Assembly (NCBI RefSeq): GCF_947486615.1
Contig: NZ_CANKUD010000005.1
Span: 186,001-250,000 of the forward strand
Length of the DNA: 64,000 nt
Direction: 5' to 3'
DNA from: an uncultured Modestobacter sp.
GTDB taxonomy: Bacteria; Actinomycetota; Actinomycetes; Mycobacteriales; Geodermatophilaceae
Shown: in pieces, positions 1 to 64,000 of the stretch
Position numbering within the stretch: position 1 is the first letter of the stretch
Layout: every line of letters begins with the position of its first letter
The notes under the pieces: model-generated
Database searches by the model: none
What the model saw: the letters and a program-made list of their open reading frames with translations, nothing else
Told to the model about the DNA's origin: nothing
Made by a program: the position numbers and the translations under genes

Positions 1-4
1 CCGG

Positions 5-1609
5 GTGGTGGAGGCCGGGCACGACCCGCGCCGGTTCGCCACCGACCTGCTCGACCGGCTGCGTGACCTGATCGTGCTGGACGCCGTCCCCGAGGCCGGC
101 GCCAACGGCCTGCTGGACTGCCCGCCCGACCGGCTGGACCTGATGACCCGGCAGGCCCAGGCGCTGGGGGCGGCCACGCTGTCCCGGCTGGCCGACACGG
201 TGCACGAGGGCCTGACCGAGATGCGCGGCACGACGGCGCCCCGGCTGCTGCTGGAGCTGGTCTGCGCCCGGATGCTGCTGCCCGGCGTCGACGGCTCGGC
301 CGCGGGCACCCTGCAGCGCCTGGAGCGGCTCGAGCGGCGGATGTCGATCGCCGGTGAGCACGCCGGCCGCCCGGAGGCCGCCGCCGCGGCGCCCGCCCCG
401 GTGCGCGAGACGGCCCGCCCGGCGCCCGTCCGGGCACCCGAGCCCGCCGCCGCTGCTCCCGCGCCGGCTGCCCCTGCGTCCGCTGCCCCTGCGTCCGCTG
501 CCCCTGCCCCGGCTGCCCCCGCAGCGCGGCCGGCCGCTCCGGCGGGTGGTGACCGGCCGGCCTACGTGCGCCCGTCCCAGGCGCGTGCCGCGCAGTCGCC
601 CGCCGCACCGGCCGCACCGGCCGGTCCCGGCACCGCGTCCTCCGGTGGAGACGACGGCTGGCCGGCGACCGCCCGGCCCGGCACGCCTCCGGCCCGGCCC
701 GCGGCCGCGCCCGAGGGGGAGGACGGCTGGCCGGTGACCGCCCGTCCCGGCGCGATGGCCGCAGCCCCCGCCCCGGCACCCACCCTGTCCGCGGACGCGC
801 CGGCGGGAGACGCCCCGTCCGGAGGTGCCCCCGCCGCGGGTGCCTCGTCGCCGGGTGAGCAGGGTCCCTCCGGGTCGGAGCCGGCCGGGGACGCGCGTCC
901 CCGGCCGCAGGCGGCCGCCACCGAGCCCGACGTCCCGCTGCCCCCGGAGCCGACCGACGACGAGGACTGGCCCCAGTCCTCCCGGCCGGCCGCACCGGCC
1001 CGCACCGCGGCGCCGGCGCCGCGGTCGGCCGAGGAGTCGGCACCGGGGCTGCGGGCCGCCGCGGAGTCCGCCCCCGCCCCCCGCGGCGGAGAGCCCACGC
1101 CGCTGGTCTCGGCCACCCCGGCGGAGCCCGCCGGTGGCGACGGCGACCTGACCACCGCCGACGTCCGGCGGATCTGGCCCGAGCTGCTCGGCGTCGTGAA
1201 GCGGCACAAGCGCACCACCGAGGCGCTGCTGCACAGCGCCCAGGTGCACGAGCTGGCCGCCGGCACGCTGACCCTCACCACCACCTCACCGGCGCTGGCC
1301 CGCCGGCTCGGCGACGACCTGAACAAGGACGTGCTGCGTCAGGCCCTGCAGGAGCTGCTCGGCGTCCGCTGGAAGGTGCAGGTCACGGTGGACACGCCGG
1401 GGCAGGCCCCGGCCGGCCCCGCCGTCACGCCCGAGGCCGCCCGGGCGGCGGCGCAGGCGGCGGAGAGCGCCGAGGCCGACGAGCTGATGGCCGAGCGCGC
1501 CGCCGACGTCCCCGCCGACGGCGCCGAGGCGCCCCCGGCGCTCGACCCGGAGGCCGCCGCGCTGCAGCTGCTCCGCACCCAGCTCGGCGCTCGCCCGATC
1601 GACAGCTGA
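5..1609 (+). CDS. dnaX: DNA polymerase III subunit gamma/tau, C-terminal part (5' end outside window)
   Basis: N-terminal 'DPRRFATDLLDRLRDLIVL...' and C-terminal 'LTTADVRRIWPELLGVVKRHKRTTEALL...' are typical of actinobacterial DnaX domain III and tail, joined by a long Pro/Ala linker; true start lies upstream. Confidence 0.85.
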   Translation: MVEAGHDPRRFATDLLDRLRDLIVLDAVPEAGANGLLDCPPDRLDLMTRQAQALGAATLSRLADTVHEGLTEMRGTTAPRLLLELVCARMLLPGVDGSAAGTLQRLERLERRMSIAGEHAGRPEAAAAAPAPVRETARPAPVRAPEPAAAAPAPAAPASAAPASAAPAPAAPAARPAAPAGGDRPAYVRPSQARAAQSPAAPAAPAGPGTASSGGDDGWPATARPGTPPARPAAAPEGEDGWPVTARPGAMAAAPAPAPTLSADAPAGDAPSGGAPAAGASSPGEQGPSGSEPAGDARPRPQAAATEPDVPLPPEPTDDEDWPQSSRPAAPARTAAPAPRSAEESAPGLRAAAESAPAPRGGEPTPLVSATPAEPAGGDGDLTTADVRRIWPELLGVVKRHKRTTEALLHSAQVHELAAGTLTLTTTSPALARRLGDDLNKDVLRQALQELLGVRWKVQVTVDTPGQAPAGPAVTPEAARAAAQAAESAEADELMAERAADVPADGAEAPPALDPEAAALQLLRTQLGARPIDS

Positions 1610-1654
1610 CCGCGCCGGCCGGGTCAGGCCGGCGCACCAGATCAGTGCGTCGGG

Positions 1655-2836
1655 TCAGGCCGGCGTGCGCCGGGCCGGCCGGGCGGCGAGCCGGCGGGCC
1701 CACGGGTCGGCCAGCCGGGGCGCGAGCGGCCCGATGACCGCCAGGATCAGCACGTAGGCCGCGACCGTCGGGCCGAAGGCGGCCGGCACGCTGCCCAGCA
1801 CCAGCCCGGCGATGATGATCGAGAACTCGCCGCGGGCGATCAGCGCCGCCCCGGCGCGCACCCGGCCGGGCGGGCCGACCCCGGCCCGGCGCCCGGCGAT
1901 CCAGCCGGTGAGCAGCTTGGTGCCGATCCCCACGGCTGCCAGCGCCGCGGCCGGCAGCAGCGCCCCGGAGAGCTCGGTCGGGTCGGTGGAGAGGCCGAAG
2001 AAGACGAAGAAGACCGCGGCGAACAGGTCGCGCAGCGGGGAGAGCAGGTCCCCGATCCGCTCGGCGACCTCCCCGGAGAGCGCGATGCCGAGCAGGAAGG
2101 CCCCGACCGCGGCCGAGACGTGCACCGCCTCGGCGGCCCCGGCGACCAGCAGCGCCAGCCCGAGCACCCGTAGCAGCAGGATCTCGTTCGACCGCGCCCC
2201 GACGAAGCGGGTGACCGTGCTGCCGTGCCGGACGGCGACGACCAGCACCGCCGCGAGGGTGGCCAGTGCCACCGCCACCGACAGCACCGCGTCGCCGGTG
2301 CTGGTGGCCGCCACGATGCCGGTGAGCACCGGGAGGTAGGCGGCCATCGCCAGGTCCTCGATGACCAGGACGCCGAGCACCGCGGGGGTCTCCCGGTTGC
2401 CGAGCCGGCCCAGGTCGGTGAGCAGCTTGGAGATGATCCCGGACGAGCTGATCGCGGTGACGCCGAACAGGGCCAGCGCCGCCGTCGGCCCCCAGCCCAG
2501 CAGCAGCGCCAGCGCGGCGCCGGGCAGGCCGTTGAGCAGCAGGTCGACCACCCCGACCGGGGCCTGCCGGCGCAGGTTCTCCACCAGGTCGCCGGCGGTG
2601 TACTCCAGCCCGAGCACCAGCAGCAGCAGGACGACGCCCACCTCGGCACCGGTGGCGAAGAAGCCCTCCGGGGCCTCCAGCGGCAGCAGCCCGCCGTTGC
2701 CGAACGCCAGCCCGGCCAGCAGGTACAGCGGGATGGGGGACAGCCCGATCCGCCCGGCCAGCGAACCGAGCACCCCGAGCCCGAAGACGACGGCACCGAG
2801 CTCCAGGAGGAGGACCGCGGTGTGCCCGACGTCCAT
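1655..2836 (-). CDS. cation:proton antiporter, CPA2 (Kef/KhtU-like) membrane subunit
   Basis: Multi-TM protein MDVGHTAVLLLELGAVVFGLGVLG...; overlaps upstream TrkA-C-type gene by 1 nt (TGATG). Confidence 0.85.
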   Translation of the reverse strand: MDVGHTAVLLLELGAVVFGLGVLGSLAGRIGLSPIPLYLLAGLAFGNGGLLPLEAPEGFFATGAEVGVVLLLLVLGLEYTAGDLVENLRRQAPVGVVDLLLNGLPGAALALLLGWGPTAALALFGVTAISSSGIISKLLTDLGRLGNRETPAVLGVLVIEDLAMAAYLPVLTGIVAATSTGDAVLSVAVALATLAAVLVVAVRHGSTVTRFVGARSNEILLLRVLGLALLVAGAAEAVHVSAAVGAFLLGIALSGEVAERIGDLLSPLRDLFAAVFFVFFGLSTDPTELSGALLPAAALAAVGIGTKLLTGWIAGRRAGVGPPGRVRAGAALIARGEFSIIIAGLVLGSVPAAFGPTVAAYVLILAVIGPLAPRLADPWARRLAARPARRTPA

Positions 2837-3318
2837 CAGTGTGCGTTCAGCAGGCGACCGACCGCCGCGACGCCGTCCGAGGTGCCGACCACGACCAGAC
2901 GGTCCTCGACCTGGAACCGGAAGTCCGGGCTGGGGGAGGCGATCATCTCCTCGCCCCGCACCACCGCGACGACCGAGGCGCCGGTGCGGGTGCGGATCGC
3001 GGCCTCGCCGAGCGTCGCCCCGACATAGGGGGAGCCGGGCTCGATCGGCAGGCCCTCGGTGGCCAGCCCCTCGACCTGCTCGCGCAGCCGGGACAGCCGT
3101 TCGGTGATCCGCGGGGCGCCCAGCAGTTCGGCGACGACCTCGCTCTCCTCCGGGGTCAGCTCGATCGTGGCCGCGGTGGCGTCCGGGTCGCGCTCGTCGT
3201 AAAGGACGACGTGCCGGGCCCCGTTCCGCTGGGAGATCACCCCGACCCGCCGGCCCTGCGCGGTCACCAGGTCGTGCCGCAGGCCGATGCCGGGCAGCCG
3301 CGTCTCCTCGACGTCCAT
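2836..3318 (-). CDS. cation:proton antiporter regulatory subunit (TrkA-C domain, KhtT-like)
   Basis: C-terminal part of ORF 2836..4314: MDVEETRLPGIGLRHDLVTAQGRRVGVISQRNG...VRGEEMIASPSPDFRFQVEDRLVVVGT. Confidence 0.85.
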   Translation of the reverse strand: MDVEETRLPGIGLRHDLVTAQGRRVGVISQRNGARHVVLYDERDPDATAATIELTPEESEVVAELLGAPRITERLSRLREQVEGLATEGLPIEPGSPYVGATLGEAAIRTRTGASVVAVVRGEEMIASPSPDFRFQVEDRLVVVGTSDGVAAVGRLLNAH

Positions 3319-3374
3319 CGGTGTCCTCCCGTCGTGGTCCCTGGTCGGGCCGCGCCCATGATGCCGGTGCCGGA

Positions 3375-4673
3375 TCAGCCGGACGCCACGCCCAGCCGCC
3401 GGAACCGGGTCAGGGCGGCGACCGAGAGCACCGGGCCGGCGGCGAGCAGCACCAGCGTCCAGCGCCAGGTCACCGCCTCGGCGAGGTAGGGCAGCGCGCT
3501 GATCGTCACCGTTGTCAGCAGGAAACCGGTGGCGGTCTGCACGGTGAGCGCGGTGCCCACCCAGCGGCGGTCGGAGACCTCGCTGAGCAGCGTGGAGAAC
3601 ATCGCCGAGTCGGCGATGACGGCGGCTCCCCACACGCAGACGAAGACGGCGAGCAGCCCGGTCGGCCACGACCAGGCCCACGGCGACAGCAGGCAGCAGA
3701 CGCCGCTGGTGGCCACCGCGACGGTGGCGACCGGTGCCCGGCCCACCCGCCCGGCGGCCCAGCCGCCCAGCACGCAGCCGGCGGCGCCGCAGATCCCGAA
3801 CGCGACCAGTGCCAGCAGGGCGATGCCGGCGGCGTCCAGTGCCGGGTCGTGCACCGCTCGGGAGGCGGTGAGCCAGGCCGAGGCCCAGGCCCACAGCGCG
3901 TAGAGCTCCCACATGTGGCCGAGGTAGGCCAGGTTCACCAGCCGCGGCCGGGCCGACCGGAAGCCGTCGAGGGCCTGCGCGGCCCGTGGTCGCGCGCCGA
4001 CGGACAGGTGCGGGCCGGTGCGCAGGAGGGCGAGGGCGAGCAGCCCGGCCGCGGCGCCGCAGCCGGCGGCGGCGGCCAGCACGGTGCGCCAGGAGTCGCC
4101 GAGCACCCCGACCAGCAGCTGCGGCAGCAGCGACCCCAGGGTCAGCGCCCCGACGAGCACGCCCAGGGCCAGGCCCCGGCCGCGGGCGCCGAACCAGGAG
4201 GCCATCAGCTTCATGCCGATCGGGTAGACCAGCGCCAGCCCGGCTCCGGTGGCGAAGCGCAGCGGGACGGCGACCCCGGGCCCGTCGGCGAGGACGGCGA
4301 CCGCGAGGGTGCACCCGGCCGCGGCTCCGGCGCCGGTGGCGAACAGCCGCTCCGGCCGCACCCGGTCGGCCAGCCCGGTCGTCGCCGAGACCAGCGCACC
4401 CACCACGAAGCCCAGCTGGACGGCGACGGTGAGGCCCACCGCACCCGCCGTGCCCAGCTCCCAGTCCCGGCGCAGCACCGGCAGGACGGCGGAGGCGGAG
4501 AACCAGACCGCCAGCGCCAGCACCTGGGTCAGCGCGATCAGCGCCAGCTGCGGCCCGGGGGAGCGGAGCGCCGGGGCGGGCGCCCCGACGGCGGGGCCGG
4601 CGTGCGGCATGGCGTCATCCTGCCCGCCCGCCGGGCCGGGGCCGCCGGTGCGGCGGTCTGTCGGTGCCAGCAC
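3375..4673 (-). CDS. MFS transporter
   Basis: 12-TM-like ORF, '[29 protein letters not shown]...'; the true start may be the internal Met at about 4610. Confidence 0.8.
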
Positions 4674-4687
4674 CTACTCTCGGGAGC

Positions 4688-5029
4688 ATGCCCGGACCCG
4701 GACGCCAGCCCGACATGCAGCAGCTGATGAAGCAGGCCCAGAAGATGCAGCAGCAACTCGCCGCTGCGCAGGAGGAGCTGGCCAACGCCGAGGTCACCGG
4801 CTCCGCCGGCGGCGAGCTGGTCACCGTCACGATGACCGGCAGCGGCGACGTCACCGCCGTCACCATCGCGCCGGCCGCCGTCGACCCCGACGACGTCGAG
4901 ACCCTGCAGGACCTCGTCCTGGCCGCCGTCCGGGACGCCCAGCGGGCCGTCAACGAGCTCGCCTCCTCCACCATGGGCCCGCTCGCCGGTGGCCTCGGTG
5001 GCGGCGGCATGGGTCTGCCCGGCTTCTGA
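4688..5029 (+). CDS. ebfC: YbaB/EbfC family nucleoid-associated protein
   Basis: [51 protein letters not shown]; directly upstream of recR as usual. Confidence 0.93.
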
Positions 5030-5072
5030 CCCACCGGGGCGGCGCTCCGCCGCCCCACTCGTAAGGAGAACC

Positions 5073-5672
5073 GTGTACGAGGGCGCTGTCCAGGACCTCA
5101 TCGACGAGCTCGGGCGACTGCCCGGCGTCGGTCCCAAGAGCGCGCAGCGCATCGCCTTCCACCTGCTGGCCGCCGAGTCGGCCGACGTGGGGCGGCTGGT
5201 GGCCGCCCTGCAGCGGGTGCAGGCCGAGGTCCGCTTCTGCGTCACCTGCTACAACGTCGCCGAGGGTGAGCAGTGCCGGATCTGCCGTGACCCGCGGCGC
5301 ACCCTCGACGTCATCTGCGTCGTCGAGGAGCCCAAGGACGTCGTGGCGATCGAGCGCACCCGCGAGTTCAAGGGCCGCTACCACGTGCTCGGTGGCGCGA
5401 TCAGCCCGATCGAGGGCATCGGCCCCGACGACCTGCGGGTCAAGGAGCTGATGACCCGGCTGATGGACGGCCAGGTCACCGAGCTGATCATCGCCACCGA
5501 TCCGAACCTGGAGGGCGAGGCGACCGCCGCCTACCTGGCCCGGCTGGTCGGCCCGCTGGGTCTGGCGGTCTCCCGCCTGGCCAGCGGCCTGCCGGTGGGC
5601 GGCGACCTCGAGTACGCCGACGAGGTCACCCTCGGCCGCGCCTTCGAGGGCCGCCGCCGCATCGACGCCTGA
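5073..5672 (+). CDS. recR: recombination mediator RecR
   Basis: [32 protein letters not shown]... zinc finger [16 protein letters not shown] and TOPRIM domain; GTG start after GTAAGGAGAA. Confidence 0.96.
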
Positions 5673-5675
5673 AGA

Positions 5676-5736
5676 ACGGCCCCGCTGCCCCCACCACCCG
5701 CCAGCTCGCAGCGGGGCCCTGCAGCGGGGCCGTCCG
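5676..5736 (+). terminator. predicted hairpin terminator downstream of recR
   Basis: ACGGCCCCGCTGC can pair with either of two downstream GCAGCGGGGCC copies (the second gives 13 bp, GCAGCGGGGCCGT). Confidence 0.55.
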
Positions 5737-5848
5737 GCACGTCACCGGGCTCGGCGCGGGCCCCTGCACGGGGCCGGTGCAAGGGGGCGATGCCAGCACG
5801 TCACCGGGCAGATGTGGCCATCTCCGCCCGCAGCTGCGGTGACCGCCC

Positions 5849-5907
5849 GCGAGATCTGCGATCTCGGGCCGATGACGCCCTGGAGAGCCCGAGATCGCAG
5901 ATCTCGC
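5849..5907. repeat. 21-bp perfect inverted repeat, 17-nt spacer; each arm contains GAGATC-N3-GATCTC
   Basis: GCGAGATCTGCGATCTCGGGC / GCCCGAGATCGCAGATCTCGC read directly. Confidence 0.9.
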
Positions 5908-5986
5908 CGGTGTCCGTGGTTGAGCGTTCCATCACAGTGGCGGTCCGGAAGTGGCAGCTGACCCGGGGGCACGGCACTCTGGACGG

Positions 5987-6055
5987 GTGGTCGAGCCGGG
6001 TTCGTTGACGCGTCGTCGCGCCATCGACCTGATGCGCGTCGCCAGCACGCTCTGA
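5987..6055 (+). CDS. predicted regulatory leader peptide upstream of metNIQ
   Basis: GTG ORF: M V E P G S L T R R R A I D L M R V A S T L *; resembles the actinobacterial RR(H)VDL.R.AS.LCR leader-peptide pattern of sulfur genes. Confidence 0.6.
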   Translation: MVEPGSLTRRRAIDLMRVASTL

Positions 6056-6164
6056 CGCGGCGCCGCCCCGTCCCTCCTGTCGAGGAGCTCCCGCGCCGGG
6101 TCGCCACACACGTGGCACCGCCGTCCGGGGAGCAGCGCCCGACCGCCCGCATCCTGCCCGAGGA

Positions 6165-6198
6165 CCACGCCCATGATCGAGCCACGCCCATGATCGAG
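6165..6198 (+). repeat. 17-bp perfect tandem duplication spanning the metN start codon
   Basis: CCACGCCCATGATCGAG at 6165-6181 and 6182-6198. Confidence 0.95.
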
Positions 6199-7278
6199 CT
6201 GTCCGACGTCCGCAAGGTCTTCCCCGCCCGCCGCGGCGCCGGCGAGGTGACCGCCGTGGACGGCGTCAGCCTGTCGGTGGCCCGCGGTGAGTTCGCCGGC
6301 GTGGTCGGCCCGAGCGGCTCGGGCAAGAGCACGCTGGCCCGGCTGGTGAACCTGCTGGAGCGGCCGACCTCCGGCACGGTCACCGTCGACGGCCGGGTGC
6401 TCACCGACCTCGACGAGGCCGGGGTCCGCGAGGCCCGCCGCAGCATCGGGATGATCTTCCAGCACTTCAACCTGCTCGACTCGCGGACCGCGGCCGGCAA
6501 CGTCGAGCACCCGCTGGAGCTGGCCGGGGTCGGCCGCACCGAGCGCCGCCGCCGGGTCGCCGACCTGCTGGACCTGGTGGGCCTGGCCGACCGGCACGCC
6601 GCCCGGCCGGGGCAGCTCTCCGGCGGGCAGAAGCAGCGCGTCGCCATCGCCCGCGCGCTGGCCGCCCGCCCGTCGGTGCTGCTCTGCGACGAGGCCACCT
6701 CGGCCCTGGACCCGGCCAGCACCGCCGGCGTGCTGGACCTGCTGCGTCAGGTGCGCGCCGAGCTGGGCCTGACCGTGCTGCTGATCACCCACGAGATGTC
6801 GGTGGTGCGGGCGGTCTGCGACAGCGCCGTGCTGATGAGCGCCGGCCGGGTGGTCGACGGTGGCCCGCTGACCGAGGTGCTCGCCCGCCCGGACTCGGCG
6901 CTGGCCGCCCAGCTGGTACCGGCACCGGCCGCGGCGGACACCGGGAACGGCGCGCTGGTGCAGCTCACCGTCACCGACGCCAGCCCGCAGGGCCTGGTGC
7001 TGCAGACCCTGACCGCCGAGCTCGGGCTGTCGGTCGAGGTCGCCGCCGGCTCGGTGGAGACCGTCGCCGGCCGCCGCTTCGGCCGACTGCTGCTGCGGGT
7101 CGAGGGCGACGACGGCCGGCTGGACCCTGCGCTGGCCCGGCTCCGCGCGGCCGGCGCGCTCGTCCAGCGCACCACCGCCGGTGACCCGCGCCCGGCGCCC
7201 GCCGCCGACGACGAACCACCTGCCGAACAGGAGCCCGACGTGCAGCGCCTCGCCGACGCCCCGGACGTGCAGCGGTGA
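6190..7278 (+). CDS. metN: methionine ABC transporter ATP-binding protein
   Basis: MIELSDVRKVFPARRGAGEVTAVDGVSLSV... Walker A GPSGSGKST, LSGGQKQRVAIARAL, C-terminal NIL-like domain; followed by MetI and MetQ. Confidence 0.93.
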   Translation: MIELSDVRKVFPARRGAGEVTAVDGVSLSVARGEFAGVVGPSGSGKSTLARLVNLLERPTSGTVTVDGRVLTDLDEAGVREARRSIGMIFQHFNLLDSRTAAGNVEHPLELAGVGRTERRRRVADLLDLVGLADRHAARPGQLSGGQKQRVAIARALAARPSVLLCDEATSALDPASTAGVLDLLRQVRAELGLTVLLITHEMSVVRAVCDSAVLMSAGRVVDGGPLTEVLARPDSALAAQLVPAPAAADTGNGALVQLTVTDASPQGLVLQTLTAELGLSVEVAAGSVETVAGRRFGRLLLRVEGDDGRLDPALARLRAAGALVQRTTAGDPRPAPAADDEPPAEQEPDVQRLADAPDVQR

Positions 7279-7934
7279 ACGACTGGTCGCGGATCGCCCC
7301 GCAGCTGCTGGACGCCACCGGCGAGACCCTCTACATGGTCGGTGTCGCCACCGCGCTGACCGTGCTGCTCGGCGTCCCGCTGGGGGTGCTGCTCACCGTC
7401 ACCGCCCCCGGCGCGCTCGCCCCGCACCCGCTGCTGAACCGGCTGCTCGGCCTGGTGGTCAACCTGGGTCGCTCGCTGCCGTTCATCATCCTGCTCGTCC
7501 TGGTTGCCCCGGTGACCCGCGGCATCGTCGGCACCACGATCGGCTCGACCGCGACGATCGTGCCGCTGACCATCGGCGCCGTCCCGTTCCTGGCCCGGCT
7601 GGTGGAGACCAGCCTGCGCGAGGTCGCGCACGGCAAGGTCGAGGCCACCCTCGCCATGGGCGCCCGCCGCCGGGACGTCGTCCGCAGCGTGCTGCTGCCC
7701 GAGGCGCTGCCCTCGCTGGTCGCCGGCGTCACCGTCACCGTCGTGGCGCTGATCAGCTACTCGGCCATGGCCGGCGCGATCGGCGGCGGCGGGCTGGGCG
7801 ACTTCGCCATCCGCTACGGCTACCAGCAGTTCCGCACCGACATCACGCTGGCCACCGTCGTCCTGCTGCTCGTGGTGGTGCAGCTCCTGCAGTGGGCCGG
7901 CGACCGCTGGGCCCGCCGCCTCGCCACCCACTGA
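7275..7934 (+). CDS. metI: methionine ABC transporter permease
   Basis: MNDWSRIAPQLLDATGETLYMVGVATALTVLLGVPLGVLL...; overlaps metN. Confidence 0.93.
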   Translation: MNDWSRIAPQLLDATGETLYMVGVATALTVLLGVPLGVLLTVTAPGALAPHPLLNRLLGLVVNLGRSLPFIILLVLVAPVTRGIVGTTIGSTATIVPLTIGAVPFLARLVETSLREVAHGKVEATLAMGARRRDVVRSVLLPEALPSLVAGVTVTVVALISYSAMAGAIGGGGLGDFAIRYGYQQFRTDITLATVVLLLVVVQLLQWAGDRWARRLATH

Positions 7935-7971
7935 CCGTCCCGTTCCACCTGTTCCGAGGAGACACCTGATC

Positions 7972-8793
7972 ATGCGTGCGAAGAACCCCCTGGCCGCTGC
8001 TGCCGCCGTCGCGACCGCCCTGGTGCTGAGCGCCTGCGGCGGGGGCAGCGCCGAGCTGTCGGCCGAGGACGAGCCCCTGCGGGTGGGCGCCTCCCCGGTG
8101 CCGCACGCGGAGATCCTGCGGTTCGTCGACGAGGAGCTGGCCGACGACGCCGGTCTGGACCTGGAGATCGTCGAGTTCACCGACTACGTGCAGCCCAACG
8201 TGGCCCTGGACGACGGCTCGATCGACGCCAACTACTTCCAGACCATTCCGTACCTGGAGGAGCAGGAGGCCAACGCCGGCTACGACTTCACCGCGCTGGA
8301 GCCGGTGCACATCGAGCCGCTGGGCATCTACTCCGACTCGCTCACCGACCTCGCCGACCTGCCGGACGGCGCCACGGTGGCGATCCCGAACGACCCGACC
8401 AACGCCGGGCGGGCGCTGCGGCTGCTGGCCGCCAACGACCTGATCACGCTGGCCGACACCGGTGACGCGGCGCCGACCTCGCTGGACATCGAGGACAACC
8501 CGAAGGACCTGCAGATCACGGAGATCGAGGCCGCCCAGCTGCCGCGGTCGCTGGCCGACGTCGACGCCGCGGTGATCAACGGCAACTACGCGATCGACGC
8601 CGACCTGTCGCCGGCCGAGGACGCCCTCGCGCTGGAGGAGGCCGAGGACAACCCGAACGCCAACCTGGTCGTCGTGCGCGCCGGCACCGAGGACGACGAG
8701 CGCATCGGCCAGCTGGAGGAGCTGCTGCACTCCGACGAGGTGCGCACCTTCATCGAGGACACCTACGAGGGCGCCGTCATCCCCGCCTTCTGA
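7972..8793 (+). CDS. metQ: MetQ/NlpA family substrate-binding lipoprotein
   Basis: lipobox LVLSACGGG; PVPHAEIL...LDLEIVEFTDYVQPNVALDDGSIDANYFQTIPYLEEQ. Confidence 0.95.
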   Translation: MRAKNPLAAAAAVATALVLSACGGGSAELSAEDEPLRVGASPVPHAEILRFVDEELADDAGLDLEIVEFTDYVQPNVALDDGSIDANYFQTIPYLEEQEANAGYDFTALEPVHIEPLGIYSDSLTDLADLPDGATVAIPNDPTNAGRALRLLAANDLITLADTGDAAPTSLDIEDNPKDLQITEIEAAQLPRSLADVDAAVINGNYAIDADLSPAEDALALEEAEDNPNANLVVVRAGTEDDERIGQLEELLHSDEVRTFIEDTYEGAVIPAF

Positions 8794-8807
8794 TGCGCAG
8801 GTCGGGG

Positions 8808-9161
8808 TCAGGGGTCGACGACGACGTCCTGACCCCGCCGGACCGCCCGGCGCACCCGCAACTGGGCGACCTGGCCGAACCAGCGCACCAGCGTGGTGTA
8901 GCCGGGGGTGGGTCCGTGCCAGCCGAGGAACCCACGCGGCCCGGACACCATCTCCCCGGTCGAGGTGTCGTAGCGGGCCTGGTGCCACGGGCAGACCAGG
9001 CAGCCGTCGGCATCGACGGTTCCCTCGGCCAGGTCGGCGAGCTGGTGGCGGCAGCGCCGGGAGACGGCGGACAGCCGGTCGCCGGTGTTGACCACCGCCC
9101 ACGGTCCGGCGGGGCGGACGGTGCCCGGTGGGAGGTCGCTGGCACGGATGCGGTCGGACAC
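8808..9161 (-). CDS. Rieske (2Fe-2S) domain protein
   Basis: CRHQLADLAEGTVDADGCLVCPWHQARYDTSTGEMVSGPRGF: CxH...CPWH Rieske motif; GTG start at 9161 assumed. Confidence 0.85.
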   Translation of the reverse strand: MSDRIRASDLPPGTVRPAGPWAVVNTGDRLSAVSRRCRHQLADLAEGTVDADGCLVCPWHQARYDTSTGEMVSGPRGFLGWHGPTPGYTTLVRWFGQVAQLRVRRAVRRGQDVVVDP

Positions 9162-9309
9162 GGGGCCTCCTGGTCTCGGTGGGTGCCCGGGCACCTACCC
9201 ACGGCAGCGACACGGGAGACGTGAGCGCGGAGATCGGTGCGCGGGGGCCCGGCGCGACGGTCGTCGCCTCGGCCGTCGGACCGAGTGCAGTCCTTCCCGA
9301 GGAGGAGAC

Positions 9310-9450
9310 GTGCCCACTCGCGACACCGCCCGGCCCGCCGGCACCCCGTGCTGGGTCGACCTGGAGCCCCCCGACGTCGCCGCCGCACCTTCTACGCGGC
9401 GGTCCTCGACTGGGATGACCTCGACCCCGGTCCCGGCTTCGGGGGGCGCC
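9310..9450 (+). pseudogene. remnant of a VOC (glyoxalase/bleomycin-resistance-like) family gene: N-terminus, frameshifted and truncated
   Basis: RBS GGAGGAG at 9301 + GTG; frame 1 'VPTRDTARPAGTPCWVDLEPPDVAAA', then after a 1-nt shift 'RTFYAAVLDWDDLDPGPGFGG', matching the VOC N-terminal pattern. Confidence 0.6.
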
Positions 9451-9489
9451 GGCGGCGCAGCGCACAGCTCGATCGGCGACGATGGGGGC

Positions 9490-11607
9490 ATGCGTCACCT
9501 CCTGCGTTCCGCCGCCGTCGGCACCCTGGGCTCGGGGATCGTGCTGCTCGGTGCCGGGCCGGCGTCGGCCGTCGACCCGTTCCTCCCGTCCGAGCAGCTG
9601 ACCGACCAGGCCGACGTGCTCGACAGCGGCGAGGAGAGCGAGGTCGAGTCGGCGCTGCAGGAGCTCGAGGCCCAGGAGGGCACCCAGCTCTACGTCGTCT
9701 ACGTGGACTCCTTCGACGGGATCGACCCGGACGTCTGGGTCGACCAGGCCTTCGACGCGGGGTTGCCCGACGACGCCGTGCTGCTGGCCGTTGCCCCGCC
9801 CACGGCCACCACGGAGGGGCAGGTCGGCTACCAGTCAGGGCCGGCGACCGGGGTCGCGAACGAGGCCGAGCTGGAGCAGCTGATCGACACCGACGTCCGG
9901 CCGGAGCTCCGGCAGGGGGACTGGGCGGGTGCAGCCACGGCGATGGCCCAGGCGCTGCAGGACGACGGCGCCGGGACCGGGACGTCCGCCGGAACGGCCA
10001 CCGGCGGCGACGGCGGCGGTGGGGGAGCGCTCGCCGTGCTGCTCGGGATCGCCGTCGTCGGCGGTGGTGGCTACGCCCTGATGCGCAGCCGGAGCCGCAA
10101 GAAGCGGGCCGCGGCCCAGGCGCAGGCCGCCCGGGAGCGCGCCGAGGCCGAGGCCGCCGCGCGCGACCCGCACCACGGCACGTCCACCGAGCAGCTGATG
10201 TACCGGGCCAGCGAGCAGCTGCTGGCCCTGGACGAGGCGGTCAAGACCTCCGAGCTCGACCTGGCCTACGCCCGTTCGCAGTACGGCGAGCAGCCGGTCG
10301 CCGGCTTCCAGGAGGCGCTGGACCAGTCCAAGGGCGAGCTGTCCCGGGCGTTCACCATCCGCCAGGAGCTGGACGACGAGTACCCCGAGGACGAGCCGAC
10401 CCAGCGTCAGATGCTGACCGACCTGCTCCAGCTGACCGGGGCGGCCGACGCCCGGCTGGCCGACCAGGCCGAGGCCTACGGCCGGCTACGGCACCTGCAG
10501 GAGTCCGCGCCGGAGGCGCTGGCCGCCCTCGCCCCGGCGATCGAGGCGGCCCGCGGCCAGGTGCCGGCGGCGGAACGCTCGCTGCAGGACCTGGAGCAGC
10601 GCTACGCGCGCACGGCCTGGGCCCCGGTCGAGGACAACGTGACCGAGGCGCGCTCCCGGATCGAGCTGGCCGAGCAGGCCGTCGCGCACGGCCGCACCGA
10701 GCTGGCCGAGGGCCGGCCGGCCGGCGCGGTGCCGGCGATCCGCGCGGCCGAGGACGCGCTGGCGCAGAGCCGCACGCTGCTGGAGGCGGTGGGCCGGGTC
10801 GCCGGTGACCTGGCTGCGGCGCAGGGGCGCTTCGACGAGGTGCGCGCCGAGACGGAGAAGGACATCGCCGAGGCCCAGGCGCTGCTGGCCCGCGGCGTCG
10901 ACACCCCGGGCCTGCGCGAGCAGCTGGCCCGGGCGGAGAGCGCCCTGGCCGGGTCGGCCGGCCGACTGCAGCCCCGGGACGGTGCGCTGCCCGACCCGCT
11001 GGCCGTCGTCCGCCAGCTCGACGAGGCCGATCTCGCGCTGGAGGCCGCGCTGGAGCCGGCGCGCGACGTGCGCCAGCAGCAGGAGCGGGCGGCGGCGCAC
11101 CTGCAGCAGGCCTACCGCGCGGCGGACACCTCGGTGGCGGTGGCCGGTGACTTCATCGCCACCCGCCGGGGAGCGGTCGGCAGCTCCGCCCGCACCCGGC
11201 TGGCCGAGGCGGAGCGGCTGCTGGACGACGCCGCCCGGCTCGGCAGCTCCGACCCGGTCGCCGCGCTGCGCTCGGCCCAGCGGGCCGACGGGCTGGCCCA
11301 GCAGGCGCTGGCGGCGGCCCAGCAGGACGTGCAGACCTACCAGGCAGGTGGCTACGGCGGCCCCGGCTACGGCGGCGGCTACCGGCGCGGCTACGGCGGG
11401 GGCGGCTTCGGCGGCGGCTTCGCCGGTGGCGTGGCCGGCGGGCTGCTGGGCAGCGTGCTGCTGGGCGGGCTCGGCGGCGGCTACGGGGGCGGGTACGGCG
11501 GCGGGGGCGGGGACTTCGGCGGCGGTGGCGGCTTCGGGGGCGGTGGGGACTTCGGCGGTGGTGGCGGTTTCGGCGGCGGCGACTTCGGCGGCGGCGGGGA
11601 CTTCTGA
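9490..11607 (+). CDS. TPM domain-containing protein with coiled-coil region and Gly-rich C-terminus
   Basis: MRHLLRSAAVGTLGSGIVLLGAGPASAVDPFLPSEQLTDQADVLDSGEESEVESALQELEAQEGTQLYVVYVDSFDG; signal peptide; GYGGGGGFGGG tail. Confidence 0.88.
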   Translation: MRHLLRSAAVGTLGSGIVLLGAGPASAVDPFLPSEQLTDQADVLDSGEESEVESALQELEAQEGTQLYVVYVDSFDGIDPDVWVDQAFDAGLPDDAVLLAVAPPTATTEGQVGYQSGPATGVANEAELEQLIDTDVRPELRQGDWAGAATAMAQALQDDGAGTGTSAGTATGGDGGGGGALAVLLGIAVVGGGGYALMRSRSRKKRAAAQAQAARERAEAEAAARDPHHGTSTEQLMYRASEQLLALDEAVKTSELDLAYARSQYGEQPVAGFQEALDQSKGELSRAFTIRQELDDEYPEDEPTQRQMLTDLLQLTGAADARLADQAEAYGRLRHLQESAPEALAALAPAIEAARGQVPAAERSLQDLEQRYARTAWAPVEDNVTEARSRIELAEQAVAHGRTELAEGRPAGAVPAIRAAEDALAQSRTLLEAVGRVAGDLAAAQGRFDEVRAETEKDIAEAQALLARGVDTPGLREQLARAESALAGSAGRLQPRDGALPDPLAVVRQLDEADLALEAALEPARDVRQQQERAAAHLQQAYRAADTSVAVAGDFIATRRGAVGSSARTRLAEAERLLDDAARLGSSDPVAALRSAQRADGLAQQALAAAQQDVQTYQAGGYGGPGYGGGYRRGYGGGGFGGGFAGGVAGGLLGSVLLGGLGGGYGGGYGGGGGDFGGGGGFGGGGDFGGGGGFGGGDFGGGGDF

Positions 11608-11789
11608 CGGCGGTCCGGGAGCCGGGGAGGCACACCGGGCGGCGGGGTCACAACACGATCACAGCCTGGTCCCGAGTTCTCGCCCAGTGAGATCGATGTG
11701 TTAGTCATGCAGTTCCGATGACCACAGGCGGCCGCGGTGGCGCGCCTCCCTGCGCCCGCGGCTCGCCTCCCATGAGAACGAGGTAGCGG

Positions 11790-13430
11790 ATGAACTCCCT
11801 GTCCAGGAGCGGCCGGCGCACGCTGGTCGCGACGGCGGGCATCGCGACGACGGCCCTGGTGCTGTCGGCGTGCGGCGGCGGTGACGGTGACGGCGAGGGC
11901 GGTGGCTCCGGTGGTGGGGCACTGACCATCGGCACCACCGACAAGATCACCACGATCGACCCGGCCGGTTCGTACGACAACGGCTCCTTCGCCGTGATGA
12001 ACCAGGTCTACCCGTTCCTCATGAACACCCCGATGGGCAGCCCGGACGTCGAGCCGGACATCGCCGAGTCGGCCGAGTTCACCTCGCCCACCGAGTACAC
12101 GGTAACGCTGAAGGACGGCCTGACCTTCGCCAACGGCAACGAGCTGACCGCCTCGGACGTGAAGTTCAGCTTCGACCGCATGGTCGCGATCAACGACGAG
12201 AACGGCCCGGCGTCGCTGCTGTACAACCTCGAGAGCGTCGACGCCCCGGACGACACCACCGTGGTGTTCAACCTGGCGTCGCCCGACGACCAGGTCTTCC
12301 CGCAGATCCTCTCCAGCCCGGCCGGCCCGATCGTCGACGAGGACGTCTTCGCCGCCGACGCGCTGACCCCGGACGAGGAGATCGTCGACGGCAACGCCTT
12401 CGCCGGCCCCTACGCGATCACCAACTACGACCAGAACAACCTGGTCTCCTACGAGGCCTTCGACGGCTACCAGGGCCTGCTCGGCGCCCCGGAGACCGAC
12501 ACGATCAACGTCGCGTATTACACCGACGCCTCGAACCTGAAGCTGGACGTGCAGGAGGGCAACATCGACGTCGCGTGGCGGAGCCTGTCCGCGACCGACA
12601 TCGAGGACCTGCGCGGCAACGACCAGGTCGAGGTCCTCGACGGTCCCGGCGGCGAGATCCGCTACATCACGTTCAACTTCGACACCCAGCCCTACGGTGC
12701 GACGACGCCTGAGGCCGATCCGGCCAAGGCCGTCGCCGTCCGGCAGGCCGTCGCGGACCTGATCGACCGCGAGGAGCTGGCCGACCAGGTCTACAAGGGC
12801 ACCTACACCCCGCTGTACTCCCACGTCCCCGAGGGCCTGACCGGTGCGATCGAGCCGCTCATGGAGCAGTACGGCGACGGTTCCGGTGGCGCCGACGCCG
12901 ACGCGGCCGCGCAGCGGCTGCAGGCGGCCGGTGTCCAGACCCCGGTCGAGCTGAACCTGCAGTACTCCAACGACCACTACGGCCCGTCCTCGGGTGACGA
13001 GTACGCGTTGATCAAGAACCAGCTGGAGGAGTCCGGGCTGTTCACGGTGAACCTGCAGACCACCGAGTGGGTGCAGTACTCCAAGGACCGCGTCGCCGAC
13101 GTCTACCCGGCCTACCAGCTGGGCTGGTTCCCCGACTACTCGGACGCGGACAACTACCTCACGCCGTTCTTCCTCACGGAGAACTTCCTTGCCAACCACT
13201 ACTCGGACCAGGAGGTGAACGACCTGATCCTGCAGCAGGCCACCACCGCCGACCCGGCCGAGCGGCAGGCGCTGATCGAGGAGATCCAGACCCAGGTCGC
13301 CGAGGACCTGTCCACGCTCCCGTACCTGCAGGGCGCGCAGGTCGCCGTCACCGGCACCGACGTCTCCGGCGCCGAGGACACCCTCGACGCGTCGTTCAAG
13401 TTCCGCTACGGCGCCCTCTCCAAGGGCTGA
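11790..13430 (+). CDS. ABC transporter family 5 (peptide/oligopeptide) substrate-binding lipoprotein
   Basis: MNSLSRSGRRTLVATAGIATTALVLSACGGG...; 'ESAEFTSPTEYTVTLKDGLTFANGNELTASDVKFSFDRM'. Confidence 0.93.
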   Translation: MNSLSRSGRRTLVATAGIATTALVLSACGGGDGDGEGGGSGGGALTIGTTDKITTIDPAGSYDNGSFAVMNQVYPFLMNTPMGSPDVEPDIAESAEFTSPTEYTVTLKDGLTFANGNELTASDVKFSFDRMVAINDENGPASLLYNLESVDAPDDTTVVFNLASPDDQVFPQILSSPAGPIVDEDVFAADALTPDEEIVDGNAFAGPYAITNYDQNNLVSYEAFDGYQGLLGAPETDTINVAYYTDASNLKLDVQEGNIDVAWRSLSATDIEDLRGNDQVEVLDGPGGEIRYITFNFDTQPYGATTPEADPAKAVAVRQAVADLIDREELADQVYKGTYTPLYSHVPEGLTGAIEPLMEQYGDGSGGADADAAAQRLQAAGVQTPVELNLQYSNDHYGPSSGDEYALIKNQLEESGLFTVNLQTTEWVQYSKDRVADVYPAYQLGWFPDYSDADNYLTPFFLTENFLANHYSDQEVNDLILQQATTADPAERQALIEEIQTQVAEDLSTLPYLQGAQVAVTGTDVSGAEDTLDASFKFRYGALSKG

Positions 13431-13453
13431 CCCGAGCCGGACAGCGCAGCACG

Positions 13454-13492
13454 CAGCCCCGGGTGACCCGCAGCGCGGGTCACCCGGGGCTC
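13454..13492 (+). terminator. strong intra-operon hairpin between substrate-binding and permease genes
   Basis: AGCCCCGGGTGACCCG / CGGGTCACCCGGGGCT perfect 16-bp stem (13455-13470 / 13476-13491). Confidence 0.75.
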
Positions 13493-13547
13493 GGCGCGTC
13501 CGGACCGGCGTGTCGCACGCACGAGCACACCTGATGGACTGGGAGCG

Positions 13548-14654
13548 ATGACCACCACGACCACGGAGCCCACCACCGGCTCCACCGAGCCCGCCGGCGA
13601 GGCGACCCCGGCTCGCAAGCGCCGCAGCGGGGGTGGCGGGCTGGGCAGCTACGTCCTCATCCGCTTCCTGCTGATCTTCCCGACGATCTTCATCCTGGTG
13701 ACGACCGTCTTCTTCCTGATGCGCGCCACCGGTGACCCGATCACCGCCGCGCTCGGTGGCCGGCTGCCCGCCGACCAGCTGGCCGAGCGGATCCGCGAGG
13801 CCGGCTACGACCGCCCGCTCTTCGCCCAGTACCTGGACTACCTGGGCAACCTGCTGCAGGGCGACTTCGGCACCACGCTCAGCGACCGCCGGCCGGTCAG
13901 TGAGGTGCTCACCACCTTCGGTGCGGCGACCCTCGAGCTGTCGGTCTACGCGCTGATCGTCGCGTTCATCATCGGCATCCCGCTGGGCATGATCGCCGCC
14001 TACTTCCGCGACCGGACGCCGGACGCGCTGCTGCGGGTCTTCGCGATCCTCTGCTACGCCACCCCGGTCTTCTTCGCCGGTCTGCTGCTCAAGCTGATCT
14101 TCTCGGTCTGGCTGGACTGGCTGCCGGTCGCCGGCCGCGCCTCCACCATCGCCGAGATCCAGCTGCAGAGCGTGGACAACCCCACCGGCATCGCCCTCAT
14201 CGACGCGATCCAGACCGGCAACGGCGAGGTCGTCAGCGACGTGCTGCAGCACGCCATCCTGCCGTCGATCGCACTCGGCCTGCTCACCGCCGGGGTGTTC
14301 CTCCGGCTGGTGCGCACCAACGTCATCGGCACGCTGGGCACCGGCTACGTCGAGGCAGCCCGCTCCCGCGGCGTCGCCGAGTCCCGGCTGCTGCGCAAGC
14401 ACGCCTACCGGCCGGCGCTGATCCCGATCATCACCGTCATCGGCCTGCAGATCGCCCTGCTGCTGGTGGGCGCGGTGCTCACCGAGACCACCTTCGAGTG
14501 GCGCGGCCTGGGCTTCCAGCTCTCGCAGTACCTGCAGGCGCGTGACTTCGTGGCGGTGCAGGGGATCGTGGCCCTGCTCGCCGTCATCGTCGCCGTCACC
14601 AACTTCATCGTCGACGTCATCGCGGCGCTCATCGACCCCCGGGTGAGGTACTGA
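13548..14654 (+). CDS. peptide ABC transporter permease (DppB/OppB type)
   Basis: ORF with 'LSVYALIVAFIIGIPLGMIAAYFRDRTPDALLRV' and EAARSRGVAESRLLRKHAYRPALIPIITVIG. Confidence 0.92.
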   Translation: MTTTTTEPTTGSTEPAGEATPARKRRSGGGGLGSYVLIRFLLIFPTIFILVTTVFFLMRATGDPITAALGGRLPADQLAERIREAGYDRPLFAQYLDYLGNLLQGDFGTTLSDRRPVSEVLTTFGAATLELSVYALIVAFIIGIPLGMIAAYFRDRTPDALLRVFAILCYATPVFFAGLLLKLIFSVWLDWLPVAGRASTIAEIQLQSVDNPTGIALIDAIQTGNGEVVSDVLQHAILPSIALGLLTAGVFLRLVRTNVIGTLGTGYVEAARSRGVAESRLLRKHAYRPALIPIITVIGLQIALLLVGAVLTETTFEWRGLGFQLSQYLQARDFVAVQGIVALLAVIVAVTNFIVDVIAALIDPRVRY

Positions 14655-14656
14655 CC

Positions 14657-15733
14657 ATGGCGACCGCTGTCACCACTCCTGAACAGGCCGGACGGCGGCG
14701 CTCCTGGCGCCGGCTGCCGGTGGTGCACCAGCTGCGGCAGAGCGTCGGCCTGCAGCGCGGCATGCTCATCGCCGGCCTCGTGCTGATGGGCGTCTTCGTG
14801 CTCACCGCGGTGTTCGCGCCCCTGCTGGCCCCCTACGAGTACGGCCAGCTGCGCGACGCCGAGGGCACCTTCGGGGCCCAGCAGTCGCCCTCGGCCGAGC
14901 ACTGGCTGGGCACCACGGTCGGTGGCTACGACGTGCTGTCCCGGGTGATCTGGGGCTCGCGCACCGCGCTGTACGTGATCGTCATCGCGGTGCTGTTGTC
15001 GATCGTGCTGGGCGTGCTCCTCGGCCTGGTCTCCGGCTACTTCGGCGGCTGGCTGGACCGCGTCCTCGTGGTCATCGCCGACGCCGTCTACGCCTTCCCG
15101 ACGCTGCTGCTGGCCATCGTCGTCGCCATCGTGATCAGCGGCGGCCAGTCCCGGCTGTGGGGCGGCATCTTCGCCGCGGCGATCTCGATCACCGTGGTCT
15201 TCATCCCGCAGTACTTCCGGGTGGTGCGGGCCGAGACGGTGCGGATCAAGGCCGAGGCGTTCGTCGAGTCGGCCAAGGTGATCGGCGCGAGCAACCGGCG
15301 GATCATGACCCGGCACGTGCTGCGCAACGCCACCCGCACGCTGCCGCTGATCCTCACGCTGAACGCCTCCGAGGCGATCCTCACCCTCGCCGGGCTGGGC
15401 TTCCTCGGCTTCGGCATCCAGCCCACCGCCGCGGCCGAGTGGGGCTACGACCTCAACCGGTCGCTGTCCGACGTCTCCAGCGGCATCTGGTGGACGTCGG
15501 TCTTCCCCGGCGCCGCGATCGTGCTCACCGTGCTGGGCCTGACCCTGGTCGGGGAGAGCCTCAACGACCTGGCCGACCCCCGGCTGCGCACCCGCCGCCG
15601 GGCCGCCGACGTCCCGGAGGACGAGGTCGAGGACGCCCCAGCGGGCACTCCCGAGGTGTCGGCCGTGCCCGGTGGCACCCTCAGCGGCCCCGACGGGGTC
15701 GGCGCCCCGCACACCGGAGGTACCCGAGCATGA
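14657..15733 (+). CDS. peptide ABC transporter permease (DppC/OppC type)
   Basis: APYEYGQLRDAEGTFGAQQSPSAEHWLGTTVGGYDVLSRVIWGSRTAL; EAA-loop 'ESAKVIGASNRRIMTRHVLRN'. Confidence 0.92.
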   Translation: MATAVTTPEQAGRRRSWRRLPVVHQLRQSVGLQRGMLIAGLVLMGVFVLTAVFAPLLAPYEYGQLRDAEGTFGAQQSPSAEHWLGTTVGGYDVLSRVIWGSRTALYVIVIAVLLSIVLGVLLGLVSGYFGGWLDRVLVVIADAVYAFPTLLLAIVVAIVISGGQSRLWGGIFAAAISITVVFIPQYFRVVRAETVRIKAEAFVESAKVIGASNRRIMTRHVLRNATRTLPLILTLNASEAILTLAGLGFLGFGIQPTAAAEWGYDLNRSLSDVSSGIWWTSVFPGAAIVLTVLGLTLVGESLNDLADPRLRTRRRAADVPEDEVEDAPAGTPEVSAVPGGTLSGPDGVGAPHTGGTRA

Positions 15734-17415
15734 GCGTCGTCGACATCAAGGACCTGCAGGTCACCTTCGCCACGGACGCCGGCAGCGTCGCCGCGGTCAA
15801 GGACGTCAGCCTGCAGGTGCAGGCCGGTGAGGTGCTGGCCATCGTCGGGGAGAGCGGCAGCGGCAAGACCGTCACCGCGCGCAGCATCCTCGGCCTGCTC
15901 CCGGAGACCGCGCGGGTGCGGGGCGCGGTGGTGCTCAGCAGCAAGGACGGCACGGACGAGCACGACGTCGTCCCGTTGCGCGGGTCGCAGCTGCGCGAGG
16001 TGCGCGGGCAGGACGCCGCCATGGTGTTCCAGGAGCCCTCGACCTCGCTGAACCCGGTCTACCCGGTCGGCTGGCAGATCGCCGAGGGGCTGCGGGCGCA
16101 CGGGAAGCTCAGCAAGAAGGAGGCGCGAGTCAAGGCGATCGACGTGCTGCGCCGGGTCGGCATCCCCGACCCGGAGGAGCGCGTCGACCACTACCCGCAC
16201 CAGTTCTCCGGCGGGCAGAAGCAGCGCATCGTCATCGCCCAGGCGCTCGTGCTCGACCCCGGCGTGATCATCGCCGACGAGCCGACGACGGCCCTCGACG
16301 TCACGGTGCAGGCCGAGATCCTCGACCTGCTGCGCCGCTGCCGGGACGAGTTCGGCGCCGCGATCGTGCTGATCACGCACAACATGGGCGTGGTCGCCGA
16401 CCTCGCCGACCGGGTCGCGGTCATGTACCAGGGGCGGATCGTCGAGCAGGCCGACGTCCGCACGCTGTTCTCCGCGCCGCAGGACGACTACACCAAGCAG
16501 CTGCTCGGCGCCGTCCCGCGGCTGGGGCAGGGCGTGGCGCGCACCCGGGAGCGGGCGGCCGGCCGGAAGGCCGGGTGGGCGGAGGCCACCCCGGTGGTCG
16601 AGGCCCGCGACCTGCGGATCGTCTACCCCGGCCGGCTGCGCCAGCCGGACTTCGTCGCCGTCGACGGGGTCAGCTTCGCCATCCGGCCCGGTGAGGTGCT
16701 CGGCCTGGTGGGGGAGTCCGGCAGTGGCAAGACCACGATCGGCCGGGCCATCGCCGGGCTGACCAAGGTCGGCGGCGGGTCGCTGCAGGTGCTCGGCACC
16801 GAGATGAACGGCATGAAGGAGCGCACCTTCCGGCCGGTGCGGGAGCGGATCGGTTTCGTCTTCCAGGACCCAGCGTCCAGCTTCAACCCGCTGCTCACCA
16901 TCGCCGAGGCGGTGGCCGAGCCGCTGGTGGTGCACAAGCGCGCCAAGGACCCGGCCGCGGCGCGGGCCCGGGTCGACGAGCTGCTGGAGGCGGTGCAGCT
17001 GCCCAAGGCCTTCGGCGACCGGTTCCCGCACGAGCTCTCCGGTGGTCAGCGGCAGCGCGCCAGCCTGGCCCGCGGGCTGGCGCTGGAGCCCGAGCTGCTC
17101 ATCGCCGACGAGCCGACCTCGGCGCTGGACGTCTCGGTGCAGGCCCGGGTGCTGGAGCTCTTCGACGAGCTGCAGCGGGAGCTGGGGTTCGCGGCGCTGT
17201 TCATCAGCCACGACCTCGCCGTCGTCGACCTGCTCGCCGACCGGATCGCGGTGCTCTACCGCGGCCGGCTGGTCGAGGAGGGCACCGGCGCCGAGGTGCT
17301 CGGTGCGCCGAAGCACCCCTACACGCAGCGGCTGCTCGCCTCCCTGCCGGTGCCCGACCCGGACGAGCAGGCCACCCGCCGCACCCAGCTCCAGGCCCTC
17401 CGCGACGCCGACTGA
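15730..17415 (+). CDS. dipeptide ABC transporter ATP-binding protein, two fused ATPase domains (DppD-DppF type)
   Basis: Two Walker A (GESGSGKTVT, GESGSGKTTI) and two signature motifs (FSGGQKQR, LSGGQRQR). Confidence 0.93.
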   Translation: MSVVDIKDLQVTFATDAGSVAAVKDVSLQVQAGEVLAIVGESGSGKTVTARSILGLLPETARVRGAVVLSSKDGTDEHDVVPLRGSQLREVRGQDAAMVFQEPSTSLNPVYPVGWQIAEGLRAHGKLSKKEARVKAIDVLRRVGIPDPEERVDHYPHQFSGGQKQRIVIAQALVLDPGVIIADEPTTALDVTVQAEILDLLRRCRDEFGAAIVLITHNMGVVADLADRVAVMYQGRIVEQADVRTLFSAPQDDYTKQLLGAVPRLGQGVARTRERAAGRKAGWAEATPVVEARDLRIVYPGRLRQPDFVAVDGVSFAIRPGEVLGLVGESGSGKTTIGRAIAGLTKVGGGSLQVLGTEMNGMKERTFRPVRERIGFVFQDPASSFNPLLTIAEAVAEPLVVHKRAKDPAAARARVDELLEAVQLPKAFGDRFPHELSGGQRQRASLARGLALEPELLIADEPTSALDVSVQARVLELFDELQRELGFAALFISHDLAVVDLLADRIAVLYRGRLVEEGTGAEVLGAPKHPYTQRLLASLPVPDPDEQATRRTQLQALRDAD

Positions 17416-17422
17416 CGAAGGA

Positions 17423-17473
17423 CCCCCTTGCCCCCCACCCCTCCCGGGCTCGGGGCGGGCCCCTGCAAGGGGG
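17423..17473 (+). terminator. hairpin immediately after the ABC ATPase stop codon
   Basis: CCCCCTTGC / GCAAGGGGG; conserved flanks shared with other intergenic hairpins (see findings). Confidence 0.6.
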
Positions 17474-17474
17474 C

Positions 17475-17508
17475 CTGGGCGGCCATGTTGGCCAACATGG
17501 CCGCTCAG
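17475..17508. repeat. 34-bp palindrome (26 bp perfect) between convergent genes
   Basis: CTGGGCGGCCATGTTGGCCAACATGGCCGCTCAG; core GCGGCCATGTTGGCCAACATGGCCGC is perfectly self-complementary. Confidence 0.9.
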
Positions 17509-17527
17509 GTGACCCGGGGTGGTGCGG

Positions 17528-18475
17528 TCAGGGGGCGCGCCAGCGGCGGTGGGCGGCGTCGGCGAGGAGGAGGAAGGCCTGGGCCTCGGGGGAGTGCCCC
17601 GGCCGGTCGAAGTGCGGCGCGGCGCTGGCGCCGGTGACCCGGCCGAGGTCGTCCACCCGGTCGACCACCGCTGCCAGCAGCGACTCGCCCGTCGTGCCGT
17701 AGGACGGCGGCAGCCACCCCTCGGCCGCTCCGGTCAGCGCCGCGGTGGCCAGCATCGCGGCCACGTCGGTGTCCGCCGGCCCGGCCGGGTCGTCGAGCAC
17801 GTCGCCGAACAGCCCGTCCGGACGGCGGTGCACCAGGCAGGCGTCCAGCAGCTCGCGCACCTGGGCGGCCACGGCGTCGGCGGCGTCCCCGGTGAGCCGG
17901 CCGACCGCACGGGCGGCGCCGGCGGCGACCCAGCCGTTGCCGGTGCCCCAGGGGCGGGCGTCGGCGAGGGCGCCGGCGTCCTCGTCCCACCGTGCCGCCC
18001 ACAAACCGGTGCCGGGGTCGCGCAGCCGGGCCCGGTGGCCGGCGAGCTGGGCGAGCGCGGCGGCCGGCTCGCCGACCGCCGCCAGGAACGGCACCGCCAT
18101 GTACACGGTGTCGGCCCAGACCTGCCGGCTGCCGAGCAGGTGGAACAGCGTGCCGTCCGCGGCCCGGGGCGCCCCGCTGGTGAGCCAGGCTCGTTGGCCG
18201 GCCGCCGCCGCGGTCAGCACCGGGTCGCCGGCGCGGACGGCGAGGTCGTGCACGAACTCGCCGACCGCGCCGCTGTTCACCGCGCACACCGGGTCCAGCT
18301 CGGCCAGCCGCCCGTCGGCCCGCTGCCGGGCGACCGCGTCGTCGACCAGCGCGCGCAGCGGGCCGGTCGCGCCGGCGTCGGCCAGCACGGCGGCGGTGAG
18401 GCCCTGGTCCCAGGAGTGGCGCTGGCTCACCAGCAGGCAGTCGAGCACGCGCCGGCGGGTGTCCGGGTCGAGCAC
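17528..18475 (-). CDS. glycoside hydrolase family 88/105-like protein (unsaturated glycuronyl hydrolase type)
   Basis: MLDPDTRRRVLDCLLVSQRHSWDQGLTAAVLADAG...SRQVWADTVYMAVPFLAAVGEP...DARPWGTGNGWVAAG. Confidence 0.7.
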   Translation of the reverse strand: MLDPDTRRRVLDCLLVSQRHSWDQGLTAAVLADAGATGPLRALVDDAVARQRADGRLAELDPVCAVNSGAVGEFVHDLAVRAGDPVLTAAAAGQRAWLTSGAPRAADGTLFHLLGSRQVWADTVYMAVPFLAAVGEPAAALAQLAGHRARLRDPGTGLWAARWDEDAGALADARPWGTGNGWVAAGAARAVGRLTGDAADAVAAQVRELLDACLVHRRPDGLFGDVLDDPAGPADTDVAAMLATAALTGAAEGWLPPSYGTTGESLLAAVVDRVDDLGRVTGASAAPHFDRPGHSPEAQAFLLLADAAHRRWRAP

Positions 18476-18492
18476 TGGGGACCTCCTGGACG

Positions 18493-18531
18493 GCTCGAGC
18501 CCTGGCCCGAGGTGCAGGCCAGGGCTCGAGC
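18493..18531 (-). terminator. intra-operon hairpin between SDR and GH105-like genes
   Basis: GCTCGAGCCCTGGCC / GGCCAGGGCTCGAGC perfect 15-bp stem, 9-nt loop. Confidence 0.7.
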
Positions 18532-18536
18532 GGTGG

Positions 18537-19258
18537 TCAGAACGAGATCTCGGCGCCGTCCTTGAAGATCCGGCCGGTCACCGTCGGCGGCTCGCGCAGC
18601 AGCGCCAGCGCGCCGGCCGCGCTCTGCTCCGGGGTGCCCGGCGCCTCGTCGCCACCGAGGTCGGTGCGCACCCAGCCGGGGTCGAGGGCGTTGACCGCCA
18701 CCTCGCCGGCGAGCTGGGCGGCCTGCATGAGCACCAGCCCGTTGAGCGCCCACTTGCTCACCCGGTAGCTGCCGATCCCGGCGTCCCGGATCAGCTCGGT
18801 GGTGCCCGCGCCGGAGCTCACGTGCACCACCCGCGGGTCGGTGCCCTTGCGCAGGGCGGGCAGCAGCGCCAGCACCAGCCGGTGCGGGACGACGCAGTTG
18901 ACCAGCAGGCTCTCCTCGAGCGTCCCGGCCGGCTCGTCCTCGAAGCGGGCGTCGCGGGCCAGCATCACCCCGGCGTTGTTCAGCAGCACGTCCAGGGCAC
19001 CCCACCGCTGCCCGACCGCCTCGGCCAGCCGCGCGGGCGTCGTGTCGTCGGTGAGCTCGGCGACCACGGACGTGAACGAGCCGGCCCCGCCGGTCAGCTC
19101 CGTGGCCAGCCGGTCGAGGGCCGCCGCGTCCCGGGCGGTGCCGAGCACGTCCGCGCCGGCGGCGACCAGCTGCCGGGCGACGGCCGCGCCGACCCCGCGG
19201 GAGGCGCCGGTGAGCAGCACCCGGCGTCCCGCGAGGTCGGCGCTGGGGGACGTCTCCG

Positions 19259-19262
<4 letters not shown>
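18537..19262 (-). CDS. SDR family NAD(P)-dependent oxidoreductase
   Basis: VTETSPSADLAGRRVLLTGASRGVGAAVARQLVAAGADVLGTAR...NNAGVMLA...SYRVSKWALNGL. Confidence 0.9.
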
Positions 19263-20656
<1,394 letters not shown>

Positions 20657-20738
20657 GGCGGTGCTGCTCCTAGCTCGGGTGGTCTGGTGCGTGGCTGACC
20701 GGCGCGGCCGGGACCGGGTCGCGCGGGAGGTGCTTCGG

Positions 20739-20764
20739 CCCCCTGCAGGGGCGGGGGCAGGGGG
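20739..20764 (-). terminator. hairpin immediately after the ABC ATPase stop codon
   Basis: CCCCCTGC / GCAGGGGG with 5'-TGACGAAGGACC flank (minus strand). Confidence 0.55.
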
Positions 20765-20771
20765 TCCTTCG

Positions 20772-21875
20772 TCAGTCGACCCGCTGTTGAGTCTGGGCGT
20801 CGAAGACGTGCAGGGCACCTCGGTCGGCGCTCAGCCAGAGCTGCTGGCCGGTGGTGACCGGGGTGCGGGGTTCGGTGCGGACGACGAGGTCGGCGGAGTG
20901 CAGGACGTCGTCGGGGGCGTCGGCCAGGGAGGTGTAGAGGAAGGCGTCCGAGCCCAGCTGCTCGACCACCTCGACCCGGACCGGCAGGCCCTCCCCGGTG
21001 CCGGCCAGGCGCACGGCCTCGGGGCGGAACCCGACGGTGACCTTGCCGTTGCTCGCCGCGGCGCGGGTGAGCTGCTCGCGCGGCACCGGCAGCACGGCGC
21101 CGCCGACCTGCACGCCGCCGTCGATGGCGGAGCCGGTGACCAGGTTCATCGCCGGGGAGCCGATGAACCCGGCGACGAACACGTTGGCCGGGCGGTCGTA
21201 GAGCGCGCCGGGGGTGTCGCACTGCTGCAGGACGCCGTCCTTGAGCACCGCCACGCGGTCGCCCATGGTCATCGCCTCGACCTGGTCGTGGGTGACGTAG
21301 ACGGTGGTGGTGCCCAGCCGGCGCTGCAGGGCCGCGATCTGGGTGCGGGTCTGCACCCGCAGCTTGGCGTCGAGGTTGGACAGCGGCTCGTCCATCAGGA
21401 AGACCTGCGGGTTGCGCACGATCGCCCGGCCCATCGCCACCCGCTGCCGCTGGCCACCCGACAGTGCCTTGGGCCGGCGGGACAGGTAGGGCTCCAGGTC
21501 CAGGATCTTGGCTGCCTCCCGCACCCGGGTGGCCCGTTCGTCCTTGCCGATGCCGGCTAGCTTGAGGGCGAAGCCCATGTTCTCCTCCACCGTCATGTGC
21601 GGGTAGAGGGCGTAGTTCTGGAACACCATGGCGATGTCGCGGTCCTTGGGCGGGGAGTCGGTGACGTCCCGGTCACCGATCACGATCGCCCCGGAGTCCA
21701 CCTCCTCCAGCCCGGCGAGCATCCGCAGCGAGGTGGACTTCCCGCACCCGGACGGGCCGACCAGGACGAGGAACTCCCCGTCGGCGATCTGCAGGTCCAG
21801 CGAGTCCACCGCCGGCCGCTCGGCCTTGGGGTAGATCCGGCTGGCCTGCTGGAAGGAGACGGTGGCCATGGTCAA
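20772..21875 (-). CDS. sn-glycerol-3-phosphate/sugar ABC transporter ATP-binding protein (UgpC/MsiK type)
   Basis: MTMATVSFQQASRIYPKAERPAVDSLDLQIADGEFLVLVGPSGCGKSTSLRMLAGLEEVDSG; C-terminal TOBE-like region. Confidence 0.93.
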   Translation of the reverse strand: MTMATVSFQQASRIYPKAERPAVDSLDLQIADGEFLVLVGPSGCGKSTSLRMLAGLEEVDSGAIVIGDRDVTDSPPKDRDIAMVFQNYALYPHMTVEENMGFALKLAGIGKDERATRVREAAKILDLEPYLSRRPKALSGGQRQRVAMGRAIVRNPQVFLMDEPLSNLDAKLRVQTRTQIAALQRRLGTTTVYVTHDQVEAMTMGDRVAVLKDGVLQQCDTPGALYDRPANVFVAGFIGSPAMNLVTGSAIDGGVQVGGAVLPVPREQLTRAAASNGKVTVGFRPEAVRLAGTGEGLPVRVEVVEQLGSDAFLYTSLADAPDDVLHSADLVVRTEPRTPVTTGQQLWLSADRGALHVFDAQTQQRVD

Positions 21876-21918
21876 GAACCTCTCGGAGAAGGGAGGGGGG
21901 TGGGGTGGGCGCAGCGGG

Positions 21919-22827
21919 TCATCCCTTCACCGCGCCCTGCATGATGCCGCCGACGATCTGCTTGCCCAGGATCGTGAAGACGATGAGCACCGGCAGGGTG
22001 CCGAGCAGGGTGCCGGCCATGATCACCGAGCGCTGCGGCACGTAGCCGGAGCCGAGCCCCGCCAGGGCCACCTGCACGGTGGGGTTCGCGGTGGTCAGCG
22101 CGATGAGCGGCCAGAAGAACTCGTTCCAGGCGGTGAGGAAGGTCAGCATCGCCAGCACGGCCATCGCGGGCCGGGCGACCGGGACGACGATCGACCAGAA
22201 GATCCGGAACGTCGAGGCGCCGTCGACCCGGCCGGCCTCCAGCAGCTCGTTGGGCAGCGCGGAGATCAGGTACTGCCGCATGAAGAAGACGCCGAAGGCG
22301 CTCACCAGCGTGGGGAGGATGACCGCCTGCAGCTGGTTCACCCACTGGAGCTCGGCGATCATCATGAACAGCGGGATCACCGAGAGCTGGGTCGGCACCA
22401 TCATCGTGCCGATCACCAGGGCGAGGAGCACGCCCTTGCCGCGGAACGCGAGCTTGGCGAAGGCGAACCCGGCCAGCGTGCAGAACAGCACGGTGCCCAC
22501 GGTGATGGCGCCGGAGACCAGCACCGAGTTGAGGATCGCCTTGCCGATCGGCGCCTGCTCGAGAGCCAGCTGGAAGTTCTCGAACAGGCTGGCGTTCGGC
22601 AGGAACGGCGGCGGGGTGGCGGCGATCTCGGCGTTGGTGTGCGACCCCGCGACCAGGGTCCAGTAGAGCGGGAAGATCGACACCAGTGCCACGAGGGTGA
22701 GCATCGTGTAGGTGACCGGGCCGGGCCTGCCGGCCTTGCTGCCGCCCCGGTGCCGGCGGCGGGCGGCGGGTGCGGCGGGGGAGGGGTCCCGGCCGGCATC
22801 GGGTACGGGGGGAGCGAGGGTCGCCAT
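21919..22827 (-). CDS. carbohydrate ABC transporter permease
   Basis: TYTMLTLVALVSIFPLYWTLVAGSHTNAEIAATPPPFLPNASLFENFQLALE. Confidence 0.92.
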   Translation of the reverse strand: MATLAPPVPDAGRDPSPAAPAARRRHRGGSKAGRPGPVTYTMLTLVALVSIFPLYWTLVAGSHTNAEIAATPPPFLPNASLFENFQLALEQAPIGKAILNSVLVSGAITVGTVLFCTLAGFAFAKLAFRGKGVLLALVIGTMMVPTQLSVIPLFMMIAELQWVNQLQAVILPTLVSAFGVFFMRQYLISALPNELLEAGRVDGASTFRIFWSIVVPVARPAMAVLAMLTFLTAWNEFFWPLIALTTANPTVQVALAGLGSGYVPQRSVIMAGTLLGTLPVLIVFTILGKQIVGGIMQGAVKG

Positions 22828-22836
22828 GCCGGTCTC

Positions 22837-23820
22837 CTACCGGTCGGCCCGGGCGCGGAGGCGGCCGATGACGGCGTTGACCCCCACGATCACCAGGATG
22901 ATCATGAACATCGCCCAGGCGGTGGTGGCTGCCTGCCCGATGTGGAAGTTGCTCCAGCCCTGCTGGTACATCAGCAGGCCGAGCGTCTGGTACTGCCCGG
23001 AGGCGCCGCCGGAGGTGGTGCCGTTGCCGGCGAACAGCAGCGGCTCACCGAACAGCTGGACCGCGCCGATGGTCGACACGACGATGGTGAACAGGATCGT
23101 CGGGCGCAGCGACGGGATCGTCACGTTGAGGAACTGCTTCCACTTGCTCGCGCCGTCGATCTCCGCGGCCTCGTAGAGCTCCCCGGGGATCGACTGCATC
23201 GCGGCCAGGTAGATGAGCGCGTTGTAGCCGGTCCAACGCCAGGTGACGATCACCGCGATGGCGACCTGGCTGCTGACCGTCCCGGACTCCCAGTCGATCC
23301 GGTTCAGGCCGACGGCCTCCAGCATGGTGTTGATCAGCCCGTAGTCGCGGCCGAAGAGCTGGGAGAAGACCAGGGTCGCGGCGGCGATGCTGGTCGCGTA
23401 CGGCATCAGCATCACGGTGCGGAAGAAGGTGCGGCCGCGGAGCTTGTAGTTCAGCAGGTGGGCCAGCCCCAGGGCCATGCACAGCTGGGGGACCGTCGCC
23501 AGGATGCCGATGGTCAGGGTGTTGCGGGCGGCGTTCCAGAAGAACTCGCTCTGCAGCAGCTCCCGGTAGTTCTCCAGCCCGACCCAGGTGCCGCCGTTGA
23601 TGTTCGACAGGCTGGTCTCGTGCAGCGAGACCCAGGCGGTGTACATGAACGGGTAGAGGCTGAACGCCCCGAACACCAGGAAGAACGGTGCGACGTAGGC
23701 GTAGCCCCAGCGGTTGCGGGTCAGCTGGCGGCGCTTGCGGGGGCGGCCGGGGAGCTCGGTCCGGTCTGGTGCTGGCGCGGCGATCGCCGCCTCACGGACG
23801 GTGCCACTGGCGATGGTCAT
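22837..23820 (-). CDS. carbohydrate ABC transporter permease
   Basis: MTIASGTVREAAIAAPAPDRTELPGRPRKRRQLTRNRWGYAYVAPFFLVFGAFSLYPFMYTAWVSLHE. Confidence 0.92.
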   Translation of the reverse strand: MTIASGTVREAAIAAPAPDRTELPGRPRKRRQLTRNRWGYAYVAPFFLVFGAFSLYPFMYTAWVSLHETSLSNINGGTWVGLENYRELLQSEFFWNAARNTLTIGILATVPQLCMALGLAHLLNYKLRGRTFFRTVMLMPYATSIAAATLVFSQLFGRDYGLINTMLEAVGLNRIDWESGTVSSQVAIAVIVTWRWTGYNALIYLAAMQSIPGELYEAAEIDGASKWKQFLNVTIPSLRPTILFTIVVSTIGAVQLFGEPLLFAGNGTTSGGASGQYQTLGLLMYQQGWSNFHIGQAATTAWAMFMIILVIVGVNAVIGRLRARADR

Positions 23821-23903
23821 GCAGGGTCCTCGACGGATCGGGTGCGCGGATCGGGCCGGACGGGTCCCGGGGGCTCGAGCGGGCCGGGACGGCGGACCGG
23901 GCA

Positions 23904-23936
23904 GGTGCCCGGGGGCGTTCGACGCCCCCGGGCACC
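23904..23936 (-). terminator. strong intra-operon hairpin between substrate-binding and permease genes
   Basis: GGTGCCCGGGGGCGT-TCG-ACGCCCCCGGGCACC perfect 15-bp stem. Confidence 0.8.
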
Positions 23937-23966
23937 GCGTCCGGTCGGCGGCTGCGTGACCTGGGG

Positions 23967-25286
23967 TCAGCCGCCGGTGGCCTGGCGAGCCGCCTTCAGC
24001 GCGTTCTCCCAACCCTCGTCGGGGGTCGCACCGCCGGAGGCGATGTCGGTCAGCGCCGTGGTGAACGCCTCCTGGATCTGCGTGTCGTACGGGCCGATCG
24101 GGGTGCGCTGGATGTTCGCCGCGGACTCACCGAAGATCTCGCCGGTCGGGGCGCCGCTGAAGTACTCGTTGGTCGCGTCCATGACCCCGGGGTCCTCCGC
24201 AGCCTGCGGGCTGGAGGGGAAGTGCGCGGCGTCGGTGAACATCTTGACCTGCTGCTCCGGGGCGGTCAGCCACTCGGCCAGGTCCTTGGCGGCCTCGACG
24301 TTCTCTCCGCCGGCCGGGACGCCGAGGAACGAGCCGCCCCAGTTGCTGGCGCTCTCGTCGGAACCCGGCAGCGGCGCGATGTCCCAGAGCCCGGCGCCGG
24401 CGTCACCCATCTGGGAGTTGATGTAGCCGAGCATCCAGGCCGGGCAGGCGATGGTGGCGAAGGCGCCGTTGGAGAACGCGGCGTTCCACTCGTCACCGAA
24501 CTGGCTGAGGTTGGCGGTCAGGCCCTCGTCGGCGGCCGTGCTGGCGTACTCCCACGCCCGCTCGACGCCGTCGCTCTCCTCGGGGATCGGGTTGCCCTCC
24601 TCGTCGTTGTAGGCGACCTCGCCCTGGTAGACCGAGGAGGAGAAGATGCTCGCCGGGCTGTCGACGAAGGCAGCGTCGGACGTGGACTGGTACTGGCGCG
24701 CGGTGTCCAGGTACGCGTCCCAGGTCGGCCACAGCTCGGCCACCTGGGCGCGCTCGGTGGGCAGCCCGGCCTGCTCGAACAGGTCCGTGCGGTAGCACAT
24801 GGCCTGCGGGCCGGTGTCCGTGCCCAGGCCGATGGTCTTGCCGTCCGCAGTGGAGGCCTGGCCCCACTTCCAGTCGTAGAAGTTGCCCTCGAGCTCGTCG
24901 GCGTTCTCCTCCGCGGCGAAGTCGACGAACGCGTCGGCGTGGTTGCGCACGACGTCGGCGATGAAGCCGATCTCGAAGGCCTGGATGTCGTCGAGGCCGG
25001 AGTTCGCGGCCAGCCGGGTCTGCAGCGACTTGTAGTACGCGGCGGACTGGGCGACGTTGTTCTGCTCGATCGTGACGTTCGGGTGGAGCTCCATGTACTC
25101 CTCGTAGAGCCCCGCGTTGTCGAAGTCCATCGTCCCGAACGTGCCGACGGTCAGGGTGACCGGGGCGTCGGGGTCGTAGTCGGCGGCGTCGGCGCTCGCA
25201 TCGTCCGAACCGCCGCACCCGGCGGTCAGCAGGACCGCGGCCAGAGCCGCTCCCCACGCCGCCCTGCTCCTCGTGGAATGGAACAT
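23967..25286 (-). CDS. extracellular sugar-binding lipoprotein (ABC transporter family 1)
   Basis: MFHSTRSRAAWGAALAAVLLTAGCGGSDDASADAADYDPDAPVTLTVGTFGTMDFDNAGLYEEYMELHPNVTIEQNN. Confidence 0.92.
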   Translation of the reverse strand: MFHSTRSRAAWGAALAAVLLTAGCGGSDDASADAADYDPDAPVTLTVGTFGTMDFDNAGLYEEYMELHPNVTIEQNNVAQSAAYYKSLQTRLAANSGLDDIQAFEIGFIADVVRNHADAFVDFAAEENADELEGNFYDWKWGQASTADGKTIGLGTDTGPQAMCYRTDLFEQAGLPTERAQVAELWPTWDAYLDTARQYQSTSDAAFVDSPASIFSSSVYQGEVAYNDEEGNPIPEESDGVERAWEYASTAADEGLTANLSQFGDEWNAAFSNGAFATIACPAWMLGYINSQMGDAGAGLWDIAPLPGSDESASNWGGSFLGVPAGGENVEAAKDLAEWLTAPEQQVKMFTDAAHFPSSPQAAEDPGVMDATNEYFSGAPTGEIFGESAANIQRTPIGPYDTQIQEAFTTALTDIASGGATPDEGWENALKAARQATGG

Positions 25287-25342
25287 CTGACCTCCTGGGT
25301 CCTTCCCGGGACGGGTGCTCCGATGCACCGTCCGCCGGGGGC

Positions 25343-25358
25343 GTGAGAACGCTCTCAC
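25343..25358. promoter_or_regulatory. predicted LacI-family operator 1
   Basis: GTGAGAACGCTCTCAC near-perfect dyad in divergent intergenic region. Confidence 0.7.
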
Positions 25359-25432
25359 GGCCGTGACGCACAGAGTGGTCTGGGCCACAAGCGACTGTCA
25401 AGTAACAGCTGGGTAACGCCCAGGGGCTGTCG

Positions 25433-25444
25433 GAGAGCGCTCTC
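25433..25444. promoter_or_regulatory. predicted LacI-family operator 2
   Basis: GAGAGCGCTCTC perfect 12-bp palindrome with central CG. Confidence 0.75.
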
Positions 25445-25485
25445 ACGGTGCACCATGTGTGCACCGCCCGAGCACTGGAGACCGC

Positions 25486-26514
25486 ATGACCGACACGACC
25501 TCGCGCGCCGCGTCGCCGACGCTGGACGAGGTGGCCGTGCTCGCCGGCGTCTCGCGCGCCACCGTCTCCCGGGTGGTCAACGACTCGCCGAAGGTCAGCC
25601 CCGAGGCCCGCCAGGCGGTGCTGTCGGCGGTGGCACAGCTGCGCTATGTGCCCAACCGGATGGCCCGCAGCCTGGTGACCCGGCGCACCGACACGGTCGC
25701 CCTGGTGCTCAACGAGCCGAACACCCAGGTGTTCTCCGACCCGTTCTTCGCCAGCATCGTCCGTGGGGTGTCGGCGACGCTGGCCGACACCGACCTGAAC
25801 CTGGTGCTGCTCACCGCCCAGGACGAGCGGGAGCAGGAGAAGATCGGCCGGTACGCCCGTCAGGGCCACGTGGACGGCGTGATCCTGATGTCGGTGCACA
25901 GCGACGACCCGCTGCCGGACATCCTCGAGGAGGCCGGCATCCCGCTGGTGCTGTGCGGCCGGCCCTTCGACGACCGTGCGGTGGCCTACGTCGACGCCGA
26001 CAACCGCGGCGGCGCGCGGGAGGCGGCGGCCTACCTCGCGGCCTCGGGGCGCCGGCGGATCGCCACCATCACCGGCCCGCTGGACATGATCGCCGGGGTC
26101 GACCGGCTGGCCGGCTACCAGGCCGGCCTGGCGGCCGCCGGGCAGGAGGTGCGCGCCGACCTGCTCGCCGAGGGCGACTTCACCGAGGTCGGCGGCGCGC
26201 GGGCGATGGCGGCGCTGCTCGAGCGCGCGCCCGACCTGGACGCGGTGTTCGTCGCCTCGGACCCGATGGCGGTCGGTGCGCTCCGCGCGCTGCGTGAAGC
26301 CGGCCGGCGGGTGCCCGAGGACGTCGCGGTGGTCGGCTTCGACGACGCCGCGGTCGCCGAGCGCTGCGACCCGCCACTGACCACGGTCGCCCAGCCGCTC
26401 ACCGACATGACGCCGCTGCTCACCGAGCTGCTGTTGCGCCAGATCGAGGGCGTCGGCGAACAGGCGGAGTCCCGGGTCTGCCGCACCCATCTGGTCCGCC
26501 GCGCCTCTGCCTGA
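25486..26514 (+). CDS. LacI family transcriptional regulator (CebR/BxlR-like)
   Basis: ASPTLDEVAVLAGVSRATVSRVVNDSPKVSPEARQAVLSAVAQLRYVPNRMARSLVTRRT HTH; divergent from sugar ABC operon. Confidence 0.93.
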   Translation: MTDTTSRAASPTLDEVAVLAGVSRATVSRVVNDSPKVSPEARQAVLSAVAQLRYVPNRMARSLVTRRTDTVALVLNEPNTQVFSDPFFASIVRGVSATLADTDLNLVLLTAQDEREQEKIGRYARQGHVDGVILMSVHSDDPLPDILEEAGIPLVLCGRPFDDRAVAYVDADNRGGAREAAAYLAASGRRRIATITGPLDMIAGVDRLAGYQAGLAAAGQEVRADLLAEGDFTEVGGARAMAALLERAPDLDAVFVASDPMAVGALRALREAGRRVPEDVAVVGFDDAAVAERCDPPLTTVAQPLTDMTPLLTELLLRQIEGVGEQAESRVCRTHLVRRASA

Positions 26515-26554
26515 GGGTCGTTGCTCGCAGCCGCTGGCTCGGCGCGCGACCCTC
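26513..26554 (+). terminator. hairpin overlapping stop codon of LacI regulator gene
   Basis: GAGGGTCG (26513-26520) / CGACCCTC (26547-26554). Confidence 0.45.
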
Positions 26555-26860
26555 CAGTGGGGTCGTCCCCCCACGTCACCCGGTTGGTCGGTGGGTGCAG
26601 TGGGCCGGGTGTGAGGTCCTCCCGGTCCGGCCGGTGACACCGCAGGGGGTCGAGCGACCGCGCCTCCGGGACATCTCGTGCCGGGCGGCGTGTACGTGGG
26701 CGGCTGTGGGACCTGCGTGGGGAGAGGCGCCGTCTCGCGGCCGAGGGGAGGGGCTTCGTGGTCGTGACGGACGAGGACTCGCGACTCGGACGCTTCGGCA
26801 GCACACCCGCTCGAGCCTGAGGTCCTTGACCGTCGACCGGATTACTGTAACGTCCCAGTA

Positions 26861-26868
26861 GAACGTTC
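26861..26868. promoter_or_regulatory. candidate operator of the second LacI regulator, downstream of a TTGACC promoter-like element (26826)
   Basis: GAACGTTC palindrome 30 nt upstream of the ATG; related half-site TAACGT at 26848. Confidence 0.4.
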
Positions 26869-26897
26869 AAGTCGACGACTCCGGGGGCGGGTGCGGA

Positions 26898-27965
26898 ATG
26901 GTCCAACGACCCAGCCTGCGGGCCGTGGCGGCAGCTGCGGGGGTGTCTCCCACGACGATCTCGAACGCCTACAACCGTCCCGAGCAGCTCTCGGAGGCGC
27001 TCCGCGAGCGCATCCTCGAGCTCGCCGAGCAGATGGGCTATTCGGGACCCGACCCCAGTGCGAGCTCGTTGCGGGGTCGTCGCGCCGGCTCGATCGGCGT
27101 GCTGTTCGCCCAGGAACTGACCTATGCGTTCTCCGACCCGTACTGCGCCGAACTGCTCACCGGCGTGGCGGAGGTCGCCACGACCACCGGGACGAACGTC
27201 CTGCTGATGCCGGTGGGGCCGCACTCCGTCTCGAAGGGCCACTCGCGCGCAGAGGAGATGCGTCTGGTGCAGAACGTCCGCCGGGCGGTGCTCGACGGCG
27301 CCATCGCCGACGGTGTCGACACCGAGCACCCCGTGCTGCGCGTCCTCGCCAACCGCGGGATCCCGATCATCAGCACGGTCGACACCGGGAGCCCCTGCGT
27401 CCTGGTCGACGACCGAGGTGCCGCCGTCGAGGTCGGCCGCCATCTCCGGGAGCTGGGGCACCGGCGCTGCGCCGTGATCATCGACAGCATGGACGACGAC
27501 GAGCCCGTGGTCGGCGTGCGTGACGAGTCGCGGCTGTTCCCCTACGCCCGGCTGCGTCTGGAGGGCCTGCGCGCCGGTCTGGGACCGGGGGCGGAGGTGA
27601 CCCCGGTGTCGGCGGGGACGAACACCCTGGAGTCTGGCCGGAAGGCCGCCGCCGCCGTGCTGGCGGTCGCGGCCGCCGCAGGCGCGCAGCCCACGGTCAT
27701 CGCCGCCACCACCGACGTCCTGGCGTTGGGCGTGATCGACACGCTCCGGTCGCAGGGCCTCCAGGTCGGCGCCGAGATCTCCGTGACCGGCTTCGACGAC
27801 ATCCCGCGTGCCGAGGACGCCGGCCTCACGACCGTGCGTCAGCCCGTCCGGGAGAAGGGCCGGGTCATGGCGCGGATGCTCGTCGACCCGACGTACGGCC
27901 AGACGCGAGTCACCCTCCCCACCGAAGTCGTCATCCGGACCAGCACCGCCCCCGCCGCCAGCTAG
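26898..27965 (+). CDS. LacI family transcriptional regulator
   Basis: MVQRPSLRAVAAAAGVSPTTISNAYNRPEQLSEALRERILELAEQMGYSGPDPSASSLRGRR. Confidence 0.92.
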   Translation: MVQRPSLRAVAAAAGVSPTTISNAYNRPEQLSEALRERILELAEQMGYSGPDPSASSLRGRRAGSIGVLFAQELTYAFSDPYCAELLTGVAEVATTTGTNVLLMPVGPHSVSKGHSRAEEMRLVQNVRRAVLDGAIADGVDTEHPVLRVLANRGIPIISTVDTGSPCVLVDDRGAAVEVGRHLRELGHRRCAVIIDSMDDDEPVVGVRDESRLFPYARLRLEGLRAGLGPGAEVTPVSAGTNTLESGRKAAAAVLAVAAAAGAQPTVIAATTDVLALGVIDTLRSQGLQVGAEISVTGFDDIPRAEDAGLTTVRQPVREKGRVMARMLVDPTYGQTRVTLPTEVVIRTSTAPAAS

Positions 27966-27998
27966 CGCCGGGTCACCACGAGCGCAGGGACATCGACC

Positions 27999-28568
27999 AT
28001 GCACGCTGCAGCAACCGACATCCGGCTCGGCCTCATCATCGGGAGCGTCCGCGCCGAGAGGTTCGGGCCCGTCGTCGCCGCCTGGGTGCAGCAGCGCATC
28101 GAGGCGCACGGCGGCATCGACCTGGACGTGATCGACCTGGCCGACTTCTCGATCCCGGTCGGGCTCGACGGCTCGGGTGACACCGGACGGTTGTGCGCCC
28201 GCATCGCCGCGGCGGACGCCTTCGTGGTCGTCACGCCCGAGTACAACCACGGCTACCCCGGGTATCTCAAGATCGCCATCGACGCCGTGGTGGACGAGTG
28301 GCAGGCGAAGCCGCTGGGATTCGTGTCCTACGGCGGGCTCGCAGGCGGTTCCCGGTCGGTGGAGCAGCTGCGACCGGTCTTCGCCGAGCTCCAGGTCGTC
28401 ACGGTCCGGGACGCCGTGGCCTTCCCCGGCGTCTGGGAGCGCTTCGACGACGCCGGCCGCCTGCCCGACCCCGAACGGCATGAGCGGGCTGCCGCGTCGA
28501 TGCTCGACCAGGTCCTGTGGTGGGCCGAGGCGTTGCGCGCGGCTCGGCGCTCGGTCGTCGCTGCCTGA
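27999..28568 (+). CDS. NADPH-dependent FMN reductase family protein
   Basis: IRLGLIIGSVRAERFGPVVAAWVQQR...VVVTPEYNHGYPGYLKIAIDAVVDEWQAKPLGFVSYGG. Confidence 0.92.
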   Translation: MHAAATDIRLGLIIGSVRAERFGPVVAAWVQQRIEAHGGIDLDVIDLADFSIPVGLDGSGDTGRLCARIAAADAFVVVTPEYNHGYPGYLKIAIDAVVDEWQAKPLGFVSYGGLAGGSRSVEQLRPVFAELQVVTVRDAVAFPGVWERFDDAGRLPDPERHERAAASMLDQVLWWAEALRAARRSVVAA

Positions 28569-28637
28569 GCGCTGGCGCCCCCCGGCGCCGAGTGCGTCGT
28601 GCCCCATGACCCTCGCACCCGGCGAAGGAGCCCCGTC

Positions 28638-29909
28638 ATGACCAGCCCGCCGCCCGTCGTCCGGTCGCCCGGAGCCATGCCCCCGCTCGTGTCCCGACGG
28701 CGCGCAGATTTGGCCCTGGCCGCCCTGGCCGCCGGCGCGTTCTGCTTCGTCACGACCGAGACCCTGCCCAGCGGCATGCTCACCCTCATCGCGGAGGGAC
28801 TGGGCGAGTCGGTCTCCACGACGGGACAGCTGGTGACCGCCTACGCGGTCGTCGTCGTGGTCTTCTCCCTGCCGCTGACCCGCCTCACGATGCGGACGCC
28901 CCGCCGCGGCCTGCTGACCGCCACGCTCGCCGTCTTCAGCGCGGCCACACTGCTGGCCGCGTTCGCCCCGACCTTCGAGGTGCTGGTCGCTGCCCGGGTC
29001 CTCTCGGGCCTGACCCACGCGCTCTTCTGGTCGGTGGCGGCAGCCGCGGCCACGGGGCTGTTCCCACCAGAGATCCGTGGGCGGATGGTGGCGAGGCTGT
29101 CGATCGGCAGTTCGCTCGGCCCTGTGCTGGGGGTCCCGCTCGGTACCTGGATCGGTCAGCATGCCGACTGGCGCGTGGCCTTCGCCGTCCTGGGTGGTCT
29201 GAGCATCGCGGTCGCCGTCACCGTGTTCGCCCTGCTCCCGTCCCACGCGCCCGAGGACGGCGGGGCGGCCCGTGGGACCGCCCCGAGCCTGCCGCGGTTC
29301 GTCTTCCTGCTGGCCACCACCTGCGCCGCGGTGGCGGGGGGCATGGCCGTGCTGACCTACATCGCGCCGTACGTGCTCGACCACGCCCGGATGTCCGAGT
29401 CCAGCCTCGGCCTGGTGTTGGCGGTCTCCGGAGCGGCCGGTGTGGTCGGCACCTGGGTGGTCGGCACGTTCCTCGACAGCCGCTCCAGGCAGTGCCTCAC
29501 CCTGGCCCTGGTCGGCCTCGGACTCGCGCAGGTGGGCCTGTGGGCGCTCGGTGGCTCAGCCGTCCTGGTCGTGGCGTCCATCGCGTTGACCGGCGGCTGC
29601 TTCGGGGCGCTGAACGCCACTCTCGTCCACGGTGGGCTCCAGGTCGCGCCGGGCAACACGGACCTGGCGATGGCCGGGATCAGCATGGCCTTCAACGTCG
29701 GGATCGCCGTCGGCGCCTTCTCCGGTGGCCGGGTGATCGACGGGTGGAGCGTCCAGAGCGTGCCCCTGCTGGGTGCCGCCTTCACCGTCGTGGCTCTGGC
29801 CCTGGTCCTCTTCGAGCCCCGGCCCGCGCTGAGGCGTCGGGGCACCACCGCGGCGGCCGATGCGGTTCGGGCCACCGGGGGTGGTCATCGTGCGCCGATC
29901 GACAGCTGA
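28638..29909 (+). CDS. MFS transporter (DHA1/YdhP-like)
   Basis: RRADLALAALAAGAFCFVTTETLPSGMLTLIAEGLGESVSTTGQLVTAYAVVVVVFSLPLTRLT. Confidence 0.9.
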   Translation: MTSPPPVVRSPGAMPPLVSRRRADLALAALAAGAFCFVTTETLPSGMLTLIAEGLGESVSTTGQLVTAYAVVVVVFSLPLTRLTMRTPRRGLLTATLAVFSAATLLAAFAPTFEVLVAARVLSGLTHALFWSVAAAAATGLFPPEIRGRMVARLSIGSSLGPVLGVPLGTWIGQHADWRVAFAVLGGLSIAVAVTVFALLPSHAPEDGGAARGTAPSLPRFVFLLATTCAAVAGGMAVLTYIAPYVLDHARMSESSLGLVLAVSGAAGVVGTWVVGTFLDSRSRQCLTLALVGLGLAQVGLWALGGSAVLVVASIALTGGCFGALNATLVHGGLQVAPGNTDLAMAGISMAFNVGIAVGAFSGGRVIDGWSVQSVPLLGAAFTVVALALVLFEPRPALRRRGTTAAADAVRATGGGHRAPIDS

Positions 29910-30181
29910 CCCAGGAGTGCGTCACGACGTGGGGGCCCGAAGAGATCGACCTCACGCCCAGGTCGCACCGCGACGGCGCACCGGTCCTCCTCGATCGGGA
30001 GGCCCGGGCGCTGCACCTGCCGCATCCCACCCGGCCGAGCAACGCATCATCGGCTGCTCACCCAGGCCCACCCCGTCGCCGAGCGGGTGCTCGGTCCTCC
30101 CGTGAGGACCACGATCGTGCTGGAGCTGCTCTCCCGCTTCGGCGGCTCCGCCAGCGGGTGACGTCCGGGCGCTCTGCAACG

Positions 30182-31469
30182 TCAGTGCACGGAATCCGGC
30201 GAGTCGCCCACCCGGTCGGGCAGCACCACCCCGGCCGGCGGGCCCGGCGAGCGGGGCCCCCGGCCGACGGCGGCCAGTGCCGCCGCCAGGACCAGAGCAC
30301 CCACGGCGAAGGAGACCGCGACCCCGCCGACGTCGAGGATGAGCCCGGTCAGGGCCGTGCCCGCGGCCATGCCCGCCATCGTCGCGCTGCCGACTGAGCG
30401 ACTGCCCCTCGCTCAGTCGTCCGGGCGGGACCGACAGGTCCACCACGTTCGCGATGGTGATCATCACCGGGGCGATGGTCAGACCGCACACGAACAAGCA
30501 CGGGAGCAGGACCCAGAGCCACACGCCCTCGACCGCCGTCAGCAGGGCGACCACGGCCAGGGTCGCCGCGAAGCACCCCAGCAACACGCGCAACAGCGCG
30601 TGCTGGGTCCGCCGGCTGCCCCGGGACCCGAAGACCAGACCACCGACCACGCTCCCGCCAGCAGTCGCGGCGAACAGCAGGCCGACCTGTTGCTGGTCGC
30701 CGAGCACGAGGCCGGCCGCGCCGGCCATCGCGGTGTCCATCACGCCGAAGGTGATCGCGACCGCGGCGCTCACCCCGATGATCCGGCCGGCCTGACCCCG
30801 CAGCACCGACAGCCGCCGGCCGTGGGAGTCGGAGACCTCCTGCGGGACCCGCTCCGTCGGCGGCATCGCCAGGGCGAAGGCCACCGAGCCGGCCACCAGC
30901 ACGGCAGCTGCGCCCAGGAGGACCTCCTGCTGCCCGAAGCCCAGCAGGAGGGACAGGCACAGCGGGCCGACGACGTACACCGCCTCCACCGACACCGAGT
31001 CCAGCGCGTAGCCGGCCTGGCGGCGCGTCGAGTCGGCGAAGAGGCTGCGCAGGCCCACCCGCAGCGCCGGGCCGATCGGCGGCTGGGCCGCGCCGGCCAG
31101 AGCGGCCAGGGCGACCAGCTCGGCAGTGGGCGCGGAGGCGACGACCGCGGCCAGGGCCACCAGCAGACCGCCGGAGACCAGCGCCGGCAGCGGGATCACC
31201 CGTCGCGGACCGTGCCGGTCCAGCAGGCGGCCCAACCACGGGGCGGCGATCGCCGCGCCCACGGCGAAGGCAGCCGTGACCAGCCCGGCCTGGGCGTACG
31301 ACCCGCGGAGGGCCGCGACGATGAGCACGAGACCGATGGGCACCATCGCGCCGGGCAAGCGGGCGATGAACGCCGAGGAGATCAGTGCGCCGGACCGGGG
31401 CGACAGGAGCAGCTGGCCGTAGACCCGGAGTCCGCTTCCCGCGGGGGCGGCAGGCCCGGCGTCACTCAC
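30182..31469 (-). pseudogene. MFS transporter, apparently frameshifted near 30390 (or recoded, or a sequencing indel)
   Basis: MSDAGPAAPAGSGLRVYGQLLLSPRSGALISSAFIARLPGAMVPIGLVLIV... reads to '...PPGRLSEGQSLS', then the MFS sequence continues in another frame as 'GSATMAGMAAGTALTGLILDVGG...'. Confidence 0.75.
30391..30419. repeat. 10-bp perfect inverted repeat at the MFS frameshift site
   Basis: CGACTGAGCG-actgcccct-CGCTCAGTCG. Confidence 0.9.
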
Positions 31470-31947
31470 GCCCGGCTCCTCGGTGCGGACGCCGAGCGGC
31501 TCCGTCCTGTCCCGACCGCCGCCCGGTGAGCTCGGTCAGCACGAGGGCCGCCGCGGTCAGGTGCACCCCGGCTGCGGAGAGCTGCTGGGACTCGGCCATC
31601 TCCCACCCGCGGGTGGTCATCCGGACAGCCCGGAACTGGGCGTCGCGCCATCGCGGTGCTGCCGGTCGCCGACCGGCGGACATGACGTCCCCATGGGCGA
31701 GCAGGCCGCGTTCCCGGTACTGCACGGCGGCGCGGCCGCTCCTGCGCCCTGGGCCCGGACTCCCGCTCGGCCAGCCGACCGGGTGGGAGCGCACACCCTT
31801 CGCAGGGGCATCGGCCAGCACAGGCTGCCCCGGGGCCGGGCTCGTCGGCCCGATGCGCGCCTGCAGCCAGTCGATGATCATCCGAGAGGCCCTCTGCTCG
31901 GATGAGACCGCGGACCAGGTCCACGGGGCTCGCAGCCGGATGCGCAC
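31462..31947 (-). CDS. hypothetical protein, possibly winged-HTH-like; overlaps the MFS start by 8 nt
   Basis: ORF 'MRIRLRAPWTWSAVSSEQRASRMIIDWLQ...FRAVRMTTRGWEMAESQQLSAAGVHLTAAALVLTELTG'; weak support only. Confidence 0.25.
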   Translation of the reverse strand: MRIRLRAPWTWSAVSSEQRASRMIIDWLQARIGPTSPAPGQPVLADAPAKGVRSHPVGWPSGSPGPGRRSGRAAVQYRERGLLAHGDVMSAGRRPAAPRWRDAQFRAVRMTTRGWEMAESQQLSAAGVHLTAAALVLTELTGRRSGQDGAARRPHRGAGRE

Positions 31948-32138
31948 GAGCTCCCGGACGGCTCCGGCCTCCCAGCGGCTCCTCCGGGACCGCTCGCCGA
32001 GCCCGGGCCCCTCGCGCGTGGACCAGCTCCTCAGGTGACTGGGATGGCGAACGTGACCGGGGAGGCGAACGTCGTGAAGCAGCCGCCGGCGCGGTGCTGT
32101 CGACGCTCGCGGCCCGACGTGACGAAGTACACACTGAG

Positions 32139-32167
32139 CCAGGAACTGCCGTCAAGGCAGTTCCTGG
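32139..32167. repeat. 12-bp perfect hairpin, 5-nt loop, in non-coding DNA upstream of ATP-grasp gene
   Basis: CCAGGAACTGCC-gtcaa-GGCAGTTCCTGG. Confidence 0.8.
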
Positions 32168-32257
32168 ATGCCAGGGCGTCGCCGCTGCCCTCGGTCAGCT
32201 CGACACGGGCGCCCGCCCACCCGGAGGCGTCGAAACGCGGGGGACACACGGCCTGTC

Positions 32258-32263
32258 TAGGTT
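32258..32263 (+). promoter_or_regulatory. predicted -10 element for a leaderless ATP-grasp transcript
   Basis: TAGGTT, 6 nt before ATG 32270. Confidence 0.5.
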
Positions 32264-32269
32264 CGTCGC

Positions 32270-33979
32270 ATGGCGGACCTCTTCGACGGCTACCCGCTCG
32301 GGCAGACCTGGGACGAGATGTTCGCCGGGCCCGGCCGACCCCGCCCGCCCTACACCGGCCTGTTCAGCTCGCTGCAGCGCATGTCGGGGGAGGAGCTGGC
32401 CGCCCGCGCCGACGTCCTCTCCCAGACCTACCGCGACGCGGGGGTGACGTTCGCCCACGCCGGTGAGGAGCAGCCCTTCCCGCTGGACATCGTGCCGCGG
32501 GTGATCGGGCACGAGGAGTGGGCGGTGGTCGAGCGCGGCGTCGGCCAGCGGGTCCGGGCGCTGGAGGCCTTCCTCGCCGACGTCTACGGCGCGGGTCAGG
32601 TGTTCGCCGACCGGGTCGTGCCGCGCAGCGTGGTCACCACCAGCGCGCACTTCCACCGCGCGGCGCACGGGCTGGTGCCGCCCAACGGCGTCCGGGTGCA
32701 CGTCAGCGGCATCGACCTGGTGCGCGACGAGGCCGGCGACTTCCGGGTGCTGGAGGACAACCTCCGCTCGCCGTCCGGCGTGAGCTACGTGATCACCAAC
32801 CGGGCGGCGATGAGCCAGGTGCTGCCGGAGCTGTTCGGCGACCACCGGGTCCAGCCGGTCGCCGACTACCCGGCCCGGCTGCTGGCCGCGCTCAAGGCCT
32901 CCGCCCCGGCCGGGGTCGCCGACCCGACCGTCGTCCTGCTCACCCCGGGCGTCTACAACTCCGCCTACTTCGAGCACGCCCTGCTCGCCCGCCAGATGGG
33001 CGTCGAGCTGGTGGAGGGTCGCGACCTGGTCTGCTCCGGTGGCCAGCTGAGCATGCGGACGACGGACGGGCAGCAGCGCGTCGACGTCATCTACCGCCGG
33101 ATCGACGACGAGTTCCTCGACCCGGTGCACTTCCGGTCGGACTCGGTGATCGGCTGCGCCGGCGTGCTGAACGCCGCGCGGGCCGGGCGGGTGACAATCG
33201 CCAACGCGGTGGGCAACGGCGTCGCCGACGACAAGCTGCTCTACACCTGGGTGCCCGACCTGATCCGCTACTACCTGGGCGAGGAGCCCGTCCTGCAGAA
33301 CGCCGAGACCCACCGGCTCGACGAGCCCGACATCGTCGAGTGGGTGCTCTCCTCGCTGGACCAGCTGGTGCTCAAGCCGGTCGACGGCTCCGGCGGCAAG
33401 GGCATCGTGATCGGACCCCGGGCCGACGAGCGGACGCTGGAGGAGCTGGCGGTCAAGGTGCGCGCCAGCCCGCGGGACTGGATCGCGCAGAAGCCGATCG
33501 GGCTGTCGACGTCCCCGACGCTGATCAACGGCCGGATCGCCCCGCGGCACGTCGACCTGCGCCCGTTCGCCGTCAACGACGGGGACGACGTGTGGGTGCT
33601 CCCCGGTGGGCTGACCCGGGTCGCGCTGCCCGAGGGGGAGCTGGTGGTCAACTCCAGCCAGGGCGGCGGCTCCAAGGACACCTGGGTGATCACCCCGCCG
33701 CGGCCCGCCGCCGAGCCGGCGCCCGAGCACGACGTCACCCGGATCGAGTTCACCACCGCCGACCTGCCGGCCGAACCGCCGGCCCAGGACCCGGGCCCAC
33801 CGAACGACAACGCCGTCGCCCAGTCCCAGCAACAGCAGCAGTCGGCCTCGGTGCAGGGGCCCGGTGCGAGCTCGCGAGGGCCGGGGGGCAGCGAGGTCCT
33901 TCGGCTCACCCCTCGCAAGCTCGGGGCGAGCCTCTGGACGGGGCCGACGGACGTCGACGGCGGAGGTGCGCGGTGCTGA
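32270..33979 (+). CDS. circularly permuted type 2 ATP-grasp protein
   Basis: MADLFDGYPLGQTWDEMFAGPGRPRPPYTGLFSSLQRMSGEELAARADVLSQTYRDAGVTFA...; LKPVDGSGGKGIVIG; GSKDTWV. Confidence 0.93.
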   Translation: MADLFDGYPLGQTWDEMFAGPGRPRPPYTGLFSSLQRMSGEELAARADVLSQTYRDAGVTFAHAGEEQPFPLDIVPRVIGHEEWAVVERGVGQRVRALEAFLADVYGAGQVFADRVVPRSVVTTSAHFHRAAHGLVPPNGVRVHVSGIDLVRDEAGDFRVLEDNLRSPSGVSYVITNRAAMSQVLPELFGDHRVQPVADYPARLLAALKASAPAGVADPTVVLLTPGVYNSAYFEHALLARQMGVELVEGRDLVCSGGQLSMRTTDGQQRVDVIYRRIDDEFLDPVHFRSDSVIGCAGVLNAARAGRVTIANAVGNGVADDKLLYTWVPDLIRYYLGEEPVLQNAETHRLDEPDIVEWVLSSLDQLVLKPVDGSGGKGIVIGPRADERTLEELAVKVRASPRDWIAQKPIGLSTSPTLINGRIAPRHVDLRPFAVNDGDDVWVLPGGLTRVALPEGELVVNSSQGGGSKDTWVITPPRPAAEPAPEHDVTRIEFTTADLPAEPPAQDPGPPNDNAVAQSQQQQQSASVQGPGASSRGPGGSEVLRLTPRKLGASLWTGPTDVDGGGARC

Positions 33980-34923
33980 GCCGGATCGCGGAGTCGCTGT
34001 TCTGGATCGGCCGGTACGTGGAGCGCGCCGACGACACCGCCCGGATCCTCGACGTGCACACCCAGCGGCTGGTCGAGGACCCCTGGATCGACGAGCAGCG
34101 GGCCTGCGCGAACCTGCTCGCGCTGATGGGCGCCCCCTGCCCGGACGAGGAGGCGGACACCGAACGGGTGCTGTCCACCCTCGCCTTCGACCGGGCCAGC
34201 CCCAGCTCGATCACCGGCGCGCTGTCCGCGGCCCGGGAGAACGCCCGCGGTGCGCGTGAGGTGCTGTCGGCGGAGATCTGGGAGTCGCTCAACGTCACCC
34301 ACAACGCGCTGCCCCAGCAGCGGACGATGGCCCGCCGGTACGGCCCGCACTCGCTGTTCCGGTTCGTCCGGGAGCGGTCGGCGATGGTGTTCGGCCTGGC
34401 CGACGCCACGATGAGCCGGGACGAGAGCTGGCTGTTCCTGATCCTGGGCCGCTCGCTGGAGCGGGTGGACATGACCGCCCGGATGCTCTCCACCCGCGTG
34501 CTGGCCGGGGACGCCGCGCCGTCCTGGACGCTGGTGCTGCGCTCGACCGGGGCATACGAGCCCTACCTGCGCACCTACCGCGGCGCGGTGAACTCCAGCC
34601 GGGCCGCGGAGTTCCTGCTGCTGGACCGGCTCTTCCCGCGGTCGGTGTTCGCCTCTCTCGAGCAGGCCGAGGGCTGCCTGGCCGAGCTGGAGCGGGCCAA
34701 CGTGCGCGAGGGGCACCGGATCGGGGTCGCCGGCGAGGCGCACCGGATCGTCGGCCGGGCGCGCACGATGCTGGAGTTCATGCAGACCGACGAGATCCTG
34801 GCGAGGCTGCCGACCCGGCTCGACGAGCTGCAGCGCACCTGCTCGGCGGCCAGCGAGGCGGTCACCGAGCGCTTCTTCACCGAGCAGGCGCCGCAGGTCT
34901 GGGTGCCGGAAGGCGTGGCGTGA
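33973..34923 (+). CDS. alpha-E domain-containing protein (DUF403)
   Basis: VLSRIAESLFWIGRYVERADDTARILDVHTQRLVEDPW...; GTG start overlaps the previous stop. Confidence 0.93.
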   Translation: MLSRIAESLFWIGRYVERADDTARILDVHTQRLVEDPWIDEQRACANLLALMGAPCPDEEADTERVLSTLAFDRASPSSITGALSAARENARGAREVLSAEIWESLNVTHNALPQQRTMARRYGPHSLFRFVRERSAMVFGLADATMSRDESWLFLILGRSLERVDMTARMLSTRVLAGDAAPSWTLVLRSTGAYEPYLRTYRGAVNSSRAAEFLLLDRLFPRSVFASLEQAEGCLAELERANVREGHRIGVAGEAHRIVGRARTMLEFMQTDEILARLPTRLDELQRTCSAASEAVTERFFTEQAPQVWVPEGVA

Positions 34924-35840
34924 GCGTGTCCCAGTCGCAGCGGCAGTCCGGCACGACCCAGTTCCACGCGCAGGTCGGGCCGGCCCGGGTGCCGAGCGAC
35001 CGCTGGCGGCTGCAGGTCGTGCACCGCAGCGCGTTCCGCTACGGCGGCCCGGTGCGCTCCTCCTACAACGAGGCGCGGATGACCCCGGAGAACAGCGGCC
35101 GGCAGACGACGCTGCGCTCCCGGGTGGAGATCGAGCCGACGGCCACGGTGCACGCCTACCGCGACTACTGGGGCTCCACGGTCACTGCCTTCGACACCCA
35201 CGGCCCGCACACCGAGCTGATCGTGGCGGCCACCTCGGTGGTGGAGGCCGGCCCGGAGCCGCAGCTGCCCGACCCGGTCGACTGGGCCGAGCTGGCCGTC
35301 CCCGACGTCCTGGACCGGTTCGGGGAGATGCTGCGGCCGACCCAGCTGACCGCGATGGACGCCCCCGTCGTCCAGGAGGTGCGTGCGCTGGTCGGGGACG
35401 CCGGCCCCCGGGAGGCCGGGCAGCTGGTGTGCCGCTTCGTGCACGAGCACATGGAGTACCTGACCGGCTCGACGAACGTGAAGACCAACGCCATGCAGGC
35501 CTGGACCAGCGGCAAGGGCGTCTGCCAGGACATCTCGCACGTCTCGGTCGGCCTGTTGCGCGCGCTGGGCCTGCCGGCCCGCTACGTCTCCGGCTACCTG
35601 CACCCCAGGCCGTCGGCCGGCATCGGGACGGCGGTCACCGGGGAGAGCCACGCCTGGGTGGAGTGGTGGGACGGCGGGTGGTCCGGCTTCGACCCGACGA
35701 ACGTCGCCGAGATCGGGCCCCGGCACGTCACGCTGGCCCGCGGCCGCGACTACGCCGACGTCCCGCCGCTGAAGGGCATCTTCTCCGGCCCGCGCAGCGA
35801 GGGCTCGACCGTGACCGTGGAGGTCACCCGCCTGGCCTGA
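34920..35840 (+). CDS. transglutaminase family protein with N-terminal beta region
   Basis: LQVVHRSAFRYGGPVRSSYNEARMTPENSGRQTTL...GKGVCQDISHVSVGLLRALGLPARYVSGYL...ESHAWVEWWDGGWSGFDPTN. Confidence 0.94.
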   Translation: MSVSQSQRQSGTTQFHAQVGPARVPSDRWRLQVVHRSAFRYGGPVRSSYNEARMTPENSGRQTTLRSRVEIEPTATVHAYRDYWGSTVTAFDTHGPHTELIVAATSVVEAGPEPQLPDPVDWAELAVPDVLDRFGEMLRPTQLTAMDAPVVQEVRALVGDAGPREAGQLVCRFVHEHMEYLTGSTNVKTNAMQAWTSGKGVCQDISHVSVGLLRALGLPARYVSGYLHPRPSAGIGTAVTGESHAWVEWWDGGWSGFDPTNVAEIGPRHVTLARGRDYADVPPLKGIFSGPRSEGSTVTVEVTRLA

Positions 35841-35910
35841 GCGGGCGGGCGATGAGTTCTGCGGCCGGGGGGCGTCCTCACTGGCGACGACCAGCTCAGA
35901 GGGGTGCCAC

Positions 35911-36555
35911 GTGACGCAGGAACTGAGGGTGCACAACTTCATGCTGTCCAGCGACGGCTTCGGTGCCGGCGAGGGGCAGAGCCTGGAGCGGCCGTTCGGC
36001 CATGCCGATCCGCAGGTGCTGGGCGCCTGGGCCTTCGCCACCGCGAGCTGGCCCAACCGTGCCGTGCCCGGCGGCACCCGCGGCCTGGACGACCACCTCA
36101 TGCGCGAGTTCGGCCGCAACATCGGCGCCGAGATCATGGGCCGCAACAAGTTCGGGCCCCAGCGCGGCCCGTGGACCGACCACGAGTGGCGGGGCTGGTG
36201 GGGCGACGAGCCGCCGTTCCGCACGCCGGTCTTCGTGCTGACCCACCACGAGCGGCCGTCGTTCTCGCTGTCGGACACCACGTTCCACTTCGTGAGCGGT
36301 GAGCCGGCCACGGTGCTGGAGCAGGCCAAGGCGGCCGCCGGCGGCCGGGACGTCCGGCTCGGCGGGGGAGCCGCCACCGTCCGGCAGTTCCTGGACGCCG
36401 ACCTGGTCGACACCCTGCACGTGGCGGTGGCCCCGGTGGAGCTCGGCGCGGGGTCCCGGTTGTGGACCTCGCCCGACGAGCTGGTCGACCGGTTCCACCA
36501 CGAGGCCGTGCCCAGCCCGAGCGGGGTGACGCACCACCTGTTCTGGCGCCGCTGA
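35911..36555 (+). CDS. dihydrofolate reductase family protein (RibD C-terminal domain-like)
   Basis: MTQELRVHNFMLSSDGFGAGEGQSLERPFGHADPQVLGAWAFATASWPN. Confidence 0.88.
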   Translation: MTQELRVHNFMLSSDGFGAGEGQSLERPFGHADPQVLGAWAFATASWPNRAVPGGTRGLDDHLMREFGRNIGAEIMGRNKFGPQRGPWTDHEWRGWWGDEPPFRTPVFVLTHHERPSFSLSDTTFHFVSGEPATVLEQAKAAAGGRDVRLGGGAATVRQFLDADLVDTLHVAVAPVELGAGSRLWTSPDELVDRFHHEAVPSPSGVTHHLFWRR

Positions 36556-36598
36556 CACCCCGTCGGCCGCCCCGGCGCACCTGGGATGCTGGGCGGTG

Positions 36599-38455
36599 AT
36601 GAGCGCACCCCTGAACCTGGTCAACCTGGAACGGGTGTCGAAGGCCCACGGGACGACGGTGATCCTGGACGACGTCTCCCTCGGCGTCGCCGCCGGCGAA
36701 CGGATCGGCGTGGTCGGCCGCAACGGCGGCGGCAAGTCCACCCTGCTCGGCGTCCTCACCGGCACCCAGGAGCCCGACTCCGGCCGGGTCACCCGCCGCG
36801 GCGACCTGGCGATGGGGGTGCTCGACCAGACCGGCACCCTCCCGCCCGGGACCACGGTGCGGGACGTCGTCCTGCCGACGTCCCGGTTCGCCCACGAGCA
36901 CGAGTGGGCCGCCGACCCCGCCGTCCGCTCGGTGCTCACCGGGCTGGAGCTGGACCGGATGGGGCTGGACTCCCCGGTCGCCCCGATGTCCGGTGGCGAG
37001 CGGCGCCGGGTCGCGCTGGCCGCCCAGCTGATCCGCCCGCTGGACCTGCTGGTGCTCGACGAGCCGACCAACCACCTCGACGTCGAGGGCGTGGCGTGGC
37101 TGGCCGAGTACGTGAAGGCCCGCACCGGCGGGCTCATCGTCGTGACCCACGACCGCTGGTTCCTCGACGAGGTCTCCACGACCACGTGGGAGGTCGCCGA
37201 CGGCCAGGTGCACGCCTACGAGGGCGGCTACTCCGCCTACACCCTGGCCCGCGCCGAGCGCGCCCGGATCGCCTCGGTCACCGAGGACCGCCGGATGAAC
37301 CTCGTCCGCAAGGAACTGGCCTGGCTGCGCCGTGGCCCGCCGGCCCGCACCAGCAAGCCGAAGTTCCGGATCGAGGCCGCGCAGGCGCTGATCGCCGACG
37401 AGCCGCCGGCCCGGGACAAGATGTCGCTGGCCAACTTCGCGGCCAGGCGGCTGGGCAAGACCGTCTACGACGTCGAGGACGTCACCTTCACCGTCCGCGG
37501 CCGCGGCGCGGTGGACGACGCCGAGGACCCGGCCGGTCCCGCCGACCCGAACGCCCCGGCCGAGCGCACGCTGTTCCGCGACCTGACCTGGCACGTGGGG
37601 CCGGGTGACCGGATCGGCATCGTCGGCGTCAACGGCGCCGGCAAGACCTCGTTGCTGAAGATGCTGGTCGGGGAGACGAAGCCGGACTCCGGCGAGATCG
37701 TCGTCGGCCAGACGGTGTCGGTGGCGTACCTGTCCCAGCACGTCACCGAGCTCAACCCGAAGCAGCGGGTGCTCGAGGCCGTGCAGGACGTCGCCCGGAT
37801 CGCACGCATCGGCAACCAGGAGATCTCGGCGTCGACGCTGGCCGAACGCTTCGGCTTCGCCGCCAACCGGCAGTGGACGCCGGTCGGCGACCTCTCCGGT
37901 GGCGAGCGGCGGCGGCTGCAGCTGCTCCGGCTGCTGATGGGCGAGCCGAACGTGCTGATCCTCGACGAGCCGACCAACGACCTGGACATCGACACCCTGA
38001 CCGCGCTGGAGGACCTGCTCGACGGGTTCCCCGGCACGGTGCTGGTGGTCAGCCACGACCGGTACTTCGTCGACCGGGTCTGCGACTCGGTGGTCGCGCT
38101 GATGGGCGACGGGTCGCTGGCCGCGCTGCCCGGCGGGGTGGAGGAGTACCTGCGGCGCCGCGCCGCCGGCGAGGCCGCGCTGCCCGGGTCGGGTGCCGCG
38201 GCCCCGGTGGGCAGCTCCTCGGCGCCCGCGCACAGCGCGGCGGACTCCCGGGCGGCCCGCAAGGAGGCCTCCCGGCTGGAGCGGCGGATGCTCAAGCTCG
38301 ACGCCGACGAGAAGGCGCTGCACGAGCAGCTGGCCGCCGCTGCCACCGACTACGGCCGGGCCGCCGAGCTGGACGCGCAGCTCAAGGCGGTGCAGGCGGA
38401 GAAGGAGCAGGTCGAGACCGACTGGCTGGCCGCGGCGGAGATCGCCGAGGGCTGA
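36599..38455 (+). CDS. ABC-F family ATP-binding protein
   Basis: MSAPLNLVNLERVSKAHGTTVILDDVSLGVAAGERIGVVGRNGGGKST...; two ATPase domains (MSGGERRRVALA, LSGGERRRLQLL), no TM segments. Confidence 0.93.
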   Translation: MSAPLNLVNLERVSKAHGTTVILDDVSLGVAAGERIGVVGRNGGGKSTLLGVLTGTQEPDSGRVTRRGDLAMGVLDQTGTLPPGTTVRDVVLPTSRFAHEHEWAADPAVRSVLTGLELDRMGLDSPVAPMSGGERRRVALAAQLIRPLDLLVLDEPTNHLDVEGVAWLAEYVKARTGGLIVVTHDRWFLDEVSTTTWEVADGQVHAYEGGYSAYTLARAERARIASVTEDRRMNLVRKELAWLRRGPPARTSKPKFRIEAAQALIADEPPARDKMSLANFAARRLGKTVYDVEDVTFTVRGRGAVDDAEDPAGPADPNAPAERTLFRDLTWHVGPGDRIGIVGVNGAGKTSLLKMLVGETKPDSGEIVVGQTVSVAYLSQHVTELNPKQRVLEAVQDVARIARIGNQEISASTLAERFGFAANRQWTPVGDLSGGERRRLQLLRLLMGEPNVLILDEPTNDLDIDTLTALEDLLDGFPGTVLVVSHDRYFVDRVCDSVVALMGDGSLAALPGGVEEYLRRRAAGEAALPGSGAAAPVGSSSAPAHSAADSRAARKEASRLERRMLKLDADEKALHEQLAAAATDYGRAAELDAQLKAVQAEKEQVETDWLAAAEIAEG

Positions 38456-38460
38456 GGGGG

Positions 38461-38490
38461 ACCCCGGTGCCCGGCAACGGGCATCGGGGT
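38461..38490 (+). terminator. hairpin downstream of the ABC-F gene
   Basis: ACCCCGGTGCCCG-gcaa-CGGGCATCGGGGT (one G-T pair). Confidence 0.6.
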
Positions 38491-38593
38491 GCGAGGACGC
38501 GGCCCGCGACGGCGATGATCTCCCCGAGTCGCCGGGGGCGGCGATCACCGGGAAGATGGGGCGCAACGCTTCGATCGCGCCGCACCCTGGTGC

Positions 38594-41521
38594 GTGCACC
38601 TGCACGCCCGGCCGACGACGACCGGAAGGGACCCGTTGGGCCTGCTGCTGCTCCTCCACCTCCTCGCCGCGGTCGCCGCACCGCTGCTGGTCCGCTGGTG
38701 GGGGCGCCAGGCCTTCCTGGCCCTCGCACTGGTCCCCGGAGCCGCCTTCGGCTGGGTGCTGACCCGGCTGGGCACCGTCACCGGCGGGGGCGAGGTCACC
38801 GAGACCCTCTCCTGGATCCCCGCGCTGGACCTGCAGATCGCCCTGCGGCTGGACGCCCTGGCGCTCACCTTCGCCGCGCTGGTCACCGGGGTCGGGGCGA
38901 TGGTGCTGGTGTACTGCGCCCGCTACTTCGAGCCCGACGACGAGGGCATCGGCCGGTTCGCCGGGGTGATGACCGCCTTCGCCGGGTCGATGCTGGGGCT
39001 GGTCCTGGCCGACGACGTGCTGGTGCTCTACGTCTTCTGGGAGCTCACCACCGTCTTCTCGTTCCTGCTGATCGGTGGCTCGGGCGCCAAGCTCGCCGGC
39101 CGGCGGGCCGCCAGCCAGGCGCTGCTGCTCACCACCGCCGGCGGCCTGGCGATGCTCGTCGGCCTGCTGATGGTCTCCTGGTCCAGCGGCAGCCGGCTGC
39201 TGTCGGAGATCGTCGTCGACCCGGGCAGCGGGCCGGTGCTGGTGGCCGGCACGATGTTGGTGCTGGCCGGCGCGGTGACCAAGTCGGCGATGGTGCCCTT
39301 CCACTTCTGGCTGCCGGCCGCGATGGAGGCCCCGACCCCGGTCAGCGCCTACCTGCACGCCGCGGCGATGGTGAAGGCCGGCATCTACCTGGTCGCCCGG
39401 CTCGCCCCCGGCCTGGCCGACGTCCCCGGCTGGCGGCCGGTCGTGCTGGGCCTGGGCGTGGCCACCATGCTGATCGGCGGCTGGCGCTCGCTGCGGCAGA
39501 ACGACCTCAAGCTGCTGCTGGCGTTCAGCACGGTCAGCCAGCTGGGCTTCCTGATCACCATGGTCGGCGCCGGCAGCGAGGAGCTGGCCGCCGCCGGGCT
39601 GGCCATGACGATCGCCCACGCACTGAGCAAGTCGACCCTGTTCCTCTCCGTCGGCGTGATCGACCACGCCACCGGGGTGCGCGACCTGCGGTTGCTGTCC
39701 GGTCTCGGCCGGCGGATGCCCGCCCTCGCCGTCATCGCCACACTGGCCGCGGCCAGCCTGGTCGGGCTGCCGCCGTTCCTGGGCTTCGTCGGCAAGGAGG
39801 CGGCGTTCACCGCGCTGTGGGAGGGCGGGGTGCCCGACCGGCTCACCGCCGTCGTCGTCCTGGTCGGCCTGGTGCTCGGTTCGGTGTTCACCGCGGCCTA
39901 CTGCGCCCGGTACCTGTGGGGGGCGTTCGCGCGGAAACCGGAGCTGCCGGACACCGCGCCGGAGGAGCTGGAGCACCACCCCGGCCCGTTGTTCCTCGCC
40001 GCGCCCGCCGTGCTCGCGCTCGCCGGGCTCGTGGCCGGCCCGGCCAGCCCGCTGCTGGACCACCTGGTGGTGGTCTACGCCGAGACCCTGCCGCTGATCG
40101 CGCCGGAGGCCGAGCACCTGGCCCTCTGGCACGGCCTGCAGCCCGCGCTGGCGCTCTCCGCGGTCACCCTGCTCGGTGGCGCGGCGCTGTTCGCGCTCCG
40201 CGCGGGGTTCAGCCGGCTGCAGCACCGGCTGGCCGTCGGCGCCTCCGCCGACGAGGGCTACTGGAACACCCTGCAGGCCCTCGACCGGTTCGCCGTCCTG
40301 GTCACCGGGACGACGCAGCGCGGCTCGCTGCCCACCTACCTGGGCACGATCCTGGTCGTCGTCCTGCTGGTGCCCGGGTCGGTGCTGCTGGCCCGGACGC
40401 CGTGGCCGGACGAGTGGCGGGCCTGGGACACCCCGCTGCAGGCGCTGGTCGGCGCCGTCGTCCTGGTCGCCGCGGTGCTGACCATCCGGATCCGGCAGCG
40501 GCTGTCGGCGGTGCTCGCCGTCGGGGTCACCGGCTACGGCCTGGCCCTGCTGTTCGTGCTGCACGGCGCCCCGGACCTGGCGCTCACCCAGTTCCTGGTG
40601 GAGACGCTGAGCCTGGTCGTCTTCGTGCTGGTGCTGCGCAAGCTGCCCAAGGACATCGGCGACCGGCACCGGCCCGCCGAGCGCACGGTGCGGGCGGTCA
40701 TCGCCGTCTGCGTCGGGCTGGTGATGGCCGGGGTGGGCGCCGCGGCGCTGAGCGCCCGCACCACCCCGCCGGTCTCCGAGGAGATCCCGCGGCTGGCGCT
40801 GGAGGAGGGCCACGGGCAGAACGTGGTCAACGTGATCCTGGTCGACATCCGCGCCTGGGACACCCTGGGTGAGCTCTCGGTGCTGGTGGTCGCGGCCACC
40901 GGCGTGGCCAGCCTGGTCTTCCTGCGCAGCCGCACCGGTGCGGTCGACCGGGTGGGGGAGGACCAGGCGGCCGGGGGAGGCGGCGACGCGCGGCGCGCCC
41001 CGCGTCGGCAGTGGCTCTCGGCGTCGGACACGCTGGCGCCACAGCGCCGGTCGGTGGTGCTCGAGGTCGCCACCCGCTTCCTGTTCCACACCATCGTGGT
41101 GCTCTCGCTGTTCCTGCTGTTCTCCGGGCACAACGACCCCGGCGGTGGGTTCGCCGGCGGGCTGGTGGCCGCGCTCGCCCTGGTGCTGCGCTACCTGGCC
41201 GGCGGACGCTACGAGCTCGGCGAGGCCGCTCCGGTCCCGCCGGGTCTGCTGCTCGGCGGCGGCCTCCTGCTGGCCGGCGGCACCGGCGCCGCGGCGCTGG
41301 TCCTCGGCGGGCAGGTGCTGGAGTCGGCCTACCTGGAGGCCGACCTGCCGGTGCTCGGCCACGCCAGCCTGCCCACCGCGCTCTTCTTCGACATCGGCGT
41401 CTACCTCATCGTGGTCGGCCTGGTCCTGGACATCCTGCGCAGCCTGGGTGCCGAGCTGGACCGGCAGGACGACGAGGACGACCCGGCCGATGCCGCTCCC
41501 GACGAGGTGATCGCCCGATGA
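38594..41521 (+). CDS. mrpA: Na+/H+ antiporter subunit A with C-terminal MnhB domain (MrpA-MrpB fusion)
   Basis: 14+ TM; 'KSAMVPFHFWLPAAMEAPTPVSAYLHAAAMVKAGIYL'; C-terminal 'ATRFLFHTIVVLSLFLLFSGHNDPGGGFAGGLVAALALVLRYLAGG'; start may be an internal TTG at about 38636. Confidence 0.93.
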   Translation: MHLHARPTTTGRDPLGLLLLLHLLAAVAAPLLVRWWGRQAFLALALVPGAAFGWVLTRLGTVTGGGEVTETLSWIPALDLQIALRLDALALTFAALVTGVGAMVLVYCARYFEPDDEGIGRFAGVMTAFAGSMLGLVLADDVLVLYVFWELTTVFSFLLIGGSGAKLAGRRAASQALLLTTAGGLAMLVGLLMVSWSSGSRLLSEIVVDPGSGPVLVAGTMLVLAGAVTKSAMVPFHFWLPAAMEAPTPVSAYLHAAAMVKAGIYLVARLAPGLADVPGWRPVVLGLGVATMLIGGWRSLRQNDLKLLLAFSTVSQLGFLITMVGAGSEELAAAGLAMTIAHALSKSTLFLSVGVIDHATGVRDLRLLSGLGRRMPALAVIATLAAASLVGLPPFLGFVGKEAAFTALWEGGVPDRLTAVVVLVGLVLGSVFTAAYCARYLWGAFARKPELPDTAPEELEHHPGPLFLAAPAVLALAGLVAGPASPLLDHLVVVYAETLPLIAPEAEHLALWHGLQPALALSAVTLLGGAALFALRAGFSRLQHRLAVGASADEGYWNTLQALDRFAVLVTGTTQRGSLPTYLGTILVVVLLVPGSVLLARTPWPDEWRAWDTPLQALVGAVVLVAAVLTIRIRQRLSAVLAVGVTGYGLALLFVLHGAPDLALTQFLVETLSLVVFVLVLRKLPKDIGDRHRPAERTVRAVIAVCVGLVMAGVGAAALSARTTPPVSEEIPRLALEEGHGQNVVNVILVDIRAWDTLGELSVLVVAATGVASLVFLRSRTGAVDRVGEDQAAGGGGDARRAPRRQWLSASDTLAPQRRSVVLEVATRFLFHTIVVLSLFLLFSGHNDPGGGFAGGLVAALALVLRYLAGGRYELGEAAPVPPGLLLGGGLLLAGGTGAAALVLGGQVLESAYLEADLPVLGHASLPTALFFDIGVYLIVVGLVLDILRSLGAELDRQDDEDDPADAAPDEVIAR

Positions 41522-42045
41522 CCCCCACCATCGTGCTGCCGGTCGTCATCGGTGGCCTCTACGCCGCCGGTGTCTACCTGCTCCTGGACCGCAGCCTGAC
41601 CCGGGTGATCCTCGGGTTCCTGCTGCTGGGCAACGCCACGAACCTGCTGCTGCTCTCCTCCAGCGGTCCGGCGGCGCTCGCGCCGGTCTTCGGCTACGCC
41701 GAGGAGGAGCAGATGAGCGATCCGCTGCCGCAGGCGCTGGTGCTGACCGCGATCGTGATCACCTTCGGGGTGACGGCGTTCCTGCTGGCCATGGTGCAGC
41801 GCTCCTGGCAACTGGTCCGCCAGGAGGTCATCGAGGTCGACGAGGAGGACCGCCGGGTCGCCACCCGCGAGGGCATGGACGCCGACGACATGGACCCCGA
41901 CGACCTGCCCACCGAGGACCGGCCGGCCGGGAAGGGCAACACCCTGCCCTCCGACGTGGACGTCGAGGAGCGGCTGGCCCAGCGCTACGCGGGCGTCCCC
42001 TCCGACGACATCGGCCTGCCGCCGACCCGCGGAGGCCAGTCGTGA
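41518..42045 (+). CDS. mrpC: Na+/H+ antiporter subunit C with hydrophilic C-terminal extension
   Basis: MTPTIVLPVVIGGLYAAGVYLLLDRSLTRVILGFLLLGNATNLLLLSSS. Confidence 0.93.
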   Translation: MTPTIVLPVVIGGLYAAGVYLLLDRSLTRVILGFLLLGNATNLLLLSSSGPAALAPVFGYAEEEQMSDPLPQALVLTAIVITFGVTAFLLAMVQRSWQLVRQEVIEVDEEDRRVATREGMDADDMDPDDLPTEDRPAGKGNTLPSDVDVEERLAQRYAGVPSDDIGLPPTRGGQS

Positions 42046-43817
42046 TCGGGGTGCTGGCGCCGCTGCCGGTGCTGCTGCCGCTGCTGGGTGCGGCGGCCGC
42101 GCTGCTGGTCGGCCGGCACTCGCGGCTGCAGCGGACGGTCAGCATCGTGGTGCTCACCGCCGTCGTCGCCGTCTCGGTCGCGCTGCTGCTGATCGCGGAC
42201 GCGAACGGGGCCGCGGCGGTCGCCGTCGGCGACTGGCCGGTACCGGTGGCGATCATGCTGGTGGTCGACCGGCTGTCGGCGCTGATGCTGATCGTGGCCA
42301 GCACGGTGGGCCTGGGCGTGCTGGTCTTCGCGGTCGGGCAGGGCACCGCCGACGGCGACGACGAGAACACCCCGCTGTCGATCTTCCACCCGACGTTCCT
42401 GGTGCTGATCGCCGGCGTGAGCTACGCCTTCCTGGCCGGCGACCTGTTCAACCTCTACGTCGGCTTCGAGGTGCTGCTCACCTCCAGCTACGTGCTGCTG
42501 ACCATGGGCGGCTCGGCCCCGCGCATCCGGGCCGGGATCACCTACGTGGTGGTCAGCCTGCTCAGCTCGCTGCTCTTCCTGGCCTCGATCGGCCTGGTCT
42601 ACGCCGCGACCGGCACGGTCAACCTGGCCCAGCTCGCTGGTCGGCTGGGCGACCTGCCCGCCGGTACCCAGCTGCTGCTGCACAGCATGTTGCTGATCGC
42701 CTTCGCCATCAAGGCGGCGGTCTTCCCGCTCTCGGCCTGGTTGCCCGACAGCTACCCGACGGCGCCGGCGCCGGTCACCGCGGTGTTCGCCGGCCTGCTC
42801 ACCAAGGTCGGCGTCTACGCGATCATCCGCACCCAGACGCTGCTGTTCCCCGACGGCGCACTGGACGACGTGCTGATGTGGGCGGCGCTGGCCACCATGT
42901 TGATCGGCATCCTCGGTGCGGTCGCGCAGGGCGACATCCGCCGGCTGCTGTCGTTCACCCTGGTCAGCCACATCGGCTACATGGTCTTCGGCATCGCGCT
43001 CGGGTCGGCGGCCGGGCTGGCCGGGGCGATCTTCTACGTCGTGCACCACATCGCCATCCAGACCACGCTGTTCCTGGTCGCCGGGCTGATCGAGCGGCGC
43101 GGCGGGACGATGGCCGTCGACCGGCTCGGCGGGCTGGCCACGGCGTCCCCGCTGCTGGCCGTCCTGTTCTTCGTGCCGGCGATGAACCTGGCCGGCATCC
43201 CGCCGTTCTCCGGCTTCATCGGCAAGGCCGGTCTGCTCGGCGCCGGCATCGCCGACGGCGGCTGGGGCGCCTACGTGCTGGTCGGCGGCGCGGTGGTGAC
43301 CAGCCTGCTGACCCTGGTGGCGATGTCCCGGGTGTGGACGCGGGCGTTCTGGCGGCCGCCGGCGCAGGCTCCCGCAGCGGACACCGCGGCCGCCGCCGCC
43401 CGCGACGCCGGCCCCGACGACGGTCCGGACGAGGCCCCGCCGGGCACCGACGAGCCCGATGACGACACCCCCGACGACGAGACCGCGGACGTCGCCGAGC
43501 CGGCCGGCGGCGCGACCTCGACCACCCAGGCCCGCCGCACCGGCCGCCGCGGCGCCTGGGCGCGGCACGTCGCCGTCGCCACCGCGGCTCCCGAGGGCGG
43601 GGACGGCCGGCCGAGCGGTGGGGACGAGGACCGGGAACCGTCGCTCCAGCCGCTGCCGGGGGTGATGACCGCGGCCACCGCGGTGATGGTGGCGCTCACC
43701 GTCGGGCTCACGGTGATCGCCGGCCCGCTGTACGGCATGACCGACCGGGCCGCACGCGACCTGCTCGACCGCACGCCCTACATCGAGGCCGTCTACGGCG
43801 AGGAGGCCGACCGGTGA
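42042..43817 (+). CDS. mrpD: Na+/H+ antiporter subunit D
   Basis: SGVSYAFLAGDLFNLYVGFEVLLTSSYVLLTMGG...FPLSAWLPDSYPTAPAPVTAVFAGLLTKVGVYAIIR. Confidence 0.94.
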   Translation: MIGVLAPLPVLLPLLGAAAALLVGRHSRLQRTVSIVVLTAVVAVSVALLLIADANGAAAVAVGDWPVPVAIMLVVDRLSALMLIVASTVGLGVLVFAVGQGTADGDDENTPLSIFHPTFLVLIAGVSYAFLAGDLFNLYVGFEVLLTSSYVLLTMGGSAPRIRAGITYVVVSLLSSLLFLASIGLVYAATGTVNLAQLAGRLGDLPAGTQLLLHSMLLIAFAIKAAVFPLSAWLPDSYPTAPAPVTAVFAGLLTKVGVYAIIRTQTLLFPDGALDDVLMWAALATMLIGILGAVAQGDIRRLLSFTLVSHIGYMVFGIALGSAAGLAGAIFYVVHHIAIQTTLFLVAGLIERRGGTMAVDRLGGLATASPLLAVLFFVPAMNLAGIPPFSGFIGKAGLLGAGIADGGWGAYVLVGGAVVTSLLTLVAMSRVWTRAFWRPPAQAPAADTAAAAARDAGPDDGPDEAPPGTDEPDDDTPDDETADVAEPAGGATSTTQARRTGRRGAWARHVAVATAAPEGGDGRPSGGDEDREPSLQPLPGVMTAATAVMVALTVGLTVIAGPLYGMTDRAARDLLDRTPYIEAVYGEEADR

Positions 43818-44398
43818 GCGGCGCACTCCGGTTCCGGCACCAGCTGCCGGTGCTGACCTGGCTGGTGCTGGTCTGGATCCTGCTGTGGGGCACGTGGTCG
43901 TGGGCCAACCTGCTGTCCGGGATCCTGGTCGCGGTGCTGGTCACCAACGTGCTGCCGTTGCCTGCCGTCATCGGTGGCGCCCGGGTGCACCCGTTGCCCC
44001 TCCTGGTGCTCGCGTTCTGGTTCATCAAGGACCTGGTCGTGTCCAGCGCGCAGGTGGCGTGGCAGGCGATCCGGCCCAGCGGGATGCAGCAGGGCGCGAT
44101 CGTCGCCGTCCAGCTGCGCACCGACTCCGACCTGCTGCTCACCCTGATCGCGGAGGCGCTGACCCTCGTGCCGGGGTCGATCGTGCTCGACCTGGACCGG
44201 CCACGGCGCACCCTGGGCGTCCACCTGCTGCACGTGGACGACGACGAGGACGTGCAGCGCCAGAAGGCCGGCGTGCTGACGATGGAGGACCGGGTGGTGC
44301 GCGCGTTCGGGACGAAGGAGGACATCGCCCGGCTGGACCAGGAGATACCGGTCGAGGACCTCGCCCCCGGTTCCGACGGGCCGGAGGTGCGACGGTGA
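43814..44398 (+). CDS. mrpE: Na+/H+ antiporter subunit E
   Basis: MSGALRFRHQLPVLTWLVLVWILLWGTWSWANLLSGILVAVLV; operon position. Confidence 0.92.
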   Translation: MSGALRFRHQLPVLTWLVLVWILLWGTWSWANLLSGILVAVLVTNVLPLPAVIGGARVHPLPLLVLAFWFIKDLVVSSAQVAWQAIRPSGMQQGAIVAVQLRTDSDLLLTLIAEALTLVPGSIVLDLDRPRRTLGVHLLHVDDDEDVQRQKAGVLTMEDRVVRAFGTKEDIARLDQEIPVEDLAPGSDGPEVRR

Positions 44399-44730
44399 CG
44401 GTGTACGCCTTCGCGCTCTACACCATGCTCGGGGTGGGTGCGGTGCTGGCGGTCGTCCGGCTGGCGCTCGGGCCGTCGCTGCTGGACCGGGTGGTCGCCA
44501 CCGACACCCTGCTGGTGATCATCACCGCCGGCCTGGCCGTGTACGCCGCCCTGCAACGCGACCCGACGATCGTGCCGGTGCTGGTCGTCGTCTCGTTGCT
44601 GGCCTTCGTCGGCTCGGTCGCAGTGGCCCGCTACGTGGGCGGCATGCTGATGCGCTCGCCGGCCGACGACGGCGAGGAGTCGGGGCTGGCGCCACCCGGT
44701 GTGACCCGGACCGGGGAGGAGACCTCGTGA
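44395..44730 (+). CDS. mrpF: Na+/H+ antiporter subunit F
   Basis: VTVYAFALYTMLGVGAVLAVVRLALGPSLLDRVVATDTLLVIITAGLAVYAAL. Confidence 0.92.
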   Translation: MTVYAFALYTMLGVGAVLAVVRLALGPSLLDRVVATDTLLVIITAGLAVYAALQRDPTIVPVLVVVSLLAFVGSVAVARYVGGMLMRSPADDGEESGLAPPGVTRTGEETS

Positions 44731-45200
44731 ACGACTTCGACTCGATCCCCGACTGGATCGCCGCGGCGTGCCTGCTGGTCGGCGCGTTCCTGTGCCTGAC
44801 CGCCGGGCTCGGCGTGCTGCGCTTCCCCGACGTGCTGTCCCGGATGCACGCCGGCACCAAGCCGCAGGTGATGGGCGTGCTGCTGATCATGATCGGCGGG
44901 GCGATCCGGCTCACCGGCTGGTCGGCGACCTGGATGCTGCTGCTGGTCGCCGCCTTCCAGCTGATCACCGCCCCGGTGAACGCCCACATGGTCAGCCGGA
45001 TCGCCTACCGCCGTCGGCACGTGCGCCGCGACCTGCTGGTGGTCGACGAGCTGGTGGACGCCCAGCGCGGTGCGGAGCTGCGCGCCGGGCAGGAGGGCAT
45101 GAGCGGCGACCAGCCCGCGGACGCCCCCGAGCACACCCGGGCGGAGGACGACGGACGGCGCCCGAGTCCGCGGGACCTGGACGACGCCCTGCCCGACTGA
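44727..45200 (+). CDS. mrpG: Na+/H+ antiporter subunit G
   Basis: IAAACLLVGAFLCLTAGLGVLRFPDVLSRMHAGTKPQVMGVLLIMIGGAIRL. Confidence 0.92.
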   Translation: MNDFDSIPDWIAAACLLVGAFLCLTAGLGVLRFPDVLSRMHAGTKPQVMGVLLIMIGGAIRLTGWSATWMLLLVAAFQLITAPVNAHMVSRIAYRRRHVRRDLLVVDELVDAQRGAELRAGQEGMSGDQPADAPEHTRAEDDGRRPSPRDLDDALPD

Positions 45201-45355
45201 CCGGGCGACCGTCTGACTGACCGGGCGGCGGTCGTCCGGCGCCGGTCGCGGGCTCCGGGATCCCAGGTCCGGCGCCTGGGGCCGCGAACCGGTCGGGTGC
45301 AACCTGATGTCGGGCAACGGTGGCGCCGGGGCACGGGCGGGCGCACCATCGAGAG

Positions 45356-46321
45356 ATGGTCGGGAGCCGGATGCGCAGGGCGGGCCGCGGGCTGGCCGGC
45401 GCGGCGATGACCTGCTTGCTGGCCGGCACGGTCGCCTGTTCCGCCGGGACGGCGCGGAGCGAGGAGTCCCCGTCGGAGGGGACGCCGCTCCGCCAGCTGG
45501 ACGGGGCGGCCGCCCCGTCCTCGGCCGCACCGTCCTCCGCCGCCCCGTCGCTGACATCCCCGTCGCTGACCACCCCGTCGCCGGCCACTGCGACGCCGCC
45601 GGCCGTGGACGAGAGCGCGGTGCTGGCCGAGCTCCGGGCGGTGGTGCAGCCGGCCGGGGTCTCGCTGGACGCGGTGGTGATCGACGAGGACGCCACGGCG
45701 TTGCTCTCCACTCCCGACGCCGACCAGCCGGTGCCCAGCGCCTCGCTGGTCAAGCTGCTGGTCGTGCAGCAGCTGCTGGCCCGGTCGGCGGCCGGCGTCC
45801 TCTCCCTCGGCCCGACCGACCTGGAGCGGATGGAGCGGGCGATCACCGCCTCGGACGACCGGGCGATGAGCCTGCTCTGGGACGCCCACGACGGTGCCGC
45901 CCTGGTCCGGTCCGCGGCCGCCGGCTTCGACCTGACCGGCACCGCGCCGCCGGAGCAGCGCGGGCAGTGGGGTGAGGCGGAGATGAGCGCAGCGGACACC
46001 GGCCACTTCCTGGCTGCGCTGACCGCCGGAGCGCCCGGCGGCGAGACCCTGCTCGGCTGGATGCGGGACGCGAGCCCGAACGCCGCCGACGGGTTCGACC
46101 AGCGGTTCGGGCTGCTGGCCGATGGGACAGCTGGAGCGCTGGCGGCCAAGCAGGGCTGGATGTGCTGCGTGGCCGGTCAGCGGCACCTGCACTCGGTCGG
46201 CGTCCTCGGTGACGGGCGGACCGTCGTCCTGCTCGGCGAGGCGCCCAGCTCCGCGTCGTTCGCCCAGCTGCGCCGGGCCCTGGACGAGGCCGCCGCGGTC
46301 CTGGTGGCCGGCACGGCCTGA
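45356..46321 (+). CDS. serine hydrolase, class A beta-lactamase-like lipoprotein
   Basis: MVGSRMRRAGRGLAGAAMTCLLAGTVACSAG lipobox; 'VPSASLVKLLVVQQLLAR' (SxxK), 'AITASDDRAMSLLWD', 'KQGWMCC'. Confidence 0.78.
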   Translation: MVGSRMRRAGRGLAGAAMTCLLAGTVACSAGTARSEESPSEGTPLRQLDGAAAPSSAAPSSAAPSLTSPSLTTPSPATATPPAVDESAVLAELRAVVQPAGVSLDAVVIDEDATALLSTPDADQPVPSASLVKLLVVQQLLARSAAGVLSLGPTDLERMERAITASDDRAMSLLWDAHDGAALVRSAAAGFDLTGTAPPEQRGQWGEAEMSAADTGHFLAALTAGAPGGETLLGWMRDASPNAADGFDQRFGLLADGTAGALAAKQGWMCCVAGQRHLHSVGVLGDGRTVVLLGEAPSSASFAQLRRALDEAAAVLVAGTA

Positions 46322-46351
46322 GGCCGTGCCGGCGCACGCGAGGACCTGTGG

Positions 46352-48154
<1,803 letters not shown>

Positions 48155-48157
48155 TCA

Positions 48158-48198
48158 CCGCGGCGAGGGAGCCGACCTAGGAGAGGGCCTCGCCGCGG
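48158..48198 (-). promoter_or_regulatory. predicted attenuator hairpin between leuA leader peptide and leuA
   Basis: Perfect 11-bp inverted repeat CCGCGGCGAGG / CCTCGCCGCGG, 19-nt loop, overlapping the leader ORF end. Confidence 0.6.
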
Positions 48199-48224
48199 CT
48201 GATAAGCAGGAGGCTGCCGCGCAC
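48177..48224 (-). CDS. predicted leuA leader (attenuator) peptide MRGSLLLISRGEALS
   Basis: GTG CGC GGC AGC CTC CTG CTT ATC AGC CGC GGC GAG GCC CTC TCC TAG on minus strand; Leu-Leu-Leu-Ile run with a rare CTT codon just upstream of leuA; -10 TACCGT 6 nt before GTG. Confidence 0.7.
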   Translation of the reverse strand: MRGSLLLISRGEALS

Positions 48225-48273
48225 GCCGTCACGGTAACAGCGCCCACCTCGGGCGGGCACCTCCGGCAGTGGG

Positions 48274-49887
48274 TCAGAACAGGCCGCGGCGGCGCATCCA
48301 GCGGGGTCGACCGTCCGGGTCGTGCAGCACCCGGTACACCGGGACCGCCCACAGCCGCTCCCACCGGGACAACCCGGCCTGGACGTGCGGCCGCAGCCGG
48401 CCGGGCGGGCGGGGACCGCGACGGCCACCGGCGTGCCAGGCCTCGAGCGCGGCGGCGCTCGCCTCCAGTGCCGCGATGAAGGAGCCGGGCTCGAGCAGGT
48501 CGTCGTCCGCGCTGCCGTCCGGGGCCCGGTCCAGGTGCTCGCGGGCCAGCTGCAGCCGCAGGTCACGGGCGAACACCCGGGCGCCGTCCCCCCGGCCGGC
48601 CGGGTCCCGCGGCTCCCGGGGGTCCGGGGTCGGGTCGAGCACCGCGCCGCAGAGCTCGCTGTCGTGCGTCCAGGATCGGCGGCCGACGTTGTCGCTGCCC
48701 ACGGCGGCCCAGACGTCGTCGACGACCTCCACCTTCGCGTGCACGTAGACCGGCAGCCCCTCCGGCGACTCGACGTCGAACACGTGCACCCGCCGGCCAC
48801 CGGCCTGGCGCAGCAGCTCCAGTGCGGCGCACCGGCCCACCCGCTCGGCGCGGGAGACCACGCCGTCCTGCTGGGGGTGCCGGGGGAGCACCACCACCAG
48901 GTGGAGGTCCGGCTCGCGACGCAGCGCGGCGGCGAACGGCGCGGCCGCGTCGGTGGACCAGAGGTACTGGTCCTCCAGGTACACCAGCCGGGCCGCCCGG
49001 GCGAGGGCCTTGGAGTGCCCGCGGGCGATCGACCGCTCGCCGCGCGGCGCGAACGGGTACCGGCTGCGGGTCCGCGGGTAGGTGCGCAGCAGCTGGACCT
49101 GGTGCGGACCGGCCGCCGGGGGTGCGGGCAGCGGGTCAGGCAGCGGTTCGGGGTGCAGCCGGGCGCCCCGCAGCAGACCGCGCAGCCAGGCGATCGGGTT
49201 GTAGGCGACCGGGCTGGTCGGGTCCGACCAGCGCTCCCGGAAGACGGTGTCCACGTCGGCCACCACCGGCCCCCGGACCTGCAGCTGGACGTCGTGCCAG
49301 GCCGGCCGTGGCCCGAACGCCGGCGACATCCCCACCGGCTGCGGGTCGCCGCGGTGGCTCGCGTCGTCCCGGCGGCTGTGGCACAGGTCGATGCCGCCCA
49401 GCCAGGCGACGTCCCGGGCCGGGTCGTCCTGGTGCCGCAGGACGACGAACTTCTGGTGGTGGCTGCCGAAGGCGCGCACCCGCTGGTCGAGCACCACCCG
49501 CCCGCCGCCGGCCTCCACCTCGCGGTCCAACGAGCGGTTCTGCGCCTTGCTGAACGACAGGCCGTCCCAGTGCGAGCGCCAGACCAGCCCGCGCACGTGC
49601 ACCCCCCGGGCGGCCGCGTCGCTGAACAGCTCGGCCACCGTCGGGCCCTCGGGCCGCAACCGCTCGTCGGGGTCGCCGCGCCAGTCGGCGAAGAACAGCT
49701 GGTCGCCGGGGGCCAGTGCGCGGACCTCCTCGACCAGCCGGTCGAAGTAGCCGGCGCCGTGCACGAGGGGCTCGGCGAGGTTGTCCGGGCGCCAGGCCGG
49801 CAGCCGGGTCGCCGCGTTCGCCCGCTCGCGCTCGGACAGGAACCACAGGTCGGTGCGGGGCACCCGGCCATCCCACCTGCTGGACAA
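48274..49887 (-). CDS. phospholipase D-like domain protein (cardiolipin synthase-like)
   Basis: Two HxK motifs: FGSHHQKFVVLRHQDD and VYVHAKVEVVDDVWAAVGSDN. Confidence 0.88.
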   Translation of the reverse strand: MSSRWDGRVPRTDLWFLSERERANAATRLPAWRPDNLAEPLVHGAGYFDRLVEEVRALAPGDQLFFADWRGDPDERLRPEGPTVAELFSDAAARGVHVRGLVWRSHWDGLSFSKAQNRSLDREVEAGGGRVVLDQRVRAFGSHHQKFVVLRHQDDPARDVAWLGGIDLCHSRRDDASHRGDPQPVGMSPAFGPRPAWHDVQLQVRGPVVADVDTVFRERWSDPTSPVAYNPIAWLRGLLRGARLHPEPLPDPLPAPPAAGPHQVQLLRTYPRTRSRYPFAPRGERSIARGHSKALARAARLVYLEDQYLWSTDAAAPFAAALRREPDLHLVVVLPRHPQQDGVVSRAERVGRCAALELLRQAGGRRVHVFDVESPEGLPVYVHAKVEVVDDVWAAVGSDNVGRRSWTHDSELCGAVLDPTPDPREPRDPAGRGDGARVFARDLRLQLAREHLDRAPDGSADDDLLEPGSFIAALEASAAALEAWHAGGRRGPRPPGRLRPHVQAGLSRWERLWAVPVYRVLHDPDGRPRWMRRRGLF

Positions 49888-49934
49888 CGGGGCGGCAAGC
49901 GGTGCGCGCGCACCGGCCCGCAGGTCACCGCCGG

Positions 49935-49940
49935 TAGCCT
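49935..49940 (+). promoter_or_regulatory. predicted -10 element for a leaderless lysC transcript
   Basis: TAGCCT, 6 nt before GTG 49947. Confidence 0.55.
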
Positions 49941-49946
49941 GGACCC

Positions 49947-52253
<2,307 letters not shown>

Positions 52254-52295
52254 ACCGCGGCCAGGAGCCGTGCCCGGCTTGCGCTGAGCCGTTTC

Positions 52296-52397
52296 GTCGC
52301 CGCTCGTCGGGCAGCCTCCGGCCGCCGCGACGGGCGGCGACTGCGGCACGCGGTGCTCGCCCGGCGGGAGCCTCCGGCCCCGCGCCGGGCGAGCACC
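52296..52397. repeat. two consecutive hairpins with shared loop core AGCCTCCGGCC and unrelated stems
   Basis: Hairpin 1: 52296-52309/52328-52341 (14 bp, one G-T); hairpin 2: 52352-52366/52383-52397 (15 bp perfect). Confidence 0.8.
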
Positions 52398-52531
52398 AGC
52401 AGCTTCGCTGCGGTGCCACGGGTCCGTAGTGGTGCGGGGTCACGTCCAGGGGCGTGCCCACGCGTGGTCGTGCCCCACGGGTGCGCTCGGGGGTGGTGAT
52501 GCCCACGAGCGCGTCCGCGGGTGGCCCGCCC

Positions 52532-54337
52532 TTACGGCTTGACGTGCCTCAGGGCGAAGCTGAGGGCTACCTCGACCTGGCGGATGGTCTCCTCGATGAC
52601 CAGGGAGCCGTGGCCGGCGTCGAAGCGGTAGACCTCGTGGGTCTTGCCTCGCTCGGTCAGGGCGGTGAGGTAGTTGTCGATCTGGCGGATGGGGCAGCGC
52701 GGGTCGTTGGCGCCGGCGACGACGAGGACCGGGGCGGCGACCGCGTCGACGTAGGTGAGTGGCGAGGAGCGCACGTAGACGTCGTGCACCTCCTCCGGTG
52801 AGCCGCCGAACAGCGCCCGGTCGTAGGCCCGCAGGCCCTCCATCTCGTCCTCGTAGGCGGCCAGGTAGTCGGCCACCGGCACCTCGGCGATCCCCGCCGT
52901 CCAGCGCTCGGGCTGGGTGCCCAGACCGAGCAGGGTGAGGAAGCCGCCCCACGAGCCGCCGCTGAGGATCGTGCGCGCCGGGTCGACCACGCCCTCGGCG
53001 ACCAGCGCGTCGTAGACCGCGCCGACGTCCTCCAGCTCGGTCAGGCCGGGCCGGCCGGTCAGCGCGTCGCGCCACTCGCTGCCGTAGCCGGTGGAACCGC
53101 GGTAGTTCACGTGCACCACGGCGTAGCCGGCGTCCACGTAGGCGGCCCGGCGTGCGCGGTAGGAGTCGTCGTCCTGCGACTCCGGGCCACCGTGCACCAG
53201 GAAGGCGGTGGCGAACGGGCCCTCGCCGGCGGGCCGGACCAGCAGGGCGTGCACGTCGCCGCCCGGGCCGGGCACCCAGCGGTCCTCGACCGGGTAGGCG
53301 GCCGGCGGGGCCTCACCCGGGGCGGCGAGCACCACCGGGCCGTCGGCCCGGCGGATCACCGGCGGCAGCTCCGCCGACGACCAGGCCAGCTCCACCGAGC
53401 CGTCGGGGCGGGCCGTCGCGCCGCGGACGACGCCGCGCGGGGTGTCCAGCTGCTCGAGCGCACCGGAGGCCAGGTCGTAGCGGTACAGCTCGCTGCGCGC
53501 GGCGTGGTCGTGGCCGACCAGCAGCGCCGAGCCGTCGGGGTACCAGCCGGCCGTGACGTCGCCGGGCAGGTCCAGCCGCAGTTCGGTCTCCTCGCCGGTG
53601 GCGACGTCCCAGATCAGCAGCTCCTCACGGCCACGGCGCTCGTGCCCGACCAGCAGCCGCTGGTCCCCGGCGACGGGGGAGAAGCTCAGCGCGTGCAGGC
53701 CACGGCCCTCGCCGTCCCACTTGTCCGCGACCAGCGACAGGTCGGCGGTGCGCAGCACGCGCAGCGCCGGGTAGCGCGGGTCGCCGTGCTCGGAGTGGGA
53801 GTAGACCAGCAGCGTGTCGTCCTGGGACAGCGCGTCGACGCCCGCGGTGTCGGGGGAGGAGTAGAAGACCGACGGGGTACCGCCGACCGGGGCGATCCAC
53901 AGCTCGCTGCCGTCGTCGGTCGAGCGGCCCACGGCGACCACCGAGTGGCCGATCTCCAGCCCGGCGGGGTAGGCGGGGCCCACCTCGGCGATCGCGACGC
54001 TGTCGGGGCCGCCGGCGAAGGGCTGGGTCATCCAGACGCCGAACTCGTCGCCGTCGGTGTCGGCGAACCACCAGATCGTCTCGCCGTCGGGGCTCAGCGT
54101 GGCGGCCAGGGTGCCGTTGGCGCGGTCGGTGACCTGCCGGTGGACGTCGGTCTCCCGGTCCCAGGCGTACTGCTCCACGACGCCGCTGACGTCGGAGGCG
54201 TACAGGCTGCGGTGCGGGGCGTCGTCGGCCCAGTCCGGCAGGCTCACCCGCGGTGCCCGGAAGCGGGCCTGCCAGCGGGCGGTGACCTCCTCCGGCAGGG
54301 CGGGTGCGGGCGGGTTCTGCGTGGGCTCGGCAGTCAC
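52532..54337 (-). CDS. S9 family prolyl oligopeptidase-type peptidase
   Basis: SGGSWGGFLTLLGLGTQPERW (GxSxGG), C-terminal DARCPIRQ-like and FDAGHGS; beta-propeller N-terminus. Confidence 0.92.
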   Translation of the reverse strand: MTAEPTQNPPAPALPEEVTARWQARFRAPRVSLPDWADDAPHRSLYASDVSGVVEQYAWDRETDVHRQVTDRANGTLAATLSPDGETIWWFADTDGDEFGVWMTQPFAGGPDSVAIAEVGPAYPAGLEIGHSVVAVGRSTDDGSELWIAPVGGTPSVFYSSPDTAGVDALSQDDTLLVYSHSEHGDPRYPALRVLRTADLSLVADKWDGEGRGLHALSFSPVAGDQRLLVGHERRGREELLIWDVATGEETELRLDLPGDVTAGWYPDGSALLVGHDHAARSELYRYDLASGALEQLDTPRGVVRGATARPDGSVELAWSSAELPPVIRRADGPVVLAAPGEAPPAAYPVEDRWVPGPGGDVHALLVRPAGEGPFATAFLVHGGPESQDDDSYRARRAAYVDAGYAVVHVNYRGSTGYGSEWRDALTGRPGLTELEDVGAVYDALVAEGVVDPARTILSGGSWGGFLTLLGLGTQPERWTAGIAEVPVADYLAAYEDEMEGLRAYDRALFGGSPEEVHDVYVRSSPLTYVDAVAAPVLVVAGANDPRCPIRQIDNYLTALTERGKTHEVYRFDAGHGSLVIEETIRQVEVALSFALRHVKP

Positions 54338-54341
54338 CGGG

Positions 54342-55433
54342 TCATCTTCCCCCTGCGCCGGCGCCGGCCTCCGCGACGGGCGGCCGGCCGGCGGTCGGCC
54401 GCTCGACGCCGGCGTCCCGGACGTCGCCGATCAGCTGCTCCAGCACGTCCTCCAGCGCCACCAGGCCGAGCACCCGGTCGCCGTCCCGGACCAGTCCCAG
54501 GTGCGCACCGGAGCGGCGCATCTCCCGCAGCACCTCCGGCAGCGGCTCCGCCGGGGTGAGCTGCACGAAGTCGATCACCGCCTGGTCGGGCACCGGCTGG
54601 TCCCGCGACGTGGGCCCGGTGCCCAGCACGTCCTTGACGTGCACGTAGCCGACCAGCGTGCCGTCCTCGGCGCGCATGGGGTAGCGGCTGAAGCCGTGCT
54701 CGGCGACGACGCCCTCCAGCTGCCGGGGGGTGGACGAGCGGGGCACGGTGACCAGCGAGTCCGTGGGCAGCAGGACCGAGCTGATGTCGTGCTGCTCGAA
54801 GGTGAGCGCGCCGGCGGCCAGGTCGCTGACCTCGGCGCCCAGCAGCCCCTCGCGCCGCGACTGGGTGATCATCGACTGGATCTCGTCGTGGTCGAAGCTG
54901 GCGGACACCTCGTCGGTGGGAGTGACCCCGAACAGCCGCACGAAGGCGTTGGCGACGGTGTTGAAGAACCAGATGAACGGCTTGAGCACCCGCACCAGCA
55001 CCGCCAGCGGCGGGCCCAGGGCGATCGCCGCCCGGTCCGGCCCGGCGATGGTGATGTTCTTCGGCACCATCTCGCCCAGCACCATGTGCAGCACGGTGAC
55101 CAGTGACAGGGCGATCACCAGCGCGATCGGGTGCAGCAGCGCCTCCGGCGCACCGACCGCCTCCAGCGGCACCTCGATCAGGTGCGCGACCGCGGGCTCG
55201 CCGACCGCGCCGAGCCCCAGTGAGCACAGCGTGATGCCCAGCTGCGCCCCGGCCATCATCTGGCTGACGTTGCGCATCGCGGCCAGCGTCTTCTGCGCCC
55301 GCACCGAACCGGCCTCCGCGCGTGGCTCGATCTGGTCGGCACGCGCCGAGACCAGGGCGAACTCGGCGGCGACGAAGAACGCGTTGCCCAGCAGCAGCAC
55401 GACGAGCACCAGCAGGGCCAGACCGTCGCTCAC
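54342..55433 (-). CDS. CNNM/hemolysin C-like transmembrane protein with CBS domains
   Basis: VSDGLALLVLVVLLLGNAFFVAAEFALVSARADQIEPRAEAGSVRAQKTLAAM. Confidence 0.9.
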   Translation of the reverse strand: MSDGLALLVLVVLLLGNAFFVAAEFALVSARADQIEPRAEAGSVRAQKTLAAMRNVSQMMAGAQLGITLCSLGLGAVGEPAVAHLIEVPLEAVGAPEALLHPIALVIALSLVTVLHMVLGEMVPKNITIAGPDRAAIALGPPLAVLVRVLKPFIWFFNTVANAFVRLFGVTPTDEVSASFDHDEIQSMITQSRREGLLGAEVSDLAAGALTFEQHDISSVLLPTDSLVTVPRSSTPRQLEGVVAEHGFSRYPMRAEDGTLVGYVHVKDVLGTGPTSRDQPVPDQAVIDFVQLTPAEPLPEVLREMRRSGAHLGLVRDGDRVLGLVALEDVLEQLIGDVRDAGVERPTAGRPPVAEAGAGAGGR

Positions 55434-56806
55434 GCCTGCGCCACCTCTCGCTCGGGGCGGACGGCGGTGGCGCCGGCCGGTCGTGCGACGTCCTGGTCGT
55501 GCGGGGTGTCGTCGGAGTCCGGGGCGGGCGTGGCCCGCAGGCGTGCGACGCGCCGTCCCTCGACCTCGTCGACGGTGAGCCGCCAGCCCTCGACGTCGAC
55601 CGACTCGCCCTCCTCCGGGAGGTGGGCCAGCTGCTCCACGACGAACCCGGCCACGGTCTCGTACCGGCCCTCGGGGACGGTGATGCCGGTGCGCTCGCGG
55701 AGCTCGTCCGGGCGGAGCAGGCCCGACAGCAGCCAGTCGTCGCCGTCCCGGCGCAGCTGGCGCAGCGGCCGGTCGGTCTCGTCGGTGATCTCGCCGACCA
55801 GCTCCTCGACGATGTCCTCCAGGGTCACGATGCCGTGGGTGGCGCCCCACTCGTCGACGACCAGCGCCAGCTGCAGCCCCTGCTCGCGCAGCAGGTCCAG
55901 CAGCGGGTCGAGGTGCAGGGACGACGGGACGGCGAGCACCGGTTCGGCCAGCTCCCCGGCGGTGCGTTCCAGCCGCTCCTCGTCGGGCACGGAGACCGCG
56001 TGCTTGACGTGCACCACGCCGGTCACCTCGTCCAGGTCGGCGCCGTAGACCGGGAACCGGGAGTTGCCCGACCGGATGGCGGCGTCGATGACGTCGGCCG
56101 CGGTCGCCGCCGAGCTCAGCGTCCACAGCCGGGTCCGGGGGGTCATCACGTCGGTGGCGAACTTCTCGCGGAGCCCCAGCGAGCGGGCCAGCAGCCGGGC
56201 GGCGACGGGGGAGAGGTCACCCTCCTCGGCCGAGCGCCGGGCGACCGCGGCCAGGCCCTGCGCGTCCCGGGTGTCGTCGAGCTCCTCGCGGGGCTCGAAC
56301 CCCAGCCGGCGCACGATCGCGTTGGCCAGCCGCTGGAGGGTGCGCACCACCGGTCCGGCCACCGTGGTGAACAGCCGCATGCCGGGGGCGACGAGCGAGG
56401 CGGTCGGCAGCGGGCGGGCGATCGCCAGGTTCTTCGGGCCCAGCTCGCCGATGATCATCTGCAGGAAGGTGGCCAGGAAGATGGCCAGCCCGATCGCGAT
56501 CGGGCTGGTCGCGTTCTCCGGGAGCCCGATGGCCGCCAGCACCGGCTCGAGCAGGCCGCCCAGTGCGGGCTCGGCGAGGAAGCCGACGATCAGGGTGGTC
56601 AGCGTGATGCCCAGCTGGGCCGCCGACAGCTGGGTGGACAGCCCCCGCAACGCGGTGACGACCCCGGCCGCGCCGGTGTCCCCGGCCTGCGCGGCCTCCT
56701 GGGCCTTGCCACGGTCGACGGTGGTGAGGGAGAACTCGGCCGCGACGAAGAACCCGGTGAGCGCGGTCAGCAGCACGGCCGCCAGCAGGAGCAGCCATTC
56801 GGTCAC
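55430..56806 (-). CDS. CNNM/hemolysin C-like transmembrane protein with CBS and CorC-type domains
   Basis: MTEWLLLLAAVLLTALTGFFVAAEFSLTTVDRGKAQEAAQAGDTGAAGVVTALRGLSTQLSAAQLGIT. Confidence 0.92.
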   Translation of the reverse strand: MTEWLLLLAAVLLTALTGFFVAAEFSLTTVDRGKAQEAAQAGDTGAAGVVTALRGLSTQLSAAQLGITLTTLIVGFLAEPALGGLLEPVLAAIGLPENATSPIAIGLAIFLATFLQMIIGELGPKNLAIARPLPTASLVAPGMRLFTTVAGPVVRTLQRLANAIVRRLGFEPREELDDTRDAQGLAAVARRSAEEGDLSPVAARLLARSLGLREKFATDVMTPRTRLWTLSSAATAADVIDAAIRSGNSRFPVYGADLDEVTGVVHVKHAVSVPDEERLERTAGELAEPVLAVPSSLHLDPLLDLLREQGLQLALVVDEWGATHGIVTLEDIVEELVGEITDETDRPLRQLRRDGDDWLLSGLLRPDELRERTGITVPEGRYETVAGFVVEQLAHLPEEGESVDVEGWRLTVDEVEGRRVARLRATPAPDSDDTPHDQDVARPAGATAVRPEREVAQA

Positions 56807-56871
56807 CGGGGGACGGTGCCCGGGTGGCTACGGGCGGAAACGGCCCGGCGGAGTGACCTGTGCCCTGAACG

Positions 56872-56906
56872 CACTCAGGGACCGCCGGATCGGCGGTCCC
56901 TGAGTG
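56872..56906 (-). terminator. terminator hairpin downstream of tRNA-Pro
   Basis: CACTCAGGGACCGCCG-gat-CGGCGGTCCCTGAGTG perfect 16-bp stem. Confidence 0.8.
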
Positions 56907-56908
56907 GC

Positions 56909-56985
56909 TGGTCGGGGTGACAGGATTTGAACCTGCGGCCTCGTCGTCCCGAACGACGCGCGCTACCAAGCTGCGCCACACCCCG
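56909..56985 (-). tRNA. tRNA-Pro (anticodon CGG), CCA encoded
   Basis: CGGGGTGTGGCGCAGCTTGGTAGCGCGCGTCGTTCGGGACGACGAGGCCGCAGGTTCAAATCCTGTCACCCCGACCA; anticodon loop TTCGGGA. Confidence 0.95.
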
Positions 56986-57057
56986 AGGTGCGTCGACAAC
57001 TGTAACCGATGCCCGATCGGGCTCTGCGGCCCCCTTCGGCCCCGCGACCGGGGTCGC

Positions 57058-57963
57058 TCAGCGCGCGGTGAGGGTCAGCAGCGTGGCCTCGGGCGGGCAG
57101 GCGAACCGCAGCGGCGCGTACGGGCTGGTGCCCAGCCCCGCCGAGACGTGCAGCCAGGTGCCGGTCGGGTGCCCCGCGGACGGCGGTGTCCACCGGTGCA
57201 GCCACCGGACGTGCTGCCGGTCGATGCCGCAGTTGGTGACCAGCGCGCCGTAGAAGGGCACCCGCAGCTGGCCGCCGTGGGTGTGCCCGCACAGCAGCAG
57301 GTCGTAGCCGTCGGCGGCGAACCGGTCCAGCACGCGCGGCTCGGGGGAGTGCACCAGCCCGATCCGCACGTCGGCGGACTGGTCGGCCGGTCCGGCGACG
57401 AGGTCGTACCGGTCCCGCTTCAGGTGCGGGTCGTCCACCCCGGCGAAGGCGATCCGGGTGCCGGCCACGGTCAGCGCGCCGGTGCCGTTGGTCAGGTCGA
57501 GCCAGCCCCGGCCGGTCATCCCGTTGCGCAGCTCGCGCCAGGGGAGCGGGTCGCCGTGCACCCGCTTGTGGTTCGTCTTGAAGTACTTGAGCGGGTTCTT
57601 CGGCCGCGGGGCGTAGTAGTCGTTGCTGGCGAGCACGAACGCGCCGGGGAGGTCCATCAGCGGCTCGAGCGCCCGCAGCGTCGCCGGGACGGCGTCCATG
57701 CCGGCCAGGTTGTCACCGGTGGTGATCACCAGGTCCGGGCGCAGGTCGGCCAGCCCGGCGACCCACTCCTGCTTGCTGCGCTGCCCGGCGGTCATGTGCA
57801 GGTCCGACAGCTGCAGCACGGTCAGCGGCGCGGAACCCGGCGGCAGGACGGAGACGTCGAAGCGGCGCAGGGTCCAGTGCGTCCGCTCCACGAGGCCCGC
57901 GTAGGCGACCGTGGCGGCACCGGTGGCCACGAGTGCGGCGGGGACGGCGGTGGTGGCGCGCAT
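57058..57963 (-). CDS. metallophosphoesterase
   Basis: LQLSDLHMTAGQ...ITTGDNLAG...ASNDYYAPRPKNP...LLLCGHTHGGQLRVPFYGAL. Confidence 0.95.
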   Translation of the reverse strand: MRATTAVPAALVATGAATVAYAGLVERTHWTLRRFDVSVLPPGSAPLTVLQLSDLHMTAGQRSKQEWVAGLADLRPDLVITTGDNLAGMDAVPATLRALEPLMDLPGAFVLASNDYYAPRPKNPLKYFKTNHKRVHGDPLPWRELRNGMTGRGWLDLTNGTGALTVAGTRIAFAGVDDPHLKRDRYDLVAGPADQSADVRIGLVHSPEPRVLDRFAADGYDLLLCGHTHGGQLRVPFYGALVTNCGIDRQHVRWLHRWTPPSAGHPTGTWLHVSAGLGTSPYAPLRFACPPEATLLTLTAR

Positions 57964-58029
57964 GCCGCGAGCCTAGGGGGACGGGGAACTGCGTCGTCCG
58001 GGTCGGTCCGGAGTGGCAGGCTCTGGGTC

Positions 58030-58482
58030 GTGAGTGAGCTGAAGGACCGACTGCGCAATGACCTGACCACCGCGATGAAGAGCCGCGACGAGCTGCGCAC
58101 CGCCACGCTGCGCATGGTGCTCGCCGCGGTGAGCGCCGAGGAGGTCTCCGGCAAGGAGGCCCGCGAGCTGACCGACGACGAGGTGCAGGCCGTGCTGCGC
58201 CGCGAGGCCAAGAAGCGCCGCGAGGCGGCGGAGGCGTTCGGCGGCGCCGGCCGGGCCGAGCAGGCCGAGCGGGAGCGCGCCGAGGAGGGCGTGCTGGCCA
58301 CCTACCTGCCTGCCCAGCTCGAGGACGCCGACCTCGCTGCCCTGGTCGCGGACGTGGTCACGAAGACCGGCGCCAGCGGGATGAAGGACATGGGCAAGGT
58401 GATGGGTGCCGTGCAGGGCCAGGTGGCCGGTCGGGCCGAGGGCGGCCGGGTGGCCGCGGAGGTGCGCAAGCAGCTCGGCTGA
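58030..58482 (+). CDS. GatB/YqeY domain-containing protein
   Basis: MSELKDRLRNDLTTAMKSRDELRTATLRMVLAAVSAEEVSGKEARELTDDEV...YLPAQLEDADLAALV. Confidence 0.94.
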   Translation: MSELKDRLRNDLTTAMKSRDELRTATLRMVLAAVSAEEVSGKEARELTDDEVQAVLRREAKKRREAAEAFGGAGRAEQAERERAEEGVLATYLPAQLEDADLAALVADVVTKTGASGMKDMGKVMGAVQGQVAGRAEGGRVAAEVRKQLG

Positions 58483-58524
58483 GCGGTGGGAGCCGGCTCG
58501 GTCGGCTCTCCCGGGGAATGCTGT

Positions 58525-58574
58525 CGCACGACGAGGGGGGCAGAGCCACCAGGCTCTGCCCCCCTCGTCGTGCG
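58525..58574. terminator. bidirectional terminator between convergent genes
   Basis: GCACGACGAGGGGGGCAGAGCC-acca-GGCTCTGCCCCCCTCGTCGTGC, 23-bp perfect stem including flanking C-G. Confidence 0.85.
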
Positions 58575-58585
58575 CGATGCTGCGG

Positions 58586-60799
58586 TCAGTTCGTGGTGCC
58601 CTCGGTCGTCGGGGGTGCCACCGCGTCGCCTCCGGCTGCGGGGACATCCGCCGGCGGCGTCACCTCGGTGGTCGGCGCTGCCGGCGTCGTCGGGGTGGAG
58701 GTCGACCCGCCCCCTCGGCTGCTGCTCGAGGTGCTGTCGTTGCTCTCCCTGCGCACAACGGCTCCGGTGCCCTTGGTGCCCGCAGCGACGGCCGGGTCGG
58801 CCGCTGGGAACTCCCGGGTGGGCCCCTGGTTCAGGATCGGCTCCATGGCGTCGTGCCAGATCTGCGCGGGCTTGCCGCCGCCGTAGCTGCCCACGTCCTG
58901 GTTGCCCTTGGGGTTGAGCACCATGACGCTCGCTGCGTACTCCGGCAGGAAGCCGACGAACGCGGCCGAGTTGCGGTCCTGCGACGTCCCGGTCTTGCCG
59001 GCGATCTGGTGGCCGGGGACGTTGGCCCGGGTGCCGGTGCCGATGTTGCTCTTCACGTCGGCGGTGAGCACCTGGCTGAGGGTGTTGGCGACGCCGGCCG
59101 GGACGGCGTCGGGGTTGCAGTTGTCGCCCTTGACCAGGGGCTGCCCGTCCTCACCGGTGAGCGGCTCGCCGGCCCGGTTCAGGATCTGGACCACCGGGAC
59201 CGGGTCGCACTGGGTGCCACTGGCGGCCAACGTGGAGTAGGCGCTGGCCAGGTAGAGCGGACTGGTCTCGATGGCGCCCAGCGTGAAGGAGCCCTGCTCG
59301 CCCTCGATCGTGACCCGTGCCCGCTCCTCGGGCAGGTTGAGCCCCATCCGCTGGGCCATCTCCACCGGGCCGCGGACACTGCCCAGCTGGTCCTCCATGG
59401 CCACGAAGTAGGTGTTGGACGACCGGGCCAGTGCATCGTGCATGGTCAGCGTCCTCGGGAGCGTGCCGACGTTGCCGATCGGGCCGTACGCCTTGCCCGT
59501 GGTGCCGCCCATCTGCTTGTAGACCCGTGAGTAGTAGGGGTCACTGGTGGTGATCCGGTAGTTGACGCCGTAGCCCTGCTCCAGGGCGGACGCGGCAGTG
59601 AAGACCTTGTAGGTCGATCCGGAGCCCTGGCTGGCGGCGACGTTCAGGTTCACCGACTCGCACGCCGGGTTGGCCGCGTCGCAGCCGAACTGCCGGTTCA
59701 CGCTCATCGCCAGCACCTTGCCCGTGCCCGGCTCGACCGCGGTGTAGATGCCGGCCAGCGGGTCGCCCATCCCGAGGGTCTTCAGCACCGCCTGGTCGCC
59801 GGCGGCCTGCATGTCCGGGCGCAGTGTCGTCTGGATGGTGTAGCCGCCGTTGTCCAGCTGCGTCTGGGTGAAGTCGAGCTCGTTGATCAAGTAGCTCTGC
59901 AGGTAGTCGCAGAAGAAGCCGCCGACGACCGCCTGAGCGCAGCCGTTCGGCGCCTTGCCGCCCTCCGCGATCGGGATCGGGCTGGCCGAGATGTCGGCGA
60001 GCTCCTGGTCGGTGATGTGGCCGAGCTCGTGCATCCGGGCCAGCACCTGGTTGCGCCGGTTCGCTGCGGCCTCGGGGTGGGAGATCGGGTCGGTGTTGCC
60101 CGGGCTCTGCACCAGCCCGGCCAGCACCGAGGCCTGGGGGAGGGTGAGGTCGACGGCGTTGACACTGAAGTAGGTCTGCGCGGCGGCCTGGATGCCGTAG
60201 GCGCCGGCCCCGAAGTAGGCGATGTTCAGGTAGCGGGTGAGGATCTCGTCCTTGGAGTAGGTCTCCTCCAGGGCGAGCGCCAGCCGCACCTCGCGCAGCT
60301 TGCGGCCCACCGTCTTGTCGTCGGCCGCCTCGCGCTCCTCGGGGGTGTCCGCGGTCTGCAGCAGGGTCTGCTTGACCAGCTGCTGGGTGAGCGTCGAACC
60401 GCCCTCCTCGACCTCCCCGGCGGCGAGGTTCTTGACCAGGGCGCGCATCGTGCCCTCGACGTCCAGGCCGTTGTGCTGGTAGAAGCGCGAGTCCTCGATG
60501 TCGACCAGGGCCTGCTTCATCACGTCGGAGACCTGGTCGGGGGTCACCGGGGTGCGGTTGTTCGTGTAGAACTCCGTGATCAGCGACCCGTCGGCGGCCG
60601 GCACCCTGGTGTTGCCGTTCGGCGTCTCGTCGGTCAGCTCGACGGGCAGGGCGTCGAGCAGGCTGGTGGAGTTGCGGGCGACGAGGCCCGGTCCGCCCAC
60701 CCAGGGCAGCAGCATGGCGGCGACGAGGGCACCGGCGACGACGATCGTCACGGCCAGCTTGACCAGGGCGCCCAGACGGGGGTTCGCAGACTCGGACAT
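58586..60799 (-). CDS. class A penicillin-binding protein (transglycosylase/transpeptidase)
   Basis: VDIEDSRFYQHNGLDVEGTMRALVKNLAAGEVEEGGSTLTQQLVKQ; SGSTYKVF; KTGTSQDR. Confidence 0.95.
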   Translation of the reverse strand: MSESANPRLGALVKLAVTIVVAGALVAAMLLPWVGGPGLVARNSTSLLDALPVELTDETPNGNTRVPAADGSLITEFYTNNRTPVTPDQVSDVMKQALVDIEDSRFYQHNGLDVEGTMRALVKNLAAGEVEEGGSTLTQQLVKQTLLQTADTPEEREAADDKTVGRKLREVRLALALEETYSKDEILTRYLNIAYFGAGAYGIQAAAQTYFSVNAVDLTLPQASVLAGLVQSPGNTDPISHPEAAANRRNQVLARMHELGHITDQELADISASPIPIAEGGKAPNGCAQAVVGGFFCDYLQSYLINELDFTQTQLDNGGYTIQTTLRPDMQAAGDQAVLKTLGMGDPLAGIYTAVEPGTGKVLAMSVNRQFGCDAANPACESVNLNVAASQGSGSTYKVFTAASALEQGYGVNYRITTSDPYYSRVYKQMGGTTGKAYGPIGNVGTLPRTLTMHDALARSSNTYFVAMEDQLGSVRGPVEMAQRMGLNLPEERARVTIEGEQGSFTLGAIETSPLYLASAYSTLAASGTQCDPVPVVQILNRAGEPLTGEDGQPLVKGDNCNPDAVPAGVANTLSQVLTADVKSNIGTGTRANVPGHQIAGKTGTSQDRNSAAFVGFLPEYAASVMVLNPKGNQDVGSYGGGKPAQIWHDAMEPILNQGPTREFPAADPAVAAGTKGTGAVVRRESNDSTSSSSRGGGSTSTPTTPAAPTTEVTPPADVPAAGGDAVAPPTTEGTTN

Positions 60800-60931
60800 C
60801 GCAGGCCAAGGTACCTGTCCGCGGGGCCGTCGTCCGCTGCCTCGGACGCCGACGCGCTGGGTGGTGCCACGGCGCTCGGCGCGTCGTCCGGGGCGTGCCG
60901 GGGAGTGGCCCCGATCACACCCCGGACGAGG

Positions 60932-62056
60932 TCAGCCGTTGTACCGGTTGGCCCGCTTGAAGGTGCCCATGTCGTTGAAGCGGACGCCGTTGGCGGCGAG
61001 CACCGGGTGGATGTCCCGCTCCATCAGCTGGCGCACGTAGAACGGGTCGGCCACGTAGAAGTGGTGGATCGGGTGGGTGCTGCCGAAGTTGGCGCAGAAC
61101 ACCTGGAAGGGCGCCAGGTACCACTTGTTGAACACCTGGGTCTGCTGCAGGACGTTCCCCTGCTCGACGTCGCCCTGGTAGTGCATGTTGCTGCTGATGA
61201 AGTGCAGGCAGAAGCCGCGCCACACGTTCGGGCCGACCCAGACGACGGTCAGCACGGTGAGCGCGTGCAGCCAGCTCGCCGGCACGTCGGCGCCCAGCCA
61301 GGAGGCCACGTGCAGGCCGAGGAAGGCGTACCAGATGGTGATCGCCACCGGGGTCAGCCCGATGCTGGCCTTGAGGATGGTCTTCCGCCAGAGCGCGTCC
61401 TCGGCGTCCTTCGGCCTGGTGGTGACGATCCGGATCATCGCCGGCACGTAGGGGTCGAGCAGGCTGTAGAGCCGGACGGCGCCCCACGGCTTGCCGTTGG
61501 TGATCGACACCTCCTCGATGTCGTCGGGGAGGCCGGAGTAGGCGTGGTGCCGCAGGTGCAGCCGGATCCGGTAGACCGGGTTGATCGTGTAGGGCCGGAT
61601 CGCCCAGACACCGAACAGCAGCCCGTACCGCACGGCCTTGCGGCGACGGAAGTACAGCGCGTGGATCAGGTCGTGCTCCACCTCGTGCCCGATCGCGGCG
61701 AAGGCGGCGGAGACGAACAGCGTCACGTACCAGGGCAGCACGCCGGTCAGGTACAGCGCGCCGCTGCCGGCGAAGCCGAGGACGGCGACGCCGAACGCGG
61801 TGAGGCCCAGGGCGTCCTGGTGGCGGAGGACCGGGTGCTCCCGGCGCAGCTCCTGGGACCGACGGCGGATCGCCGAGGTGATGACCTTGGTGCGGGCCTT
61901 GTCGTCGGCGTCCATGCCGGTGAGGTCGACCGGGATCTCGACCGGCAGTTCGGCGGCGGGCGGGACGTCGACGGGGACGGCGGTGCCGGTGCCGAAGAGC
62001 CCGGCCGGCGGCGTGGTCGTCGCGGTGCTGCGGTCGAGCTCGGGTGCGGTGCTCAT
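60932..62056 (-). CDS. membrane fatty acid desaturase family protein
   Basis: His boxes HEVEHDLIH and HLRHHAYSG, HPIHHFY. Confidence 0.87.
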   Translation of the reverse strand: MSTAPELDRSTATTTPPAGLFGTGTAVPVDVPPAAELPVEIPVDLTGMDADDKARTKVITSAIRRRSQELRREHPVLRHQDALGLTAFGVAVLGFAGSGALYLTGVLPWYVTLFVSAAFAAIGHEVEHDLIHALYFRRRKAVRYGLLFGVWAIRPYTINPVYRIRLHLRHHAYSGLPDDIEEVSITNGKPWGAVRLYSLLDPYVPAMIRIVTTRPKDAEDALWRKTILKASIGLTPVAITIWYAFLGLHVASWLGADVPASWLHALTVLTVVWVGPNVWRGFCLHFISSNMHYQGDVEQGNVLQQTQVFNKWYLAPFQVFCANFGSTHPIHHFYVADPFYVRQLMERDIHPVLAANGVRFNDMGTFKRANRYNG

Positions 62057-62209
62057 GCCTGGTGTGTCATCCCTCCGACGGAACGGTCGGGCGGAAGCTA
62101 ACCGTGCGTCACGACCGGGACCAGGCCCCCGGGCGACGCGGACACGAACGGGTGACGCACGGGACCTCGTCCTGCCCCGTGCGTCCCTCCTGCCCCACGA
62201 ACGAGGAGG

Positions 62210-63424
62210 TCAGCCGGCCGTGGGGCGCAGCGGCAGGACCCGGCTGCGCGGGGTGCCCGTGCCGGCGTCGGCCTCGGCGGCGAGCAGCGCCTCGCCCATC
62301 AGCCGGAGCCCGTCCAGGTCGTGCACGTCGCCGGCCGCGGCCGGGACCGCGCGGATCGGCACCTCCGGGTGGGCGCTGGTGAACCGGTCGGCCAGCCGCT
62401 GCTCCCGCGCGGCCACCGTCATCCGCTCGGCGTGCACCCGCAGCGCCCCGGCGGCCAGCTTCGACCCCGGCCCACCGGCCTCGGCGACCGCCTCCGCGGC
62501 GGCCTCCGCGCGGGTCGCCGACAGTGCGGTCGTCGCCGGCGGGTGGGTGCGGTTGAGCACCAGCCCGGCCAGCGGCATGCCCTCGGTGGACAGCCGGTCG
62601 ACGAAGTAGGAGGCCTCCCGCAGTGCGTCCGGCTCCGGGGCGGCGACCACCACGAACGACGTCCCGGGCTGGCGGAGCAGCTGGTACGTGGCGTCGGCGC
62701 GCTCGCGGAACCCGCCGAACATGGTGTCCAGCGCGGAGACGAAGGCGGAGATGTCGTTGAGCAGCTGCCCGCCGAGGATCTTGCTGATGATCCGGCTGAA
62801 CAGCGAGAAGCCTGCCCCCACCAGCCGGACGCCGGCCCGCCCACCGGCCCGCGCGGGGGCGGTGAGCAGCCGGATCATCGTGCCGTCGAGGAACCGGGAC
62901 AGCCGGTTCGGGGCGTCCAGGAAGTCCAGCGCCGACCGGGACGGCGGGGTGTCCACGATGACCAGGTCCCAGCGGTCGCTGGCCCGCAGCTGCCCCAGCT
63001 TCTCCATGGCCATGTACTCCTGCGTCCCGCCGAAGGAGGACGACAGCGCCTGGTAGAAGGGGTTGTCGAAGATCACCTGCGCCCGCTCGGGCGTCGAGTG
63101 CGCGGACACGACGTCGTCGAACGTCCGCTTCATGTCCAGCATCATCGCGTGCAGCTCGCCGGGGGCACCGGGCGTCTCGACCAGCCGCGGCTCGTTGTCC
63201 AGCTCCACCAGGCCCAGCGACTGGGCCAGCCGGCGGGCCGGGTCGATGGTCAGGACGACGACCTCCCGGCCGGCCTCCGCGGCGGCCAGCGCGAGCGCCG
63301 CCGACGTCGTGGTCTTGCCCACGCCACCGGAGCCGCAGCACACGATGATCCGGGTCGCCCGGTCCTCGACCAGGGCCGCGAGGTCCAGCGCCGGGGCCAC
63401 CGCGGGGCGCCGCGGGGCGCTCAC
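62210..63424 (-). CDS. ArsA/GET3-family ATPase
   Basis: IIVCCGSGGVGKTTTSAALALAAAEAGREVVVLTIDPARRLAQSLGL...LVIVDTPPSRSALDFLDAP. Confidence 0.93.
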   Translation of the reverse strand: MSAPRRPAVAPALDLAALVEDRATRIIVCCGSGGVGKTTTSAALALAAAEAGREVVVLTIDPARRLAQSLGLVELDNEPRLVETPGAPGELHAMMLDMKRTFDDVVSAHSTPERAQVIFDNPFYQALSSSFGGTQEYMAMEKLGQLRASDRWDLVIVDTPPSRSALDFLDAPNRLSRFLDGTMIRLLTAPARAGGRAGVRLVGAGFSLFSRIISKILGGQLLNDISAFVSALDTMFGGFRERADATYQLLRQPGTSFVVVAAPEPDALREASYFVDRLSTEGMPLAGLVLNRTHPPATTALSATRAEAAAEAVAEAGGPGSKLAAGALRVHAERMTVAAREQRLADRFTSAHPEVPIRAVPAAAGDVHDLDGLRLMGEALLAAEADAGTGTPRSRVLPLRPTAG

Positions 63425-64000
63425 GCCGCCACCCCGGTCTGCAGGTGGCCCTCGAGCCGCTCGGCCAGCTCGAACAGGCAGCCGAGGTCGATCGGGGACG
63501 ACGACAGCGGCAGTTCCACCACCGGGCGGCCCAGCGCCTCGACGTCCCCGCGCAGCGCGTCCTGCGCGATCCAGCGGCGGGCGTGCTCGACGGCCTCGGC
63601 GGCCAGCCCCGCCGCCACCTCCGGAGCAGTCGGCACCTGCGCGGCGGTGAGCGAGGGAAGCAGGTCGGCGGCGGTGAGCCGGCCCTCGGCCGTGCGGGCG
63701 ATGCTCGCGGCCGGCAGCAGCGGCTCGGTGGCCATGTTGACGATCACCGACCCCACGGGCAGCTGCGCGGCGGTCAGCTCGGCGATCGCATCGGCGGTCT
63801 CCTGCACCGGCATGTCCTCCAGCAGGGTCACCAGGTGCACCGCGGTCAGCGGCGAGCGGAACACCGCCATCACCCCGTCGCTCTGCGCCTTGATCGGCCC
63901 GGAGCGGGCCAGCCCGGCCACCTCGTTGGTCACGTTCAGGAAGCGGGTGATCCGCCCGGTCGGCGGGGCGTCGACCACGACCGCGTCGTAGACCGGTCGG
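63421..64000 (-). CDS. ArsA-like ATPase, N-terminus beyond window end
   Basis: '(YDAV)VVDAPPTGRITRFLNVTNEVAGLARSGPIKAQSDGVMAVFRSPLTAVHLVTLLEDMPVQETADAIAEL'; reading frame stays open to the window edge. Confidence 0.85.
   Translation of the reverse strand, partial: RPVYDAVVVDAPPTGRITRFLNVTNEVAGLARSGPIKAQSDGVMAVFRSPLTAVHLVTLLEDMPVQETADAIAELTAAQLPVGSVIVNMATEPLLPAASIARTAEGRLTAADLLPSLTAAQVPTAPEVAAGLAAEAVEHARRWIAQDALRGDVEALGRPVVELPLSSSPIDLGCLFELAERLEGHLQTGVAA

Follow-up and report, generated by a model that had tools for sequence, protein, structure and literature searches.

Leader ORF and genes at the locus

The window, by which we mean the whole stretch of 64,000 nucleotides of Modestobacter sp. 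DNA that was analysed, carries the genes in the order recR, leader, metN, metI and metQ. The leader ORF (MVEPGSLTRRRAIDLMRVASTL*, positions 5987-6055, plus strand) was defined by its sequence, its match to a family model and its conservation. It comprises 22 codons followed by UGA and reads GTG GTC GAG CCG GGT TCG TTG ACG CGT CGT CGC GCC ATC GAC CTG ATG CGC GTC GCC AGC ACG CTC TGA. The ATG of metN lies at 6190, and the leader stop ends 134 nt ahead of it. An ORF of 22 codons with a GTG start ahead of metN had been proposed in a preliminary description of this DNA, and the sequence reads as described there. No Cys occurs at any position of the window leader peptide.

The three downstream genes lie on the plus strand. 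The gene metN (6190-7278) encodes an ATP-binding subunit of 362 aa, with TIGR02314 MetN as its best NCBIfam match (310.7 bits, cut-off 499.7); metI (7275-7934) encodes a permease, best matched by NF008049 MetI (203.2 bits, cut-off 212); and metQ (7972-8793) encodes a substrate-binding lipoprotein matched by NF008285 and TIGR00363 MetQ/NlpA, both under cut-off (206.8 vs 374). Methionine is the likely substrate of this transporter, but this assignment is not settled because all three genes score below the curated cut-offs. The metN start region probably has its Shine-Dalgarno sequence in the GAGGA at 6160-6164 (plus strand), and (C/G)GAGG is kept before metN in relatives. At the metN start of the window we also observed a 17-bp tandem duplication (6166-6199, CACGCCCATGATCGAGC twice) that was not seen in relatives. 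The GAGGA at 6160 is best placed for the first ATG (6173), which opens a 6-codon frame ending in a TGA that overlaps the metN ATG (ATGA).

The C-terminal part of the leader peptide connects it with a known family. Residues 7-20 score 26.8 bits with NF042934 (cis_reg_atten, 'putative leader peptide'), whose cut-off is 27, and the score becomes 28 bits when Cys-Arg substitutes for the window stop; three other stop-form peptides score 18.3-26.2 bits and the Cys form of relatives 29 bits. The conserved motif LTRRRAIDLMRVASTL (6005-6052, plus strand, codons 7-22), which is marked out by this match and by selection in the UAG species described below, contains the RRxxDLxRxxSxL pattern of actinobacterial Cys-attenuator leaders (NF042934/NF042933). 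The peptide had earlier been assigned to an actinobacterial leader family preceding sulfur genes; the motif, the NF042934 score and the metNIQ genes downstream all agree with that assignment. The window leader shares with the actinobacterial Cys leaders (NF042934, NF042933 Ms5788A, NF042936 Ms4527A) both this motif and the form of a short, putatively leaderless ORF ahead of sulfur genes, and the Cys form occupies the same locus in the window's relatives and in the outgroup. It differs from them in that the sensor Cys codon is replaced by UGA (by UAG in 13 relatives). For the leaderless polycysteine attenuators of mycobacteria, PMC9031893 cites Canestrari et al. 2020. A further leader of the Ms5788A type, ahead of a rhodanese gene, is present in the same genome (C2:534616-534657); its motif is RRTVDLCRLGSCLC, and its -10 hexamer TACTCT has the same spacing from the GTG as that of the window leader, but unlike the window leader it keeps its Cys codons, UGU at the sensor position among them.

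The Cys form is common across the order. A pattern scan found it in 94 of 150 sampled order genomes, with 0 for the control pattern, and the sensor Cys codon was TGT, not TGC, in 26 of the 29 order-wide leaders checked (L087-L116). This preference for UGU at the sensor was seen despite GC-rich genomes, where UGC would be expected. The metN leaders of two further genera (e.g. MALPIVTRDRAVDLAGTASCLCR, stop) retain TGT CGC TGA. In other family members, a SAM (S-box, RF00162) riboswitch precedes the metN leader (L070, 617-711, with the leader at about 718-780; also L068, L072 and L081), and the 3' end of the S-box abuts the Shine-Dalgarno sequence and ATG of the Cys-form leader, e.g. MWHGQISWARRHIDLCRTGTALCR. 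Such an arrangement could possibly provide two-input control by SAM plus cysteine. Upstream of metN in genome G041 (L078), a riboswitch-type leader retains the start codon and the final codons but has lost most of the ORF in between. At L080 (490-600), a SAM-IV riboswitch (RF00634) lies on the strand opposite to metN and probably serves a divergent gene.

Conservation of the leader and history of codon 23

A DNA search of 115 family genomes, together with reading of the matches, located the leader upstream of metN in 22 species, of which nine belong to the window's genus. A 72-nt block that begins just ahead of the start codon and runs through codon 23 aligned gap-free in all 22 species, with a mean column identity of 85%, and recR lay immediately upstream in 19/22 (the stretches in which recR could be located). 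Codons 2-6 vary freely, and codons 7-22 retain (L)TRRRAIDLMRxAxxL across the 22 species. In the 13 UAG species, codons 7-22 of the leader gave pS 0.22, pN 0.046 and pN/pS 0.21; metN of the same species gave pS 0.296, pN 0.068 and pN/pS 0.23. For the three UGA species alone the values were pS 0.09, pN 0.10 and pN/pS about 1, from few sites in species that are too close to each other. These results indicate that conservation of the leader ORF goes far beyond chance and that purifying selection acts on the peptide within the UAG clade. The preliminary description had proposed to align the region upstream of metN and to score TGA versus TGC, with equally common synonymous and nonsynonymous changes counting against a peptide; the frame proved to be kept gap-free, codon 23 could be scored as UGA or UAG versus UGU, and such equality was absent across the UAG clade, the three UGA species being too few for this comparison. 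The Met codon at position 16 was considered as a new sensor and rejected, Leu standing there in two species.

Codon 23 takes three forms in the 22 species. The window and two other species of its genus read CTC TGA, six congeners read CTC TGT CGG TGA (LCR, stop), and 13 species of two related genera have TAG. The UGA stop (6053-6055, plus strand) stands at the family's sensor Cys position, occupied by UGU in the six relatives and in the outgroup leaders, which bears out the earlier remark that a Cys codon is normal there. The same remark took the stop as peculiar to this copy, and this part has to be revised: the stop is clade-wide, being UGA in three species and UAG in 13. A tight-pattern scan of a collection with one genome per species (85,462 species; records close to the window's genome may be missing from it) gave 11 hits, each of them from Blastococcus and with TAG. 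Under a comparable pattern, 6 of 299 order genomes showed the stop form, every one of them in this family, and of 397 phylum genomes 1 did, namely the window itself; it was not found outside this family in these samples, although the patterns were strict and rarer or diverged stop forms could escape them. Beyond the leader stop, nothing in the frame is conserved in the stop-form species.

The history of the sensor codon was followed in gene trees. In the metN tree with outgroups, the UAG species form one clade; the window groups with the six UGU species, and the other two UGA species (G008 and G005) fall outside this group (supports 96, 99 and 100). The recR tree again nests the UGU six among the UGA species, with the order of G005 and G008 swapped. 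Monophyly of the three UGA species was rejected (AU p = 0.0009, with a program warning that 5,000 replicates are few). Given Cys in the outgroup and the nested UGU species, either two changes (a loss and a regain) or about four losses are required. Downstream of the leader, the six UGU species and the UGA species have dissimilar sequences, so a regain of Cys by local replacement is possible.

Promoter, spacer and RNA structure

Upstream of the leader, comparison among the species marks three elements on the plus strand. The conserved element TTGAGCGTTCCATCACA (5920-5936), located some 50-67 nt ahead of the leader start, is operator-like; a TTGAG-N6-TCACA-like element (of the TGAG-N6-CTCA type in relatives) is present at near-constant distance in nearly all 22 upstream regions. 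A putative -35 element, GTGGCA (5951-5956), corresponds to TTGGCA, GTGGCG or CTGGCA in relatives, and its core TGG(C/T), 17-18 nt ahead of the -10, is kept in all 22 species. The putative -10, CACTCT (5975-5980), is separated from the start codon by exactly 6 nt. In 22/22 species this hexamer has an invariant A (-11) and T (-7) and identical spacing to the GTG or ATG. A simple consensus scan of this region of the window did not find a sigma-70 promoter. Because the -10 stands exactly 6 nt before the GTG, the transcript probably begins at the leader GTG, i.e. it would be leaderless.

The spacer between leader and metN (6056-6189, plus strand) is C-rich and G-poor (C 0.48, G 0.31), as are the spacers of the UAG clade (on average C 0.52, G 0.31). 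C and G are about equal in the neighbouring genes recR and metN (both 0.36-0.39) and in the spacer that precedes the promoter. A Rho loading region may lie in this spacer, for which its C-richness is only a hint. No known riboswitch was found in the window spacer with Rfam, and no intrinsic terminator was found by scanning the window locus. A hairpin about 12-50 nt past the stop can form in nine UAG species, in which 4 of 17 pairs are changed on both sides and the covariation term is slightly positive; covariation is weak. Downstream hairpins in most species are no stabler than those of shuffled sequence (z-scores mostly -2 to +1). Masking of the Shine-Dalgarno sequence was also considered: placing a ribosome mask at codon 23 during folding gave no consistent change in the accessibility of the metN site. 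We do not claim a structural mechanism, since the folds are near shuffle level, the covariation is weak and the ribosome mask gave no consistent effect.

Proposed regulatory logic and rival explanations

We propose, with slightly less than even confidence, that the leader is a metNIQ attenuator drawn from the actinobacterial cysteine-attenuator stock, leaderless, in which Cys sensing has given way to control paced by termination. The stop occupies precisely the sensor codon in 16 species. In the most economical interpretation, the ribosome still comes to this position, and what happens there has changed from Cys decoding to termination. Transcription would start at the leader GTG and a ribosome would load immediately, make the conserved nascent chain TRRRAIDLMRxASxL and arrive at codon 23, the Cys sensor of relatives and a stop here. 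The pause used for regulation would turn into one at termination: holding the stop codon in its A site, the ribosome would be at the position of a Cys-starved one and would cover the start of the C-rich, G-poor spacer. Slow release would then keep the operon on, while fast release would expose the spacer and favour Rho termination or a hidden metN ribosome-binding site. Leader translation, pausing, Rho action and any ligand are all steps that we infer.

There is precedent for arrest at a stop codon. In TnaC (L-Trp) and SpeFL (L-ornithine) the nascent chain holds the ribosome while a stop codon occupies its A site, and TnaC, once stalled, shields a downstream Rho site on its leader (PMC8429421). 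The window leader has the feature that it would share with them, a conserved nascent chain followed immediately by a stop. The likeness concerns only the way of working, i.e. a conserved short nascent chain and then a stop in the A site; TnaC and SpeFL belong to a different phylum, no sequence kinship is claimed, and arrest of the window leader is only proposed.

A more specific version, in which the stop itself is the sensor and the leader senses methionine status through termination, appears improbable to us. Either the conserved nascent chain would arrest release upon sensing a sulfur metabolite, or a shortage of SAM would slow release through PrmC methylation. Because release factors need methylation by PrmC and PrmC uses SAM, a SAM-paced stop ahead of a methionine transporter would be an attractive arrangement. 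That bacterial termination needs PrmC methylation of the release factors is stated in a passage of PMC8904536.

The leader could instead be a decaying attenuator, in which Cys was lost, metNIQ became deaf to cysteine, and the peptide is either a fading relic or serves to keep the 5' end translated; we judge this rather unlikely. The defining Cys codon is missing, the three UGA species show no synonymous excess at their few sites (pN/pS about 1), and the downstream structure differs between the clades. Simple decay nevertheless agrees poorly with the data, because the UAG-clade peptide is under purifying selection and the UGU relatives nest inside the UGA species: the 16-residue motif has changed mainly synonymously in 13 UAG species of two genera, ORF length and promoter spacing have stayed constant, and six species inside the UGA group have Cys again (or still), requiring repeated loss. 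Of the alternatives offered in the preliminary description, lost function fits poorly, and sensing by termination still stands, as a proposal only.

An unlikely explanation is that the leader is constitutively 'on', a slow terminating ribosome permanently mimicking the Cys-starved one, so that metNIQ would be uncoupled and nothing would be sensed. The conserved nascent chain is not explained by this on its own, unless the chain slows release. The ribosome would nonetheless stand where it stands in the Cys form, neither a ligand nor a replacement sensor codon is evident, and the toggling between UGU and stop fits a regulation that is switched off and on.

That conservation here acts on the DNA or RNA itself, as a regulator site or structure with an incidental ORF, is very unlikely. 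It would agree with a synonymous divergence somewhat under that of metN (0.22 vs 0.30), but the changes concentrate at synonymous positions, the motif fits a peptide family with very different codons across the order, and the start codon is kept together with an in-frame stop or UGU-CGN-UGA.

Recoding of the stop as selenocysteine was considered since the window's genus has selB and tRNA-Sec. UAG-coded selenocysteine was reportedly described in Geodermatophilus and Blastococcus by Mukai et al. in 2016. The tRNA-Sec of the window genome (G000; C8:168236-168327, L129/L133) has the anticodon CUA, and in G000, G005 and G008 the formate dehydrogenase contains a single in-frame TAG, rather than TGA, with a GGUCU-loop hairpin 18 nt further on. 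In the window's own genome, two formate dehydrogenase genes (C5:79942-83052, L139; C1:379257-382295, L137) carry the in-frame UAG and the GGUCU-loop hairpin, so that, with the tRNA-Sec(CUA), this genome itself appears to use UAG-coded selenocysteine. The window UGA is therefore a plain stop, and selenocysteine at this codon is excluded. A SECIS-like hairpin in the window (CTCCT-GTCG-AGGAG) was rejected, its loop and position being absent from the two other UGA species and from the UAG species. In the UAG clade, whose leaders end in UAG and whose tRNA-Sec anticodon is also CUA, recoding appears unlikely because no GGUCU-loop hairpin follows and the frame beyond is not conserved; no such hairpin was found after the leader stops of the window, the UGA species or the UAG species. 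A Sec-bearing leader is thus hardly credible.

The leader is real and conserved, and there is good support for its anatomy; the logic of its regulation is a hypothesis. Actinobacterial leaders of this family are very widespread. Codon-based attenuators are understood as counters of charged tRNA, and here a lineage exchanged the sensor codon for a stop and kept the rest of the peptide, which suggests that regulatory control moved from reading cysteine to ending translation. Close relatives with a sense codon at the same place provide a natural experiment on the function of the non-cysteine part of these peptides, and it bears also on whether termination can pace attenuation.
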